NCBI RefSeq assembly: GCF_025790165.1
Contig: NZ_CP094970.1
Coordinates: forward strand, 248,001 to 312,000
Origin: Solicola gregarius
GTDB lineage: Bacteria > Actinomycetota > Actinomycetes > Propionibacteriales > Nocardioidaceae
Length of the DNA stretch: 64,000 bases
Direction of reading: 5' to 3'
The notes beneath the pieces are model-generated. The model had not been told where the DNA came from. It made no database searches and saw only the letters and a list, made by a program, of their open reading frames with translations. Within the stretch, counting starts at the first letter, position 1. Each line of letters opens with the position of its first letter. The position numbers and the translations under genes were made by a program. Positions 1-64,000 of the stretch are shown here, in pieces.

Positions 1-878
1 TCCTTTGCCACCTTCACATGCAGGTCGAGGTAGACGGGCGTGCCGAGTAGACGCTCGATCTGGGCGCGGGACGTCTGGCCGATCTCGCGCAGCCGGGCGC
101 CCTTCGCCCCGATGACGATGCCCTTCTGGCTCTGGCGTTCGACGAAGACGTTGGCATGGATGTCGATGAGCGGACGGTCCTCGGGCCGATCGGGACGCGG
201 GCCCATCTCTTCGACGACGACGGCCAGCGAGTGCGGAAGCTCGTCGCGGACGCCCTCCAAGGCCGCCTCGCGAATCAGCTCTGCCACCAGGGTCTCCTCG
301 GGCTCGTCGGTCAGGTCGCCCGCCGGGTACAACGGTGGCCCTTCCGGCAGCCGCTGCACGATGAGGTCGGCGAGGGTGCCGAGCTGCTCGCCCGACTGTG
401 CCGAGACCGGAACGACGTCGGCCCATTCGATGCCGGTCTCCGTGCCGAGCTTGGCGATGTCCGCGAGGTGCTCGATCAGCCGATCCGGGTTCACCAGGTC
501 GATCTTGGTCGCGACCGCGATGACGGGCTTGCGGCGCAGCTTCGCGACCTCACGTACGAGGAACCGGTCGCCCGGGCCGATGCGTTCGTCGGCGGGGAGG
601 CACACCGCGACGATGTCCACCTCGGCCCACGTCGTACGCACCAGGTCGTTCAGGCGCTCGCCGAGCAGCGTACGCGGACGGTGGAGCCCCGGGGTGTCGA
701 CGAGCACGATCTGCGCGTCGTCGCGGTGTACGAGCCCGCGTACGACGTGCCGGGTTGTTTGTGGCCGCGACGACGTGATCGCGATCTTGTCGCCGACGAG
801 CGCGTTCGTGAGCGTCGACTTGCCGACGTTGGGCCTGCCGACGAAGCACGCGAAGCCCGACCGGAACTCCGCGCTCAC
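1..878 (-). CDS. era: GTPase Era, 3' end cut by window edge
   Basis: Ribosome-assembly GTPase that binds 16S rRNA near its 3' end. The 292 visible residues show the G1 loop GRPNVGKS at residues 14-21, the DTPG G3 motif near residue 63, a TKID-type G4 motif, and a C-terminal KH domain with GAKGARLREIG. The last few residues lie beyond base 1. The start is a GTG whose GTGA overlaps the stop of the upstream deaminase-like gene, a typical translational coupling. It is the last visible gene of a minus-strand operon with phoH, ybeY and the CNNM gene, the usual actinobacterial order. Identification is secure. Confidence 0.96.
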   Translation of the reverse strand, partial: MSAEFRSGFACFVGRPNVGKSTLTNALVGDKIAITSSRPQTTRHVVRGLVHRDDAQIVLVDTPGLHRPRTLLGERLNDLVRTTWAEVDIVAVCLPADERIGPGDRFLVREVAKLRRKPVIAVATKIDLVNPDRLIEHLADIAKLGTETGIEWADVVPVSAQSGEQLGTLADLIVQRLPEGPPLYPAGDLTDEPEETLVAELIREAALEGVRDELPHSLAVVVEEMGPRPDRPEDRPLIDIHANVFVERQSQKGIVIGAKGARLREIGQTSRAQIERLLGTPVYLDLHVKVAK

Positions 879-1219
879 GTGTGCAACACCGCCGTGGCCG
901 CGCCGCGTGCGTCCGCGGCGATGACGTCGACCCCGGGGCCCCCCAGGTCGCGTACGGCGGCGAGGTCTGCCTCGGCGACGTCGGAGTCGGTCGACACCGC
1001 GGCGGCTTCGAGTCCCCTCGCACCGGACGACACCGCCATTGCGACGGCAAGCTGCAGTGCCGACAGCTGCAGGCTCACCAGATCGACCGGCGCCGCGGCG
1101 TAGGTACGCCCGTCGAGATCGCGTACTGCCGCGCCCTGGGCGGACCCCGTACGCAGCCGGGTGGCCTTGGCGAGCGTGACGATCTTGACGTCCTCGGGGT
1201 TGCTGAGCTCGACCGGCAT
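875..1219 (-). CDS. Cytidine-deaminase-like protein lacking zinc ligands
   Basis: A 114-residue protein that lies between the CNNM gene and era, the position held in many actinobacteria by a small protein annotated as cytidine deaminase. No cysteine is present and I see neither the HAE nor the PCxxC motif of active deaminases, so zinc-dependent deamination is unlikely and a structural or regulatory role is more plausible (inference). The stop overlaps the era start by four bases. The ATG at 1219 was chosen; a GTG at 1240 in the same frame would add seven residues and is also possible. Confidence 0.8.
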   Translation of the reverse strand: MPVELSNPEDVKIVTLAKATRLRTGSAQGAAVRDLDGRTYAAAPVDLVSLQLSALQLAVAMAVSSGARGLEAAAVSTDSDVAEADLAAVRDLGGPGVDVIAADARGAATAVLHT

Positions 1220-1245
1220 GACGTCAGCGTACTGAGACACGCCGG

Positions 1246-2553
1246 TCAGGCGCTCGCGCGGTGTACGTCGTCGGCATCGCTCTCGCCCGACTCGTCGATG
1301 CGGCTCACCACCACCGACCCGACCCGGTTGCGCCGCCCCGCGGGCGACTCCGCCTCGAAGAGCAGGCCGTCGAGCTCGACCTGGCTCCCGGGGATCGGCA
1401 CCTTGCCGAGGTGTTTCGCGAGGAGTCCGCCGACCGAGTCGACGTCGTCGTCCTCGATCGCGATGCCGAACAGCTCGACCAGGTCGTCGACCTCGAACCG
1501 GGTGCTGATGCGGACCGAGCCGTTCGCCAACCGCTCCACGGAGTCGGGCTCGCGGTCGTACTCGTCGGTGATGTCGCCGACGATCTCCTCGAGGATGTCC
1601 TCGATCGTCACCATGCCGGCCGTGCCGCCGAACTCGTCGATCACGATCGCGACGTGCGTACGCCGGGCCTGCATCTCGCGCAGCAGATCGTCGGCCGGCT
1701 TGGAGTCGGGCACATACATGCACTCCCGGGCCACCGAGTCGACCCGCTCGGTCGTCTCGGAGTGGTGGTTGTCGAAGACGCGCTTGGTGATGTCCTTCAG
1801 GTACGCCATGCCGACGATGTCGTCAAGGCTCTCGCCCACGACAGGAATACGGGAGTAGCCGCTGCGCAACGCCAAGGACATCGCCTTACGCAGCGTCTTG
1901 TGCCGCTCGATGAACACGACGTCGGTGCGCGGCACCATCACCTCGCGTACGACGGTGTCGCCGAGCTCGAAGACGGAGTGGATCATCCGGCGCTCGCCGG
2001 ACTCGATCAGCCGGCTCGCCTCCGCGAGGTCGACGAGCTCGCGCAGCTCGGCCTCGGAGGAGAACGGGCCCTCGCGGTAGCCCATGCCGGGGGTGAGCGC
2101 GTTGCCGACGGCGATCAGGACGCGCGAGACCGGGCCGAGCACCCGGGTCATCAGCATCACCGGCCCGGACACCGCGAGCGCGACCCGCTCGGAGTGCTGC
2201 TGGCCGAGCGTACGCGGGCCGACGCCGATCGCGACGTACGAGACGACGACCATCAGCACGACGGCGACCAGCAGCCGCTGCCACGTCGCGTCGAACGCGT
2301 CGGCGACGACCAGCGCGACGAGGACGACCGACGCCGTCTCGGTGGCGACCCGCAGCAGGAGTGTCGTATTGATGTAGCGCGACGGGTCGGAGGCGATGCG
2401 AAGCAGCCGACTCGCGCCGCTGCGGTCTTCGCGGACGAGCTCCTCGGCGCGGGCCTTCGACAGTGACGACAGGGCCGCCTCGGTGCTGGCGAGCAGGCCC
2501 GCGAGGAGGACCAGGATCGCCGCCGAGACGATGAGCCAGAAGTCGAGCGACAT
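1246..2553 (-). CDS. CNNM/HlyC-CorC family membrane protein with CBS pair
   Basis: A 435-residue protein with an N-terminal DUF21 (CNNM) membrane domain of about four hydrophobic segments in the first 150 residues. It is followed by two CBS motifs, including a stretch starting REVMVPRTD, and a C-terminal CorC/HlyC transporter-associated domain. Family members are linked to magnesium or cobalt efflux. Bacterial copies next to ybeY and era are common, but substrate has rarely been tested. The start ATG overlaps the ybeY stop as TGATG, so 2553 is preferred over an upstream frame extension to 2586. Confidence 0.9.
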   Translation of the reverse strand: MSLDFWLIVSAAILVLLAGLLASTEAALSSLSKARAEELVREDRSGASRLLRIASDPSRYINTTLLLRVATETASVVLVALVVADAFDATWQRLLVAVVLMVVVSYVAIGVGPRTLGQQHSERVALAVSGPVMLMTRVLGPVSRVLIAVGNALTPGMGYREGPFSSEAELRELVDLAEASRLIESGERRMIHSVFELGDTVVREVMVPRTDVVFIERHKTLRKAMSLALRSGYSRIPVVGESLDDIVGMAYLKDITKRVFDNHHSETTERVDSVARECMYVPDSKPADDLLREMQARRTHVAIVIDEFGGTAGMVTIEDILEEIVGDITDEYDREPDSVERLANGSVRISTRFEVDDLVELFGIAIEDDDVDSVGGLLAKHLGKVPIPGSQVELDGLLFEAESPAGRRNRVGSVVVSRIDESGESDADDVHRASA

Positions 2554-3020
2554 CAGGCGTCGGCTTCCAGTGGTCGCTCGCGCCATCGGCCGAGGAGCTC
2601 GGCCTGCAGGCCGAACATCTCGCGATGCTCCTCGGGTTCGGCGTGGTCATAGCCGAGCAGGTGGAGGATGCCGTGCACCGTCAGCAGCTCGACCTCCTGG
2701 AGCGTCGTGTTGCCGTTCTGCGGCGCCTGCGTCGCGGCGTACGCGACACACAGCGCGATGTCGCCGAGGTAGCCCTGTGGTGCCGGCGCGTCGTCGCGAC
2801 CCGGCGTCAGCTCGTCGAGCGGGAACGACAGCACGTCGGTCGGGCCCTCGTGGCCCATCCACTGGTGGTTCATGGTCGCGATCGTGTCGGTGTCGACGAG
2901 CCGGATCGACATCTCCGTCGCCGGATGCAGCCGCATCTCGCTCATGACGAATCGGGACAGCCGCGCAAGCCGGGCTACCTCGACGTCGGTGCCGGACTCA
3001 TCGAGAACGTCGACGTTCAC
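2553..3020 (-). CDS. ybeY: Endoribonuclease YbeY
   Basis: Metal-dependent endoribonuclease used in 16S rRNA 3'-end maturation and ribosome quality control. The 155-residue protein carries the family signature HGILHLLGYDH, whose three histidines (about 116, 120 and 126) bind zinc. The length is normal for the family. The start lies 23 bases inside the 3' end of phoH and the stop overlaps the CNNM start, so the gene is embedded in a tightly coupled operon. Confidence 0.95.
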   Translation of the reverse strand: MNVDVLDESGTDVEVARLARLSRFVMSEMRLHPATEMSIRLVDTDTIATMNHQWMGHEGPTDVLSFPLDELTPGRDDAPAPQGYLGDIALCVAYAATQAPQNGNTTLQEVELLTVHGILHLLGYDHAEPEEHREMFGLQAELLGRWRERPLEADA

Positions 3021-4002
3021 TGCCGGCTTCCCCTCGTCGGCCTTCCTCGAACACGTCGTACGCGGCGACGATCCGGCCGACCAGCTTGTGACGTACGACG
3101 TCGTTGCTGGTCAGCTCGGTGAAGGCGACGTCGTCGACCTCGTCGAGGATGTCGCGGACGACCCGGAGGCCGCTGTGCTGACCGGCGGGGAGGTCGATCT
3201 GCGTGACGTCGCCTGTCACCACCATCTGGGAGCCGAACCCGAGCCGGGTGAGGAACATCTTCATCTGCTCCTGGGAGGTGTTCTGCGCCTCGTCGAGGAT
3301 GATGAACGCGTCGTTGAGCGAGCGGCCTCGCATGTACGCGAGCGGCGCGACCTCGATCGTGCCCGCGGCCAACAGCTTCGGGATCGTCTCCGGGTCGAGC
3401 ATGTCGTGCAGCGCGTCGTACAACGGGCGGAGGTAAGGGTCGATCTTCTCGCTCAGCGTGCCGGGAAGGAATCCCAGCCGCTCCCCCGCCTCGACCGCCG
3501 GCCGGGTGAGGATGATCCGGTTGACCTCCTTGGCCTGCAGCGCGCGTACGGCCTTCGCCATCGCGAGGTACGTCTTGCCCGTGCCGGCCGGACCGATTCC
3601 GAACACGACCGTGTGGTTGTCGATGGCATCGACGTACCGCTTCTGGTTCAGGGTCTTCGGCCGGATCGTCCGACCACGGTTCGACAGGATGTTGAGGCTC
3701 AGCACCTCGGCCGGGCGCTCGCGGGTCTCGGTGCGCAGCATCGAGACGGCGTGCTCGACGGTCTCGGCCGTGAGGCCCTGACCGGTGCGGATCATCGCGA
3801 CGAGCTCGTCGAGCAACCGCTCGATGAGTGCCGTCTCCGCGGCCGATCCGCGTACCGTCACCGTGTCGCCCCGCGCGTGGATGTCGGCGTCGAACTCCGC
3901 CTCGATGATGCGCAGGAACTCGTCTCGCGGACCCAGCAGCGACACCATGTCGATGCTCGACGGAATAGTGATCGTGTATTGCGGTTGCTCTGACGTGGTC
4001 AT
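2998..4002 (-). CDS. phoH: PhoH-family ATPase
   Basis: A 334-residue PhoH-like P-loop ATPase. Walker A is GPAGTGKT at residues 137-144 and Walker B is FIILDEAQN about 95 residues later. An N-terminal KH-like region precedes them. The start at 4002 has a strong GAGGGGG ribosome-binding site about six bases upstream; the open frame continues 150 bases further upstream but that part looks non-coding. The gene leads the ybeY-CNNM-era operon. Biochemical function is not established for this subfamily; a role in RNA metabolism with YbeY is inferred from the conserved linkage. Confidence 0.93.
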   Translation of the reverse strand: MTTSEQPQYTITIPSSIDMVSLLGPRDEFLRIIEAEFDADIHARGDTVTVRGSAAETALIERLLDELVAMIRTGQGLTAETVEHAVSMLRTETRERPAEVLSLNILSNRGRTIRPKTLNQKRYVDAIDNHTVVFGIGPAGTGKTYLAMAKAVRALQAKEVNRIILTRPAVEAGERLGFLPGTLSEKIDPYLRPLYDALHDMLDPETIPKLLAAGTIEVAPLAYMRGRSLNDAFIILDEAQNTSQEQMKMFLTRLGFGSQMVVTGDVTQIDLPAGQHSGLRVVRDILDEVDDVAFTELTSNDVVRHKLVGRIVAAYDVFEEGRRGEAGSERRRSR

Positions 4003-4183
4003 CGGCGCCCCCTCGGAAGGGGCTGCTCTCCTCGTTCTCGGTTGACTGGGCTGGTCGACCGCGGCCGACCCTGCCATCGTACGGTCCTCATGGGTCCCGG
4101 GCGAGCGAGATTCGCGAATCGGCGTCATAGGCCGGTGTCCCGCCCGTCTCACCGTTGAGACGAACCGAACCGAAGGGGCCGAG

Positions 4184-5611
4184 ATGGCTGAGATCGTGAG
4201 CTATGAGCAACCCACAGCGGGCGAGCACGGCACGCTGTGGGAGGCCGTGACGACGATCGCCCGCACCCGCGCGACCGCCCGACTCGACCACCACCGTTCG
4301 GCGTACCACGATCTCGTGCACTCGATCGCGTCGCTGGAGGAGTACCTCGCGAGCCATCCGATCGCCGACATCGACGAGGCCGCGGCGCGACATCTCGCGT
4401 TCGCCCTGAGCGGGGTGTCCGAGGCCCTCGGCGAGCTGCACTTGTACGACCGCGCGGTCGCCTGGACGGATCGACTCGAGGCGGTGACCGAGCGGCACCC
4501 GACCGTTCCGTCGACGATCGCGACCTCTGCCCGGCGGGCAGACGCACTGTGGGCGCTCGCCTGCTCTGAGCGCATCCGCGGCGGCGCGGCGGCGGCGCAG
4601 CCGTGGTTCGAGCAGGCGCGTGCGGCGTACGTGGTGGCGGCCGCGAAGGCCAGCGAGTCGCCGGCGAACGCAAACCACACGCGCGAGCTCGCCGCGATCG
4701 CCTGCGCCTGCGACGTCATGAACGGGCGCCGGCACGCCGATACCCGATCCGTGCTCGAAGACGCGCTCGAGCTGCAGCGGAGGGCTCCGCGGGGATACGG
4801 TCGGCACCTGCGCCTCGCCGCAGGACTGCTCGCCCGCGAAGAGGGACGCGACGAGGAGGCGGCGGCGGTCATCGCCCGCGCGGCCGACCGCGTCGACTGG
4901 GACGGCCTCGGATCGACCGACCTGGTGATCCTGATGGAGCAGGCGACGACGATCGCGCCGTCGATGCTCGACGGCGAGTCGCCGATGCGCACGCTCGTAC
5001 GTCGGCTCGTCGAGGACTGGCACCGCCGCGCGACGGCCGACCGCGACGCGTACGACGAGCAGCTCGCCACCGAGCGCGCCCGGATTCGCGAACGGGGGCG
5101 GGGATCCGATCACGACATCGACCGGCTCACCGGGCTCGGCAACAGACGGGCGGTCGACGCCGGACTGACCTCACTGCTCGCGCGAGCGCGCGCCGGCTGG
5201 GGCGGCTTCTGCGTCGCATTCGTCGATGTGGACGACTTCACGACGATCAACGGCGAGCACGGCCATCTGGCCGGCGACGCCGTGCTGCGAAGGGTCGCGG
5301 ACGCGCTGCGTACGGGTCTGGGCACCGCGTCCGGCAAGGGCAGCGTCGTCGCCCGGTTCGGCGGCGACGAGTTCGTCGTCCTGGTGCCCGACCGCGCACC
5401 CGCCGAGGTCGAGCGACTGCTCGCCTCGCTGACCCGGATCGCACCGAGCGACGACGCCGAGGCCGGCGCGGACCTCGAGGTCACGCTGACCATCGGTATC
5501 GCCCGGGCAGACTCGACCTCCACGGTCACCGGCGTGCTCGCCGCCGCCGATCTGGCGATGATCGACGGCAAGCGCGCCGGCAAGGCGCGCACGGTCGTCG
5601 TCGACGGGTAG
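4184..5611 (+). CDS. GGDEF-domain diguanylate cyclase
   Basis: A 475-residue cytoplasmic protein. Residues 1 to about 300 are helical and alanine/arginine-rich, resembling a TPR-like sensor region. The C-terminal 165 residues are a GGDEF domain starting at DRLTGLGNRRAVDAG, with an intact RFGGDEF active-site loop, so it should make cyclic di-GMP from GTP. No RxxD inhibitory site is seen five residues before the motif, so product feedback may be absent. No EAL domain, receiver or membrane segment is visible. It is divergent from phoH and convergent with yciO, separated from the latter by a 23-bp inverted repeat. Confidence 0.88.
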   Translation: MAEIVSYEQPTAGEHGTLWEAVTTIARTRATARLDHHRSAYHDLVHSIASLEEYLASHPIADIDEAAARHLAFALSGVSEALGELHLYDRAVAWTDRLEAVTERHPTVPSTIATSARRADALWALACSERIRGGAAAAQPWFEQARAAYVVAAAKASESPANANHTRELAAIACACDVMNGRRHADTRSVLEDALELQRRAPRGYGRHLRLAAGLLAREEGRDEEAAAVIARAADRVDWDGLGSTDLVILMEQATTIAPSMLDGESPMRTLVRRLVEDWHRRATADRDAYDEQLATERARIRERGRGSDHDIDRLTGLGNRRAVDAGLTSLLARARAGWGGFCVAFVDVDDFTTINGEHGHLAGDAVLRRVADALRTGLGTASGKGSVVARFGGDEFVVLVPDRAPAEVERLLASLTRIAPSDDAEAGADLEVTLTIGIARADSTSTVTGVLAAADLAMIDGKRAGKARTVVVDG

Positions 5612-5616
5612 TCGGC

Positions 5617-5675
5617 CGCTGGGTCTATGTGGCATCGGTTGAGTCCTATTGGACCGATGCCACATAGACCCAGCG
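5617..5675. terminator. Long inverted repeat between convergent genes
   Basis: Perfect inverted repeat with 23-base arms (5617-5639 and 5653-5675) and a 13-base loop. It lies between the stop of the GGDEF gene and the stop of yciO. The arms contain GTCTATGTGGCATCGG and its complement. No U-tract follows on either strand, so it is an L-shaped, possibly bidirectional terminator or an mRNA 3'-end protector. Confidence 0.7.
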
Positions 5676-5691
5676 CGAGCGGTCGGCGGTG

Positions 5692-6312
5692 CTACTCGAA
5701 CCGCGCCGGGTCGCCGGCGCCGCGGCGCACGATCTCCGGGAAGCCCTGCGACAGGTCGACGACGGTCGTCGGCTCGACGCCGCAGTCGCCGGAGTCGATC
5801 ACCGCGTCGACCTGGTGGTCGAGGCGCTCCTTGATCTCCCAGCCCTGCGTCATCGGCTCGTCCTCGTCGGGCAACAGCAGGGTGCTCGAGAGCAGCGGTT
5901 CGCCGAACGCCTCCAGCAACGCGCGGACGACCGGATGGTCGGGGATGCGTACGCCCACCGTCTTCTTCTTCGGGTGCAGCAGCCGCCTGGGCACCTCGTG
6001 CGTCGCAGGCAGGATGAACGTGTACTTGCCCGGCGTCGCCGCGCGTACCACCCGGAAGATCGAGTTGTCCACGTGCACGTACTGCCCGAGCTGGGAGAAG
6101 TCGCGGCACACGAGCGTGAAGTGGTGCTTGTCGTCGAGGCGGCGGATCTGGCGGATGCGGTCGAGGCCGTCCTTGTTGCCGGGCTGGCAACCGAGGGCGA
6201 AGCACGAGTCGGTCGGGTACGCGATCAGCCCGCCGTCGCGCACCATGTCGACGATCTGACCGATCGCGCGTGGTTGGGGATTCTCCGGGTGAACATCGAA
6301 GTACCTCGCCAT
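5692..6312 (-). CDS. YciO-type Sua5/YrdC/YciO family protein
   Basis: A 206-residue protein of the YrdC/Sua5 fold. It resembles E. coli YciO closely in length and in blocks such as YPTDSCFALGC, HHFTLVCRDFS, PGKYTFILPAT and EVPRRLLHPKKKTVGVRIP. Sua5/YrdC enzymes make threonylcarbamoyl-AMP for the t6A modification of tRNA. YciO relatives are much weaker or of uncertain activity, so this may not be the main t6A enzyme. The start ATG is 38 bases downstream of the dnaJ stop. Confidence 0.9.
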   Translation of the reverse strand: MARYFDVHPENPQPRAIGQIVDMVRDGGLIAYPTDSCFALGCQPGNKDGLDRIRQIRRLDDKHHFTLVCRDFSQLGQYVHVDNSIFRVVRAATPGKYTFILPATHEVPRRLLHPKKKTVGVRIPDHPVVRALLEAFGEPLLSSTLLLPDEDEPMTQGWEIKERLDHQVDAVIDSGDCGVEPTTVVDLSQGFPEIVRRGAGDPARFE

Positions 6313-6350
6313 GGATCCGACCCTAGCGGCCGGCCAATACGACCCGGATC

Positions 6351-7500
6351 CTACCGCGCACCGAACGCATCACGGAGGCGCCCGAAGACGCCCTTGTGCG
6401 GAGAGGACACGGTGCCGCTCGGCTGCTCCTCGTCGCGCAGGCGCGCGAGCTGCTCCAACAGCGCCCGCTGCTCCTCGTCGAGCTTCGCGGGAGTCTCGAC
6501 GACGACGCGGACGACCAGGTCACCGCGGCCCGTGCGACGCAGCCGGGGTACGCCCCGCCCGCGCAGGACGACCTGCTCGCCGGACTGCGTACCTGCACCG
6601 ATGTCGAGCGGGACGGTTGCGTCGACGTCCTTCGCTCCCGTCTCGGACTCGAAGCGTCGGCAGCTCGACGTGGGTGCCGAGCGCGGCCGCGGTCATCGGC
6701 ACCGTCACGTCGCAGAGCAGGTCGTCACCCTGGCGGGTGAACAACGCATGCTGCGTAACGTCGATTTCGACGTACAGGTCTCCGGCGGGCCCGCCGCCGG
6801 GGCCGACCTCACCTTCGCCGGACAGTTGTACGCGGGTGCCGGTGTCGACGCCGGCCGGGATCTTCACGGTGATGCTGCGCCGGGAGCGTACGCGGCCGTC
6901 GCCGGCACACTCGGGGCACGGGTTGGGGATGACCGAGCCGTACCCCTGGCAGGTCGGGCACGGCCGCGCCGTGCGGATGTCGCCGAGGAACGAGCGTTGG
7001 ACGTGCTGCACCTCGCCGCGGCCGTGGCACGTCGTACACGTGACGGGTTCGGACCCCTCGGCGGCGCCGCTGCCCTCGCAGGTCGCGCAGACGACTGCGG
7101 TGTCGACCTTGAGCTCCTTGCTGATCCCGAACGCCGCCTCCGAGAGCTCGACCTCGAGCCGCAGCAGGGCGTCCTGGCCGCGGCGCATCCGCGCGCGGGG
7201 GCCGCGCTGGGCGCCGGTCTGCCCGAAGAACGCATCCATGATGTCGCTGAAGGAGAAGCCCTGTCCGAAACCGCCGCCCGCACCGGCGAGCGGGTCGCCG
7301 CCGCGGTCGTACATCGCCCGCTTCTCCGGGTCGGACAGCACCTCGTTGGCCGCGGTGACCAGCTTGAACTGCTCCTGCGTCTCCAGATCGGGGTTCACGT
7401 CGGGGTGCAGCTCGCGGGCCTTGCGGCGGTACGCGCGCTTGATCTCCTCGGGCGATGCGTCGCGCGATACGCCGAGGATCTCGTAGTAGTCCGGTTTCAT
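6351..7500 (-). pseudogene. dnaJ: Chaperone DnaJ, broken by a +1 insertion near 6652
   Basis: DnaJ co-chaperone of DnaK. Visible in order are the J domain with HPD at residues 32-34, a Gly/Phe-rich linker, and four CxxCxGxG zinc repeats ([32 protein letters not shown]). The substrate-binding C-terminal domain follows. After about residue 283 (LPTL) the frame is lost at coding-strand CTTCGAG; the rest of the domain ([11 protein letters not shown] through FGAR, stop at 6351-6353) continues in another frame. Removing one base gives a normal 382-residue protein. Read as it stands, translation runs into about 40 unrelated residues and stops at 6520. Next to hrcA this is the DnaJ2 copy. Confidence 0.9.
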
Positions 7501-7536
7501 GCCTGCCTGTCTGGGGATCGTGGTGTACGGGGCACG

Positions 7537-8559
7537 TCAGGTCTCGTCAAGGGTACGACCGACGTAGCGGGCGACGGCGCGCACGGACGCGATCGTCGCG
7601 GGGTAGTCCATCCGGGTAGGACCCATGATGCCGAGGTTCGCGAGCGGCTCGTCCTCGGTGCCGTAGCCGGTCGCGACGACCGAGGTGGTCGTCAGCTCCT
7701 GGTACGGCACCTCCGACCCGATACGCACCGTGAGCATGGTCGGCGAGGTCGCCTCACCGAGCAGCTTCAGGAGTACGACGTGCTCCTCGAGCGCCTCGAG
7801 AACGGGCTTGATCGAGGTGTCGAAGTCGGCACCGAACTGGGCGAGGTTGGAGGTGCCGCCGACGGCCACCCGCTCGTCGGAGCGCTCGTCGGAGAACGCC
7901 TCGGTCAGCGCAGACACGACCAGGGTCACGATGCCGCGGTGCTCCGGCGGGAACTGGTCGACGATGTCGAGCAGCCTCGCCGACGCCTCGGGCAGGCGCT
8001 GGCCGATGGTCGCCGTGCCGACTCTCGTACGCAGGGTCGCCAGGGTGTCGTCGTCGAGCGCGGCCTCGAGCTCGACGATGCGCTGGTCGACCCGCCCGCT
8101 GCTGGTGATCAACACGAGCAGCAGCCGGTTGTGCTCGACCGCGACGATCTCGACATGGCGTACGGACGACCGGGTCAGCGAGGGGTACTGGACGATCGCG
8201 ATCTGGTGGGTCAGCTGGGCGAGGATGCGGACGCTGCGCTGGACGACGTCGTCGACGTCGACCGCACCGTCGAGGAACGTCTCGATCGCGCGGCGTTCGG
8301 GCACCGACAGGCTGCGTACGGCCGCGAGCCGGTCGACGAACAGTCGGTAGCCCTTGTCGGTGGGGATGCGCCCGGCGCTCGTATGCGGCTGCGCGATGAA
8401 GCCGTCCTCCTCCAGCGCCGCCATGTCGTTGCGTACGGTCGCCGGAGAGACCCCGAGCCCGTGGCGCTCGACGAGCGAGCGCGACCCGACGGGCTCCTGG
8501 GTGGAGACGTAGTCCTCGACGATGGCGCGCAGCACCGAAAGCTTGCGTTCGTCGAGCAT
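7537..8559 (-). CDS. hrcA: Heat-shock repressor HrcA
   Basis: A 340-residue HrcA repressor: an N-terminal winged helix with [18 protein letters not shown] and [18 protein letters not shown], then the GAF-like and inserted dimerisation domains. HrcA binds CIRCE operators and needs GroEL for activity. The start at 8559 is set by a GGAGAGGAG ribosome-binding site; an upstream in-frame extension would run through the CIRCE element. hrcA and dnaJ are co-directional with 36 bases between them, so the pair is autoregulated through CIRCE. Confidence 0.96.
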
Positions 8560-8593
8560 CCGTACTCCTCTCCTGGATCCTGGGCCGGGCGGT

Positions 8594-8620
8594 TTGGCAC
8601 TCCCCGCCACCGAGTGCCAG
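8594..8620. promoter_or_regulatory. CIRCE operator (HrcA site)
   Basis: TTGGCACTC, nine bases, then GAGTGCCAG matches the CIRCE consensus TTAGCACTC-N9-GAGTGCTAA in its actinobacterial form. It lies 34 bases upstream of hrcA and only 10 bases upstream of the divergent MBL-hydrolase start, so HrcA could repress both directions. Confidence 0.92.
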
Positions 8621-8630
8621 TCTACTGATT

Positions 8631-9374
8631 GTGTCTATCGCTCTCACCTCGCACGGCTGGACCCAGCTCGGCCCGCACTCGTACGCCCGGCGATATGAGC
8701 CGTACGACGTCACCATCGGCCTCATCGTCGGCTCCGACGCGCTGCTCGTGGTCGACAGCCGAGCGAGCGTCGCGGAAGGCGAGGAACTGCTCGCCGACGT
8801 ACGTACGCTCAGCGACAAGCCGATCCGCGGAGTCGTCAACACCCACCGGCACGTCGACCACACGCAGGGCAACGCGGCATTCAAAGGGGTGGACGCGATC
8901 GGCCACGAGACGCTCGACGAGGTCGCCATCGGCCTGTCGTCGGCCTGGTCGACCGACCTCGGCGACTGCCTGGTCGAGGTCGTTCATCCCGGCGCCGCGC
9001 ACACCGCGGGCGACGTGGTCGTCAAGGTCGTGCCCGACCGGGTCGCGTACGTCGGCGACCTGGTCGAGGAGTCGGGCCCGCCGGCGTACGGCGACGACTC
9101 GTACCCGCTGGAGTGGGGCGCCGCACTCGACCTCGTGGTCGGGCTGTGCGAGCCGGAGGCGACGGTCGTACCCGGCCATGGCGATGCCGTCGACCGCGAC
9201 TTCGTGCAGGAGCAGCGGCAGACGATCCTCGACGTGGCCAACCAGATCCGGGCCGCGGCCGCCGCCGGCATGACGATCGAGGACGCGCTCGCGCAGAAGT
9301 GGCCACTCGAACCGTCGCTACTCGAGCATGCCGTGCGGCGTGGCTACGAGCAGTTGGGCGTACCCGCCACATGA
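8631..9374 (+). CDS. MBL-fold metallo-hydrolase
   Basis: A 247-residue metallo-beta-lactamase-fold protein. The metal motif is THRHVDH (His72, His74, Asp76, His77), with further ligands in [16 protein letters not shown] and PGHGD. The substrate is unknown; the family includes hydroxyacylglutathione hydrolase-like enzymes and quorum-lactonase relatives. The GTG start lies 10 bases from the CIRCE element with no clear ribosome-binding site, so a leaderless transcript is likely. The last 42 bases of the gene region recur at 9594-9635. Divergent from hrcA. Confidence 0.85.
9331..9372 (+). repeat. 42-bp direct repeat, copy 1 (end of MBL gene)
   Basis: Bases 9331-9372 contain the last codons of the MBL gene. 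They recur at 9594-9635 with one mismatch (C at 9367, T at 9630). The two copies flank a 221-base segment that carries a hairpin. Confidence 0.9.
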
Positions 9375-9458
9375 TCGGCCTCCGCGGCCAGGATTCGTTC
9401 CAAGAATCGTCCTTCGGCCGGTGTGAGAGGCTGTGGCGATTCGGGACTTCTGTTCGTC

Positions 9459-9519
9459 CGCGAGTGGCGCAAGTTCGTTGCTGAAACGCCTTAAAAACAA
9501 CCGACTTGCGCCACTCGCG
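9459..9519. terminator. Inverted repeat downstream of MBL gene
   Basis: Arms 9459-9480 and 9498-9519 pair at 20 of 22 positions around a 17-base loop that contains an A-rich run. It lies inside the segment bounded by the 42-bp direct repeats and is a plausible terminator for the MBL gene. Confidence 0.65.
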
Positions 9520-9593
9520 AAGCTACAGCACCCACGCCGGGCCACCTCCGTCATTCTGCAACAGCCTCCAAAGGCCAACAACTGCCCATTCTT

Positions 9594-9635
9594 CCGTGCG
9601 GCGTGGCTACGAGCAGTTGGGCGTACCCGTCACAT
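9594..9635 (+). repeat. 42-bp direct repeat, copy 2 (before DUF3097 gene)
   Basis: Second copy of the MBL gene 3' end, 263 bases downstream of the first. It still ends in a stop codon (TAG instead of TGA) and lies 13 bases before the DUF3097 start. The 9375-9593 segment between the copies has no supportable gene. Confidence 0.9.
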
Positions 9636-9648
9636 AGGGTCGTCCGTC

Positions 9649-10497
9649 GTGACGTACGACAGGTATGGCTCGGACGTGTTGTCCGGCGACTGGAGCGCAC
9701 CCAAGGGCGGACGCGCGCAGCCGGCGGAGGCCGCGCTCGAGCTGGTCGTCGAGGAGGTCACGACCGACTTCTGCGGCGCGATCGTGCGCGTCGACCGCGA
9801 CCTGGACACCGTGGAGCTCGAGGACCGGAATGGAAAGCGGCGGACATTCCCGCTCGGGCCGGGATTCCTGCTCGAGGGGCGGCCGGTGATCCTGCACGCG
9901 CCCGTTCGCAAGGGACCTGGCCAACCGACGCGTACGGCGTCCGGCTCGGTCGCCGTGCAGGGTGCGAAGGCGCGGGTCGCGCGGGCGAGCCGGATCTACG
10001 TCGAGGGCCGCCACGATGCCGAGCTCGTCGAGAAGGTGTGGGGCGACGACCTGCGCATCGAGGGCGTCGCGGTCGAGTACCTCGAGGGCGTCGACGACCT
10101 CGGCGACCATCTTCGGGCATTTGGACCGGCCCCGGGGCGTACGGTCGGCGTCCTCGTCGACCATCTCGTGCCCGGGTCGAAGGAGAGCCGGATCGCCGCG
10201 AACGTCGCGAAGAGCCCGCTCGGCAGGCACGTGCTGATCGTCGGCCACCCGTACGTCGACATCTGGCAGGCGGTCAAGCCGCCGCGCGTCGGGCTCGAGC
10301 GCTGGCCGTCGGTGCCGCGCGACGTGCCCTGGAAGCACGGCATCTGTCAGGCGCTCGGCTGGCCGCACCGTACGCAGGCCGACATCGCCCAGGCCTGGAA
10401 GCGCATCCTCGGCACCGTGACGTCGTACGCCGACCTGGAGCCGGCGCTGCTCGGCCGGGTCGAGGAGCTGATCGACTTCGTCACCACAGAACGGTGA
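9649..10497 (+). CDS. DUF3097 family protein
   Basis: A 282-residue member of DUF3097, an actinobacterial family usually found near hrcA/dnaJ. Recognisable blocks are YGSDVLSGDW near the start, TRTASGSVAV, ARASRIYVEGRHDAELVEKVWG, LVDHLVPGSKESRIA, VGHPYVDIWQAVKP and LLGRVEELIDFV at the end. The acidic blocks EGRHDAELVEK and DHLVPGSKE resemble a Toprim-like arrangement, but no function is established. The GTG start at 9649 fits the family N-terminus; the frame stays open upstream to 9433 through repeat and hairpin sequence that I regard as non-coding. The stop codon lies in the left arm of a 46-bp inverted repeat. Confidence 0.9.
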   Translation: MTYDRYGSDVLSGDWSAPKGGRAQPAEAALELVVEEVTTDFCGAIVRVDRDLDTVELEDRNGKRRTFPLGPGFLLEGRPVILHAPVRKGPGQPTRTASGSVAVQGAKARVARASRIYVEGRHDAELVEKVWGDDLRIEGVAVEYLEGVDDLGDHLRAFGPAPGRTVGVLVDHLVPGSKESRIAANVAKSPLGRHVLIVGHPYVDIWQAVKPPRVGLERWPSVPRDVPWKHGICQALGWPHRTQADIAQAWKRILGTVTSYADLEPALLGRVEELIDFVTTER

Positions 10498-10590
10498 GGA
10501 GAGAGTTCTGGCCCTGTGAGGAGAGGATCCCGGCCGCTCGCCGGGGCCGGGATCCTCTCCTCACAGGGCCAGAACTCTCTCCTCACCGTT
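10490..10590. terminator. Perfect 46-bp-arm inverted repeat between convergent genes
   Basis: Left arm 10490-10535 and right arm 10545-10590 are exact reverse complements around the nine-base loop GCTCGCCGG. The left arm contains the stop codon of the DUF3097 gene and the right arm ends one base before the stop of the ABC ATPase gene. Within each arm the word TGAGGAGAG occurs twice. No U-tract follows. It may terminate transcription from both sides or protect both 3' ends, but it is far longer than a standard terminator. Confidence 0.75.
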
Positions 10591-10591
10591 A

Positions 10592-11359
10592 TTAGTCGGC
10601 GTGGGTCGGGTCGAGGACGCGGCGCAGGAACTCGCGCGTACGTTCCTGCTGCGGATCACCGATCACCTGGTCGGGCGGTCCCTGCTCGACGATCACGCCA
10701 CCGTCCATGAACACGACCCGGTCGGCAACCTCGCGGGCGAACGCCATCTCGTGCGTCACGACGATCATCGTCATCCCCTCCTCGGCGAGTCGGCGCATCA
10801 CGGCCAGCACCTCGCCCACCAGCTCGGGGTCGAGTGCGGACGTCGGCTCGTCGAACAGCATCAGCTGCGGCTCCATCGACAGCGCCCGCGCGATCGCGAC
10901 CCGCTGCTGCTGGCCACCGGACAGCTGCGACGGGTACTGGTCGACCTTCTCGGTGAGCCCGACACGGTCGAGGTTCTCGCGGGCGATGCGCTCCGCCTCG
11001 GCCGACTTGCGCCGCAGCACGGTCTCCTGCGCGATCGTGCAGTTCGCCAGCACCCGCTTGTGCGGGAACAGGTTGAACTGCTGGAACACCATGCCGATAT
11101 GCCGGCGCGCGCCGTCGATGTCGCAGTCCCGGTCGGTCACATCGGTACCTCGGACGAGCACGGTGCCGGACTCCGGCTGCTCGAGCAGGTTGATGCAGCG
11201 CAGGAACGTCGACTTGCCCGAACCCGAGGCACCGATCACGCACACGACCTCGCCCTTGCGTACGGAGAAGTCGATGCCGCGCAGCACGTGGTTGTCGCCG
11301 AACGACTTGTGCAGGTCGGTGACGTCGACGACGACGTCAGTGGTCGAAGCGGCGGACAT
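10592..11359 (-). CDS. Polar amino-acid ABC transporter, ATP-binding subunit
   Basis: A 255-residue ATPase of the GlnQ/HisP family. Walker A is GASGSGKST at about 43-51, the Q-loop is [10 protein letters not shown], the signature is [15 protein letters not shown], and Walker B is [12 protein letters not shown]. It powers uptake of a polar amino acid together with the two genes upstream. ATG 11359 has GGAGG five bases before it and is preferred to the GTG two codons earlier. It overlaps the permease gene by 23 bases. Confidence 0.93.
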
Positions 11360-12176
11360 TCGCACCTCCGGTACGTGCCTCCAGCCGACGTACGAGGTAC
11401 GACAGCGGGAGCGTGATGATCAGATATGCAACACCGGCGACTATCAGCGGCGTCAGGTTCAGCGTCGTGTTGGCGAGCTCGCGACCGAGCTTCGTCAGGT
11501 CGTAGTTCGCGGCGGAGAAGCCGATGACGTAGACCAGCGAGGAGTCCTTGACCAGCAGGATCAGCTCGTTCGTCAGCGGCGGCAACATTGTCCGGAACGC
11601 CTGCGGCAGCACGATCTTGCGCGTCGCCTGCGCCGATGTCATGCCCAGGGTGCGCGCGGCTTCGGTCTGCCCGCGCGGCACCGCCTCGATGCCGCCACGG
11701 ATCGTCTCTGCCATGTACGCGGTGCCCACAATGCCGAGCGACAGCCACACGACGCCGAACGGGTCGAAGGGGACAGTGAGCCCGTCGAAGGCTATCGGCA
11801 GCAGCGACAGGACCATGAACACGATCAGGGTGGGAAGCCCGCGGAAGAACTCGATGTACGCCGTCGCTATCCAGCGGTACGGCCCGACCGACGACAGGCG
11901 CATCAGCGCCAGCAACGTACCGCCGGCCAGCCCGAGCACGAAGCCTCCGAGCGAGTACTCGATCGTCTTCACGAGCGCGTCCCAGAGACCTTGCTCGAAT
12001 GTCATCTTGATGTCGTCGGGATTGAAAAAGACATCGACGATCTGGTCCCAGTTCGCCGCGAACGCGGCAACGAGGAGGACGACCACCAGTCCGACGTACT
12101 GGGCGATCCGGATGCGCTGTGCCCGCTTACGCGGGCTCAGCCTCGGCTTGGGCTCGGCGGTGGCCGTCTCAGCCAT
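11337..12176 (-). CDS. Polar amino-acid ABC transporter, permease
   Basis: A 279-residue inner-membrane permease of the HisM/GlnP type. It has a charged N-terminus, a first hydrophobic helix at about 26-45, then four or five more segments. The EAA loop is present as [21 protein letters not shown], the contact site for the ATPase. A longer than usual periplasmic stretch follows the first helix. It overlaps both neighbouring genes, so SBP, permease and ATPase form one operon. Confidence 0.92.
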
Positions 12177-13005
12177 CGGTGTTCGCGCCCGGCGTCGTAC
12201 CGAACCATTCCTTGTAGATCTTGTCGTACTCGCCGTCCTGCTTCGCCTTCGCGAGCACGTCGTTGAGCCGGTCGATCAGCTTCTGCGCGTTCTCGTCGTC
12301 CTTCTCCGCCGGGAAGCCGTACTGCTCACCGGTGTCGAACTCCGCGGCGACCTTCGTATCATCGTTCTGCTCGACGAAGTCGGTGAGCACCGTGTTGTCG
12401 TTGATCGCGGCGTCGACCTTGCCCGTCTTGACGCCGTTGAACTCCGAGATCGAGTCGTCGAAGACGATCATCTCGTAGCCGTTCGCGTCGGCCTGCTCCT
12501 CCGCGTACACCTGCCCGGTCGTATCGGTCTGTACGCCCAGCTTCTTCCCGTCGAGATCCGCCAAGCTCTCGACCGACGAGTCGGCCGGGACGAGCAGCGC
12601 CTGGGTGGCGTCGAAGTACGGGTCGGAGATGAGCAAATCACGCTCACGGTCGTCGGTGATCGTCATGGCACCCATGCCGATATCGCACTTTTTCGACGCG
12701 AACACCGCGCCGGACATGATCTGCTCCCACGCGATATCGACGACCTCGATGTCGACGTCGAGATCCTTCGCGAGCAGGTCGAGGATGTCGACGTCGAAGC
12801 CGACCACCTCACCGCTGTCGTCGCGGAACTGGAACGGCTTGTACGGCAGGTGAGTGCACACCGTCAGCTTGCCCTCACTGACGAGCTCGACGCCCTTCGC
12901 AGTGCCTCCGTCGTCACCACCGCCGCAGGCGCTGAGGGTGAGAACGGCGCTCAGGGCGGCGGCCGCGGCCACCAGTCTCCGGACTCGTCGCACGGGCGAA
13001 CTCAT
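12169..13005 (-). CDS. Amino-acid ABC transporter, substrate-binding lipoprotein
   Basis: A 278-residue secreted lipoprotein of SBP family 3. The signal peptide has an arginine-rich start, a hydrophobic core and a LSAC lipobox (Cys at about 28). The domain begins KLTVCTHLPYKPFQFRD and contains GFDVDILDLLAKDL and ends EYDKIYKEWFG, typical of polar amino-acid binders. The start at 13005 has GGAG upstream. It is first in its operon; the 193 bases upstream (13006-13198) hold only a short direct repeat (GCTGACCCGTCGA twice) and presumably the promoter. Confidence 0.92.
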   Translation of the reverse strand: MSSPVRRVRRLVAAAAALSAVLTLSACGGGDDGGTAKGVELVSEGKLTVCTHLPYKPFQFRDDSGEVVGFDVDILDLLAKDLDVDIEVVDIAWEQIMSGAVFASKKCDIGMGAMTITDDRERDLLISDPYFDATQALLVPADSSVESLADLDGKKLGVQTDTTGQVYAEEQADANGYEMIVFDDSISEFNGVKTGKVDAAINDNTVLTDFVEQNDDTKVAAEFDTGEQYGFPAEKDDENAQKLIDRLNDVLAKAKQDGEYDKIYKEWFGTTPGANTDG

Positions 13006-13198
13006 GAGATCTCCTCGTAGGTAAGTGATGCCGAGTGACGACATTGTCTCGGCAGCGTACGCCCAGCGCGAGACCCGACGCGCACGAGTTTCAACGGGTG
13101 AGCCGGCACGGCCAGGCCGCCCTCTGGACCTCAACGGCACGCTGACCCGTCGATGGTGCATCGCTGACCCGTCGACGCTGCGACGACTCGGCAAGTGT

Positions 13199-14410
13199 TC
13201 AGGGCGTCAGCCGGTGGACCACGGCGTCGGCGAGGAGCCGGCCGCGCGGGGTGAGCACGAGGCGCTCGGCGGCCTCCTCCACGAGCCCGTCGGTGACGAG
13301 ACCCGGGACCGCGGCCGCTCCCCCGGCGTCGAGCACGTCCAGGCCGAGGCCGTCGCTGAGCCTCGACTCGAGCAGGATTCGTTCCACTCGCCGAGTCTCG
13401 TCATCGAGCACCTCGCGCGCATGTGCCGGCGTACGCCCGGCGGCGAGGCGTTGCGCGTAGGCCGCGGGGTGCTTGACGTTCCACCAGCGCACGCCGCCGA
13501 CGTGGCTGTGCGCGCCCGGCCCGAATCCCCACCAGTTCGCGCCGGTCCAGTACAGCTCGTTGTGCCGGCACCGTGCCTCGGGCGTACGCGCCCAGTTCGA
13601 CAGCTCGTACCAGCCGAGTCCCGATGCGGAGAGCAGCCGCTCCGCCAGCAGGTACTTGTCGGCCATCTCGTCGTCGTCCGGCGCCGACACCTCGCCGCGG
13701 GCGACCTGGCGCGCGAGAGCCGTGCCCTCCTCGACGATCAGGGCGTACGCGCTCACGTGATCGGGCGACAGACCGACCGCGTAGTCGACGCTGGTCTGCC
13801 AGTCGGCGATCGACTCACCCGGCGTGCCGTAAATCAGGTCGACGCTGAGCTGCTCGAAGCCTGCCTCCCGCGCGGCCGCGACGACCGCCGGCACGCGCGC
13901 GGCGTCGTGCGTACGGTCGAGCGTGGCGAGTACGTGCGGCACGGCCGACTGCACGCCGAACGAGATGCGGTTGATGCCTCCAGACCGCAACCGGGCAAGG
14001 GATCTCGCATCCACGCTGTCCGGGTTGGCCTCCGTGGTCACCTCGACGTCGGCGGCGAGACGGTACGTCGCGTCGATGCGCTCCAGGATGCTCGGCAGCG
14101 CACCGTCGGGCAGCAGCGTCGGCGTACCCCCGCCGAAGAACACGGTCGACACCGGCGGCACATCGGAGCCGAGCACTCGTCCGGAGAGTGCGATCTCCCC
14201 CATCACGAGGTCGGCGTACGTCTCCCGCGACGCACCGGAGCCGAGCTCGGCCGCCGTGTAGGTGTTGAAGTCGCAGTATCCACAACGCGTCGCGCAGAAC
14301 GGCACGTGGACGTACACCCCGAACGGCTCGTCCCGTAGCGACGCGAGCGCAGCCTCGGGCAGCGCGCCGTCGTCGGGAACGGGATCACCGTCGGGGAGGG
14401 TGGAGGGCAC
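13199..14410 (-). CDS. hemW: Radical SAM heme chaperone HemW
   Basis: A 403-residue HemW (formerly annotated as HemN-like coproporphyrinogen oxidase). The radical SAM cluster is CATRCGYC (Cys39, 43, 46) within VHVPFCATRCGYCDF, followed by FFGGGTPTLLP and the HemN C-terminal domain starting near RHNELYWTGANWWGFGPGAHS. HemW inserts heme into respiratory enzymes. The start is GTG at 14410, 12 bases after the acyl-CoA synthetase stop; the first 25 residues are poorly conserved, so a later start is possible. The position near lepA is the usual actinobacterial one. Confidence 0.92.
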   Translation of the reverse strand: MPSTLPDGDPVPDDGALPEAALASLRDEPFGVYVHVPFCATRCGYCDFNTYTAAELGSGASRETYADLVMGEIALSGRVLGSDVPPVSTVFFGGGTPTLLPDGALPSILERIDATYRLAADVEVTTEANPDSVDARSLARLRSGGINRISFGVQSAVPHVLATLDRTHDAARVPAVVAAAREAGFEQLSVDLIYGTPGESIADWQTSVDYAVGLSPDHVSAYALIVEEGTALARQVARGEVSAPDDDEMADKYLLAERLLSASGLGWYELSNWARTPEARCRHNELYWTGANWWGFGPGAHSHVGGVRWWNVKHPAAYAQRLAAGRTPAHAREVLDDETRRVERILLESRLSDGLGLDVLDAGGAAAVPGLVTDGLVEEAAERLVLTPRGRLLADAVVHRLTP

Positions 14411-14422
14411 CCCCCAAGTCTC

Positions 14423-16268
14423 TCAGTCGTAGAGCGCGTCCAGCTTGTCGCGGTGCTTGTCTTCGACGACCCGGCGCTTCAGCTTCAGGCTCGGCGTGAG
14501 CTCGTCGCGCTCGATGGACAGGTCGTGGTCGAGGATGACGAACTTCTTGATCGTCTCCCAGCGGTTGAGCTTGGAGTTGAGCTCGTCGACGTGTGCCTGG
14601 ATCGTCGAGCGCATCGCCTCGGACTGCGCCACCTCGGCATAGGTCGCGCCCTCCATGCCGTGCTTGGCCGACCACTCGGTCACCGCATCCGCGTCGAGCG
14701 TGATGATCGCCGAGCAGAAGTTGCGCTCCTGACCATGCACGATCATCTGGCTGGCGAGCGGACAAACACCCTTGAACACGCCCTCGATGTGCGACGGTGC
14801 GACGTACTTGCCGCCCGACGTCTTGAACAGGTCCTTCTTGCGGTCGGTGATGCGCAGGTAGCCCTCGTCGTCGAGCTCACCGATGTCACCGGTCGCGAGC
14901 CAGCCGTCCTCCAGCAACGTCTGGGACGTCTCCGCCTCCATGTTGTGGTAGCCGTCCATCACCCCGGGACCGCGTACGAGCACCTCACCGTCGTCGGCGA
15001 TCTTGAACTCCGTGCCGGGGAACGGCGGACCGACCGTGCCGAACTTGTAGTTCCACGGCCGGTTGAGGCTGCTGCCCGCGGCGGTCTCGGTGAGTCCGTA
15101 GCCCTCGAGGATGACGATGCCGACCGCGTCGAACCACTCCGCGACCTCGTACGACAGCGGCGCCGAGCCGGAGATGAAGAACCGCACACGTCCGCCGAAC
15201 CGCTCGCGGACCTTCGACAGCACCAGCTTGTCGGCGATCGCGTACTGCGCCTTGAGCAGTGGCGAGATGTCCGCACGGCTCCGACGGGCCCGCGAGACCT
15301 TCAGGCCGACGCCGAGGGCCCAGTGGAACAGCTTCGCCTTGATGCCGCCTTCGTCGTCGATCATGGTGACGATCCGGCCGTACGCCTTCTCGAAGATGCG
15401 CGGTGCCGCACCCATGAACGTGGGGCGCACGTCGGCGATGTTGTCGACGATCTTGTCGATGCGGCCGTCGACGGCGGTCACGCAGCCGATCTGCAGCTGC
15501 GTCGCGAGCAGCACCTTGCCGAACGAGTGCGCCATCGGCAGCCAGAGGAACTGCACGTCGTTCTCGTCGAGCTGCCGCTGAGCCGTGGTGGCGGCGCCTT
15601 CGTACGTCCAGGCGGAGTTGGCCAGCCGAACGCCCTTCGGACGACCGGTGGTGCCCGAGGTGTAGATCAGGGTGGCGAGACTGTCGGGTTGGATCGCGGC
15701 GACCCGGTCATCGACTGCCGACGGGCGCTCGCTGAGATGCTTCTCGCCCATCTCCTCGAAGCGTCGCGAGCGTGATGACCCACGGGTCGTCGCCCTCGTC
15801 GGGGGTGCCGTCGAACGTCACGACCTTCGAGACGTCGGGCAGCTTGTCGCGTTGGTCGCGCAGTTTGGCGATCTGCCCGTCGTCCTCGGCGAACACGACG
15901 ACGCTGTCGGAGTCGGCCACGATGTACACGACGTCGGCAGCGATCGTCGACGGATACACCGTCGTGGTTGCCGCACCGGACGCGACGATCGCGAGATCGG
16001 AGACGATCCACTCGTACCGCGTCGACGACGCGATCGCCACCCGCTGCTCCGGCTCGACTCCGAGCGCGATCAGCCCGGCGGCGACCCGCGTCACCTCCTC
16101 GCCGGTCTGGGCCCAGGTGCGGCTCGTCCACTGACCCGCTCCGTCCGGAAAGCGGTACGCCTCGGCGTCGGGTGTCTTGCGTACCCGATCGAAGAAGACG
16201 GCGCCCATGCTCGGGAGGCGATCGTCGATGCTGGCCTGGTCGACCGGGGGCTCGGCCTGGGTGCTCAT
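14423..16268 (-). pseudogene. Long-chain fatty-acid-CoA ligase, broken by a +1 insertion near 15759
   Basis: AMP-forming acyl-CoA synthetase of the FadD15 type. The N-terminal part (16268 to about 15760) runs from MSTQAEPPVDQASID to DDPWVITLATL. The remainder, from EEMGEKHLSERPS to the stop at 14423, lies in another frame and carries the P-loop YTSGTTGRPKG, the GYGLTETAAG motif, DGWLATGDIGEL and DRKKDLFKTSGGKYVAP. The junction is coding-strand CTTCGAGGAG; deleting one base restores a 614-residue enzyme. As read, the first frame ends at 15708 without the catalytic domains. It would activate long-chain fatty acids for beta-oxidation or lipid synthesis. Confidence 0.9.
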
Positions 16269-16371
16269 GTCGGCGGTCCTCACGCTCGGACGGGTGCTGT
16301 GCACGTCACCGTACTGGAAGTATGTGACTCGCGGGTAGGCCGTTGCGGAGCCGTTACGACCGGGCGCCTAC

Positions 16372-17607
16372 CTAGGCGAGGTCGACGCCGAAGGCCGGCC
16401 GCGTACGCACCGACCACTCTACGGCGGGGATCATCGCAAGGCCGAGGAGCACGAAGGCGCCACCGAGGATCCACCAGCCGGGCGCGCCCAGATGGATCGG
16501 GAGCAGGGTGATCACGGCGGGCCCGAGCATCGTCGACAGCGAGAAGCCGGTCGTCGCCATGCCCTGGTACTGGCCCTGGGCGTGGTGCGGCGCAAGGTCC
16601 TGGCCGAGGCAGAACTGCGCCGCGGTCTGGGTGATCTCGCCGAAGGCGTGCAGTACGCCGGCGATCAGGAGCAGCGGCACCGCCTCCGCCGCCGACCCGC
16701 CGTCGGTCAGGGAGATCAGCACGCAGACCACGAGGAACACCAGGCCCGCGAACGAGGTGGCCCGCGCGGCCGTGCGTACGGACTCGATGCGACGGCTGAT
16801 CGCGACCTGGCCCAGGACGACTGTCGCCGTGTTCACCACGAACAGCACCGAGACGATCCACGTCGGTGCGTCGGTGTACTCGTTGACCCACAGCGGTATG
16901 CCGACATCGAGGATCGCGTACTGGACACCGGTCGAAGCGAGGATGAGGGTGACGAGGACGTACGAACGATCGCGGAACACCCGCCCGATCGGCACGGCCG
17001 CCTCGCGGGGCGTTGGGTCGACGTGCGGGTAGCGGCGCATGACGAACGCCGCCACCCAGGCCGTGACGCCGTTCAGGATCAACACGATCTGGTACGCGAG
17101 CGGCGAGTCGAGTGCGAGGGCGACGGCACCACACGCGGCACCGATGCTGATCCCGATGTAGTTGACGGCCCGCAGGTACGCGCGGATGCGCAGCCGCTCC
17201 GGCCCCCGCACACTGGTCGCGATCAGTGCGCTGCGTACGGCGGCCGATCCGCGGTCGAAGGTCATCAGGGCGGAGACGGTGACGACGAACGACCACCACT
17301 GCGTCGCGAACGGCACCAGGATCGCCGCGAACCCGGCGCACACGAGCAGCACCATCAGCAGCTCACGGGCGCCGACCCGGTCGCTCAGATGCCCTAGCGG
17401 GATGCCCGCGGCGAGTCCGAACAGGCCCGAGATGGTCAGCCCCAATCCGACCTCGGTTGCCGGGAGCTCCTGGATGCGGGTGAAGTACAGAACCGCCGCG
17501 ACCGTGAACATGCCGTGGCCGATGGTGTTGGCCAGCGTCGTACGCGCCATGACGGAGGCTTCGGGCAGGTCCGGACGTGCCCAACCCAGCCGTCCCCCGG
17601 ATGCCAT
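16372..17607 (-). CDS. MFS transporter
   Basis: A 411-residue major facilitator superfamily permease with about 12 hydrophobic segments and the loop 2-3 motif GHLSDRVGARELL. It resembles drug/proton antiporters, but the substrate cannot be read from sequence. It follows the MOSC gene: the MOSC stop is in GTGATG, so either GTG 17610 or ATG 17607 can start it. It is the last gene of a lepA-MOSC-MFS operon joined by four-base overlaps. About 100 bases of gap separate it from the acyl-CoA synthetase gene. Confidence 0.87.
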   Translation of the reverse strand: MASGGRLGWARPDLPEASVMARTTLANTIGHGMFTVAAVLYFTRIQELPATEVGLGLTISGLFGLAAGIPLGHLSDRVGARELLMVLLVCAGFAAILVPFATQWWSFVVTVSALMTFDRGSAAVRSALIATSVRGPERLRIRAYLRAVNYIGISIGAACGAVALALDSPLAYQIVLILNGVTAWVAAFVMRRYPHVDPTPREAAVPIGRVFRDRSYVLVTLILASTGVQYAILDVGIPLWVNEYTDAPTWIVSVLFVVNTATVVLGQVAISRRIESVRTAARATSFAGLVFLVVCVLISLTDGGSAAEAVPLLLIAGVLHAFGEITQTAAQFCLGQDLAPHHAQGQYQGMATTGFSLSTMLGPAVITLLPIHLGAPGWWILGGAFVLLGLAMIPAVEWSVRTRPAFGVDLA

Positions 17608-18242
17608 CACGGTTTCCTTGCGCCGTACCTCTCGGCTCGCTTGCGTGCCTCTTCCGCCACCCTCGGCTCCTCGAGCAGTCGTGGTAGCAGCGACCGTTCG
17701 GTGGTGAGGGCGCGAAATGTCAGCCCGATAGTAACGTGATGTGCGCGTTCTTCAACTATTTGCACGGCGTCGCCGGACTCGATGACACCTTCGCGCACGA
17801 CCCGGAGGTACGCGCCGGGGCGGCCCGCCTCGGTGAACCGGCGTACCCAGCGGGGCTGGTCGATGAAGCCGGCGAACACCGAGCACGGGATGCGTACGGT
17901 CGCGACCTCCAGCACTGCGGTGCCGATCTGCCACCGCTCTCCGATGCGGGCCTCGTTGAGGTCGATGCCGCGGGTCGTGAGGTTCTCGCCGAAGCCTCCG
18001 GGTGGGATCGGGCGGCCGAGCTCGGCCGCCCAGACCTCGAGGTCCTCGGCTGCGAAGGCGTAAACCGCCTGATCGACACCGCCGTGGTTCCCCAGGTCGG
18101 CGATCTCGTCGGGCTCGAGACCGAGCGTCGCCACGCGTACGGGACCCTCGACCGGACGCTTGTCGATCGCGCTCCGCTTGAGCGACCCCCAGGGCACCGG
18201 CCGGGTCGTACCGACGTTGACCGACTCGACGACGCCGGTCAC
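17607..18242 (-). CDS. MOSC domain protein (YiiM-like)
   Basis: A 211-residue MOSC-domain protein. Features are [24 protein letters not shown] near residue 45, [24 protein letters not shown], and the conserved cysteine in [11 protein letters not shown], the expected molybdenum cofactor ligand. YiiM-like proteins reduce N-hydroxylated base analogues. The GTG start overlaps the lepA stop as GTGA, and the stop overlaps the MFS start. Confidence 0.88.
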
Positions 18243-20110
18243 TTCTTGGCCGGTTTGTCCTTGGACTCGCCGGTCGAGAGGGCGGCGACGAACGCCTCTT
18301 GCGGCACCTCCACCCGGCCGACCATCTTCATCCGCTTCTTGCCTTCCTTCTGCTTCTCCAGCAGCTTGCGCTTGCGGCTGATGTCTCCGCCGTAGCACTT
18401 CGCGAGTACGTCCTTGCGGATCGCGCGGATGGTCTCGCGCGCGATCACCCGCGAGCCGATCGCGGCCTGGATGGGCACCTCGAACTGCTGGCGCGGGATC
18501 AGCTCCTTCAGCTTGCCCGCGAGCGCGACCCCGTACGCGTACGAGGACTCGCGATGCACGATCGCGCTGAACGCGTCGACCGGCTCACCTTGCAGGAGGA
18601 TGTCGACCTTGACGAGATCTGCCTGCTGCTCGCCGGTCGGCTCGTAGTCGAGCGACGCGTAGCCCTTGGTGCGGCTCTTCAGCGCGTCGAAGAAGTCGAA
18701 CACGATCTCTGCGAGGGGCAGCACGTAGCGCAGCTCGACGCGGTCCTCGGACAGGTAGTCCATGCCGTCGAGCGAACCGCGGCGGCTCTGGCACAGCTCC
18801 ATGATCTGACCGATGTAGTCGCTGGGAGACAGGATCGTCGCGCGTACGACGGGTTCGTGGACCGCTGCGATCTTGCCCGTCGGGTACTCCGACGGGTTGG
18901 TCACGATCTCCTCGGTGCCGTCTTCCATGTCGACGCGGTAGACGACGTTGGGCGTCGTCGAGATGAGGTCGAGTCCGAACTCGCGCTCGAGTCGTTCACG
19001 CACGATCTCCATGTGCAGCAGCCCGAGAAAGCCGCAGCGGAAACCGAAACCGAGAGCGCCCGAGGTCTCCGGCTCGTACTGCAGCGCGGCGTCGTTGAGC
19101 TGCAGCTTGTCGAGCGCGTCGCGAAGCGTCGGGTACTCGTCGCCGTCGATCGGGTAGAGGCCGGCGAACACCATCGGCGTCGGATGGCGGTAGCCGCCGA
19201 GGGGCTCCGTCGCGCCCTTGTTGGCCGACGTGACCGTGTCACCGACACGCGACTGGCGTACCTCTTTGACGCCGGTGATCAGGTAGCCGACCTCGCCGAC
19301 GCCGATCTCCTTGGTCTTGGTCGGCTCCGGGGAGATGACGCCGACCTCGAGCATCTCGTGCACAGCGCCGGTCGACATCATCGTGATGCGGTCGCGGTGC
19401 GTGAGCTTGCCGTCGAAGACACGGACGTACGTCACGACGCCGCGGTAGGTGTCGTATACCGAGTCGAAGATGAGCGCGCGGGGCGGCGCGGTGGCGTCGC
19501 CGGTCGGTGGCGGGGTCTGCTCGACGACGGCGTTCAGCAGGTCCTCGACGCCTTCACCGGTCTTCGCCGAGACGCGGAGCACGTCCGTGACGTCGCAGCC
19601 GATGATGTGCGCGAGCTCTGCGGCGTACTTGTCGGGCTGCGCGCCGGGCAGGTCGATCTTGTTGAGCACCGGGATGACATGGAGGTCGGCGCCGAGCGCG
19701 AGGTAGAGGTTCGCGAGCGTCTGCGCCTCGATGCCCTGCGCGGCGTCGACCAGCAGGATGGCGCTCTCGCACGCCTCCAGGCTGCGGCTCACCTCGTACG
19801 TGAAGTCGACGTGTCCGGGTGTGTCGATCAGGTTGAGCACGTACTGCGTCGCGGTGCCGTCGGCCTCGCGTCGGGCGAACGGAAGCCGGACCGCCTGGCT
19901 CTTGATGGTGATGCCGCGCTCGCGCTCGATGTCCATCCGGTCGAGATACTGCGCCCGCATCGACCGGTCGTCGACGACTCCGGTGTGCTGAAGCATCCGG
20001 TCGGCGAGCGTGGACTTGCCGTGGTCGATGTGCGCGATGATGCAGAAGTTGCGGATGATCGCGGGATCAGTCGCCCCGGGTTGCGGAGCGTCGCTGGGTC
20101 TCGGAGCCAT
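18239..20110 (-). CDS. lepA: Elongation factor 4 (LepA)
   Basis: A 623-residue translational GTPase, normal length. G1 is AHIDHGKST at 26-34, followed by [24 protein letters not shown], the NKID motif, EF-G-like domains and the LepA C-terminal domain around [13 protein letters not shown] and [21 protein letters not shown]. It back-translocates or remodels stalled ribosomes. ATG 20110 is used; an in-frame GTG at 20128 would place the GGGAGG ribosome-binding site inside the gene. Divergent from the Eis-like gene. Confidence 0.97.
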
Positions 20111-20249
20111 GATCAGCCATCCTCCCACGCGGGGCGGACTCGCTCACCGGATGGCTCCGCATGCTCGGCCGGCGTGCCGGCGCCGTCACCACCCGCCGTG
20201 GCCGCTAAAAGCGTTGCGCCGCCCCATTCGCGGCGACATGCTGAGCAGC

Positions 20250-21521
20250 ATGGCCAAGCCCGATATCAGCGTCGTCCGCGCGACCGACGACGACCGCTAC
20301 CTCGCCACCGACCAGATCGTCTGGTTCGAGGAGATCCCCGGCGCGTCGACCTCCGAGCAGCTGCTGGGCGTACCGGCCGATCAGCGGTTCGCCGTCGAGA
20401 TGGCGGACGCAGACCCGGGCGCGTACGCGGGAATCTATGGCGTCCGGCCGATGCAGCTCGCCGTGCCCGCCGGCCCGACCGGACGAGCGCGGCTCGTGCC
20501 GTGTGCGGGTCTCACGTGGGTCGGCGTGCACCCGGACCACCGGCGCCGGGGAATCCTGACGGCGATGCTGCGACACCACGTCGAGCAGACCCACCGCGAG
20601 GGCGTGGCGCTCTCCGCGCTGCACGCCAGCGAGCCGGCGATCTACGGCCGGCACGGCTACGGGGTCACGACCCCGACGTACGCGGTCACCCTCGGCCGCG
20701 GGACCGAGTTGCGTGCGCCGGGGCTTGATGCCGCCGCCGGCGAGGTGCGCACACGGTTCGAGACTGCTTCAGAGACCGGCATGGCCGAACGGGTCCGCGA
20801 GTGCGACCTGCGGATCGCCGAAGGATCGCCCGGCGTCATCGTCGGCGACGAGAGCTTCTACTCCTACATCATGCAGGCCAACGGATGGCCGGAGCAGCGG
20901 CGCGACAAGGAGCCGATGCGCTTCCTCTTCGCCGTGCGCGACGGCGAAGAAGTCGGTCTGGCTGCATTTCGCCGCTATCACAAATGGGACAACGGTCGCC
21001 CGCAAGGCAGGCTCGAGGTCCTCGGCCTGGGCGGCGATCCTGTGACCCGGCTGGCGCTGCTCCGCCGCCTGCTCGACTTCGACCTGATGGCCAGCGTGGA
21101 GTTGCCGCGAGTCGGCACGGACGACCCGCTCTGGTCGTGGATCGGACCGCGGGCGGCCGACAAGGTGGACGTGCACGAGAACCTCTGGATCCGGATCATC
21201 GACCTGCCCGAGGCGCTGCCACTGCGCGCGTACGCGGAGGACTGCGATGTGATCGTGGACGTCAACGATCCCGCCGCGCCGTGGCAGGCCGGTCGTTGGC
21301 GGATCCGGGTTCGCGACGGCGCTGCCAGCGCCGAGCGGACCGAGGATACCGCCGACGTCGAGCTACCCGTGGCAGCCCTCGGATCGGCATACCTCGGCGG
21401 CACCAACCTGGTCGCCATGCACAACGCCGGGCTGCTCGACGAACGCCGGCCCGGCGCGATCGCCGAACTCTGGCGGGCGTTTCGCACCGATCTGGCGCCG
21501 AGTCCGGCCATGGGATTCTGA
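20250..21521 (+). CDS. Eis-like GNAT N-acetyltransferase
   Basis: A 423-residue protein with the Eis architecture: an N-terminal GNAT domain with acetyl-CoA motif WVGVHPDHRRRGILTAML, a second degenerate GNAT fold around residues 190-300, and a C-terminal SCP2-like domain starting near RIIDLPEAL. It ends in Phe, whose carboxylate acts in catalysis in Eis proteins. Family members acetylate aminoglycosides or protein lysines; the substrate here is unknown. ATG 20250 is used, and ATG 20238 four codons upstream is equally possible. Divergent from lepA. Confidence 0.88.
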   Translation: MAKPDISVVRATDDDRYLATDQIVWFEEIPGASTSEQLLGVPADQRFAVEMADADPGAYAGIYGVRPMQLAVPAGPTGRARLVPCAGLTWVGVHPDHRRRGILTAMLRHHVEQTHREGVALSALHASEPAIYGRHGYGVTTPTYAVTLGRGTELRAPGLDAAAGEVRTRFETASETGMAERVRECDLRIAEGSPGVIVGDESFYSYIMQANGWPEQRRDKEPMRFLFAVRDGEEVGLAAFRRYHKWDNGRPQGRLEVLGLGGDPVTRLALLRRLLDFDLMASVELPRVGTDDPLWSWIGPRAADKVDVHENLWIRIIDLPEALPLRAYAEDCDVIVDVNDPAAPWQAGRWRIRVRDGAASAERTEDTADVELPVAALGSAYLGGTNLVAMHNAGLLDERRPGAIAELWRAFRTDLAPSPAMGF

Positions 21522-21618
21522 GGCCTTCGCGGCCGCGAGTGCGGGAGAACCCAGAGCCACCCCTGAATCCTGCGGCGATCGCCCACATTGCCGACGCCGA
21601 GGGACTAGCGTCGAGACC

Positions 21619-22026
21619 ATGCGGGTCGTACTGAATGTCATCTGGCTGATCTTCGGCGGGTTGTGGCTCGCCCTCGGGTACGTACTGGCCGGGATCATCT
21701 GCTGCATCCTGATCATCACCATCCCGTTCGGCATCGCCTCCTTCCGGATCGCCAGCTACGCCCTCTGGCCGTTCGGGCGTACGACGGTCCCGAACCCCGA
21801 CGCGGGAGTGCCGTCGCTGCTGGGCAACGTGATCTGGATCGTGTTCGCCGGCTGGTGGCTCGCGCTCGGCCACATCATCACCGGCATCGCGCAGTGTCTG
21901 ACGATCATCGGGATCCCGCTCGGCATCGCGAACTTCAAGCTGATCCCGATCTCGCTGCTGCCGCTCGGTTATCGCATCGTGTCGACCGATCGGCCGTTCG
22001 CAGACGCGCGCGCGTACGCCGAGTGA
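21619..22026 (+). CDS. YccF domain membrane protein
   Basis: A 135-residue protein with two repeated halves, each starting with a LxNVIWxxFxGxWLALGH/Y motif and followed by hydrophobic helices. TIPFGIASFRIASYALWPFG in the first half and GIPLGIANFKLIPISLLPLG in the second are the YccF signature. Probably an inner-membrane protein of unknown role. It is transcribed alone between the Eis-like gene and rpsT, with about 100 bases on each side. Confidence 0.88.
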   Translation: MRVVLNVIWLIFGGLWLALGYVLAGIICCILIITIPFGIASFRIASYALWPFGRTTVPNPDAGVPSLLGNVIWIVFAGWWLALGHIITGIAQCLTIIGIPLGIANFKLIPISLLPLGYRIVSTDRPFADARAYAE

Positions 22027-22128
22027 GCACCGATTTGGGGCGGCCGACCCCGCACTGATAAAGTGAGCGGTCGCGTCCTCGGGACGCGATCCGACCCATA
22101 CACCACGAACACACTCGAGGCTTGCCCA

Positions 22129-22389
22129 GTGGCGAACATCAAGTCGCAGATCAAGCGCAACCGGCAGAACGACGCCGCGCGCGAGCGCAACAAGGCCGTC
22201 CGCTCGGCGCTGAAGACGTCGGTTCGGCGCTTCAACGAGGCCGCCGACGCCGGCAACACCGACGAGGCGACGACGCTGGCACACGACGCGTCGCGCAGGC
22301 TCGACCAGGCCGCGACCAAGGGTGTCATCCACAAGAACCAGGCCGCGAACCGCAAATCGGCGATCGCGAAGAAGGCCGCGGAGCTCTAA
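22129..22389 (+). CDS. rpsT: 30S ribosomal protein S20
   Basis: An 86-residue, lysine/arginine-rich protein starting [15 protein letters not shown] (GTG start) and ending [13 protein letters not shown], the S20 signature. It binds the 5' domain of 16S rRNA. The start is set by the conserved N-terminus; the frame is open further upstream but that part is leader. It is convergent with holA and followed by a clear hairpin terminator. Confidence 0.97.
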
Positions 22390-22412
22390 AGCCGAGCACG
22401 TACCGACACGTT

Positions 22413-22446
22413 GGACCCCGCCACTGCGGCGGGGTCCTTCTTGCGT
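22413..22446 (+). terminator. rpsT terminator
   Basis: GGACCCCGCC, five-base loop, GGCGGGGTCC (22413-22437) followed by TTCTTGCGT. This is a strong GC stem with a short T-rich tail just downstream of rpsT, between rpsT and the convergent holA. Confidence 0.88.
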
Positions 22447-22474
22447 CTTGGCCCTGAGGGCTTGTCGTGCGTGC

Positions 22475-23473
22475 TCAGCGGCTCCGTGCGCGATAGACCG
22501 ACAGCACCATGTGCTCGAGCGCGTACTCGGGGTCGCCGGCGCCGCCCTTGACGTCGAGGTCGGCCACGGCGACCGAGGACAATGCGCTGGCGAGGCCCGC
22601 CGACTCCCACGAACGCAGCTGCGCACGCAGCGACCGGACCCGGAATGCCGGCGCACCGATCTCGCGGGCGAGGTCGGTGTCGCGGAGGCCGCGGGGCGCG
22701 GACTGCAGCTTCGCGAGGGACCGCAGGCCCGATGCGAACGCACTGGTGATGAGAACCGGTGCCACATGATTGCCGATGGCCCAGCGAAGCTGCTCGAGGG
22801 CGACTCCCAGCCTGCCCTCGATGGCCGCGTCGGCGATGTCGAAGCTCTTCACCTCGGCCCGCCCGTCGAAGTACTGACGTACCAGTTCGATCGTGATGCG
22901 GGGCTTGCCGCCCTGCGCCGGCGCGATCGCCGAGACCAGCTGGTCGCAGGCCGCGGCGAGTGCCCGCAGGTCGTTGCCGACCGCGGCCACCAGGAACGAT
23001 GCGGCGTCGTCGGTGATCGCGCCGCCGTGCTCGCGAACCTCCGAGACGACCCAACCGCCCAGCTCCCACGGCTTCGGCGACACGGTCTTCACCTCGCTCA
23101 CCGCGTCGAGCTTGCGGAGCTTGTCGAGCAGCCCTTTGCCCTTGTTGCCGCCCGGGTGGACGAGTACGCACGCCACGTCGGGCGACGGCGCGCCCGCGTA
23201 GGCGAGCAGGTCTTTGTGCGCTTCGTCGGCGAGCTCGGACAGATCGCGTACGACCAGCGTGCGCACGGACGAGAACAGCGACGGGCTGGTGAGGGCGGCG
23301 AGCTCGCCGGCCGCGATCGACGCGGCCGACACGTCGCTGACGTCGGCTTCCGGGGCTTCGGCGCCCGCGATGCCAAGCAGGCGGGCGACAGTTCGCTCGG
23401 ACAGAAACTCTGCCTGGCCGCTCACGAGGGTGACGACCCCGAACGGCGATGTCGAGCTGGGTTTCGTTGCCAT
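22475..23473 (-). CDS. holA: DNA polymerase III delta subunit
   Basis: A 332-residue clamp-loader subunit, which opens the beta clamp. Characteristic stretches are VTLVSGQAEFLSERTVA near the start, RTLVVRDLSEL, CVLVHPGGNKGKGLLDKLRK and LRWAIGNHVAPVLI. The length matches HolA. ATG 23473 is preferred; the frame opens six codons earlier without better signals. It lies between comEC and rpsT, the usual place. No Walker A motif is expected or seen in delta. Confidence 0.93.
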   Translation of the reverse strand: MATKPSSTSPFGVVTLVSGQAEFLSERTVARLLGIAGAEAPEADVSDVSAASIAAGELAALTSPSLFSSVRTLVVRDLSELADEAHKDLLAYAGAPSPDVACVLVHPGGNKGKGLLDKLRKLDAVSEVKTVSPKPWELGGWVVSEVREHGGAITDDAASFLVAAVGNDLRALAAACDQLVSAIAPAQGGKPRITIELVRQYFDGRAEVKSFDIADAAIEGRLGVALEQLRWAIGNHVAPVLITSAFASGLRSLAKLQSAPRGLRDTDLAREIGAPAFRVRSLRAQLRSWESAGLASALSSVAVADLDVKGGAGDPEYALEHMVLSVYRARSR

Positions 23474-23519
23474 CGTCGGACAGCATCCCACGGCGCGCCG
23501 ACAGTCGCCGTACCCGCGG

Positions 23520-25781
23520 TCACCGTGTCACGACCTCCGGCCCGCCGTCGCCATCGACGACGGCGATGTCACCCCTCAGGTCGGTGCGTACGACGCGCAT
23601 CGCGTTCTGCTCGGCGAGCTCCAGCATGTCGGGGTCGGGATGGCCGTAGTCGTTGTCGGCTCCGACACTCACCAGCGCGAAGGGCGCGTCGACCGCCCGG
23701 AAGAACGCCGGATCCTGGTTTCCGCTGCCGTGGTGGGGCACCTTGAGCACATCGGCCTCCAGATCGGGGACGGCCCGCAGGATCGCCGCCTGCGCCTCCG
23801 GCTCGACATCGCCGGTGAGGAGGATGCGGATGCCGCCGACCTCCGCGAGCAACACGACGCTCGTGTTGTTGACCGCGGCGCCGTCGCTCGGATCCGACAC
23901 CGGCGCCTCGGCTCCGACAGGCCCGACGACCCTCCAGGACACCGCGCCGACGCTCTGCCGGTCGCCGAACTCGAGCCGTACGACCGGTACGCCGACGTCA
24001 TCGGGCACGGTCGCCGCATCGACGCCCAGCGCACCGACGGTGCGATCGGCAAGTACACCCTCGAGCCCGCCCGTGTGGTCGGCGTGGTCGTGGGTCAGGA
24101 CGACCAGCGGCACCCGGTCGACGCCGAGGTCGTCCAGACATCGGTCGACGGGACGCGGGTCGGGTCCGGTGTCGACGACGACCGCCTCGCCCGACCCGGC
24201 GTTGAGCACGTTCGCGTCGCCCTGACCGACGTCGCACATCACCATGACCCACCCCGGCGGCGGCCAGCCGATACTCACCGGGCGGACGATCAGCACCGCC
24301 GCGAGCGCGACGGCCGGCACGCAGACGAGCGGCCGGGCCAGTGCCCAGTGACAGCCCGCAGCGAGCAGCACCGACACGACCGTGATCGCAATGATCGTCG
24401 GCGGGTCGGTTCCCCACTCGGCGGCGGCTCCGGGCAGCGCGGCCGCGCGGTGGCCGATCGCCACGATCCAGCCCGCGAACAGTCCGGTCACCCATCCGAC
24501 CAGGTGACTCGCCGGGTCGGAGACGAGCGCGACGACGCCACCCAGCAGCCCGAGCACGGTCGCCGGGCCGACGGCCGGCGCCACCAGGAGGTTCGCCGCG
24601 ACCGCGACGAACGACACCTGGCCGGAGATCACCGCGACAGCGGGCGTGCAGGCGAGCTGCGCCGCGAGCGGTACGGCGATCGCCTCGGCGCACCAACGCG
24701 GCATCCAGCGGGCGAGCCGATCGCGCCACGGCGGCGCGAGCACGAGGATGCCCGCCGTCGCGCACACCGACAGCACGAACCCGGCCGTACGCGCCAGCCA
24801 CGGGTCGAGCAGCAGCAGGCCGACGATCGCCCACGACAAGGACCGGATGCCGCGACCGGAGCCACCGGCACCGAGCCCCGCGATCGCGACGACTCCCATC
24901 GCCGCCGCCCTGACCACACTGGGCTCTGGCCGGGCGAGCAGCACGAAGCCGGCAGTACCCAGCACGCCGAGCGCGATCTTCCACCGGCCGCGGGCGCCGA
25001 GCAGACGAGCGAGGAACAACAGGAACCCGACGACAAGGGTCAGGTTCGTGCCGGACACGGCGAGCAGATGCGTCAGGCCGCTCGCCCGGAAGTCCTCGGC
25101 GAGCTGGGCCGGTAGCGCGTGGTCGTCGCCGTGCACCAGGGCCGGCACGAGGCCCGCAACGTCATCGGACCGGCCGGACACCGCCTCGGTCACCCCGGCC
25201 CGCATCCGCGCCGACGCGTCCCACCACCATGCCGGGTCGCCGACGACTCGGTACTCGTCTCCGGCGTGCAGCTCGGCGGCCTGGTCGGAGGAGTCCGACG
25301 GCCCCAGGACGCCGGATGCCTGCACCGACTCACCGAGCCGGACCTGTGCCCAGGCGTCGTCGGCGAATACGACGATCGGCTCTCGGGTGTGTGCCGAAAC
25401 CCCCCTGCCCTCGACGTACGTCGCGCGCGCCTCGACGACTACCAGTCGGGCGTACCCGGTCTCGATCACGCGCGGATCGCTCACGATCTCGAGCCGGATG
25501 TCGACCGCCGCGCCGTCGGAGGCCAACGCCGCGACCGGGCCGGCGGAGGCGGTCGTGATCCGCAGCGCGGTAACCAGGCAGATCGCCCCGAGCACCAGCA
25601 ACGTGACCGCGAACAGCCGCATCCCACGCCGCACTGCGAGGACGCCGGCGATGCCGGCGCAGACCGCCGCGACCATCACCTGCGATGCCCCGAGGCCGAC
25701 CGCGACCGCGGCGGCGACCCACGCGACGATCGCCGGAACCACCATCCGGTAGTCGACGGCGACGGGCGCGTCGACCGTCAC
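23520..25781 (-). CDS. comEC: ComEC/Rec2 DNA-uptake channel
   Basis: A 753-residue polytopic membrane protein. An N-terminal soluble DUF4131-like region with hydrophobic anchors is followed by the Competence domain (residues about 215-480, with HLLAVSGTNLTLVVG). A C-terminal MBL-fold domain carries LTHDHADHTGGLEG. ComEC imports single-stranded DNA. The GTG start overlaps the comEA stop by four bases, making a comEA-comEC operon. Other competence pili genes are not in the window, so natural competence cannot be inferred from this alone. Confidence 0.94.
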   Translation of the reverse strand: MTVDAPVAVDYRMVVPAIVAWVAAAVAVGLGASQVMVAAVCAGIAGVLAVRRGMRLFAVTLLVLGAICLVTALRITTASAGPVAALASDGAAVDIRLEIVSDPRVIETGYARLVVVEARATYVEGRGVSAHTREPIVVFADDAWAQVRLGESVQASGVLGPSDSSDQAAELHAGDEYRVVGDPAWWWDASARMRAGVTEAVSGRSDDVAGLVPALVHGDDHALPAQLAEDFRASGLTHLLAVSGTNLTLVVGFLLFLARLLGARGRWKIALGVLGTAGFVLLARPEPSVVRAAAMGVVAIAGLGAGGSGRGIRSLSWAIVGLLLLDPWLARTAGFVLSVCATAGILVLAPPWRDRLARWMPRWCAEAIAVPLAAQLACTPAVAVISGQVSFVAVAANLLVAPAVGPATVLGLLGGVVALVSDPASHLVGWVTGLFAGWIVAIGHRAAALPGAAAEWGTDPPTIIAITVVSVLLAAGCHWALARPLVCVPAVALAAVLIVRPVSIGWPPPGWVMVMCDVGQGDANVLNAGSGEAVVVDTGPDPRPVDRCLDDLGVDRVPLVVLTHDHADHTGGLEGVLADRTVGALGVDAATVPDDVGVPVVRLEFGDRQSVGAVSWRVVGPVGAEAPVSDPSDGAAVNNTSVVLLAEVGGIRILLTGDVEPEAQAAILRAVPDLEADVLKVPHHGSGNQDPAFFRAVDAPFALVSVGADNDYGHPDPDMLELAEQNAMRVVRTDLRGDIAVVDGDGGPEVVTR

Positions 25782-26677
25782 ACGGTCACGAGGTCGCGGA
25801 GCTCCTCGAGCGTCACCTCCCCGATGCCGTCGACCTCGAGCAGCTCGTCGACCGACGTGAACTGACCGTGCTCGGTGCGCCAGTCGAGGATCGACTGCCC
25901 GGTGACCGGCCCGACGCCCGGGAGTGTGTCGAGCTGTTCGAGGGTCGCGGTATTCAGGTCGACCACCGTCGTCGGCGGCCCACCCGGCGTCGTGGGCGCG
26001 CCCTCGACCGGCGGCGTCGCCCCGGCGACCGCCGGCAGCCCGACGACGATCTGCTCACCGTCGACCAGGACGCGCGCGAGGTTGACGGTGCTCAGATCGA
26101 CGCGCCGATGAGCCGGGCCGCCCGCGGCCTCGATCGCGTCCGCGACCCGGGAGCCTTCCCGCAGGGAGACGATGCCCGGGTCGCGGACCTTGCCCGTCAC
26201 GTCGACGACGACCTTGCCGCTCGTGGGCGGCGCCGCGGAGTCGCTCGGCGAGGCGGACGGTGCCGACGGGCCCGGTGACCTCGACCCGTGCGTCTCCACG
26301 GTCGACATCGGGGAGACATCGCTCGGCCGCGAGGCGATGAACCACCACGCGCCCAGGGCGACGAACACCGCGATGACCGCGACCACGACGACGACGTGGT
26401 GGGCCGTCAGCCCCGCACCACCGAGCCGTGACTGAACGGACATCGGCAGCCGGTCGTGCACACCGCCCAGCCGCGCGGGCTGGGGCGGGGCGGACGGCCC
26501 GAGATGGGTGCCGGCGTCGGGCGGCGGGCGGGGGACCCCGCGACCCTCGTCCATCTCGAGAGGCGCAGCCGGCGCGCCGTCGCGTCGATCGCCGGCCAAT
26601 TGGGCACCGATGATCGCGAGCCGCCGCAACGCTGCCTCGTTGCGCGCGCTCGTCGTGCGGTCGTGTCTTCTGCGCAT
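25778..26677 (-). CDS. comEA: ComEA-type DNA-binding protein
   Basis: A 299-residue protein. The N-terminal 120 residues are a cytoplasmic, proline/arginine-rich region, then comes one transmembrane helix (HHVVVVVAVIAVFVALGAWW). A Ser/Pro-rich linker leads to a SLBB domain (GKVVVDVTGKVRDPGIVSL) and the last 60 residues are a helix-hairpin-helix pair (LNTATLEQLDTLPGVGP, VDGIGEVTLEEL). The HhH domain binds DNA at the cell surface for ComEC. The start ATG 26677 begins a basic MRRRHDR stretch; earlier in-frame starts lie in sequence without coding character. Confidence 0.9.
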   Translation of the reverse strand: MRRRHDRTTSARNEAALRRLAIIGAQLAGDRRDGAPAAPLEMDEGRGVPRPPPDAGTHLGPSAPPQPARLGGVHDRLPMSVQSRLGGAGLTAHHVVVVVAVIAVFVALGAWWFIASRPSDVSPMSTVETHGSRSPGPSAPSASPSDSAAPPTSGKVVVDVTGKVRDPGIVSLREGSRVADAIEAAGGPAHRRVDLSTVNLARVLVDGEQIVVGLPAVAGATPPVEGAPTTPGGPPTTVVDLNTATLEQLDTLPGVGPVTGQSILDWRTEHGQFTSVDELLEVDGIGEVTLEELRDLVTV

Positions 26678-26862
26678 CACACTCGGCAAGGTAGGCACGC
26701 GAGCCGCGATCGGGAACGATCTGCCGCGAGACGGTGGATAACCATGCGGATACCGAACGGCCTGTGGACGAAAACCGGCCGGAGGCCGCAGTCGACCGCC
26801 GGGAATCGACTCCGGCACCGGACCGTTGCGCTATTCGAGCCGCTAGACGAGAGGAGCGCCAG

Positions 26863-27708
26863 ATGAAGGTCGCGGTACTGGGAACGGGGATCATGGGCGC
26901 AGGGGTTGCCCGCACTCTCCTGCGCGAGGGGTTCGACGTACGGGTGTGGAACCGCTCGCCGGCCAAGGCCGAGCCACTCGCGTCCGCCGGCGCGACGGTG
27001 TCGCCAACTGCGACCGACGCGGTACGCGGCGCCGGGGTGGTGGTGACCCTCCTGTTCGACGCGGAAGCGGTCGTCGGCGTACTCGAGGACGCGGCAGACG
27101 CGTTCGGCGACGCCGTCGTGCTGCAGGCGTCGACCATCGGTCTCGACGGCACCCGGCGCGTGGCGGAGGTCGCGGACAGGCGCGGGATCACCGTGGTCGA
27201 CGCTCCCGTTCTGGGTACGAAGCAGCCCGCCGAACAGGGCAACCTGGTGCCGCTGGTCTCCGGCGACCCCGCGGCCGTCGACCGCGCCCGGCCGGTACTC
27301 GACGCGATCGGTGCGAAGACCGTCATCGCGGGCGAGCGAGTGGGCCAGGCGACCGCCCTCAAGCTCGTGTGTAACGCCTGGGTGGCGAGCCTGACCGGTG
27401 CGCTCGGGCAGTCGATCACGATGGCCGAGCGGCTCGGCCTCGACCCTGCGCTCTTCCTCGAAGCCATCGCCGGCGGACCGACCGGCGCCCCGTACGCACA
27501 GGTCAAGGGTGCCGCGATGATCGAACACTCGTACGCGACGTCGTTCTCCGTCGACGGCGTGGTGAAGGACGTCGGACTGATGCGAGCCGCGGCGCAGGAG
27601 GCAGGCGTCGCGGACGACCTGCTCGCCGCCGTCGAAGGGCTGTTCCGCGCCACCGCCGACCGAGGCCTCGGCGACGACGACATGGCCGCCGTCCGGGAGA
27701 CCTTCTAG
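26863..27708 (+). CDS. NAD(P)-dependent oxidoreductase, 3-hydroxyisobutyrate dehydrogenase family
   Basis: A 281-residue beta-hydroxyacid dehydrogenase-like protein. The Rossmann motif GTGIMGAGVARTLL is at residues 7-20, VVDAPVLGTK holds the substrate-binding loop, and the catalytic lysine lies in GQATALKLVCNAWV. The start follows GAGGAG by about seven bases. The substrate is not determined; 3-hydroxyisobutyrate, tartronate semialdehyde and imine reduction all occur in this family. Convergent with degV and divergent from comEA. Confidence 0.88.
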   Translation: MKVAVLGTGIMGAGVARTLLREGFDVRVWNRSPAKAEPLASAGATVSPTATDAVRGAGVVVTLLFDAEAVVGVLEDAADAFGDAVVLQASTIGLDGTRRVAEVADRRGITVVDAPVLGTKQPAEQGNLVPLVSGDPAAVDRARPVLDAIGAKTVIAGERVGQATALKLVCNAWVASLTGALGQSITMAERLGLDPALFLEAIAGGPTGAPYAQVKGAAMIEHSYATSFSVDGVVKDVGLMRAAAQEAGVADDLLAAVEGLFRATADRGLGDDDMAAVRETF

Positions 27709-27742
27709 CGCTTGCCGACCGGTCCACGCCGGGGCGGCGGAA

Positions 27743-28594
27743 CTACAGCCGGGGCGCGACCACGACCGCGACCATGCCGGGGCCGACGTGCGCGCCGATG
27801 GCCGCCCCGACCTCGAGCACGGGGAGGTCGTCGAGGGCGAGCTCTTCGCGAAGGGCATCGGCCACATCGCGGGCGCGCGCCTCGGCCGACAGGTGTTGCA
27901 CCGCGACGTCGAACGTCCCGCCGGTGCGGCGCGCGAAGGCGACCGCCAGCTCCTGCAACCGGTTCAGCGCCCGGGCCGACGTGCGTACCTTCTCGAGCGG
28001 ACCGATGCGACCATCGTCGATGGTCAGCAGCGGCTTGACGGCGAGGGCCGAGCCGACGAGCGCGCCCAACGTGCTGACCCGGCCGCCTCTGCGCAGGTAC
28101 TCCAGCGTGTCGACGTAGAAGTACGTCGCGGTCGCGTCGCCGCGGGTCTTGGCGGCGGCGATCGCCTTCTCGACCGGTGCGGCGTCCGCGAGTAGCTCGG
28201 CCGCAGACAGCGCCGCGTAACCGGTGCCCATCCCGACCTGGCGACTGTCGACGCAGTGCACCGGCACCGGGGCCGTACGAGCCGCGATCTGCGCCGACTC
28301 GAACGTGCCGGACACCTCCGCGCTCAGGTGGATCGACAGGATCTGCGATGCACCGCTGTCGGCGAGCTCGGCGTACGTACGCACGAACACCTCCGGTGCG
28401 GGGCGCGACGTACTCACCGACTGGTGGGCCTCGAGCGCGGACGCGATATCGGAGGCGGTGATGTCGACGCCTTCGGTCAGGCAGTCGTCACCGACCACGA
28501 CCTGCAACGGTACGACCCGCACGTCGTAGCGCTCCGCGACGTCGACGGGCAGCGACGACGTCGAGTCGGTGACGATCGCGATCCGGTCGGACAT
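27743..28594 (-). CDS. DegV family fatty-acid-binding protein
   Basis: A 283-residue DegV protein starting RIAIVTDSTSSLP, with the fatty-acid-binding features SVSTSRPAPEVFV and ILSIHLSAEVSGTFESAQIA and the C-terminal region ending HVGPGMVAVVVAPRL. DegV (FakB-like) proteins present fatty acids to FakA kinase in Gram-positives; whether a kinase partner exists here is unknown. ATG 28594 is used; the upstream open frame crosses a hairpin-containing promoter region. Confidence 0.92.
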   Translation of the reverse strand: MSDRIAIVTDSTSSLPVDVAERYDVRVVPLQVVVGDDCLTEGVDITASDIASALEAHQSVSTSRPAPEVFVRTYAELADSGASQILSIHLSAEVSGTFESAQIAARTAPVPVHCVDSRQVGMGTGYAALSAAELLADAAPVEKAIAAAKTRGDATATYFYVDTLEYLRRGGRVSTLGALVGSALAVKPLLTIDDGRIGPLEKVRTSARALNRLQELAVAFARRTGGTFDVAVQHLSAEARARDVADALREELALDDLPVLEVGAAIGAHVGPGMVAVVVAPRL

Positions 28595-28643
28595 GATTCC
28601 CGACACTAACGTGCCGCGCGCCGAATCGTTCACCTCCCCGTAA

Positions 28644-28698
28644 AGGTCGCGCGGATGAGTCCGCCCGCGAGCCCGGTCACTCCCTGTCCGCGCGACCT
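28644..28698. promoter_or_regulatory. 12-bp inverted repeat in divergent promoter region
   Basis: AGGTCGCGCGGA at 28644-28655 and TCCGCGCGACCT at 28687-28698 are exact complements with 31 bases between. It lies between the divergent degV and PH-domain genes. Paired operator half-sites or a long 5'-leader hairpin are both possible. Confidence 0.45.
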
Positions 28699-28713
28699 CT
28701 AAGGTGGTGTCAA

Positions 28714-29205
28714 ATGCCAGGTCTCTTCGCCCCACCAACCGCCGAGTGGAAACGCGTGTCGCTACGGCTGCGTGACGCACACCGATACGCGTTCGTCCTG
28801 CCCGGCGCGGTCGCGGGTCTCGCGGTCACCGTCGTGGCCCATATCCTCCTCGAACGATGGTGGCTGACGGTACTGCTCGCGGTCGTCGTCGCCGGCGGCA
28901 GCGTCTGGGGCTGGGTCTGGGCCGCACGCCACCAGGCGGCCTGGGGCTACGCCGAGAACGCCGAGGACCTTTACGTCACGAGCGGCATCATGTGGCGCCG
29001 ACTCGTCTCCGTACCGTACGGGCGGATGCAGTACGTCGACGTCCAGGCCGGCCCGCTCGCGCGCCGATTCGGCATCGCACGAATCACGCTGCACACCGCG
29101 AGCCCGGACACCGCGGCGACGATCCCCGGGCTGCCGGCCGACGAGGCACAGCGCCTCCGCGACCGGCTCACCGAGCTGGGCGAGGCACATGGCGCTGGTC
29201 TCTAG
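28714..29205 (+). CDS. PH-domain membrane protein (YdbS-like)
   Basis: A 163-residue protein with two transmembrane helices at about 28-65 and a bacterial PH domain (bPH2, DUF304). The domain shows LYVTSGIMWRRLVSVPYGRMQYVDVQAGPLARRFGIARITLHTAS. YdbS/YdbT pairs act as membrane-associated homologues involved in cell-surface stress in Bacillus; the role here is unknown. Its end overlaps the next gene by 17 bases, as in other YdbS-YdbT pairs. Confidence 0.9.
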   Translation: MPGLFAPPTAEWKRVSLRLRDAHRYAFVLPGAVAGLAVTVVAHILLERWWLTVLLAVVVAGGSVWGWVWAARHQAAWGYAENAEDLYVTSGIMWRRLVSVPYGRMQYVDVQAGPLARRFGIARITLHTASPDTAATIPGLPADEAQRLRDRLTELGEAHGAGL

Positions 29206-30523
29206 CACCGAGGCTCGCCGCACGCACCCCGCGTCGCCCCTGGTACGTGCCTGGCTGTGGCTCCTCGCGACGCTGGCCTGGTCGGCGAACGCGGTCCTCC
29301 AGGACGAACCGATCACCCTCATCGGTGGTGTGATCGTCGGTGCGATCCTGCTCGGTCTGGCCGCGGGGTACGTCGCGTGGGCCTTCACGTACTTCGTGAT
29401 CGACGGCGCCGAGCTGCGCATCGAGAGCGGTGTGTTCGTCAAGCGGTCGCGGCGGATGCCGTACGAACGCATCCAGTCGGTCGACATCGCCCAGCCGTTC
29501 GGGGCGCGGCTGTTCGGACTCGCCGAGCTGCGTATCGAGATGGCCGGCGGCGAGGAGTCGCGCACGCAGCTGCGGTTCCTCGCGCTCGACGAGGCACGCG
29601 GCCTGCGGCAGACGTTGCTGGAGCGGACGGCATCCGACGTACCTTTCACCCCGGAGGAGCCGGCCGGCACGCAACGTCCCGATCGCCTGGTCACCGCGGT
29701 CCCGAACGGTCGGGTGATCGTCGCGGCGCTGCTGACCAGTGAGCTCATCACCGCGATCGTGGTGACCTGTGCACTGCTCGGCGCGCTGGCGGTCAACCTC
29801 GCCGCGACCGCGTTGTTCGGCAGCGACGGCTTCGTCGCGACGTCGTTGCCCCTGCTCCTCGGCATCGGCGGTTGGTTGTTCACGCTCGTCCGCTCGCGGG
29901 TCTTCGAGCAGTGGGGGTTCAGGCTGTCGTACGCGAGCCGCGGACTCCACATCGAGCGCGGGCTGTTCAACCGCATCTCGCAGACCGTTCCGCTCGACCG
30001 GGTCCAGGGGGTGGTCGTCGAGCAGCCGCTGCTGTGGCGGCCGTTCGGGTGGTACCGCATGCGGGTCGACACCGCCGGGTACACGCGCGGCGGCGACGTC
30101 AAGAACGACGACTCGACGTCCAGCGTGCTGCCGGTCGGCGAGCTCGCAACGGTCCGGCTGGTGTTGTCCGCGATGCTGCCCGATAGGGAGCCCCTACGCG
30201 TACCCCTGATCGCGGCGCCGCGGCGCTCGGCATGGTTCGCACCGATCGGGTGGCGGTTCCGCGCCGTCGGCTACGACGAGCGCGTCATCGTCGTCACCCG
30301 TGGCTGGATCACGCACCGCATCGACGTGGTGCCGCACGCGAAGACCCAGTCGGTGCGCATCACGCAGGGTCCGCTGCAGCGGCGGCTCGCACTCGCCGAT
30401 CTCGTCATCGACACGACGAAGGGCCCCGTCGACGCGCATGCGTACAGCCGCGACGCGACCGAGGTACGCGAGCTCGCGATGTCGCAGCTCGACCGCGCAC
30501 GTACGTCGCGACGCCTGGCCTGA
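29189..30523 (+). CDS. PH-domain membrane protein (YdbT-like)
   Basis: A 444-residue protein with three bPH2 domains and two pairs of transmembrane helices (about 20-65 and 180-235). Each domain repeats the pattern R(I/V)xxGxxxxxxxxVPxxRxQsV. The three start near IESGVFVKRSRRMPYERIQSVDIAQP, IERGLFNRISQTVPLDRVQGVVVEQP and VTRGWITHRIDVVPHAKTQSVRITQG. It forms an overlapping two-gene operon with the YdbS-like gene and is convergent with dus, with a single base between. Confidence 0.9.
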   Translation: MALVSSTEARRTHPASPLVRAWLWLLATLAWSANAVLQDEPITLIGGVIVGAILLGLAAGYVAWAFTYFVIDGAELRIESGVFVKRSRRMPYERIQSVDIAQPFGARLFGLAELRIEMAGGEESRTQLRFLALDEARGLRQTLLERTASDVPFTPEEPAGTQRPDRLVTAVPNGRVIVAALLTSELITAIVVTCALLGALAVNLAATALFGSDGFVATSLPLLLGIGGWLFTLVRSRVFEQWGFRLSYASRGLHIERGLFNRISQTVPLDRVQGVVVEQPLLWRPFGWYRMRVDTAGYTRGGDVKNDDSTSSVLPVGELATVRLVLSAMLPDREPLRVPLIAAPRRSAWFAPIGWRFRAVGYDERVIVVTRGWITHRIDVVPHAKTQSVRITQGPLQRRLALADLVIDTTKGPVDAHAYSRDATEVRELAMSQLDRARTSRRLA

Positions 30524-30524
30524 C

Positions 30525-31667
30525 TCAGCCGCCCGAGGTTCCGTCCTCGGCGTCAGGGTCGATCGAGTCGACCTCGCGTGAATTGAGCCAGCCCTCGGGG
30601 ACCGTGACCTTGCGCGGACTCCCCTGTCGACCGCGTGGCCGCCCGAGTTCACCGACTGGGTACGGCTCGGTCGGGTCGAGGCCGTCGAGCAGCTCGTCGA
30701 GCGTCGCGAGCGACGACACCTTGCCGAGGCTGTCGCGCAGCCGTCCGCCGGCGCTGAAGCCCTTGAGGTACCACGCCACATGCTTGCGGAACTCCACACA
30801 GCCACGCTCCTCGCCGAGGTAGCCGCTCAGCAGCTCCGCATGCCGCCGCATCATCGCGCGTACCTCGCCCAGCGTCGGCAGCTCCTGGACGAACTCGCCG
30901 GCGAACCGCGCCGCGAGGTCGCGGAACAGCCACGGGCGCCCCAAGCAGCCTCGGCCGACGACGACACCCGCACAGCCAGTCTGCTCGACCATGCGCGTCG
31001 CATCGGACGCCTCCCAGATGTCGCCGTTGCCCAACACCGGAATGTCGACGCTCGACACGAGCTCGCCGATCGCGTCCCAGTCGGCAGTGCCCGAGTAGTG
31101 CTGCGCGGCGGTACGCCCGTGCAACGCGATCGCTGCACAGCCGACGTCCTGCGCGATCCGGCCCGCGTCGAGGTACGTGAGGTGGTCGTCGTCGATGCCC
31201 TTGCGCGTCTTCATGGTGACCGGCACGCCGTACGGTGCGGCCGAGCGTACGGCCGAGTCGAGGATGTCGCCGAGCAACGTGGACTTCCACGGGAGGGCAG
31301 CACCGCCGCCCTTGCGGGTGACCTTGGGCACGGGGCAGCCGAAGTTCAGGTCGACGTGGTCGACGCCGTGGTCGCCGCAGAGGATCTCGACGGCCTTGCC
31401 GATGTAGACCGGGTCGATGCCGTACAGCTGCACGGAGCGCACCTTCTCGGCCTCGTCGAAGACGAGCATCGACAGGCTGGTGCGATCGCCCTCGACGATG
31501 CCGCGCGAGGTGATCATCTCGCAGACGTACAAGCCGGCGCCGTGCTCACTGCACAGCTTGCGGAACGACGCGTTGGTGACGCCGGCCATGGGTGCGAGCA
31601 CGACCGGCGTCGGGATCTCGAGGTCGCCGAGACGCAGCGGCGCGGCGACTGTCTCCGTTGCGGTCAT
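30525..31667 (-). CDS. dusB: tRNA-dihydrouridine synthase
   Basis: A 380-residue flavin enzyme that reduces uridine to dihydrouridine in tRNA D-loops. The TIM barrel begins VVLAPMAGVTNASFRKLCSEHGAGL. The catalytic cysteine lies in HVDLNFGCPVPKVTRKGGGAALP, and FMN contacts include TMKTRKGIDDDH and GNGDIWEASDA. The helical C-terminal domain starts near REVRAMMRRHAELL. It resembles DusB-type proteins of actinobacteria; the symbol is by best family match. Confidence 0.92.
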   Translation of the reverse strand: MTATETVAAPLRLGDLEIPTPVVLAPMAGVTNASFRKLCSEHGAGLYVCEMITSRGIVEGDRTSLSMLVFDEAEKVRSVQLYGIDPVYIGKAVEILCGDHGVDHVDLNFGCPVPKVTRKGGGAALPWKSTLLGDILDSAVRSAAPYGVPVTMKTRKGIDDDHLTYLDAGRIAQDVGCAAIALHGRTAAQHYSGTADWDAIGELVSSVDIPVLGNGDIWEASDATRMVEQTGCAGVVVGRGCLGRPWLFRDLAARFAGEFVQELPTLGEVRAMMRRHAELLSGYLGEERGCVEFRKHVAWYLKGFSAGGRLRDSLGKVSSLATLDELLDGLDPTEPYPVGELGRPRGRQGSPRKVTVPEGWLNSREVDSIDPDAEDGTSGG

Positions 31668-31703
31668 GCCTCCATGATCGCATCTCGGCAGACGCGACCT
31701 GGA

Positions 31704-32342
31704 TCAGCGCAGCAGCCAGCCGTTCTCGTCGGCGACGCGGACGGCCTCGGCGCGCGTACGCGCACCCGTCTTTCCGATCGCACTCGACAGGTAGTTGCGG
31801 ACCGTGCCCTCGGACAGGTGCAGGTCGCGGGCGATGTCGGCGACCGTGCCGCCGTCCTTCGCGGCGCGGAGCACGTCGGTCTCGCGCTCGGTCAGCGGCA
31901 CCGTGCCTTGGGCGAGCGAGTCCGCCGCGAGCTGTGGGTCGACGACCCGCAGCCCGCTGTGCACGCGGCGTACGGCGTCGGCCAGCTGCCGGGCCGGGGT
32001 GTCCTTGACCACGAAGCCACTCGCCCCCGCGGCCATCGCCGCCTGCAGGTATCCGGGACGCCCGAACGTCGTCACCATCAGCACCCGGCACCCGGGTACG
32101 TCGGCGAGCACCTGGCGGGCAGCCGCGACACCGTCGAGGCCGGGCATCTCCACGTCGAGCAGCGCGACGTCGGGGTGGTGCTCGCGCGCCGCGGTCAACA
32201 CGTCGTCACCGCGCGAGACCTCCGCCACCACGCTCAGGTCCGGCTCTAGATCGAGCAGGGCCGCCAGCGCACCGCGGACGAGCGCCTGGTCGTCGGCAAG
32301 CAACAGCCGGATCGGGCCGCCTGTCGGTTCGTCGCTGCTCAC
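31704..32342 (-). CDS. NarL/DesR-type response regulator
   Basis: A 212-residue response regulator. The receiver domain has the acidic pair in LLLADDQALVRG, the phospho-acceptor Asp in VALLDVEMPGLDG and the Lys in GFVVKDTPARQL. The C-terminal LuxR-type helix-turn-helix is TERETDVLRAAKDGGTVADIARDLHLSEGTVRNYLSSAIGK. The GTG start overlaps the kinase stop as GTGA, so the two are translationally coupled. It probably controls the adjacent ABC exporter (inference). Confidence 0.93.
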   Translation of the reverse strand: MSSDEPTGGPIRLLLADDQALVRGALAALLDLEPDLSVVAEVSRGDDVLTAAREHHPDVALLDVEMPGLDGVAAARQVLADVPGCRVLMVTTFGRPGYLQAAMAAGASGFVVKDTPARQLADAVRRVHSGLRVVDPQLAADSLAQGTVPLTERETDVLRAAKDGGTVADIARDLHLSEGTVRNYLSSAIGKTGARTRAEAVRVADENGWLLR

Positions 32343-33454
32343 TCGGGAACCTCCACTCGTACCGAGAAGCCTGCCCCGGACGGACCAGGCCCGGTCGACA
32401 GGGTGCCGCCCGCGAGCCGCGTACGCTCCCGGAGCCCGATCAAGCCGCGTCCCTCCGTCGACACCTCGCCCACTCCGATGCCGTCGTCCGCGATCGTCAC
32501 CGAGTGTGGTGTCAGCCTGACCGTGCATCGCTGCGCCGCGCTGTGGCGTACGACGTTGGTGACCGCCTCGCGTACGGTCCAGGCGAAGAGCTCGCGCCAA
32601 CGGCTCGGCACCTCGTCGGCAACCGTCGGCAGCTCCGCGTCGATCGCGGCCGACTCGAGGGCCTCGCGTGCCGAGGCGATCTCGCCGGGAAGCGAGACGC
32701 CGCGCAGCCCGGCGGCGGTCGAGCGTACGTCTGCCAGCGCGTCGCGGCTCAGACGTGCGAGGTCGAGCAGCTCGGCTCGGGTACGCGCCGGGTCGACGTC
32801 GAGCATCCGTTCGGCCAGCTCGGTCTTCACCGAGATCACCGTGAGCGAGTGGCCCAGAATGTCGTGGAGATCGCGGGCGATCCGCGTGCGCTCCTCTTCG
32901 AGCGCATGCTCGCGCAGCTCGCGCTCGGCCTCGAGCAACCGACGCTGCCGAAGGAACGCCATCCGGAAGCCCCATACCGCGAGACCCGCGAGCACGATCG
33001 CGAACCCGTTGCCCCCCTCGGACCAGCCGTCGACCAGCCGACCCGAGGCCTCCGTGACGATGAACAGGACGACGAGCACACCCCACCCCTGTCGTAGGGG
33101 CAGGGTGCCCATCGCGGCGGCGGTCACGAAGACGAGGCTGGTGAGTGCGTCGTCACCGCCGCCGGGGATCATCAGCGCGCTGCAGGCGAGCATGCCGCCG
33201 ATGTACGCCCAGCGCCCCAGCAGCTCGCGTCGGCGCACTGGCTCGGTGCGAAACGCCCGCGGCCAGGTGACGGCGACGAGGTAGAGCACCACGAAGATCG
33301 CCAGCGCCGTCAGCCCGACCGCCTGCTGCCAGCCACTCGCGTCGCCCAGCAGGCGCCCTGCCAGCGACCCGAGGTAGACGAGCCAGATGCCGGCAGCGAA
33401 CCACCTGAACCGCGGTGGCCCGCTGCCGAGGATCTGCTGCTCCGTCGTGCTCAC
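32339..33454 (-). CDS. DesK-like sensor histidine kinase
   Basis: A 371-residue membrane kinase. Residues 20-165 hold about five hydrophobic segments, followed by a coiled stretch and the HisKA_3 box RIARDLHDILGHSL with the phospho-accepting His. The ATPase domain shows REAVTNVVRHSAA, VTIADDGIGV and GRGLIGLRERTRLAGG. DesK-like kinases sense membrane state. The start is GTG 33454; the frame is open far upstream into the permease gene, but that is not coding for this protein. Confidence 0.9.
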   Translation of the reverse strand: MSTTEQQILGSGPPRFRWFAAGIWLVYLGSLAGRLLGDASGWQQAVGLTALAIFVVLYLVAVTWPRAFRTEPVRRRELLGRWAYIGGMLACSALMIPGGGDDALTSLVFVTAAAMGTLPLRQGWGVLVVLFIVTEASGRLVDGWSEGGNGFAIVLAGLAVWGFRMAFLRQRRLLEAERELREHALEEERTRIARDLHDILGHSLTVISVKTELAERMLDVDPARTRAELLDLARLSRDALADVRSTAAGLRGVSLPGEIASAREALESAAIDAELPTVADEVPSRWRELFAWTVREAVTNVVRHSAAQRCTVRLTPHSVTIADDGIGVGEVSTEGRGLIGLRERTRLAGGTLSTGPGPSGAGFSVRVEVPE

Positions 33455-33474
33455 GTGCGTAGCGTATTCGCCGC

Positions 33475-34254
33475 TCAGACCCGCGCCGTGTCGCGGCGGA
33501 AGCGCCAGGCGGCGCCGGCCGCGAAGACCGCCGTCCACGCGGCGACGTTGAGGACCGCGACGGCGAGTGAGCCGCTGGGATCGAGCGGCCAGCGGGCGAT
33601 CTCGCCGACGCCGTAGACCGGTGTCAGCTTCGCGATCGTGGCGAACGTGTCGCCCATCTGGTCGACGGGTACGAACAACCCGCCGGCGAAGGACATCAGC
33701 GCCAGAACCGGGCCGAGGATCTGCATCACGTTCTCGCTCGGCAGCAGGTAGCCCATGAACAGCCCGAACGCGGCGAACACCAGCGAGCACAGCCAGGCGA
33801 GCACCGCACAGGCGATGAGGTCGCCGACCGGCAGGTCGGCACCGGTCGCCATCCCGACCACGCTGACCACGACCACCGCGGCGAGCCCCATCGTCATCGC
33901 GACGACGACCTTGACCGCGATGTACGCGCCCGGGTTCAGCGGGGTGAGACGTAGCTGCCGGCTCCAGCCCACGGCGCGCTCGACGGACACCATGGCGCCC
34001 GCGCTCGTGGTGGCGATCATCGCGCCGTACACGGCCATCGACACCATGATGTACGCGGTGACGTTGCCGGATCCGGCGCTCTCGGTGCGGTACGAGCTGT
34101 CGGTGCCGAACAGCAGGAAGAACGCCGCCGGCATGACCAGCGTGAAGATCACGGTGCGCCGGTTGCGCAGCATCCGCCGCAGCTCGAGCCTGAGGAACGT
34201 CGCCGAGAAGCCGCCGAGCCGCGGTGCGCGACGCTCGATTGCATGGGTGGTCAT
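33475..34254 (-). CDS. ABC-2 type exporter permease
   Basis: A 259-residue membrane protein of the ABC-2 family. It starts with a cytoplasmic basic segment RLELRRMLRNRRTVIFTLVMP, followed by six hydrophobic segments. It pairs with the ATPase immediately upstream, with which it overlaps as ATGA. ABC-2 exporters next to DesK/DesR-like pairs are common in actinobacteria and usually export drugs or lipids; the substrate is unknown. Confidence 0.9.
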   Translation of the reverse strand: MTTHAIERRAPRLGGFSATFLRLELRRMLRNRRTVIFTLVMPAAFFLLFGTDSSYRTESAGSGNVTAYIMVSMAVYGAMIATTSAGAMVSVERAVGWSRQLRLTPLNPGAYIAVKVVVAMTMGLAAVVVVSVVGMATGADLPVGDLIACAVLAWLCSLVFAAFGLFMGYLLPSENVMQILGPVLALMSFAGGLFVPVDQMGDTFATIAKLTPVYGVGEIARWPLDPSGSLAVAVLNVAAWTAVFAAGAAWRFRRDTARV

Positions 34255-35189
34255 GCCAGAACTCCTTCGTATGCGGAGGTGTCGGTGTCGTCACTGGTCA
34301 GGGCGACGAACGCGTCCTCGAGGTTGCGCGACGTGATCTCCAGGTCGCACGCGGGTGTCTCGGTGAGCAGGTAGCGCGCCGCCGCATCGGCGTCGGCGGC
34401 GTGGATCAGCACGGAGTCGCCGCGTACGTCGACCGAGTCGACACCGGGGATCGACGCGAGGCGTCGCTGGTCTGCACCCGGGAGGGTCGCGCGGAGCGTA
34501 CGCCCGGCCGACATGCTCTTGACCTCGGCTGCGGTGCCGTCGGCGACGATGCGTCCCTTGCGCATGAACACGATCCGGTCGGCGTACGCATCTGCCTCCT
34601 CGAGGTAGTGCGTCGCGAAGATCGTCGTACGACCGCGTTGCGAATCCTCGCGGATCGCGGTCCAGAAGTCGCGTCGGCCTTCGACGTCCATGCCCGTGGT
34701 GGGCTCGTCGAGGATCAGCAGGTCCGGGTCGGGCAGCAGCGCGAGCGCGAACCGCAGGCGCTGTTGCTGGCCTCCGGAGCACTTTCCGACGCGGCGGTCG
34801 CGGATGTCGGCGATCCCGGCCCGCTCGAGGACCTCACCCACCGGACGTGCCGGCGTGAACAGCGAGGCCGTCAGCTCGACGGTCTCGCTGACGGTGTACT
34901 CCTTGAGCAACCCCCCGGTCTGCATGACCGCCGACACCGCGCCGAGCGCCACGGCCTTGCGCGGCGCAATGCCGTACACGTCGACCGTGCCCGCGGTCGG
35001 CTCCTGCAGGCCCAGGATCATGTCGATCGTGCTGGTCTTGCCGGCGCCGTTCGGGCCGAGCAGCGCGACGACCTCACCGGGCCGGATCGCCAGCGACATC
35101 CGGTCGACGGCGGTCACGGTCCCGAATCGCTTCGTCACGTCGGCGAGTCCGACGGCTGCCGGGCCTTGCGAGTCTGTTTCGTTCGTCAT
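34251..35189 (-). CDS. ABC exporter ATP-binding protein (DrrA/CcmA-like)
   Basis: A 312-residue ATPase. Walker A is LLGPNGAGKTS near residue 46, the signature is CSGGQQQRLRFALAL, Walker B is LLILDEPTTGMD, and the H-loop is FATHYLEEADAYADR. A C-terminal extension of about 90 residues is typical of drug exporter ATPases. It is the first gene of the exporter, kinase and regulator operon. The signature has Cys in place of the usual Leu (CSGGQ for LSGGQ), a tolerated variant. Confidence 0.92.
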   Translation of the reverse strand: MTNETDSQGPAAVGLADVTKRFGTVTAVDRMSLAIRPGEVVALLGPNGAGKTSTIDMILGLQEPTAGTVDVYGIAPRKAVALGAVSAVMQTGGLLKEYTVSETVELTASLFTPARPVGEVLERAGIADIRDRRVGKCSGGQQQRLRFALALLPDPDLLILDEPTTGMDVEGRRDFWTAIREDSQRGRTTIFATHYLEEADAYADRIVFMRKGRIVADGTAAEVKSMSAGRTLRATLPGADQRRLASIPGVDSVDVRGDSVLIHAADADAAARYLLTETPACDLEITSRNLEDAFVALTSDDTDTSAYEGVLA

Positions 35190-35275
35190 GGCTCAACGAT
35201 CGCGCCGCGAGCGGCCGCGTACCCATGCCCACGGTCACGATGTACTCATGACATCTGTCAGATTGCGGAGCCGGG

Positions 35276-35841
35276 TCAGGGTGCCCAGGTGATGGGGTTC
35301 TCCAGGTCGCTCGTACGCACCTGGACGCCCTTGAATGCCTTGCCGGGCGGGACCGTGAACACCAGACAACCCTTGGCCGTACGCCCCTGCTCGAGCTTCT
35401 CGGGAAGCACCAGCGGCTTGCACGACTTCACGGTGCCCGTGATCTTCGTCGGCGGGAAGTACTCGTCGCCGCTGTCGAGTCCGTACAGGGGTGCGTCGGC
35501 GTGCGCGAGCACGGCCGGCCCGGCGTTACGTATCGACGCATGCGCGTAGTACGGCACGGAGTTCTTCGCGACCCCGTCGAGGTCGAAGCCGCCGAGATCG
35601 GCCGGCTTGCCGCGGTCGATGCGCTCGACGCGAACCGTGACGACGGTCGCCGCGGCGTTGTCCGGTTTGTAGACGACCGAGGCCGGGGAGCCGACGTCGA
35701 CGGTCGACCCGCCAGCGGTCAGGGTCACGCCCTCGGGCACCTCGATATCGGGGGTCTCGGGCACCGGATCGGGGTCGTCGTCGCCGCCGGAGCACCCGGA
35801 CAGTACGAGTGCTGCGGCGGCGACCAGCGCGCCGACGCGGG

Positions 35842-35848
<7 letters not shown>
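35276..35848 (-). CDS. Secreted lipoprotein of unknown function
   Basis: A 190-residue lipoprotein: a short basic start, a hydrophobic core and the lipobox LSGC (Cys at about 19), followed by an acidic/proline linker [12 protein letters not shown]. The mature domain has beta-strand character and ends [25 protein letters not shown]. It resembles DUF4352-like extracellular domains, but I would not assign one firmly. The ATG overlaps the glyS stop by seven bases, so it is co-transcribed with glyS. Confidence 0.82.
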
Positions 35849-37230
<1,382 letters not shown>

Positions 37231-37324
37231 GGTTCTCCATCCGGCTGGGTGTCGGCGGGCAGCTGCGGGTCGTCGTGACAACCCGCGCCCGATGGCACCG
37301 GCTAGCGTACCGCCTGCGCACGAA

Positions 37325-37360
37325 CCGACCGGCCGCGGCCGCAGGGCCACGGCCGGTCGG
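37325..37360 (-). terminator. Hairpin downstream of msiK-type gene
   Basis: CCGACCGGCCG (37325-37335) and CGGCCGGTCGG (37350-37360) pair perfectly. The hairpin lies just downstream of the sugar ATPase stop on the minus strand and upstream of glyS. It has no U-tract. Confidence 0.6.
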
Positions 37361-37371
37361 GGTCCGATCGG

Positions 37372-38445
<1,074 letters not shown>

Positions 38446-38580
38446 GTTTGCTTGTTTCCCTTCACCGGCAGGTACGTGCCGGACGATCCGAGTGGAGGGT
38501 GTTGCGCGACCCATTGTGCGCTACGCCACACGCGCAGGCGAATGCGGCCCCTCGGCGGGTCGGCGGACGGGCGCCGGAGC

Positions 38581-38856
38581 TCAGATCTCCTCGTACGCGG
38601 TCGGCTCGGCAATCGCCTCGGACAGCAGCGGTACGGCGGCCAGCTTGACGTCGGTGCTCGACAGCGCGCGGCGGTACGAACCGGTGTCGTCCCACAGCGT
38701 GGTGAGCGTCCATAGCGACTCATCGTCGACGTTGCGGCCGACGCCGCCGGTACGGTAGCCGCGTTGTTGCGCCAGCGCGTCGAGCGCGGTGTGCGCGCGG
38801 GTGGCGAATGACGACGCATCGCCCGGCGTGACGCGGTACCTGGTCACAACGATCAT
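38581..38856 (-). CDS. Antibiotic biosynthesis monooxygenase (ABM) domain protein
   Basis: A 91-residue protein with the dimeric alpha-beta-barrel ABM signature: MIVVTRYRVTPGD at the start, a helix with ALDALAQQRGYRTGGVGRN, and DESLWTLTTLWDDTGSYRRALSS. Family members are cofactor-free monooxygenases or heme-degrading enzymes, but many are uncharacterised. It stands alone upstream of msiK with 135 bases between, which contain the small inverted repeat CCGGCA-N6-TGCCGG. Confidence 0.78.
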   Translation of the reverse strand: MIVVTRYRVTPGDASSFATRAHTALDALAQQRGYRTGGVGRNVDDESLWTLTTLWDDTGSYRRALSSTDVKLAAVPLLSEAIAEPTAYEEI

Positions 38857-38910
38857 GCGCCGAGCCTACGCACGGAGGTCGGTCCATCCGCGGCGTGGCA
38901 CGATTGCCCG

Positions 38911-39198
38911 GTGAGCAACCCATCCCCCGCAGGACCCCGAAGCGCGGCACTGCTCGCCCGCCTGCAGGGTCTGCCACGGCTGACGCTTCCGGTGATCACC
39001 CTGGTGCTGTTCCTGGTCGCCGCGTTCGCGCCGCTCGCGTACGCCGTGCCCGCGCTCGTCCTGTTGCTCGCGCTCATCGGTTGGCTCGCGTCGCTGTCGT
39101 GGCCGTTGCTCGACCGGCCGGCGAGGCTGCTGCGCGTGGTCGCCATCGGCGCACTCGCCGTACTGCTGATCGGCCGCGTGGTCCAGGCACTCGGGTAG
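38911..39198 (+). CDS. DUF6703 family small membrane protein
   Basis: A 95-residue protein with a GTG start, a polar N-terminus and two or three hydrophobic helices (about 25-60 and 75-92). The pattern LPRLTLPVITLVL and WLASLSWPLLDRPARLLR matches the actinobacterial DUF6703 family. Its function is unknown. Divergent from the ABM gene and upstream of the zinc operon. Confidence 0.75.
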   Translation: MSNPSPAGPRSAALLARLQGLPRLTLPVITLVLFLVAAFAPLAYAVPALVLLLALIGWLASLSWPLLDRPARLLRVVAIGALAVLLIGRVVQALG

Positions 39199-39235
39199 TC
39201 CGCGAGCAGCGTCGGCTCACCGGGCTCAACCGCAT

Positions 39236-39256
39236 TTGACAATGATTCTCATTTGC
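39236..39256 (+). promoter_or_regulatory. Zur-type operator upstream of znuA
   Basis: TTGACAATGATTCTCATTTGC contains the perfect inverted core AATGA-TTC-TCATT (39241-39253), close to actinobacterial Zur/Fur boxes (TGAAAATGATTTTCATT-like). It also contains a TTGACA that could be a -35 element. The zur gene is the last gene of the same cluster, so autoregulated zinc repression is expected. Confidence 0.78.
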
Positions 39257-39257
39257 G

Positions 39258-40196
39258 GTGGAATCGTCCTATGCGATTCCACTCCCCCTGCTCCTCGCCG
39301 CCGTCGCTCCGGTGCTGCTGCTCACCGCGTGCGGAGGCGACGCCGACTCGGCATCGGGTACGCGCGTCGTCGCGTCGTTCTACCCGTTCGCGTACGTCGC
39401 CGAGCAGGTCGGCGGCGATGCGGTCGACGTCGAGAACCTCACCTCGCCGGGCGCGGAACCGCACGACATCGAGCTCGCACCGAAGCAGGTCGCGGCGGTC
39501 CAGGACGCCGACCTCGCGATCTTCGAGACGGGCTTCCAGCCGGCCGTCGACGACGCCGTCGACCAGGCCGACCTGTCCGACGACGCCCGACTCGACGTCG
39601 CCGACGTGGTCACCCTCCACGAGGCTGAGGAAGGCGAGCACGAGCACGAGGGCGAGGAGGGGCACGACCACGGCAGCCTCGACCCTCATGTCTGGCTCGA
39701 TCCGAACAACATGATCGCGATCACCGAGGCGGCGGCCGACCATCTGAGCGACGCGGACCCCGACCACGCCAAGGAGTTCGCGAAGAACGCAAAGGCGTTC
39801 ACCGATGAGCTCCGCGGGCTCGACCGCGCGTACGAGAAGGGGCTCGCGAACTGCGAACGCAGCACGATCGTGACGAGCCACGACGCATTCGGTTACCTCG
39901 CCGCACGGTACGGCCTCGAACAGGTGGGCATCGCCGGGCTCGACCCGAGCACCGAGCCGTCACCGGAGCAGCTCGCTGACATCACCGACCTCGTGCGCGA
40001 GGATGGGATCACGACGATCTTCACCGAGGAGCTCGTCAGCCCCGCGGTCGCCGAGACGGTGGCCGACGAGACCGGCGCCGACGTTGCGACGCTCGACCCG
40101 ATCGAGGGGCTCAGTGACGACACCGCCGACGAGACGTACGTTTCCCTGATGAAACAGAACCTCGACGCGCTGATGGAGGCGAACGGCTGCTCATGA
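39258..40196 (+). CDS. znuA: Zinc ABC transporter substrate-binding protein ZnuA
   Basis: A 312-residue metal-binding lipoprotein of SBP family 9. The mature part begins TRVVASFYPFAYVAEQVGGD. It has the His/Glu-rich metal loop HEAEEGEHEHEGEEGHDHGS and DPHVWLDPNNM, SHDAFGYLAARYGLEQVGIAGL and a C-terminal cysteine. The lipobox is LTAC. The only in-frame start is GTG 39258, which gives a signal peptide without any positive charge and no ribosome-binding site. An ATG at 39271 in another frame has GGTGGA eight bases upstream and would encode MRFHSP, joining LLLAAVAPVLLLTAC if one C were added to the five-C run at 39284-39288. The 5' end may therefore carry a one-base loss. Confidence 0.88.
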   Translation: MESSYAIPLPLLLAAVAPVLLLTACGGDADSASGTRVVASFYPFAYVAEQVGGDAVDVENLTSPGAEPHDIELAPKQVAAVQDADLAIFETGFQPAVDDAVDQADLSDDARLDVADVVTLHEAEEGEHEHEGEEGHDHGSLDPHVWLDPNNMIAITEAAADHLSDADPDHAKEFAKNAKAFTDELRGLDRAYEKGLANCERSTIVTSHDAFGYLAARYGLEQVGIAGLDPSTEPSPEQLADITDLVREDGITTIFTEELVSPAVAETVADETGADVATLDPIEGLSDDTADETYVSLMKQNLDALMEANGCS

Positions 40197-40378
40197 GCGG
40201 CGAGGAAGGTAGCGAGCGAAGTGGCCGGCCCGACGGAGGAGGGCGGTCCGCGGAGCGAGCGGACGACCGAGCGCGACCAAGAACCATGAGCGGCGAGGAA
40301 GGTAGCGAGCGAAGTGGCCGGCCCGACGGAGGAGGGCGGTCCGCGGAGCGAGCGGACGACCGAGCGCGACCAAGAACC
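40193..40378 (+). repeat. Perfect 93-bp tandem duplication at start of znuC
   Basis: Two identical 93-base units (40193-40285 and 40286-40378), each starting with ATGAGCGGCGAGGAAGGTAG. The first 20 or so bases of a third, diverging copy start at 40379. The unit is 31 codons, so all three ATGs share one frame. Each unit contains a GTCCGC-N7-GCGGAC hairpin. Confidence 0.95.
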
Positions 40379-41158
40379 ATGAGCGGCGAGGAAGATAGCG
40401 ACCCCCTTGCGCTGCACGATGTCGGCGTCGTACTCGGCGGCAGGCCGATCGTCCGGCAGGTCGACCTCTCGGTCGCCGCGGGCGAGTTCGTCACGCTCCT
40501 CGGCAGCAACGGCTCCGGCAAGTCGACACTCGTACGCGCCTGCGTGCGACTGCTGCCGCTGGCGACGGGCACGGTCGAGCTGTTCGGTACGTCGATCGAA
40601 CGGTTCCGCGACTGGCGGCGCGTCGGGTACGTGCCGCAGCGGTCGACCGCGACGTCGGGAGTGCCGTCGACGGTCGGCGAGGTGGTGATGACCGGCCGCC
40701 TCGCACGTCGCAGGTACGCCGGCTGGGCGACGGCACGCGACCGACGCGCCGTTCGCGAAGCGCTCGAGCTCGTCGACCTCGCCGCGCGCGAAGGCGACCC
40801 GGTCGCGCAGCTTTCCGGTGGCCAGCAGCAGCGAGTGATGATCGCACGCGCACTTGCAGGCGAACCGGAGCTGTTGGTCATGGATGAGCCGACGGCCGGC
40901 GTCGACCAGCACAGCCAGGAGATCCTCGCCGGCGTACTCCGCCGAATGCTCTCCGAGCAGACGACCGTCGTCATGGTCGCGCACGAGCTCGGTCCGTTCC
41001 GGACCATGGTCGACCGCGCGATCGTGCTGCGCGACGGACGCATCGCGTACGACGGAGCCGTACCCGACGAGCGCGACCACAGCGGCGACCAGCACCATCT
41101 GCACTCGAGCGAGCCGGTCGACGGCGCCGCCGTACCGCCCGAGGGGGTATGGCCGTGA
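40193..41158 (+). CDS. znuC: Zinc ABC transporter ATP-binding protein ZnuC with repeated N-terminus
   Basis: ATPase of the metal ABC family. Walker A is LLGSNGSGKST, the Q-loop is VGYVPQRS, the signature is [17 protein letters not shown] and Walker B is LLVMDEPTAGVD. The ABC domain starts at about LALHDVGVVLGG. The first 62 residues are two identical 31-residue repeats, charged and glycine/arginine-rich, and absent from normal ZnuC. ATG 40193 overlaps the znuA stop as ATGA. ATGs 40286 and 40379 are alternative starts, and the one at 40379 gives a normal protein of 259 residues. I cannot tell which is used. Confidence 0.9.
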   Translation: MSGEEGSERSGRPDGGGRSAERADDRARPRTMSGEEGSERSGRPDGGGRSAERADDRARPRTMSGEEDSDPLALHDVGVVLGGRPIVRQVDLSVAAGEFVTLLGSNGSGKSTLVRACVRLLPLATGTVELFGTSIERFRDWRRVGYVPQRSTATSGVPSTVGEVVMTGRLARRRYAGWATARDRRAVREALELVDLAAREGDPVAQLSGGQQQRVMIARALAGEPELLVMDEPTAGVDQHSQEILAGVLRRMLSEQTTVVMVAHELGPFRTMVDRAIVLRDGRIAYDGAVPDERDHSGDQHHLHSSEPVDGAAVPPEGVWP

Positions 41159-42144
41159 CGCTCGAGCTGCTCGACTACGACTTCATGCGGCGCGCGCTGA
41201 CCGCCGCGCTGTTGACCGGACTCACGGCGCCCGCGATCGGCACGTACCTCGTGCAGCGGCGTCTTGCCCTGCTCGGAGACGGCATCGGACACATCGCGCT
41301 GACCGGCGTGGCCGTCGGGCTGCTGACGAACCAGGCTCCCCTCGTCACCGCCGTGATCGTCTCGGCGCTCGGCGCGCTCGCCATCGAGCTGCTGCGCGCG
41401 TACGGACGTACGAGCGGCGACGTCGCACTCGCGCTGCTCTTCTACGGAGGCATCGCGGGTGGCGTGCTGCTGACCAACCTCGCGGGCGACTCCGTCGCGA
41501 CCCTGAACAGCTATCTGTTCGGGGCGATCACCACGGTGTCCGACTCCGACCTCCGGCTCGTCTGGATCCTCGCCGCCGTCGTGCTCATCGTCGCGATCGG
41601 CCTTGCCCCACAGCTGTTCGCGGTGTGCCAGGACGAGGAGTACGCGCGCGTCACGGGCGTGCCCGTCCGTGCGTACGGGCTGTTGATCGCCGTGCTCGCG
41701 GCCGTCACCGTCACGGTCTCGATGCGCACGGTCGGCCTGCTGCTGGTATCGGCGCTGATGGTCGTACCCGTTGCCACCGCGCAACAGTTCACGCGCAGCT
41801 TCCGGACGACCTTCGGTATCGCGATGGTCCTCGGAGTCATCGCCTCGATCTCCGGGGTCGGCGCGAGCTTCGAGTACGACACCTCGCCCGGGCCCACGAT
41901 CGTGATGATCGCGCTCGCGTTCTTCCTGGTGACCGCGCCGGTCGGGGCCGCCATCCGCGCAGCACGCCGCAGACGGCTGCCGTTCGACGCGACCGTCGAG
42001 CCCGCCCACGTACCGGCCGTCGAACACCCTCACGAACACGGCGACGACTGCGGTCACGCGGCGGTCCCCCACGGCGACCACGTCGACTACATTCATGGCG
42101 GTCACCGACACGCCTCCCACCAAGGCCACTACGACGAGCACTGA
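41149..42144 (+). CDS. znuB: Zinc ABC transporter permease ZnuB with His-rich tail
   Basis: A 331-residue permease of the ABC-3 family with about eight hydrophobic segments, including RRALTAALLTGLTAPAIGTYL and RRLALLGDGIGHIALTGVAVG. After the last helix and a basic RAARRRR stop, a 50-residue cytoplasmic tail contains 13 histidines (HPHEHGDDCGHAAVPHGDH and on), likely a zinc-binding regulatory or buffering tail. The start overlaps znuC by ten bases, consistent with an operon. Confidence 0.92.
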   Translation: MAVTLELLDYDFMRRALTAALLTGLTAPAIGTYLVQRRLALLGDGIGHIALTGVAVGLLTNQAPLVTAVIVSALGALAIELLRAYGRTSGDVALALLFYGGIAGGVLLTNLAGDSVATLNSYLFGAITTVSDSDLRLVWILAAVVLIVAIGLAPQLFAVCQDEEYARVTGVPVRAYGLLIAVLAAVTVTVSMRTVGLLLVSALMVVPVATAQQFTRSFRTTFGIAMVLGVIASISGVGASFEYDTSPGPTIVMIALAFFLVTAPVGAAIRAARRRRLPFDATVEPAHVPAVEHPHEHGDDCGHAAVPHGDHVDYIHGGHRHASHQGHYDEH

Positions 42145-42154
42145 GAGCAACCCG

Positions 42155-42553
42155 ATGTCCAAGCCACAGATCCGCACGACCCGGCAACGCCGGGCCGTCG
42201 CGGCCGTGCTCGACGAGCTGGACGGGTTCTCGAGCGCACAGCAGATCCACGACCTGCTCCGCAGCCAGGGCGAGTCGATCGGGCTGAGCACCGTCTACCG
42301 CAACCTGCAGGCACTCGCCGATGCCGAGGAGGTCGACGTACTCCGCAAGGATGACGGCGAGGCGCTGTATCGCCAATGCAGTAAGGGGCATCACCACCAC
42401 CTCGTATGCCGCCACTGTGGTCGTACCGTCGAGATCGAGGGGCCCACCGTCGAGCGCTGGACCAACCAGAAGGCCGCCGAGAACGGGTTCGTCGACGTCC
42501 AGCACACGCTCGAGATCTTCGGCACCTGCAGTGAGTGCCGGGCCGTCCCGTAA
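42155..42553 (+). CDS. zur: Zinc uptake regulator Zur (FUR family)
   Basis: A 132-residue FUR-family repressor. The winged-helix part includes TTRQRRAVAAVLDELDGFSSAQQIHDLL and GLSTVYRNLQALADA. The metal-sensing part has GHHHHLVCRHCGRTVEI and a second pair CSEC near the end, the structural zinc site. Its place directly after znuB and the Zur-like box before znuA support Zur over Fur. ATG 42155 is preferred; ATG 42095 lies within the znuB tail. Confidence 0.92.
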   Translation: MSKPQIRTTRQRRAVAAVLDELDGFSSAQQIHDLLRSQGESIGLSTVYRNLQALADAEEVDVLRKDDGEALYRQCSKGHHHHLVCRHCGRTVEIEGPTVERWTNQKAAENGFVDVQHTLEIFGTCSECRAVP

Positions 42554-42557
42554 GGTC

Positions 42558-43463
42558 ATGGCGCTCACGGTCTGGGCAACCGACGACTGGCATCCGGTCG
42601 CGGCAGAGCACCGTGCCCGCGTACGTACGTGGACGGCACCGCACCTCGCCCGCCGTGAGTCGGGGGTACGGCATCCGGTCGAGGACTTCCTGTTCGAGTA
42701 CTACTCGTTCTCGCCGGGCAAGCTGGAGCGGTGGCACCCGGGCATCGGTCAGGTGCTCGCCGGGCCGGGCGTCGACGGCTACCGAGCGCTCGCCGACTAC
42801 CGCGCGTACGACGACGGGGTCGGTGCCGATCCGGAGCGACTCGGGCGGCGGCGCGACGGTCTGGTGTGGATGCGCGATCTGCTCGCGCTCACGCAGGGAC
42901 GCGACGCACGTACGAACTGCTTCGGCCTGCACGAGTGGGCGATGGTGTACCGAACGCGTCGCGACGAGGTGCGCCACGAGGCGTACCCGCTGCGACTCGG
43001 GCATCGCGGGACGGACGAGGTGGTGGAGTCGCACCAGCTGCGCTGCACCCACTTCGACGCGTTCCGGTTCTTCACCGATGAGGCCCGACCGCGCAATGCG
43101 GCCGAGCTGAGCCGGGCGACGCAGCCGTCGAAGGAGCAGCCGGGATGCCTCCACGCGAACATGGATCTCTACCGAGCGGCGTACAAGTTCTCGCCGTTCG
43201 TACGCTCGGAGCTGGTCGCCGACTGCTTCGAGCTCGCGCGCGACATTCGCGAGCTGGACATGCGTGCCTCGCCGTACGACCTGAGCTCACTCGGATACGC
43301 CCCCGTGCGGATAGAGGACCCTGCAGGCAAGGCGGAGTACGTCGCGGGGCAGCGGGCCTTCGCGGGACGGGCGGCGGTTTTGCGAGGACGTCTCATCGAC
43401 GAGCTCGATGAGCTGCTCGGGATTGTGCGTGAGCGCGGGCCGTCGGCAAGAATCGACCTTTGA
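42558..43463 (+). CDS. Actinobacterial protein annotated as 3-methyladenine DNA glycosylase
   Basis: A 301-residue protein of an actinobacterial family usually labelled 3-methyladenine DNA glycosylase. Conserved blocks are HPVEDFLFEYYSFSPGKLERWHPG, CFGLHEWAMVYR, HQLRCTHFDAFRFFT, EQPGCLHANMDLYRAAYKFSPF and ELVADCFELARDIRELDMRASPYDL. I do not see a classical glycosylase motif, so the label should be treated as tentative. It starts four bases after the zur stop and is probably co-transcribed. Its stop codon lies in the left arm of a 21-bp inverted repeat. Confidence 0.75.
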   Translation: MALTVWATDDWHPVAAEHRARVRTWTAPHLARRESGVRHPVEDFLFEYYSFSPGKLERWHPGIGQVLAGPGVDGYRALADYRAYDDGVGADPERLGRRRDGLVWMRDLLALTQGRDARTNCFGLHEWAMVYRTRRDEVRHEAYPLRLGHRGTDEVVESHQLRCTHFDAFRFFTDEARPRNAAELSRATQPSKEQPGCLHANMDLYRAAYKFSPFVRSELVADCFELARDIRELDMRASPYDLSSLGYAPVRIEDPAGKAEYVAGQRAFAGRAAVLRGRLIDELDELLGIVRERGPSARIDL

Positions 43464-43495
43464 CCGGCCGGAGGCGGTCAAAGGTCGATTCTTGC
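43446..43495. terminator. Perfect 21-bp-arm inverted repeat between convergent genes
   Basis: GCAAGAATCGACCTTTGACC plus G (43446-43466) is the exact complement of 43475-43495, with the eight-base loop GCCGGAGG. The left arm contains the last codons and stop of the upstream gene and the right arm ends eight bases before the stop of the SDR gene. There is no U-tract. Confidence 0.72.
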
Positions 43496-43502
43496 GTCAC
43501 CC

Positions 43503-44192
43503 CTACCCCAACCCCAGACCCGGGAAGCCATCACCCGGATCGCGATTCGCGTCCCACAGCATGTCCGCAACGGCGTCCGGCTCGTGCCGTAGCCCAGGTC
43601 CGACGGCTCCGCGGATCGTCAGGTGCGCGACGTTGACGCCGGACGGTCGGAGCGCGTCGCGCAACAGCCGGAAGTACGCCGCGGCGGCGGTCGTGGCCAC
43701 GGCGCTGGCGGCGCGGTCCGACGAGGGCTGCGTGGCGCCGCTGCCGGTGGTGAACAGTAGCGAGCCGTGCCGCCGCTCGAGCATTCCCTCCACCACGGTC
43801 GATACCGCCGTCGTTGCCCCACCGACGCCGAGCGTCAACGCGGACACGAGATCGTCGGCCGTCGTGTCGAGGACAGGTTTGATGAGATCAACGTCGGGCA
43901 GCGGGCAGAACACGAGGACGTCGGTCGGCCCGAGCCGCTCCTCGAGCTCGAGAATCGCATTGCGCAGTGCGGTTCCCTCGCCAGCGTCCGCCGCGACGTA
44001 CGCGACCTCGCCGTCGACTCGCACGTCGCCGGACAGCCGAGCTGCAAGCTCGCGCAGGCGAGGCTCCGTCCGCGAGACCAGCCCGACGTCGTACCCCTCG
44101 ATCGCGAACCGCCGCGCCGTAGAGAAGCCGATGCCGGGCCCTGCCCCGATCACGACGGCGTTGGGGCGGGCGTGGGCGTTCCTAGGTGTCAT
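43503..44192 (-). CDS. SDR-family protein with degenerate active site
   Basis: A 229-residue short-chain dehydrogenase/reductase fold. The nucleotide-binding motif is VVIGAGPGIGFSTARRFA (GxGxGxGxx variant of TGxxxGxG). The expected catalytic Tyr-x3-Lys is not visible in the SSDRAASAVATTAAAAYFRLL region, so catalysis may be lost or unusual. ATG 44192 is chosen, preceded by AAGGTGG. It is divergent from the XRE regulator, which probably controls it. Confidence 0.8.
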   Translation of the reverse strand: MTPRNAHARPNAVVIGAGPGIGFSTARRFAIEGYDVGLVSRTEPRLRELAARLSGDVRVDGEVAYVAADAGEGTALRNAILELEERLGPTDVLVFCPLPDVDLIKPVLDTTADDLVSALTLGVGGATTAVSTVVEGMLERRHGSLLFTTGSGATQPSSDRAASAVATTAAAAYFRLLRDALRPSGVNVAHLTIRGAVGPGLRHEPDAVADMLWDANRDPGDGFPGLGLG

Positions 44193-44237
44193 GGTGCCAC
44201 CTTGCGCGTACCAGCACGTACGCGGAAGGCCGCGTTC

Positions 44238-44262
44238 TTCCTGGGTGCAGCACACCCTGGAA
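44238..44262. promoter_or_regulatory. Imperfect palindrome between SDR and XRE genes
   Basis: TTCCTGGGTGCAGCACACCCTGGAA pairs at most positions around its centre. It lies midway between the two divergent starts and is a candidate operator for the XRE protein. Confidence 0.4.
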
Positions 44263-44290
44263 GAGGCCCGGCCGACGGTATCGTTGCGGC

Positions 44291-45085
44291 GTGTCCGAGC
44301 TCGGCGACTATCTGCGAACCACCCGCGACCAGTTGAGCCCGGGCGACGCAGGCATCCACGACACCCATCGGCGCCGCGTACCGGGCCTCCGCAGGGAGGA
44401 GGTTGCTGCCCGAGCGGGCGTCAGCGTCGACTACTACATCCGCCTGGAGCAGGGTCGGGAACGGTCCCCCTCGACGCAGACGACCGCCGCGATCGCACGC
44501 GCGCTGCTCCTCGACGGCCACAACACCAAGCACCTGTTCCGGCTCGCGGGCATCACACCGGCAATGCCCGTACCGACCGATCGGGGTCTCGATCCCGACC
44601 TGCGCGACCTCATCGACTCGCTGGCCGACAATCCGATCATCATCCTCGGCAACGCCCTCGACGTCGTTGCGACGAACCGACTCGGCGAAGCGATGTTCTG
44701 CGGCTTCCCATACTCGCGGAACCTGCTCGAGTCGGTATTCCTCGCCCCACAGTCACCCACGTTCTATCGCGACTGGGACCAGATCGCGGAGTACACGGCA
44801 GCCGCATTCCGACTCCTCCACGGCGAGAACCCGACGAACGATCGCATCAACGCCGTCATGGACCGGGTCGCCTCCGACAGCCCACGATTCCGGCAGATCT
44901 GGGCGACCAATCTCGTTCGAGGCCGGCGACTACGGCGCAAGCGTCTCCTCCACCCGGTCGTCGGCGAGCTCACCGTGGCCGTTCAGGCGTTCGATGCCCG
45001 CTCGAGCCCGGGGCTGGAGGTGGTCGTGTACCGAGCCGCTACCGCCGACGACGCGACGAAGCTTCACGCCCTCCACACGAGTTGA
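44291..45085 (+). CDS. XRE-family regulator with MmyB-like ligand domain
   Basis: A 264-residue protein. The N-terminal helix-turn-helix is RRVPGLRREEVAARAGVSVDYYIRLEQG, with the family pattern RRxxGLRREEvA. The rest matches the MmyB-like ligand-binding domain, including NALDVVATNRLGEAMF, FYRDWDQIAEYTAAAFR and HPVVGELTVAVQAFD. Such regulators usually control an adjacent divergent SDR or oxidoreductase. The GTG start at 44291 was chosen by the HTH boundary. Convergent with lysE. Confidence 0.9.
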   Translation: MSELGDYLRTTRDQLSPGDAGIHDTHRRRVPGLRREEVAARAGVSVDYYIRLEQGRERSPSTQTTAAIARALLLDGHNTKHLFRLAGITPAMPVPTDRGLDPDLRDLIDSLADNPIIILGNALDVVATNRLGEAMFCGFPYSRNLLESVFLAPQSPTFYRDWDQIAEYTAAAFRLLHGENPTNDRINAVMDRVASDSPRFRQIWATNLVRGRRLRRKRLLHPVVGELTVAVQAFDARSSPGLEVVVYRAATADDATKLHALHTS

Positions 45086-45101
45086 ACCTCCCGCAGCTGC
45101 G

Positions 45102-45734
45102 CTACTGCGCCGGCTGACTCAACCCGAGACGCACCGCGAATCCACCGAGCAACGTGCCCGCGACCCACCGCGAAACCCGATCGGCCGTACGACTGCGTTG
45201 GAGTACGCCCGAAGCAGCGGCGGCCGCCAGCACCCAGCCGGCGTTGACGAGTGCGGCCACGGTGATCTGTACGAGACCGAGGACCACGATCTGGAGCGGG
45301 ACGCTGCCACGGTCCGGATCGACGAACTGCGGCAGCAGCGCCGCGTAGATCAGCGCGATCTTCGGGTTCAACAGGCAGGTGGTGAGCCCCATGACGTACA
45401 ACCGCCGCCGGGAGTGGTCGCGCGCCTCTCCCGCCCGGAACACCGGACGGCCGCCCCGCACGATGCCGACGGCGAGATAGAGCAGGTAAAGCGCACCAGC
45501 CACCTTGACGACGATGAACAACGCGGGAACGGTCGAGAACAACACCGACAGCCCTGCGGTGGTTGCGATCACGTACAGCGCGAAGCCGGTGACGACACCG
45601 GCCAGCGAGATCAGCCCCGCGGTGCGTCCCTGGCTGATCGACCTCGACACCAGGTACATCATGTTCGGGCCGGGCGTGATCACCATGCCGAACGCGATGA
45701 TCGCGACCCCGACCACCGACGCGAAGGTGACCAT
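45102..45734 (-). CDS. LysE/RhtB family exporter
   Basis: A 210-residue inner-membrane protein with six hydrophobic segments. It shows the LysE start GMVITPGPNMMYLVSRSISQGRTAGLISLAGVVTGF and the LNPKIALIYAALLPQFVDP motif. LysE/RhtB proteins export amino acids such as lysine, homoserine or threonine; substrate not determined. The start ATG overlaps the methyltransferase stop by one base (TGATG). Confidence 0.9.
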   Translation of the reverse strand: MVTFASVVGVAIIAFGMVITPGPNMMYLVSRSISQGRTAGLISLAGVVTGFALYVIATTAGLSVLFSTVPALFIVVKVAGALYLLYLAVGIVRGGRPVFRAGEARDHSRRRLYVMGLTTCLLNPKIALIYAALLPQFVDPDRGSVPLQIVVLGLVQITVAALVNAGWVLAAAAASGVLQRSRTADRVSRWVAGTLLGGFAVRLGLSQPAQ

Positions 45735-46519
45735 CAGCGCTCCTCGCGCCCGTCGGTGACCCGACCCTCGGGCCGCCGTGCCGTGAGCACCCACATTCCG
45801 CGCTCGCCCGGTCGCGCCTCGCTCACCTCGAACCCGATGCGAGCAAGTTGGTCGCCCACCTGATCGGGTGCGAGTCGAAGCTTGAAGTAGCTGCTCTTGT
45901 GGAGATCCCAGGAACCGTCGTCGGAGCGCACATAGACGAGGTCGTGGACCTTGATCCGATCGCCAACGTCTTCGAGGAAGCAGGTCAGGATGGTTGAGTC
46001 ATCGGATCGGACCGGCAGAAAGCGGTCGAGTCCCCTTGCCGCGACCGTGAGGTCGCGAAACGTGAGTACGAGCCGCCCGCCCGGCACCAGCACTCGGAAG
46101 ACATCGTCCAGCACTCGCTCGACGGCGGCCCTGCTCGGCAGGTGTGGCAAGGTATCGCCCATACACACGACGGTCGCCACCGAGGTCGGAGGCACGATGC
46201 CGTCGAGCCCGTGCGCAAAGTCGGCTCGCACGGTCCGAATCGCCGTCGACGTCTCCGTCCGCCTTTCCAGCTCGGCGAGCAATGTCGCGCTGCTGTCGAC
46301 GGCGATCACCTCGTCGAAGCCGAGGCGGGCAAGCGCGAGGCTCTGCAGTCCCGACCCGCAACCCAGGTCTAGGGCCGTTGCGGATGAGCCCGGCACGGCG
46401 TGCACAAGGTCGGCGAGCTGGGTCTCCTGCCCGACGACCAGACGCTCGAAGTCGGGCCCCAGCATCCAGGTGTAGTGCCGGGCGAGCACCCGCTCGTAGT
46501 GCTCGGCGACGTCAGACAT
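45734..46519 (-). CDS. SAM-dependent methyltransferase
   Basis: A 261-residue class I methyltransferase. Motif I is ALDLGCGSGLQSLALARLG, followed by the acidic VIAVDSS loop, TVVCMGDTLPHLPSR and VLVPGGRLVLTFRDL. The substrate is unknown. The start has GAGGAGG eight bases before it and lies within the 3' end of the MarR gene. Order in the operon is marR, methyltransferase, lysE. Confidence 0.88.
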   Translation of the reverse strand: MSDVAEHYERVLARHYTWMLGPDFERLVVGQETQLADLVHAVPGSSATALDLGCGSGLQSLALARLGFDEVIAVDSSATLLAELERRTETSTAIRTVRADFAHGLDGIVPPTSVATVVCMGDTLPHLPSRAAVERVLDDVFRVLVPGGRLVLTFRDLTVAARGLDRFLPVRSDDSTILTCFLEDVGDRIKVHDLVYVRSDDGSWDLHKSSYFKLRLAPDQVGDQLARIGFEVSEARPGERGMWVLTARRPEGRVTDGREER

Positions 46520-47012
46520 CGCGCCTCCTCGAGGTCGCACCGGCGCCGGATTCGCCCGACAGCACCCACGTCGCAAGGTCGGCAAGATAGACATTATCGA
46601 CTGCATCGGAAAGTGCCCTGCCCAGCGCGCGACGGTACGTCGGCGTGACATCTCGATAGTGTTTCCGCCCCGACGCGGTGACGGTCGCCGTCACAGCCCG
46701 GCCGTCGCCGTCGGCTCCCCTGCGCTCGACCAGACCGCGCGCCTCGAGTCGACCGACGAGCCTGGTGACCGTGCTGATCTGCAGGCCGATACGACCCGCA
46801 AGCTCGCCCATCCGAAGGGCCGGCCGGCTGTCCGGGCGGCTCAGCGCGCACAGCGCGCGATAGTCCGACAACGGAAGCCCGTGGCTCGTGCGCAGGGCGT
46901 CGTCCAGTTCCTTTTCGACCTGACCCAGCAGGCGTACGGTCATGCACCAGCGATCGTCCTGGTCGTCGTCCGAGTACGGATCCGTCGGCGCGCGCGAGGT
47001 CAAGAGTGCCAT
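46512..47012 (-). CDS. MarR-family regulator
   Basis: A 166-residue winged-helix regulator. Key parts are LSDYRALCALSR, GELAGRIGLQISTVTRLVGRLEARGLVERR (the recognition helix) and the wing DGDGRAVTATVTASGRKHY. It leads the methyltransferase-lysE operon and probably represses it via the palindrome just upstream (47024-47043). Confidence 0.9.
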   Translation of the reverse strand: MALLTSRAPTDPYSDDDQDDRWCMTVRLLGQVEKELDDALRTSHGLPLSDYRALCALSRPDSRPALRMGELAGRIGLQISTVTRLVGRLEARGLVERRGADGDGRAVTATVTASGRKHYRDVTPTYRRALGRALSDAVDNVYLADLATWVLSGESGAGATSRRRDV

Positions 47013-47023
47013 GACGCAACGTT

Positions 47024-47043
47024 ACTTGCTTGTGCAAGCAGGT
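47024..47043. promoter_or_regulatory. Palindromic operator of the MarR operon
   Basis: ACTTGCTTGTGCAAGCAGGT pairs at eight of nine positions around a TG centre. It lies 12 bases upstream of the marR start, a fitting autoregulatory MarR site. Confidence 0.62.
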
Positions 47044-47060
47044 ACAACGGCGGCGTTGGC

Positions 47061-47982
47061 TCAGCCGACGTGGGACTCGAGCATCAGCGCCACGTCAAGC
47101 GGCCGCCCGCCATCGCTGTCGCCGCCCTCGGCATCCCACACCGCCGACAGTACGCAGCCGACGTACGCCCAGGCGACCGCTCGGTCCATCGGTACGCCGA
47201 GCCCGGCGGCGAGGCGCTCCAACCGTGCCGGCACAAGAGCGAGCAGCTCGTCGTCATGGCGACCCGGGTCGGGGTTGTACAGCAACGGCGCGATCTCGAA
47301 ACCGGGATCGCCGACCAAGCCATGCGGGTCGATCGCCAACCAGGGTTCGCGTTCGGACCGCAACACGTTGTCGTGGTGCAGGTCGCCGTGCAGCACGACC
47401 CGCTCGGTCGCGGATGCGCAGAGATCGTCGAACAGCGACAGTGCACGCTCCACCATCGGGACCGGTGGTACGTCGCACGGCAGGTACCGCAGGTGGTCGC
47501 GGAACGACGCCCGGTGCACCGACACGTCGGGGAGGTTCACTCCGTCGGGTGGCGGAACGTGCAGCCTGCGCAGGATATCGATGACGACATCGGTTGCATC
47601 GTCGTCCCGTTCGGGTACGAGCTCACGCAGCATCGTGCCCGGCTCGGCGCGCTCCAGCAGCAGTGCACCGTGCTCCAGGTCGCGGTCGAGCAGACGGATC
47701 GCGCCGTCACCGGCGAAGCAGCGCAGCGCGGCGGCCTCCTCGTAAAGGTGCTCCGACTCCGGTACGCCGAGCTTCAGCACTGCAAGGGACCCGTCCGCCC
47801 GACGAACGGGCGCCACCCAGTTGAAGCTCAGCACGTACGCATCGCCGACCTCGAAGCTCCCACGCCCCCGCGACATGCGCGAGGACCTCGGGGAACGACT
47901 CGAGCCACCGAACGCCCGCGCGTCCCCAGCCCTCTTCGACGTTCTCGCGCAGCGTCGAGGGCAGGTCGACCACGTCGGTCAT
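47061..47982 (-). pseudogene. APH(6)/hydroxyurea-type phosphotransferase, broken by a +1 insertion near 47854
   Basis: A kinase of the streptomycin 6-phosphotransferase / hydroxyurea phosphotransferase group. The first part starts MTDVVDLPSTLRENVEEGWG and reaches HVAGAWEL. The rest, from EVGDAYVLSFNWVAPVRR, lies in another frame and carries LLLERAEPGTMLRELV, the catalytic loop VVLHGDLHHDNVL and the IDPHGLVGDPGFEIAPLLYNP Mg site. The break is coding-strand CTTCGAGGTC; deleting one base gives a 306-residue protein. The ATG overlaps the cimA stop as ATGA. If the lesion is real the kinase is inactive. Confidence 0.88.
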
Positions 47983-49589
47983 GCGGTCGCCGCCGGCGAA
48001 TGTACGTCGTGGCGACGAAGCCCGAACGTCACCGCGTCGAGCAGCGCTTCCCACGACGCCTCGACGATGTTGTGTCCTACACCGACAGTCACCCACGACT
48101 CCTTGCCGTCTGAGGTCTCGATCAGCACTCGGATGACGGCGTCCGTGCCGTGGCCCTGGTCGAGGATGCGGACACGGTAGTCGGTCAGGCGGAATTGCTC
48201 CACCTCCGGGTACGCGCGCTCGATCGCCTGACGCAGTGCGTGGTCGAGCGCGTTGACGGGACCGTTGCCCTCGCCGGTGACCACGATGCGCTGGCCGGCG
48301 GCCCGCAGCTTCACCGTCGCCTCCGACAGCGCCTCCGCATCGGCGGGCGTACTCGACTCCGTGATGACCCTCCACGACTCGACCGCGAAGTACGACGGTC
48401 GCTGACCCTCGACCTCCTCGGCGAGCAGCAGATCGAACGATGCGTCGGCGGCCTCGAAGGTGTAACCGGTCTGCTCGAGCCGCTTGACACGCTCGGTGAT
48501 GCGCGCAAGCTGCTGCGCGTCCGACGTCAGGTCGTACCCCAGCTCCTTGCCCTTGAGCTCGATGCTCGCCCGGCCCGCCATCTCCGAGACGAGCAGCCGC
48601 ATGTCGTTGCCGACTCGCTCAGGGTCGATGTGCTGATAGAGATCGGGGTCGACGCGGATCGCGCTCGCGTGAAGTCCCGCCTTGTGCGCGAACGACGAGA
48701 CGCCCACGTACGGCTGTCGCGACGACGGCGGGATGTTCGTCACCTCCGCGACCGCGTGCGCGATGCGACTGGCCTCGCGGAGCGACGTGCCCGGCAGCAG
48801 CTCGTGGCCGAGCTTCAGCTGCAGGTTCGCCACGACCGCGACGAGGTCCGCGTTGCCGGTGCGCTCGCCGTACCCGTTCATGCAGCCCTGCATGTGGGTC
48901 GCGCCGGCGTTGACCGCGGCGACGGAGTTCGCGACCGCGCAGCCAGTGTCGTTGTGGCAGTGGATGCCGAGTCGGGCCCCGGTCTGGTCGGCGACGTCGG
49001 CGACGATCTCACCCACCCAGTCCGGCAGCATGCCGCCGTTGGTGTCGCACAGGACGACCACCTCGGCGCCGGCCTCCGCCGCGGTACGTACCACCTCGAG
49101 CGCGTACGCGCGGTTGGCGCGGACGCCGTCGAAGAAGTGCTCGCAGTCGAGGAACACCCGACGGCCCTCCGCGCGGAGGTGGCGAACGGTGTCGGACACC
49201 ATCGCGAGGTTCTCGTCGAGGGTCGTACGCAGCGCGAGCTCGACGTGACGGTCGTGGCTCTTGGCCACCAGCGTCACGACCGAGGCCTCGGACTCGCGCA
49301 ACGCCGCGACGAGCGGATCGTCGGCCGCGCTCACACCCGGGCGCCGCGTCGCGCCGAAGGCGGCGAGCGTCGCATTGCGCAACGACAGCTCACGGCGCGC
49401 ACGTGCGAAGAACTCGGTGTCCTTGGGGTTCGAACCCGGCCAGCCGCCCTCGATGTAGCCGACGCCGAGGTCGTCGAGGTGACGGGCGATGGTGAGCTTG
49501 TCGACGACGGAGAGGTTGAGCCCCTCCTGCTGCGCGCCGTCGCGCAGAGTCGTGTCGTAGACGTGGAAGCCCTCGTCAGTGGCACTCAC
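47979..49589 (-). CDS. cimA: (R)-citramalate synthase
   Basis: A 536-residue enzyme that condenses pyruvate with acetyl-CoA to citramalate, the threonine-independent route to 2-oxobutyrate and isoleucine. The DRE-TIM barrel begins YDTTLRDGAQQEGLNLS. It has HCHNDTGCAVANSVAAVNAGATHMQG and GYGERTGNADL, then the leucine/isoleucine-responsive regulatory domain in the last 130 residues. The GTG start at 49589 follows AAAGGATG. It is preceded by a leader peptide and attenuator and lies near ilvE and leuB. Confidence 0.94.
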   Translation of the reverse strand: MSATDEGFHVYDTTLRDGAQQEGLNLSVVDKLTIARHLDDLGVGYIEGGWPGSNPKDTEFFARARRELSLRNATLAAFGATRRPGVSAADDPLVAALRESEASVVTLVAKSHDRHVELALRTTLDENLAMVSDTVRHLRAEGRRVFLDCEHFFDGVRANRAYALEVVRTAAEAGAEVVVLCDTNGGMLPDWVGEIVADVADQTGARLGIHCHNDTGCAVANSVAAVNAGATHMQGCMNGYGERTGNADLVAVVANLQLKLGHELLPGTSLREASRIAHAVAEVTNIPPSSRQPYVGVSSFAHKAGLHASAIRVDPDLYQHIDPERVGNDMRLLVSEMAGRASIELKGKELGYDLTSDAQQLARITERVKRLEQTGYTFEAADASFDLLLAEEVEGQRPSYFAVESWRVITESSTPADAEALSEATVKLRAAGQRIVVTGEGNGPVNALDHALRQAIERAYPEVEQFRLTDYRVRILDQGHGTDAVIRVLIETSDGKESWVTVGVGHNIVEASWEALLDAVTFGLRRHDVHSPAATA

Positions 49590-49631
49590 GGTGCATCCTT
49601 TGCTTGGGAGTCTTGCCAACAGGCGTTAGTA

Positions 49632-49698
49632 CAAAAAGAAAAGCCCCCCGTGGGTACGAGAGGCTGCGCGTCTGGCTCGGGTTGCGAGCTAGACGCGC
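49632..49698 (-). promoter_or_regulatory. Attenuator in the cimA leader
   Basis: Read on the minus strand, a hairpin GCGCGTCT...AGACGCGC (49691-49698 with 49666-49673), with an inner GCTCG/CGAGC stem, overlaps the leader stop codon. It is followed at once by a second stem built on AGCC/GGCT (49642-49665) and a run of T with one C (49632-49641). The arrangement, leader peptide, hairpin, then T-rich terminator 43 bases before the start codon, fits ribosome-mediated attenuation. Confidence 0.75.
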
Positions 49699-49727
49699 CT
49701 TGGAATGATCGTGGCGCTGGTGTGCAC
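49689..49727 (-). CDS. Leader peptide of cimA attenuator
   Basis: A 12-codon open frame GTG...TAG encoding M-H-T-S-A-T-I-I-P-R-R-V. Two adjacent isoleucine codons, two threonine codons and a valine suit sensing of the isoleucine/valine pathway. The stop codon lies in the left arm of the antiterminator-type hairpin. There is a GGGG-containing purine run before the start. Confidence 0.68.
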   Translation of the reverse strand: MHTSATIIPRRV

Positions 49728-49817
49728 GGCCCCAGTCTGCCATGTACCGCGGCCTCCCCGACAGCGGCGGCCCGCGGTCTCAGCATCCGGGACGGCGCCG
49801 GTATACGCTCCTACCCG

Positions 49818-50537
49818 ATGACTCACGAGCTTCCCCGTACCCCGGACGTGCGCGCCATCTATCTCGTGCTGACCGCCTCCGCACTCGACCTGGATGAGAG
49901 CGGCGAGGTCGACGTACGCCCGTTCGCCGACGACTCGCGTGCGCTGCCTCCACCCGATCTGTTGGTCGCGCGTGGGAGTACCGTCGACGATCTCGAGGGC
50001 CTCGCCGACCGGCCCCACGTACTCGCCGTGACCAAGGCGTCGGGCCTCGCAGAGGCGCACGACGTCGAGTGCGCCGCCCGGTCGCGGGCGCTGCGAATCG
50101 CCGCCGAGCATGACGGCATCGTCATCGACACCGCCGTGCCCTGGATCCTGCACGGCGACGCATCGCACTCCCCCGCAGCACACGAGTGGTTCGCGTTCTC
50201 CCACACCGGCACGTCGATCCGTACGCACGGCCTCGCCCGTTTCGGTCTGCCGGAGCTCGGCAACGACCAGGCCGACGCCGAGCGGCTGCCGATGTACGAC
50301 GCGGTGCTCGTCGGAGTCGCCCAGCGCCTGATCGAGGAGTGGCCGGCGAACGATCCCATCGGCCCGGCCACGATCACACTGCGCGACATCGCGCGCGGCT
50401 ACGGCGACGCGTTCACCGAGGGCGACGATCCCACGCTGACCCGCAGCGTCGATGTCAGCCTGCGGTACGACCGCGGCAACCGCCTGCTCGAGGCGGCGTT
50501 GCACGACGACCCCGCCGTCGAGCTGTTCGGCGGGTAG
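49818..50537 (+). CDS. Conserved hypothetical protein
   Basis: A 239-residue soluble protein without a signal peptide or membrane segment. The sequence is acidic, with stretches AIYLVLTASALDLDE, HVLAVTKASGLAEAHDVE, GIVIDTAVPWILHGDA, and WFAFSHTGTSIRTHGLARFGLPELG. I do not recognise a catalytic motif. It is divergent from cimA and convergent with ilvE. Its own promoter must lie in the 228 bases shared with the cimA leader. Confidence 0.75.
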   Translation: MTHELPRTPDVRAIYLVLTASALDLDESGEVDVRPFADDSRALPPPDLLVARGSTVDDLEGLADRPHVLAVTKASGLAEAHDVECAARSRALRIAAEHDGIVIDTAVPWILHGDASHSPAAHEWFAFSHTGTSIRTHGLARFGLPELGNDQADAERLPMYDAVLVGVAQRLIEEWPANDPIGPATITLRDIARGYGDAFTEGDDPTLTRSVDVSLRYDRGNRLLEAALHDDPAVELFGG

Positions 50538-50552
50538 CGTCGGGAGGATGGG

Positions 50553-51653
50553 TCAGGCGACCGTGTGCATCCAGTCGTGGCGGTCGTCGGCACGGCCGTA
50601 CTGGATGTCGACCAGGGCCTCGCGGATCGCCATCGTCACCTTGCCGGCCTCGCCGTCGCTGCTGCGCGCCTCGGCGACGTCGTCACCGTCGGCCCACTTG
50701 AGTGCCCCGACGGGCGTGAGTACCGCGGCCGTGCCGCAGGCGAACACCTCGGTGATGCGGCCGTCGCGTACGCCCTCGCGCCACTCATCGATGCCGAAGC
50801 GCCGCTCGATGATCTCGTGCCCGAGGTCGGCTGCGAGCGTCATGACCGATTCGCGGGTGATGCCCTCGAGGATCGACCCGGACAGCGCGGGCGTGACGAT
50901 CGAGCCGTCGTCGTACACGAAGTAGAGGTTCATGCCGCCGAGCTCCTCGACGAAAGCGTGCTCGACGTCGTCGAGGAACACCACCTGGTCGCAGCCGTGC
51001 TCGGCCGCCTGACTCTGTGGCAGCAGGCTGGCGGCATAGTTGCCGCCGCACTTGGCCGCACCGGTACCGCCGGACCCGGCACGGGCGTACTCCGACGAGA
51101 GCCAGATCGACACCGGCTTGACGCCGCCCGCGAAGTACGCACCGGCGGGCGACGCGATCACCGAGAACGTGACGTGCTTCGCCGGCCGCACGCCGAGGAA
51201 CACCTCGGAGGCGAACATGAAGGGTCGGACGTACAGGCTGGTCTCCCCGCCCGACGGCACCCACTCCGCGTCGGTACGCACGAGGCTGTCGATGGCACCG
51301 ACGAACAGCTCCTCGGGCAGCCGCGGTAGCGCGAGCCGCTCCGCAGAGCGCTGCATGCGCGCGGCATTGGAGTACGGGCGGAAGGTACGGATCGAGCCGT
51401 CCGGGTGCGCGTACGCCTTCATGCCCTCGAAGATCTCCTGCGCATAGTGCAGCACCGCCGTGGCAGGGTCGACCGACAACGGGCCGTACGCAACGACGCG
51501 CGGGTCGTGCCAGCCGGCATCGGGAGTCCATTCCGCCAGAAACATGTGGTCGGTGAAGTACGTGCCGAAGCCAGGACTGGAGAGGATCTCGGCCCGCCGC
51601 TCGGGCGGTGTCGGCGAGGGGTTCGCATCGATGCGAATGGACGGCGTTGTCAT
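50553..51653 (-). CDS. ilvE: Branched-chain-amino-acid aminotransferase, paralogue 1
   Basis: A 366-residue class IV PLP aminotransferase. Characteristic parts are FTDHMFLAEWTPDAGWHDPRVVAYGPLSVDPATAVLHYAQEIFEGMKAY, FRPYSNAARMQRSAERLALP, the PLP region GTGAAKCGGNYAASLLPQ and VFLDDVEHAFVEELGGMNLYF. It catalyses the last step of Leu, Ile and Val synthesis. ATG 51653 is used; GTG 51660-51662 is a near alternative. It lies ten bases after the stop of a close paralogue. Confidence 0.93.
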   Translation of the reverse strand: MTTPSIRIDANPSPTPPERRAEILSSPGFGTYFTDHMFLAEWTPDAGWHDPRVVAYGPLSVDPATAVLHYAQEIFEGMKAYAHPDGSIRTFRPYSNAARMQRSAERLALPRLPEELFVGAIDSLVRTDAEWVPSGGETSLYVRPFMFASEVFLGVRPAKHVTFSVIASPAGAYFAGGVKPVSIWLSSEYARAGSGGTGAAKCGGNYAASLLPQSQAAEHGCDQVVFLDDVEHAFVEELGGMNLYFVYDDGSIVTPALSGSILEGITRESVMTLAADLGHEIIERRFGIDEWREGVRDGRITEVFACGTAAVLTPVGALKWADGDDVAEARSSDGEAGKVTMAIREALVDIQYGRADDRHDWMHTVA

Positions 51654-51663
51654 ATCCAGCACG

Positions 51664-52812
51664 TTAACCCATGCCTCCTACCGCTGCGACGGGTTCTCTG
51701 CCACCGACGATCTGGTGCATCCAGCCGTACGGGTCGGCGGCGTGGCCGTACTGGATTCCGACGAGTTCGTCGCGCAGCGCACGGGTGACGGTTGCCCGGC
51801 CACAGTCGGCGACGCCCGCGTCATGAACGACGTCCCCGTCGGCCCACTTGAGCCGTCCGACCGGTGTCACCACCGCTGCTGTGCCGCAAGCGAAGACCTC
51901 GGCGATGCGGCCGTCGCGTACGCCGTCACGCCACTCGTCGATGTCGACGCGCCGCTCGACGACCTCGTGCCCCATCGCCGTTGCGATCGTCTTGAGCGAG
52001 TCGCGAGTGATGCCGTCGAGGATGGACCCCGACAGCTCCGGCGTCACGATCGAACCGTCGGCGAACACGAAGTACAGGTTCATCGCGCCGATCTCCTCGA
52101 CCCAACGCCGCTCGACGTCATCGAGGAACACGACCTGGTCGCACCCGTGCGCCGCGGCCTGCGCCTGCGGCAACAGGCTCGCCGCGTAGTTGCTACCCGA
52201 CTTGGCCGCGCCCGTGCCGCCGGAGCCCGCGCGGGCGTACTCCGACGACAGCCACACCTCAACGGGCGCGACCCCGCCCGGGAAGTACGGACCTGCGGGC
52301 GACGCGATCACCGCGAACGTCGCGCGCCGCGCCGCGCGTACGCCGAAGAACGCCTCGGTCGCGAACATGAACGGCCGGAGGTACAGGCTGGCCTCGCCAT
52401 CGGTCGGCACCCAGCCGGCGTCCGCGCGTACCAGCGCGTCGACCGCGCCGACGAACAGCTCGTCGGGAACTGCCGGCAGGGCGAGGCGTGCGGCGGAGCG
52501 ACGCATGCGGGCGGCATTGGCGTACGGCCGGAAGGCATGGATCGAGCCGTCCGGATGCGCGTACGCCTTCAGCCCTTCGAAGATCTCCTGCGCGTAGTGC
52601 AGTACCGATGATGCCGGGTCGATCGAGAGCGGTCCGTACGGAACGACTCGCGGGTCCTGCCAGCCGTCGCCGACGCTCCACTCGGCCATGAACATGTGGT
52701 CGGTGAAGTGCGTACCGAATCGCGGTTCGCCGAGGACCTGCGCGCGCCGCTCGTCGGTTGCGGGCGCGGGGTTGGATGTGGTGCTGATCGGATGAGTAAC
52801 CGTCGCGGTCAC
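51664..52812 (-). CDS. ilvE: Branched-chain-amino-acid aminotransferase, paralogue 2
   Basis: A 382-residue paralogue of the neighbouring aminotransferase. It shares nearly every motif: HFTDHMFMAEWSVGDGWQDP, LHYAQEIFEGLKAYAHPDGS, RPYANAARMRRSAARLALP, GTGAAKSGSNYAASLLPQ. It starts with a different, threonine-rich N-terminus (VTATVTHPISTTSNP) and ends in a longer tail. The GTG start 52812 follows AGGAAGG. The two genes are an adjacent duplication downstream of leuB, and both appear intact. Confidence 0.93.
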   Translation of the reverse strand: MTATVTHPISTTSNPAPATDERRAQVLGEPRFGTHFTDHMFMAEWSVGDGWQDPRVVPYGPLSIDPASSVLHYAQEIFEGLKAYAHPDGSIHAFRPYANAARMRRSAARLALPAVPDELFVGAVDALVRADAGWVPTDGEASLYLRPFMFATEAFFGVRAARRATFAVIASPAGPYFPGGVAPVEVWLSSEYARAGSGGTGAAKSGSNYAASLLPQAQAAAHGCDQVVFLDDVERRWVEEIGAMNLYFVFADGSIVTPELSGSILDGITRDSLKTIATAMGHEVVERRVDIDEWRDGVRDGRIAEVFACGTAAVVTPVGRLKWADGDVVHDAGVADCGRATVTRALRDELVGIQYGHAADPYGWMHQIVGGREPVAAVGGMG

Positions 52813-52850
52813 GTGGGCTTGCCTTCCTGGCTGAGTGGTGAGGGTGGAGG

Positions 52851-53900
52851 TCAGCCGACCCGTACGCCCTCGGCCACCCGCGCTGCGATGGCCTCGCCCA
52901 CCTCCTCGGTACGTCGGGGCGCGGAGCCGCGCTCGGCGATGTCGGCCTCGGCCGCCTGCTGTACGTCGTGCGCCGCATCGGCGTGGCCGAGGTGGTCGAG
53001 CAGCAGTACGGTCGACAGGATCGCCGCCGTCGGGTCGGCCTTCGACTGGCCCGCGATATCCGGTGCGGAGCCATGGACCGGCTCGAACATGCTCGGCGCG
53101 GTGTGGTCGGGGTTCACGTTGCCGCTCGCGGCGAGTCCGATGCCGCCGGTGATCGCGGCGGCGAGGTCGGTGATGATGTCGCCGAACAGGTTGTCGGTGA
53201 CGACGACGTCGAACCGGGCAGGATCGGTCGCGAGGAAGATCGTCGCGGCGTCGACGTGGAGGTAGTCCACGGCGATGTCGGGGAACTCCTGGGCCACCCG
53301 GTCGACGGTGCGTGACCACAGGTGCCCGGCGTGCACGAGCACGTTGTTCTTGTGCACGAGGGTGAGCTTCTTACGAGGTCGTGCCGCCGCCCTGGCGAAC
53401 GCGTCGCGGACGACCCGCTCGACGCCGAACGCCGTGTTGACGCTGACCTCGGTCGCGATCTCGTGCGGTGTGCCGACTCGCAGCGCGCCGCCGTTGCCGA
53501 CGTAGGGACCCTCTGTGCCCTCGCGTACGACGACGAAGTCGATCTCGCCGGGATCGCGGAGCGGGGAGGGTACTCCCGTGAACAGCTTGGACGGGCGAAG
53601 GTTCACGTAGTGGTCGAGCTCGAAGCGCAGCCGCAGCAGCAGGCCGCGCTCGAGTACGCCCGACGGAACGCTCGGGTCGCCGACGGCGCCGAGCAGGATC
53701 GCATCGTGGCCGCGGATCTCCTCGAGTACCGCATCGGGGAGTGTCTCGCCGCTCGCGTGATAGCGGCGTGCCCCGAGGTCGTACTCGGTGGTCGTGAACG
53801 TCAGGTCGTATGCCGGGGCGATGGTCTCGAGTACGCGAAGTGCCTCGCGGGTCACTTCGGGTCCGATTCCGTCTCCGGGGACGACTGCAAGTGAGGTCAT
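52851..53900 (-). CDS. leuB: 3-isopropylmalate dehydrogenase
   Basis: A 349-residue dehydrogenase that oxidises 3-isopropylmalate in leucine synthesis. Motifs are [83 protein letters not shown] and [14 protein letters not shown]. Residue blocks for the divalent-metal and NAD sites are present. It is 38 bases upstream of ilvE paralogue 2, so leuB-ilvE2-ilvE1 probably form one transcript. Confidence 0.95.
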
Positions 53901-53942
53901 GCGCAGACCTTAGTCATGGTGGGGGAAGCGGCCGTGTCGGTC

Positions 53943-54065
53943 TCAGTTGTCGTCGGGGCGGTCGCCGCCGCTGTCGCGCAGGTCCGTCGAGGACTGGGCA
54001 GCGCTCTGTCCGTCGTACTTGTCGCGCAGGTGGCTGGGTCCCCACTCGGGATACATGTCGTACAT
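53943..54065 (-). CDS. 40-residue conserved-looking small protein
   Basis: A short gene encoding 40 residues, starting MYDMYPEWGPSHLRDKYDGQ and ending RDSGGDRPDDN. GGAGAG lies five bases before the ATG, a good ribosome-binding site. The MYPEWGP-type start recalls small actinobacterial proteins of unknown role, but I cannot confirm a family. It lies 42 bases upstream of leuB on the same strand and may be co-transcribed with it. It has no membrane segment or cysteine. Confidence 0.6.
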   Translation of the reverse strand: MYDMYPEWGPSHLRDKYDGQSAAQSSTDLRDSGGDRPDDN

Positions 54066-54418
54066 CGGTCTCTCCTTCGGTGATCGGGCGGAATAGATGG
54101 AACGTCCGGCGTCTGGCTCGGAGTTCCAGCCAGGCCGTGCGACGAACCGTCCGATGGATCACATCAGAGAGGTCTACTGCCGAGGAAGGTAGCGCTGTTG
54201 CGGTTTTCATCCTCGCGGCGGGAGCTCCGGGCCAAACGCCGAACTCCGCGGCGAGGGTGGCCTACGTGGCCTCGCCGCGGCAGATGAGAATTACTACGAA
54301 CTTCCGCATGATGCGGGCAACGTTAGGTCACCGCCCGATCACCGGCCAAGCGACTTGCGCGGACTTCTCAGGATCCGAGACACCGAACTCACTTGGTGGA
54401 CTATGAAACACTGCCGGG
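54066..54418. other. 353-bp intergenic region with two hairpins
   Basis: No gene is supportable here. It holds an 11-bp perfect inverted repeat CCGCGGCGAGG/CCTCGCCGCGG (54246-54256, 54270-54280) and a smaller stem CTGGCT/AGCCAG (54113-54133). The word GCGTCTGGCTCGG at 54109-54121 recurs in the cimA attenuator (49668-49680). Promoters for the small gene/leuB unit and for the O-methyltransferase must lie here. TATGAA at 54402-54407, 12 bases before the GTG of the latter, is a possible -10 box for a leaderless transcript. Confidence 0.6.
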
Positions 54419-54982
54419 GTGAGCGCGCCAACCGACGTACCAGACCTGGTCACCCGCGCCCTCGACCTCTCCCGGCAGGAGGGATTCATCACCGCGACCC
54501 GGCACGAGACCGGCCGCCTGCTGGCCACCCTCGCGGCATCGCGACAGGGCACGCTCGCCGAGCTCGGCACCGGGTGCGGAGTCGGATCGGCGTGGATCAG
54601 CAGCGGTACGGGCGGCGACGCGCGGGTCGTGACCGCCGAGCTCGACCCAGGGCTCGCGCAGAAGGTGCAGGACATCTTCGCCGAGACGTCGGGCGTCGAG
54701 GTGATCGCCGGAGACTGGACGGCGCTCGAGCAGTACGCGCCGTTCGCGCTGCTGTTCGTCGACGTACGCGACGTCAAGGGCAGCGTCGAGGCGGTCTGCG
54801 ACCTGATGGAGCCCGGCGGCATGGTCGTGCTCGACGACTTCACGCCGTGCGAGTCGTGGCCGCCGATCTTCGAGGGACGCGTCGACGTGATGCGCGAGCA
54901 GTGGCTCACGGATCCGCGGTTCACGGCGGTCGAGGTGATGGTCTCGGCCGACTCGTCGGTGCTGATCGCTACCCGGCGCTAG
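54419..54982 (+). CDS. O-methyltransferase-like SAM enzyme
   Basis: A 187-residue methyltransferase of the catechol O-methyltransferase/MT3 type. Features are RQEGFITATRHETGRLLATLAA, motif I LAELGTGCGVGSAWI, the acidic VVTAELDP, ALLFVDVRDVKGSVEAV and GGMVVLDDFTP. It is slightly shorter than typical OMTs (about 210-220). The GTG start has no clear ribosome-binding site and may be leaderless. Its end overlaps the convergent DUF1772 gene by 14 bases. Confidence 0.85.
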   Translation: MSAPTDVPDLVTRALDLSRQEGFITATRHETGRLLATLAASRQGTLAELGTGCGVGSAWISSGTGGDARVVTAELDPGLAQKVQDIFAETSGVEVIAGDWTALEQYAPFALLFVDVRDVKGSVEAVCDLMEPGGMVVLDDFTPCESWPPIFEGRVDVMREQWLTDPRFTAVEVMVSADSSVLIATRR

Positions 54983-55469
54983 CCACCGGCCGACCGGGCG
55001 GTGTTCGCGTCGCGGCGGCGATCAGGACTCCGAAAGCCGCCACGGCCGCGCCTGTACGGAGCGCATGGGCGAGCTGCCAGCGGTCGCGCACGCTCATCCA
55101 GTCCGTCGGCGGCGACTGCACGTTCCAGTCGAGCTGATCGGTGTTGATCGGCAGGTTGACGACGAGGGTCAAGGCGAGGACGGCGACCAGTAATGCGAGC
55201 GCCGTCAGCGCGAGCAGCGGGCGACGCCGGTCGGCTTTGTAGGCGAAGACGGCGAGCAGCGCAGTGGCAAGCAGCGCCGGCAGCAGCGTGCCCGTGGCTA
55301 GCCGGTCCAGCGAGTCGAGCTCGGCAAGCCGGACCTCGGTGTACGCCTGACCGTCGAGGTCGCGCAATGACAGTTCGAGGACGAGGACCGCGACGAGGAA
55401 GCCGGCGAAGAGGCCAGCGAAGACCAGACTCACCCGCTGCGCGACCCTGGCGACCTGACTGTTCGGCAT
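54969..55469 (-). CDS. DUF1772 (anthrone-oxygenase-like) membrane protein
   Basis: A 166-residue protein with four hydrophobic helices (about 15-35, 60-80, 88-105 and 140-158). The pattern GLFAGFLVAVLVLELSLRDLDGQAYTEVRLAELDSLDR and the NLPINTDQLDWNVQSPPTDWMSVRDRWQLAH block are typical of DUF1772. Members resemble anthrone oxygenases, but their function in bacteria is unclear. ATG 55469 has GAGGAG eight bases upstream; GTG 55478 overlaps the NmrA stop and is a second option. Confidence 0.85.
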   Translation of the reverse strand: MPNSQVARVAQRVSLVFAGLFAGFLVAVLVLELSLRDLDGQAYTEVRLAELDSLDRLATGTLLPALLATALLAVFAYKADRRRPLLALTALALLVAVLALTLVVNLPINTDQLDWNVQSPPTDWMSVRDRWQLAHALRTGAAVAAFGVLIAAATRTPPGRPVASAG

Positions 55470-55474
55470 GTTCG

Positions 55475-56314
55475 TCACTCCTCGAAGGCGCCGGCATTGT
55501 CGGCGGCCCACGCGGCGAAGCTGCGCGCGGGGCGACCCAGCAACCGCTCGACGGTGTCGGTGGACGGGCCGGGACTCTGCGCGTAGTCGGCCAGCGAGCC
55601 GAGGAGCCTGTCGGGGATCTCCTCGGGAAGGCCCTGGGCGAGCATGCCCTGGCGAATCTGTTCGGGGGCCAACTCCTGGAAGACCAGGTCCCGGCCGACC
55701 GCCTCGCCGATGATCCGGACCCGGTCGCGCTGGTCGAGCGGCTGCGGCCCCGTGAGCACGTACGCACGCCCGGCGTGCTCGGGGTCCACCATCGCCCGGA
55801 CGGCCACCTCCGCGATGTCGCGGTGATGGATCGGCGAGGATGTCGCGGCGGCGTACGCGCCGCGTACGATGCCGGCCGCGCGGATCTGCGGCGCCCAGGC
55901 AAGGGCGTTGGCGGCGAAGTCGGCGCACCGAAGGAACGTCCACGCCAACCCGGACTCCTCGGCCGCCGCCTCGACCGCGCGGAACTGCTCGGCGAACCGC
56001 CGTTCTCCGGCGGGGTGCACCACCGTCGCGGCCGACAGCACCACCACCCGCCGCGCACCTCGGTCGGCGGCCAGCGACAGCAGAGCCGCTGTCGCGCCGC
56101 CGACGGCGCGCGGGCTGAGCAGGATCGACTCCACCCCGTCGGGCAGTGCCGTGGGACCGTCCGGCCGGGACGGATCACCGAGCACCATCCGCGCACCCTC
56201 GGGCAGCACAGCGGCCGGATCGCGGGTGACTGCCGCCACCTTCTCGCCGGCCGCCAACAGTTGCTCGGTCGCTTCTCGCCCAACGCTTCCCGTCGAGCCG
56301 ATCACCACGTGCAT
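55475..56314 (-). CDS. NmrA-like NAD(P)-binding protein
   Basis: A 279-residue atypical SDR. The nucleotide-binding loop is MHVVIGSTGSVGREATEQLLAAG, then come GVESILLSPRAVGG, RRVVVLSAATVV, SGLAWTFLRCADFAANAL and a C-terminal HRDIAEVAVRAMVDPEHAGRAYVLTGP. NmrA-like proteins act as redox sensors or quinone/ketone reductases. ATG 56314 follows GGGGG. It is co-transcribed with the DUF1772 gene and divergent from the MarR regulator. Confidence 0.88.
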   Translation of the reverse strand: MHVVIGSTGSVGREATEQLLAAGEKVAAVTRDPAAVLPEGARMVLGDPSRPDGPTALPDGVESILLSPRAVGGATAALLSLAADRGARRVVVLSAATVVHPAGERRFAEQFRAVEAAAEESGLAWTFLRCADFAANALAWAPQIRAAGIVRGAYAAATSSPIHHRDIAEVAVRAMVDPEHAGRAYVLTGPQPLDQRDRVRIIGEAVGRDLVFQELAPEQIRQGMLAQGLPEEIPDRLLGSLADYAQSPGPSTDTVERLLGRPARSFAAWAADNAGAFEE

Positions 56315-56358
56315 TTGCGATACCCCCTGGGAGTCGACACCCGCCGGTTCGCGTGCCG

Positions 56359-56403
56359 TAATGTACGAGAACCATAACATATTGATTTGAGATTCGTACA
56401 TTA
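56359..56403. promoter_or_regulatory. Inverted repeat in MarR/NmrA divergent promoter
   Basis: TAATGTACGA at 56359-56368 and TCGTACATTA at 56394-56403 are exact complements spaced 25 bases apart. The right half ends on the A of the marR start codon. The AT-rich region between holds the likely -10 elements of both genes. This is a strong candidate MarR operator pair. Confidence 0.68.
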
Positions 56404-56888
56404 TGACTTCCAAAGCATCCAGTACTGCGGCCCGAGGCAGACGACGGGCCACCGCCGAGGTCAAGAGCGGCCTGCGCGAGCTGAGCGTGCATCTCACGCT
56501 GCTCAACCGGCAGGTAGGCGGCCGCCTCGGACTCAAGGAGGTCGACCTGGACTGCCTCGATCTCATCAACGCCCACGGCCCCCTGACCCCGACTGCCCTC
56601 GCGCGCCAGGCCGGGCTTCACCGCGCCACCCTGACCGGGGTGCTCGACCGGCTCGAGCGCGCCGGCTGGGCATCCCGCGACCGCGACCCGGACGACCGCC
56701 GGGCAGTCCAGGTCCGGGCATTGCGCGATCGCAACGCCGAGCTGCTCGGGCTCTTCGCCGGGATGAACACGTCGGTGGACGAGATCTGCGGCGACTACGA
56801 GAACGCCGAGCTCGAGCGGTTCGCTGACTTCCTGCACCGCACCGCCGAAGCCGGGCGGAAGGCGGCTGACGACCTGGCCGACAAGTGA
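56403..56888 (+). CDS. MarR-family regulator
   Basis: A 161-residue winged-helix regulator with a lysine/arginine-rich N-terminus. The DNA-binding part is LTPTALARQAGLHRATLTGVLDRLERAGWASRDRDPDDRRAVQVRAL, with the wing residues DRDPDDRRAVQ. It probably represses the divergent NmrA-DUF1772 operon and itself. Its own leader is almost absent because the operator runs into the ATG. Confidence 0.9.
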   Translation: MTSKASSTAARGRRRATAEVKSGLRELSVHLTLLNRQVGGRLGLKEVDLDCLDLINAHGPLTPTALARQAGLHRATLTGVLDRLERAGWASRDRDPDDRRAVQVRALRDRNAELLGLFAGMNTSVDEICGDYENAELERFADFLHRTAEAGRKAADDLADK

Positions 56889-56934
56889 CGTGGGCGGGTA
56901 CCGACGTGGCTTCCGTTTGACCCGCAGGCGCGCC

Positions 56935-58389
56935 TCAGCCGCGCCGCCGTACCTGCCGTGCGATCAGGTCCGAGTACCAGCGAGCGCTCGTTTTGGGTAC
57001 GCGCCGCTGGCTGGCGTAGTCGACGTACACGATCCCGAACCGCTTCGTGTAGCCGTACGCCCACTCGAAGTTGTCGAGCAGTGACCAGACGAAGTACCCG
57101 CGTACCGGAGCACCGGCCTCGATCGCGTCCCCGACGGCCGCGATGTGCCGCGACAGGTACTCGACGCGCATCGGGTCGTCGACGCGGCCCTCACCGTCGA
57201 CCAGGTCATCGAACGCCGCGCCGTTCTCGGTCACCAGCAGGTCGACGCCCGGCGCCTGCCGGTGCACGCGGAGCAGTAGCTCGGTGAGTCCCCGTGGGTC
57301 GATGCTCCAGCCCATCACCGTGTACGGCCCCGGTTGGCGCGGGAACTCGATGTCGTCGGATGCCGGCCAGGCCGACGCCGCGCCGTCGCCGTGCCCGTCG
57401 GACTCCTCGCGCGGGCCGTCGCCGTCGTACCCCCGCACGACCGTCGGGCTGTAGTAGTTGACGCCGATGGTGTCGAGCGGCTGGCAGATGGCGTCGAGGT
57501 CACCGTCGCGTACGAAAGACCAGTCCGTCACGCTGCCGGTCTCGTCGATGATGTCGTCGGGGTAGTGCCCGTCGAGCATCGGGTCGAGGAATACGCGGTT
57601 CTGCAGGCCGTCGACCCGCCGTGCCGCTGCGGTGTCGCGGTCGAGCAGCGTCTGCGGTCGCACCGACGCGAGGTTCAACGTCACGCCGACCTTGGCAGTA
57701 GGTGCCTGCTGTCTGATCGCCTGCACCGCGAGCCCGTGCGCGAGGTTCAGGTGGTGCACTGCCGCGAGCGCGGCGGCCGGGTCGGTACGTCCCGGCGCGT
57801 GCACGCCACTGGCGTACCCGAGGTACGCCGAGCACCATGGCTCGTTGAGCGTGACGAAGGTGGCGACCCGGTCGCCCAGGTGTTCGGCGGCCACCGCGGC
57901 GTACTCCCCGAACCGCTCCGCGGTCGTTCGGCTCGGCCAGCCGCCCGCGTCCTCCAGTGCCTGCGGCAGATCCCAGTGGTACAGGGTGATGACCGGGTCG
58001 ATGCCCGCGTCGAGCAGCGCGTCCACCAGCCGCGAGTAGAAGTCGATGCCCTTCTGATTGACGGGACCGAGAGCGTTCGCATCCACCTGCGGCGTGATGC
58101 GCGGCCAGGAGAGCGAGAAGCGGTACGAGTCGAGGCCGAGGTCGCGCATCAGCGCGACGTCCTCGAGATAGCGGTTGTAGTGATCGCAGGCGATGTCGCC
58201 GTTGTCGTCGGATCGAACCCGGCCGGGTGTGTGGCTGAACGTGTCCCAGATCGACGGCGTCCTGCCGTCGGTGTCGATGGCGCCCTCGATCTGGTACGCG
58301 GCCGTCGCGGCACCCCACACGAACTTCGGCGGGAAGGCGCGCTCGATACCGGTGGGCACAGCGTCTTCGTGAGCTTGTTGTGTCGTCAT
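56935..58389 (-). CDS. Beta-glucosidase, GH1 family
   Basis: A 484-residue glycoside hydrolase family 1 enzyme. It begins [38 protein letters not shown]. The acid/base Glu lies in [15 protein letters not shown] and the nucleophile Glu in [21 protein letters not shown] and [24 protein letters not shown] complete the GH1 signature. It lacks a signal peptide, so it hydrolyses imported cellobiose or similar beta-glucosides in the cytoplasm. It is the last gene of the lacI-SBP-permease operon. Confidence 0.95.
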
Positions 58390-58462
58390 GAGCGTGCGGA
58401 CGCCGCGGCGCCCCCTCCCTTTGTCGATTGGCGGATCAGGTCGTGGTGAGTGAGTCGGGCGA

Positions 58463-59299
58463 TCATCCCTTGACGGCGCCGGCCATGATGCCGCCGACGA
58501 TCTGGCGTCCGAGGATGACGAATGCGATCAGGACCGGCGCGGTGCCGACGAGGGTTCCCGCCATGATCACCGCGGTGTCCGGTACGTACCCGCTGCCCAG
58601 GTTGTTGAGCGCTACCTGCACCGTGGGGTTGTCGGAGTTCAGCGTGATGATCGGCCAGAAGAAGTCGTTCCACGCCGTCATGAACGTGAGCATCCCGAGC
58701 ACGGCCATCCCGGGCCGGGCCGACGGCAGGACGATGCTCCAGAACATTCGCAGCGACGAGGCGCCGTCGACACGTGCGGCCTCGATGAGCTCGTCGGGCA
58801 GCGACTGGGCGATGTACTGGCGCATGAAGAAGACGCCGAACGCCGTGACGAGCGTCGGCAGGATGACCGAGGCGAGGGTGCCGATCAGCCCGTAGTCGGA
58901 CATGATCATGAACAGCGGCACGACACCGAGCGTCGGCGGGATCATCATCGTCGCAACGGTGAACCCGAACAACGTGTTGCGACCGCGGAATCGCAGCTTC
59001 GCGAACGCGTACCCCGCCGAAGTGCAGAACAGCACCGTGCCCACCGTGATCGCCGTGGAGACGATGACCGAGTTGGTGATCGCGAGCCCGATCTGCTGCT
59101 GCTCGAGCGCAGTGCTGATGTTCGACCACAGATTCGGCCCAGGGGTCAACGGGGGCGGCGACTGCGCCATGTCCGACATCGGCCGACTGCCCGCGACGAT
59201 CATGTAGTAGAAGGGGAACACGAACGCGATCGCGGTCAGCGCGAGCATCGCGTACCCCATCGGCCCGAGCCGGTTGGCCATCCGCTGCCGGCGCGCCAT
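58463..59299 (-). CDS. Sugar ABC transporter permease (MalG/CebG type)
   Basis: A 278-residue permease with six hydrophobic segments. The EAA loop is [28 protein letters not shown], the ATPase docking site. It starts one base into the stop of the preceding permease (TGATG). With the SBP and GH1 enzyme it forms a CebEFG-BglC-like set for beta-glucoside uptake. Confidence 0.93.
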
Positions 59300-60282
59300 C
59301 AGCCCTCCTCCCCGAGCAGGCTGGTCCCGCGCATGCGCCAGCGGGCGATCGCGGTGTTCAGGAGTACGAGGACGACGATCAGCAGGAACGACACCCAGGC
59401 GATGGCCGCGGCGCGACCGAGTGCGCCGAACTGCCAGCCCTGTTGGTACATGAGCAGCCCGAGTGTCTGGTACTGGTTCGTGCTGCCGCCGTTCGGCAGC
59501 CCGCCACCGAACAACAGTGGCTCACCGAAAAGCTGGGTGGCGCCGATCGTGGAGACGACGATGGTGAAGAGGATCGTCGGTCGTAGGCCGGGCAGCGTGA
59601 TGTAGCGGAACTGCTGCCACTTGGACGCGCCGTCGAGCGCGGCCGACTCGTACAGGTCGTATGAGATCGTCTGCATGCCCGCGAGATAGATCAGCGCGTT
59701 GTAGCCGGTCCAGCGCCAGATCACGATGACCGAGATCGCGATCTGCGCGGTCCAGTCGCCGTTGCGCCAGTCGATCGCTTCGATCCCTGCCAACGACATC
59801 GCCCAGTTCGCGAAACCACCATCGGTTGCGAAGATCTGCCCGAAGATCAGCGTGGCCGCGGCGACGGACGTTGCGTACGGCAGGATCATCGAGATGCGGA
59901 AGAACATCCGCACCCGCATGCCGTAGTTGAGCAGGTGGGCCAACCCGAGCGCGAGCAGCAGCTGCGGGATCGTCGAGAGTGCCCCGATGGTCACGGTCTT
60001 CCATGCCGCGTTGTAGAACTCCGGGTTGGTGAACAGCCAGCGGAAGTTCTCGAATCCGACCCACGACATGTCCGAGCCGAGACGCGCGTCGTACAGGCTG
60101 ATCCACGCCGTGTAGATCAGCGGGAAGAGCCCGAACGCCGCGAACACCAGGAAGAACGGCGCCAGGTACGCGTACGGCGCGACGCGGCCCTCGCGTTGGC
60201 GTCGGCCCCGTCGCCGCGGCTTCGGCTCGGGGACGGGCGCCTGCGTACGCGAGCGGGCGGGCGCGGTCGTGGGTGTCGTCAT
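59299..60282 (-). CDS. Sugar ABC transporter permease (MalF/CebF type)
   Basis: A 327-residue permease with a basic proline-rich N-terminus (PEPKPRRRGRRQREGR) and six hydrophobic segments. The EAA loop is LYESAALDGASKWQQFRYITLPGLRPT. GGAGAG precedes the ATG. It pairs with the following MalG-type permease. No ATPase gene lies in this cluster. Confidence 0.93.
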   Translation of the reverse strand: MTTPTTAPARSRTQAPVPEPKPRRRGRRQREGRVAPYAYLAPFFLVFAAFGLFPLIYTAWISLYDARLGSDMSWVGFENFRWLFTNPEFYNAAWKTVTIGALSTIPQLLLALGLAHLLNYGMRVRMFFRISMILPYATSVAAATLIFGQIFATDGGFANWAMSLAGIEAIDWRNGDWTAQIAISVIVIWRWTGYNALIYLAGMQTISYDLYESAALDGASKWQQFRYITLPGLRPTILFTIVVSTIGATQLFGEPLLFGGGLPNGGSTNQYQTLGLLMYQQGWQFGALGRAAAIAWVSFLLIVVLVLLNTAIARWRMRGTSLLGEEG

Positions 60283-60363
60283 CGGCTCTCCGGTGGCGGT
60301 GGCGGGACAGCGACGAACGGGTCGGTGCGGTCGGCTTGCGTCGGGCCGACCGCACCGATCCGC

Positions 60364-61656
60364 TCAGCCCACCTGATTCTCAACGGTCGACACCGCCTGA
60401 TCCCAGGCGTCGTCGGCGCTCACGTCACCGGTCTCCACCGCCAGCAGTGCCTGCACCATGGCGTTCTTGATCGCGCCATCGAGCGGACCGAGCAGCTGTG
60501 TCGGCGCGGTCTGTGCCGACTTGCTGAAGATCTGGCCGATCGGCGCATCGTTGAAGTACTCGTCCTTCACGTCGGCGACCTGCTTCATCGCGTCGGTGTT
60601 CGACGGGAAGTTGCCGACCTCGGAGAAGACCTTTGCCTGCTGCTTGGCGTCGGTGAGCCACGCGATCAGGTCGGCGGCCTCCTCCTGGTGCTCGCTGACC
60701 TCGGGAATCGCGAGGTAGGAGCCGCCCCAGTTGCCACCGACGCCGCCCGGCAGCGGCATGACGTCCCACTTGCCGCTGCCGTCGTCACCGGCCTTGCCCT
60801 TGATGTAACCCACCATCCAGGACGGGCACGCGATCGTCGCGAACGAGCCGGTCGAGAATCCCTTGTCCCAGCTGGCGTCCAGGAACTGCTCGAGGCCCGC
60901 GGTGAGCCCCGACTCCCCCGCCGACGCCGCGAGGTCGAACGCGTCGCGCACGGCCGGGTTGGAGTCGTAGATCAGCTCGCCGTCCTCGTCGTAGTAGATC
61001 GTCGACTCCGTCGACACGATCGCGTTGTACAGACCGCCCGCGGAGTCGAGGAACGCGGAGTCCTCGGGGGCGTTGGCCGAGTAGTCCTCGCCGAGGGCGA
61101 GCAGGTCGTCCCAGGAGCCGATCTGCTTCGACAGCTCGTCGGGGTCGCTGGGCAACCCGGCCTCCTCGTACAGGTCAGACCGGTAGCAGAGGGCCATCGG
61201 GCCGATGTCGGTGCCCATGCCGATCACCTTGCCGTCTTCGGTCGTCGCGGCGTCGCTCTTCCACTCGGGGTACAGGTCGAGGTTCCGCGCCGCCTCGGTG
61301 TCGGAGAGGTCGCTCCACTTGTCGGCCTGGTTCTCGGTCGCCTCGGCGATGCGCGCGACCTCGATGCCCTGGATGTCGGCGAGACCGCTGCCGGAGTTGA
61401 GCTTGGTCTGCAAGGCGGGCCAGTACTTGTCCTCGCCCTGGGTGGATTGGTAGTCGATCTCGATGTCCGGGTGCTGCTTCATGTACGCGTCGAACAGCCC
61501 GACCTCGTCGTACCCGAACGTACCGAACAGGCTGATCGACAGGGTCGTCTTGCCGCCCTCGTCCGACTCACTGCTGCCGCCGCATGCGGTCGCAACCAGG
61601 GATGCCGCGAGTACGGCGGCGATAGCGGCGGTCCGCTTCTTCCGTGCGCTGAACAT
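60364..61656 (-). CDS. Sugar-binding lipoprotein of ABC transporter
   Basis: A 430-residue SBP family 1 lipoprotein. The signal peptide is basic (MFSARKKRT) with lipobox VATAC (Cys at about 25). The mature part starts KTTLSISLFGTFGYDE and contains GSGLADIQGIEVARIAE and SYLAIPEVSEHQEEAADLIAWLT, the pattern of cellobiose/multi-sugar binding proteins. ATG 61656 follows GGAGG. It is the first structural gene after the LacI operator. Confidence 0.93.
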   Translation of the reverse strand: MFSARKKRTAAIAAVLAASLVATACGGSSESDEGGKTTLSISLFGTFGYDEVGLFDAYMKQHPDIEIDYQSTQGEDKYWPALQTKLNSGSGLADIQGIEVARIAEATENQADKWSDLSDTEAARNLDLYPEWKSDAATTEDGKVIGMGTDIGPMALCYRSDLYEEAGLPSDPDELSKQIGSWDDLLALGEDYSANAPEDSAFLDSAGGLYNAIVSTESTIYYDEDGELIYDSNPAVRDAFDLAASAGESGLTAGLEQFLDASWDKGFSTGSFATIACPSWMVGYIKGKAGDDGSGKWDVMPLPGGVGGNWGGSYLAIPEVSEHQEEAADLIAWLTDAKQQAKVFSEVGNFPSNTDAMKQVADVKDEYFNDAPIGQIFSKSAQTAPTQLLGPLDGAIKNAMVQALLAVETGDVSADDAWDQAVSTVENQVG

Positions 61657-61707
61657 ATGTCCTCCTGGCCGCGTCGGCGGCCTCAATGCAGCGCCCTCAT
61701 GAAAGGT

Positions 61708-61723
61708 GTGAGAGCGCTCTCAC
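61708..61723. promoter_or_regulatory. LacI/CebR-type operator
   Basis: GTGAGAGCGCTCTCAC is a perfect 16-base palindrome containing TGAGAGCGCTCTCA, close to the CebR operator TGGGAGCGCTCCCA of Streptomyces. It lies 52 bases upstream of the SBP start, between lacI and the transport genes. Confidence 0.88.
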
Positions 61724-61781
61724 GATGTACATGGGCAAGAGTGGCGTACGTCACCCTGCGGTGTCAAGAGCCGGTCCGCGC

Positions 61782-62802
61782 TCACGCGGACTGCCGAGGC
61801 ACGAGCTCGGTCGCGAGCACGAGCGACGTGGCCTCGCGGCCCTCCGCAGCGTCGATCAGCAACCGCGCCATCTGCCGTCCCAACGCGTCGAGCGGCTGCC
61901 GGATCGTGGTCAGTCGCGGATGCGTGGTCGATGCGACGGGCACGTCGTCGAAGCCGACGACGGCGAGGTCGTCGGGTACGACCCGGCCGCGCTCGACGGC
62001 CTCCTCGATCGCCGCGACCGCCATCAGGTCGTTGGCGGCGAAGATGCCGTCGATGCCGGGGCTACGCTTCGAGGAGCTGGGCCATCGCGGCGCGGCCGCC
62101 GTCCATGCTGAAGTAGCCGGAAACGATGCGATCGGCGGGCAGGTCGAGGCCGCCGGCCGCGACGCCGCGCCGGAAGCCCTCGAGCCGATCCGTCGTGACG
62201 GTCATGTCGTCCGGGCCGGTGATCGTCGCGACCTCGGTGCACCCTCGCTCGAGCAGTACCCGCGCCGCGGCCTCGCCGCCACCGACGTTGTCGGACGAGA
62301 CGTACGGCAGCGCGGGCCGACCACGAGGCGGACGACCGGCCAGCACGACCGGTACGCCGAGGTCGTGCACCCTCCGCGGCAACGTGTCGTGTGCGTGCAC
62401 CGACACGAACATCACGCCGTCGACGTGCCCGCCCGCGGCGTACTGCTCGAGTCGGGCGCGATCCTCGTCGTTCGCGACGATCACGAAGAGCAGCGGGCGG
62501 CCGCGCTCCGCCGCGGCGTCGTGCGCACCGCGCAGCACCGGGGCGAAGAACGGGTCGGCGAAGAAGACGTCCTCCGACTCGGCGACGACGAACGCCAACG
62601 CATCGCTCTGCCGGGTCACCAGCGAGCGCGCCGCCCGGTTGGGGACGTACCCCAGCTCGTCGGCCGCGGCGCGTACGGAGTCTCGAGCGTCGTCGCTGAC
62701 CCTGGTCGAGCCGTTCAGCACCCGACTCGCCGTCGCCCGGGAGACGCCTGCCCGCGCGGCAACCGCCTCGAGCGTCACCGGTGATCGTCGGTTCTCCGTC
62801 AC
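61782..62802 (-). pseudogene. LacI-family repressor, broken by a +1 insertion near 62069
   Basis: LacI/GalR regulator, a CebR-like candidate for the adjacent operator. The N-terminus shows the HTH TLEAVAARAGVSRATASRVLNGSTRVSD and hinge YVPNRAARSLVTRQS, then the periplasmic-binding-like domain. At coding-strand CTCGAAGCG the frame shifts and hits a stop (62062) right after MAQLLEA. The remaining 95 residues, RSPGIDGIFAANDLMAVAA to LVPRQSA, follow in another frame. Removing one A restores a 339-residue protein. As read, the product lacks the last part of the effector domain and probably cannot respond to inducer normally. Confidence 0.92.
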
Positions 62803-62989
62803 GCTGCCCCTTCCAGGCCGATCAGAGTGGGATCAGTATGCACACGCGTGGCGCGGACGTGACGGCACGCCGGTCGTACGGCCCATGCGCGGCTCCACGC
62901 CGCCGGACTTTCGTCGAATGCCATCCAGAACTTGTATGACCATTGACGGAACTGACCTCACCTGGCTACTCTCGTGATCGACTTAGCCA

Positions 62990-63005
62990 CGTGATCCGGG
63001 TCACA
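62990..63005. promoter_or_regulatory. CRP/GlxR-like palindrome
   Basis: CGTGATCCGGGTCACA fits the GTGA-N6-TCAC core of cyclic-AMP receptor-type operators. It ends 21 bases upstream of the ThuA-domain start. The evidence is sequence match only. Confidence 0.4.
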
Positions 63006-63026
63006 TTGCACGATCAGGAGTCGCAA

Positions 63027-64000
63027 ATGCCCTCTCTCGATCCGACCCGACGCCCGTCCGGCGCCGCCACGCGGAAGGCCGCCATCCTGGCCTTCTTGCT
63101 GGCGCTGCTCGGCGCACTGCTCGCCCCGCTGGCGGGGGCGTCGCCGCCCGCGACGACACAGCAATCCGCCGAGCCACCGGCGACACAACGCGCCAAGCCG
63201 GCGAAGTTCGACGTGCTCGTCTTCTCCAAGACGGCCGGCTTCAGGCACGACTCGATACCGGCCGGGATCCGTCGTATCAAGCAGCTCGGCGCGGCCAACG
63301 GGTTCCGAGTCGACGCGACCGAGAACGCCGGAGCGTTTCGGCGCAACCGGCTGCGTCGCTACGAGGCCGTCGTGTTCCTCAGCACGACCGGCGACGTCCT
63401 GAACAACCGCCAGCAGCGCGCCTTCGAGCAGTGGGTCCGCCAGGGCGGCGGCTATGTCGGCGTCCACGCCGCGGCCGATACCGAGTACGACTGGCCGTTC
63501 TACGGCAACCTCGTCGGCGCGTACTTCAAGAGCCATCCGGCGATCCAGGAGGCCACCGTCAAGGTGGCCGACCAGGTGCACCCGTCGACGAAGCACCTGC
63601 CGGACCGGTGGGTTCGCACCGACGAGTGGTACGACTACCAGGCCAACCCGCGCGGCGACGTGCACGTGCTGGCCAGCCTCGACGAGTCGAGCTATGAGGG
63701 CGGAACGATGGGCAGCGACCACCCGATCGCCTGGTGCCAGCGTTTCGACGGTGCCCGCTCCTGGTACACCGGCGGCGGTCACACCGCAGAGGCGTACGGC
63801 GAGCCCGGCTTCGCCAAGCACCTCCTCGGCGGTATCCGCTGGGCCGCCGGCGACGTCGCCGGCGACTGCGGGGCGACCACGCAGCAGGGATTCCAGAAGG
63901 TCACGCTGAACGACCGCCCCGGCGAGCCGATGGGGCTCGCCGTGCTCCCGGACGGCCGCGTGCTGCACACCGACCGCACCGGCGAGGTACGTCTGCACGA
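63027..64000 (+). CDS. Secreted ThuA-domain glycosyl-metabolism protein, 3' end beyond window
   Basis: At least 324 residues of a secreted protein. A basic start, a hydrophobic core (AAILAFLLALLGALLAPLAGA) and an ASPPA cleavage region form a signal peptide. Residues about 58-285 are a ThuA domain (KFDVLVFSKTAGFRHDSI, GGGYVGVHAAADTEYDWPFYG, HPIAWCQRFDGARSWYTGGGHTAEAYG). After DCGATT the sequence QKVTLNDRPGEPMGLAVLPDGRVLHTDRTGEVRL starts a glucose/sorbosone-dehydrogenase-like propeller. Actinobacterial relatives are 1000-residue secreted proteins with PKD and CBM domains. Start: AGGAG precedes the ATG. Confidence 0.9.
   Translation, partial: MPSLDPTRRPSGAATRKAAILAFLLALLGALLAPLAGASPPATTQQSAEPPATQRAKPAKFDVLVFSKTAGFRHDSIPAGIRRIKQLGAANGFRVDATENAGAFRRNRLRRYEAVVFLSTTGDVLNNRQQRAFEQWVRQGGGYVGVHAAADTEYDWPFYGNLVGAYFKSHPAIQEATVKVADQVHPSTKHLPDRWVRTDEWYDYQANPRGDVHVLASLDESSYEGGTMGSDHPIAWCQRFDGARSWYTGGGHTAEAYGEPGFAKHLLGGIRWAAGDVAGDCGATTQQGFQKVTLNDRPGEPMGLAVLPDGRVLHTDRTGEVRLH

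Follow-up and report, generated by a model that had tools for sequence, protein, structure and literature searches.

The analyzed window, a 64,000-nt stretch of the Solicola gregarius genome (bases 248001–312000), contains a zinc uptake operon on the forward strand, for which Pfam assigned in this order ZnuA, an ABC ATPase, an ABC-3 permease, and a FUR-family regulator. The zinc-binding lipoprotein gene znuA (39258–40196; Pfam ZnuA, E 4e-86) ends with a TGA that overlaps an ATG within the sequence ATGA at 40193–40196, and the permease gene znuB (41149–42144) overlaps the end of znuC. Two 93-bp units, MSGEEGSERSGRPDGGGRSAERADDRARPRT, separate the stop codon of znuA from the native start of znuC at 40379; they are arranged head to tail (40193–40285 and 40286–40378), are 100% identical, and leave one frame open throughout. 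The TRF score of this array is 413, compared to 69 for the next best array in the window. A partial third copy (23–24 nt, 96%; 40378–40401) follows directly after copy 2, and 22 of the 23 positions from 40379 to 40401 equal the head of the repeated element. The three ATGs at 40193, 40286, and 40379 share an open frame of 321 amino acids (40193–41158), composed of a 62-residue extension and the 259 residues of native ZnuC.

A single congener, here called G001, was available for comparison; its genome is largely colinear with that of S. gregarius, and neighboring DNA is mostly 73–90% identical. The znuA/znuC junction of G001 reads ...GGCTGCAGATGAGCGGTGAAGCAGG and lacks the insert. As MSGEEDSDPLALHDV, starting at 40379 in S. 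gregarius, corresponds to MSGEAGDAPLALHDV in G001, the third ATG is the native znuC start. The sequence-only reading of this region had described two perfect 31-codon units each beginning with ATG, a third ATG as the normal ZnuC start, a first ATG overlapping the znuA stop, and a frame-preserving unit that would lengthen the protein by a charged stretch of 31 residues per copy; the identity of the units, the match in G001, and the uninterrupted 321-residue frame bear out this description.

The same reading had also proposed three nested in-frame starts, of which only the first appears strong. The motif GGAGG at 40175–40179, the Shine–Dalgarno sequence of the ancestral znuC start, is conserved at the empty site of G001 and lies 13 nt upstream of the first ATG, a long spacing that is the same in the congener. 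The anti-Shine–Dalgarno energy is −9.3 kcal/mol at 40193 (−12.1 at the znuC start of G001) and −2.2 at both 40286 and 40379, which is weaker than the background mean of −3.1. Since a good Shine–Dalgarno sequence is present only at the first ATG, the likely product, judged from these energies, is a 321-residue ZnuC with a 62-residue extension translated from 40193, rather than a mixture from three competing starts.

Two minor features were observed around the start of znuA. The ATG that corresponds to the znuA start of the congener is located at about 39270 and is out of frame, because the C run following it is one base shorter than in the congener, and the 312-residue znuA frame is opened only by GTG at 39258; this discrepancy (39258–39300) is due to a sequencing error or to a switch of the start codon. 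Upstream of znuA, the sequence TTGACAATGATTCTCATTTGC (39231–39256) resembles a Zur/Fur box, and G001 has a similar sequence.

A dispersed repeat family and its target sites

A DNA search of the S. gregarius genome with the znuC unit found 8 further places, several of them with tandem copies. Searching with a long-form profile (R1, 93 positions) gave 11 loci containing 16 units (E 2e-22 to 3e-8), and a short-form profile (R2, 57 bp) added 25 loci containing 42 units (E < 1e-5). In total, 58 units at about 36 loci were counted, some long (~90 bp) and others short (~57 bp); both forms have the head ATGAGCGGCGAGGA, the centre GCGAGGRACGAGC, and the tail GAGCGCGACCA in common. Names of the affected genes were taken from translations, with the Pfam check covering the znu genes; the mtrA/mtrB-like and dop-like genes among them fit a high-GC actinobacterial host. 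The element is in sense orientation at each of the 22 loci that were translated; some short-form copies are located at stop codons or within genes instead of at ATGA starts. One array is oriented otherwise, that at guaB (3060k), where 8 short-form units lie upstream of the gene on the opposite strand (genome positions 3059906–3060358, minus strand) in steps of 57 or 58 bp. As this array is not in sense with its neighbor, it has no frame to keep and mixed steps are expected. G001 lacks the guaB array, and the gap there is filled by unrelated DNA.

Comparison of 17 orthologous sites revealed that the element is absent from G001 at 13, whereas the other four (3352k, sdhB, 3747k, and dop) have a shorter or diverged element in the congener. 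Clean examples are 3562k, where the empty site reads GTGCG/ATGAACAGC and S. gregarius has 44 additional bp, and 3313k, with CGCGC/ATGACGG and 92 additional bp. The empty gene sites in G001 read ATGA in 12 of 12 cases, compared to a background in that genome of 24% for all ATGs (p = 3e-8) and 28% for ORF starts (p = 2e-7). Because one of the 12 is an internal methionine codon of an acyl-CoA dehydrogenase gene, the recognized signal appears to be the DNA sequence ATGA rather than the start codon as such.

These data make it very probable that the znuC unit derives from a small dispersed repeat (~57 or 90 bp) with an imperfect palindrome, which targets ATGA sequences, in most cases those of start codons that often overlap the preceding stop. 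A slippage duplication confined to the start of znuC, without any mobile element, could account for the similarity of the unit's first 23 nt to the native start; this origin is highly improbable given that the remaining ~70 nt are missing from the empty site in G001 and recur at many other loci with 80–88% identity, and it is contradicted by the dispersed copies. The tandem duplication noted in the sequence-only reading is real insofar as two identical units exist, but it is not simply local, the unit being a member of a dispersed family. That the duplication is recent, as also claimed, agrees with identities of 97.8–100% between units within the seven tandem loci checked versus 70–87% between copies from six long-form loci. 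This difference indicates that duplication followed insertion or that copies were homogenized. Assemblies easily acquire copy-number errors at perfect repeats; however, the genome is a single 4.9-Mb contig, four of the seven tandem loci have 1–2 fixed differences between their units, and dispersal and empty sites are independent of copy number, so that an assembly error is hardly credible.

The insertion into the znuA/znuC junction would have occurred after the split from the congener and would have placed the element's own ATG beside the old Shine–Dalgarno sequence. As 93 is a multiple of three, the insert would have become an N-terminal extension of ZnuC, which one later tandem duplication would have doubled to 62 residues. 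Mobility and copy-number change may be ongoing.

Protein fusions, coupled small reading frames, and selection

The length of an insert determines which of two outcomes is found at a host gene. Where it is a multiple of three, the element is fused in frame to the host gene, as N-terminal fusions of znuC, a gene for a PaaX-like regulator, mtrB, 3932k (thioesterase-like), a DUF1707 gene, a helicase gene, and mnhE, or as in-frame internal segments of the acyl-CoA dehydrogenase and a cytochrome P450. Where it is 2 mod 3, the element forms a separate small ORF that has its own Shine–Dalgarno sequence and whose TGA overlaps the ATG of the next gene (ATGA), as at sdhB, ribH, dop, an ABC permease gene, 3747k, an mrdA-like gene, and 3352k. 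An internal ORF overlapping both neighbors was found at sdhB, ribH, the ABC permease gene, the mrdA-like gene, and 3352k, but not at znuC and the other inserts of 3n length, which are fused. Anti-Shine–Dalgarno energies range from −5.9 to −7.8 for the last start in the small-ORF class and from −2.2 to −5.3 for internal starts in the fusion class, without overlap (7 versus 6 loci, exact p = 0.0006). In the small-ORF class, the Shine–Dalgarno sequence for the downstream gene would be provided by the tail of the element. Expression of the host gene should persist under either outcome, and the element should therefore be tolerated.

Across ten 93-bp copies from six genomes, substitutions at codon positions 1, 2, and 3 are equally frequent (0.24, 0.27, and 0.26); no codon-position bias indicative of peptide selection was detected in this set, whereas the frame is seen to be open. 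This equal variation suggests that the encoded peptide is probably a tolerated passenger, and it argues against a selected peptide. For the proposed tuning of the znuA–znuC coupling, no evidence was found. It is improbable that the array is a functional VNTR whose unit number at znuC is selected to adjust this coupling or, via the charged extension, ZnuC activity. The frame-preserving periods, multiples of three, of 20 of the 31 arrays across genomes (derived by hand from profile-match coordinates; p = 0.0004 if independent) seem to favor such a role, but unit length is inherited within the family, so the arrays are not independent and the true support is lower than this value suggests; moreover, the same element occurs at dozens of unrelated genes, and the internal starts lack a Shine–Dalgarno sequence.

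An alignment of 12 copies revealed an imperfect palindrome of 20 pairs, with 92% of the cells paired. Seven pairs have changed on both sides, compared to a mean of 2.3 in shuffled alignments and with none of 500 shuffles reaching seven, and the signal is abolished by sliding the alignment by 1–3 columns. Inspection of the alignment by eye also indicated G-A/A-G steps between the paired blocks. The covarying palindrome, these steps, and the equal variation of codon positions would fit an element kept for its hairpin as a DNA or RNA structure, for example as a binding or mRNA-processing site, with the coding effect being incidental. We regard this as rather unlikely, since the single-strand folds of four copies were not clearly more stable than shuffled sequences (z +0.99 to −1.66), no Rfam match at gathering level was obtained, and a hairpin that serves mobilization alone would look identical. 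The fold and Rfam results likewise led to the rejection of an RNA element as a candidate.

Relation to known repeats and occurrence in other genomes

The mycobacterial MIRUs, whose length was reportedly put at 46–101 bp by Supply and colleagues in 1997, are not known to have clear dyad symmetry. Start codons are their insertion sites, where a small ORF is coupled to the following gene at −4 nt (PMC12548453), and they also occur as tandem copies between two operon genes, such as the three identical 77-bp units at senX3-regX3 (PMC4213456). The family found here resembles MIRUs as a short dispersed repeat that is also found in tandem (~36 loci, 58 units), by inserting into (D)TGA stop/start sites in the same orientation as the operon (12/12 ATGA, 22/22 sense), by tandem arrays between operon genes, and, at part of its loci, by the coupling of small ORFs to the next gene. 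A parallel to the MIRUs at senX3-regX3 is seen at genome positions 3287520–3287690, where tandem long-form units lengthen the apparent MtrB of an MtrA-MtrB two-component pair. In contrast to MIRUs as described, the znuC element has a covarying palindrome, and its relatives often fuse in frame with the host protein, some of them inside genes; the host belongs to another actinobacterial genus, and the comparison is by description, not by sequence. Given the difference in dyad symmetry and the descriptive nature of this comparison, the element was not classified as a MIRU.

The RPEs of Rickettsia are small palindromic repeats of about 150 bp, nearly half of which lie inside ORFs, where they are inserted in frame in unrelated genes and add a segment to the host protein (PMC10969869). 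Palindromic structure and in-frame ORF insertion are shared by the elements of S. gregarius (acyl-CoA dehydrogenase, P450, and the seven N-terminal fusions), which differ by a preference for ATGA start sites, by supplying the start codon, and by their length of ~57 or ~90 bp; Rickettsia belongs to a different phylum, and the likeness to RPEs is again one of description, not of sequence. REP/REPIN sequences are short dispersed repeats that form hairpins, are extragenic, and are linked to a Y1 transposase (RAYT). The element of S. gregarius is likewise short and dispersed and may form a hairpin, but REPs differ by their extragenic location and Y1 linkage. A search for the Y1/REP-type transposase PF01797 gave no match in the S. 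gregarius genome (control positive in 5 of 14), which makes mobilization by a REP/RAYT system unlikely. The feature at znuC is best described as a MIRU/RPE-like repeat that was recently inserted and duplicated, which probably gave ZnuC a 62-residue extension that is likely neutral.

Among 297 genomes of the class, 17 besides S. gregarius had a match at E ≤ 1e-5, most of them in one family (f23) and some in two others (f20 and f21); at the order level, three genomes of family f4 had weaker matches. In hosts from other families, the frame MSGExxSERSGRR... is joined to ABC permease-like proteins or to NuoE. Genomes of f23 and of f20 both have the element at the nuoD/nuoE junction, through independent insertions or through inheritance. 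A GTDB-wide pattern scan with the exact head, from which own or near-own records may be omitted, gave 30 scattered single matches without clusters that were judged to be chance. A mycobacterial identity of the f23 hosts, the best ones besides S. gregarius, was set aside because PE proteins had no match there, a weak result in that the control genomes gave one odd match only. A literature search found no publication that describes such repeats from other actinobacteria; for the element sequence, it gave only unrelated matches, judged at the level of titles and abstracts.

MIRU-like elements thus have a second group, apparently not described before, that occurs outside the mycobacteria. On balance, we lean toward a family of mobile repeats, palindromic and codon-compatible, that extends across the actinomycetes, is present in several of their families, and recognizes ATGA. 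Its copies would take over the start of the gene they enter, by adding a fused N-terminal extension or by providing a coupled small ORF with its own Shine–Dalgarno sequence, and would be a recurrent source of new protein N-termini. Filled and empty sites can be paired cleanly between the two congeners. Two questions become testable: by what means a repeat lacking an evident transposase selects ATGA, and how frequently core proteins (ZnuC, MtrB, NuoE, and others) gain longer N-termini from such repeats. Gene callers may mis-assign starts at loci that carry the element. Within family f4, the related elements of genus g29 are located at stop codons and are flanked by direct repeats of ~22–46 bp that include the end of the host gene.
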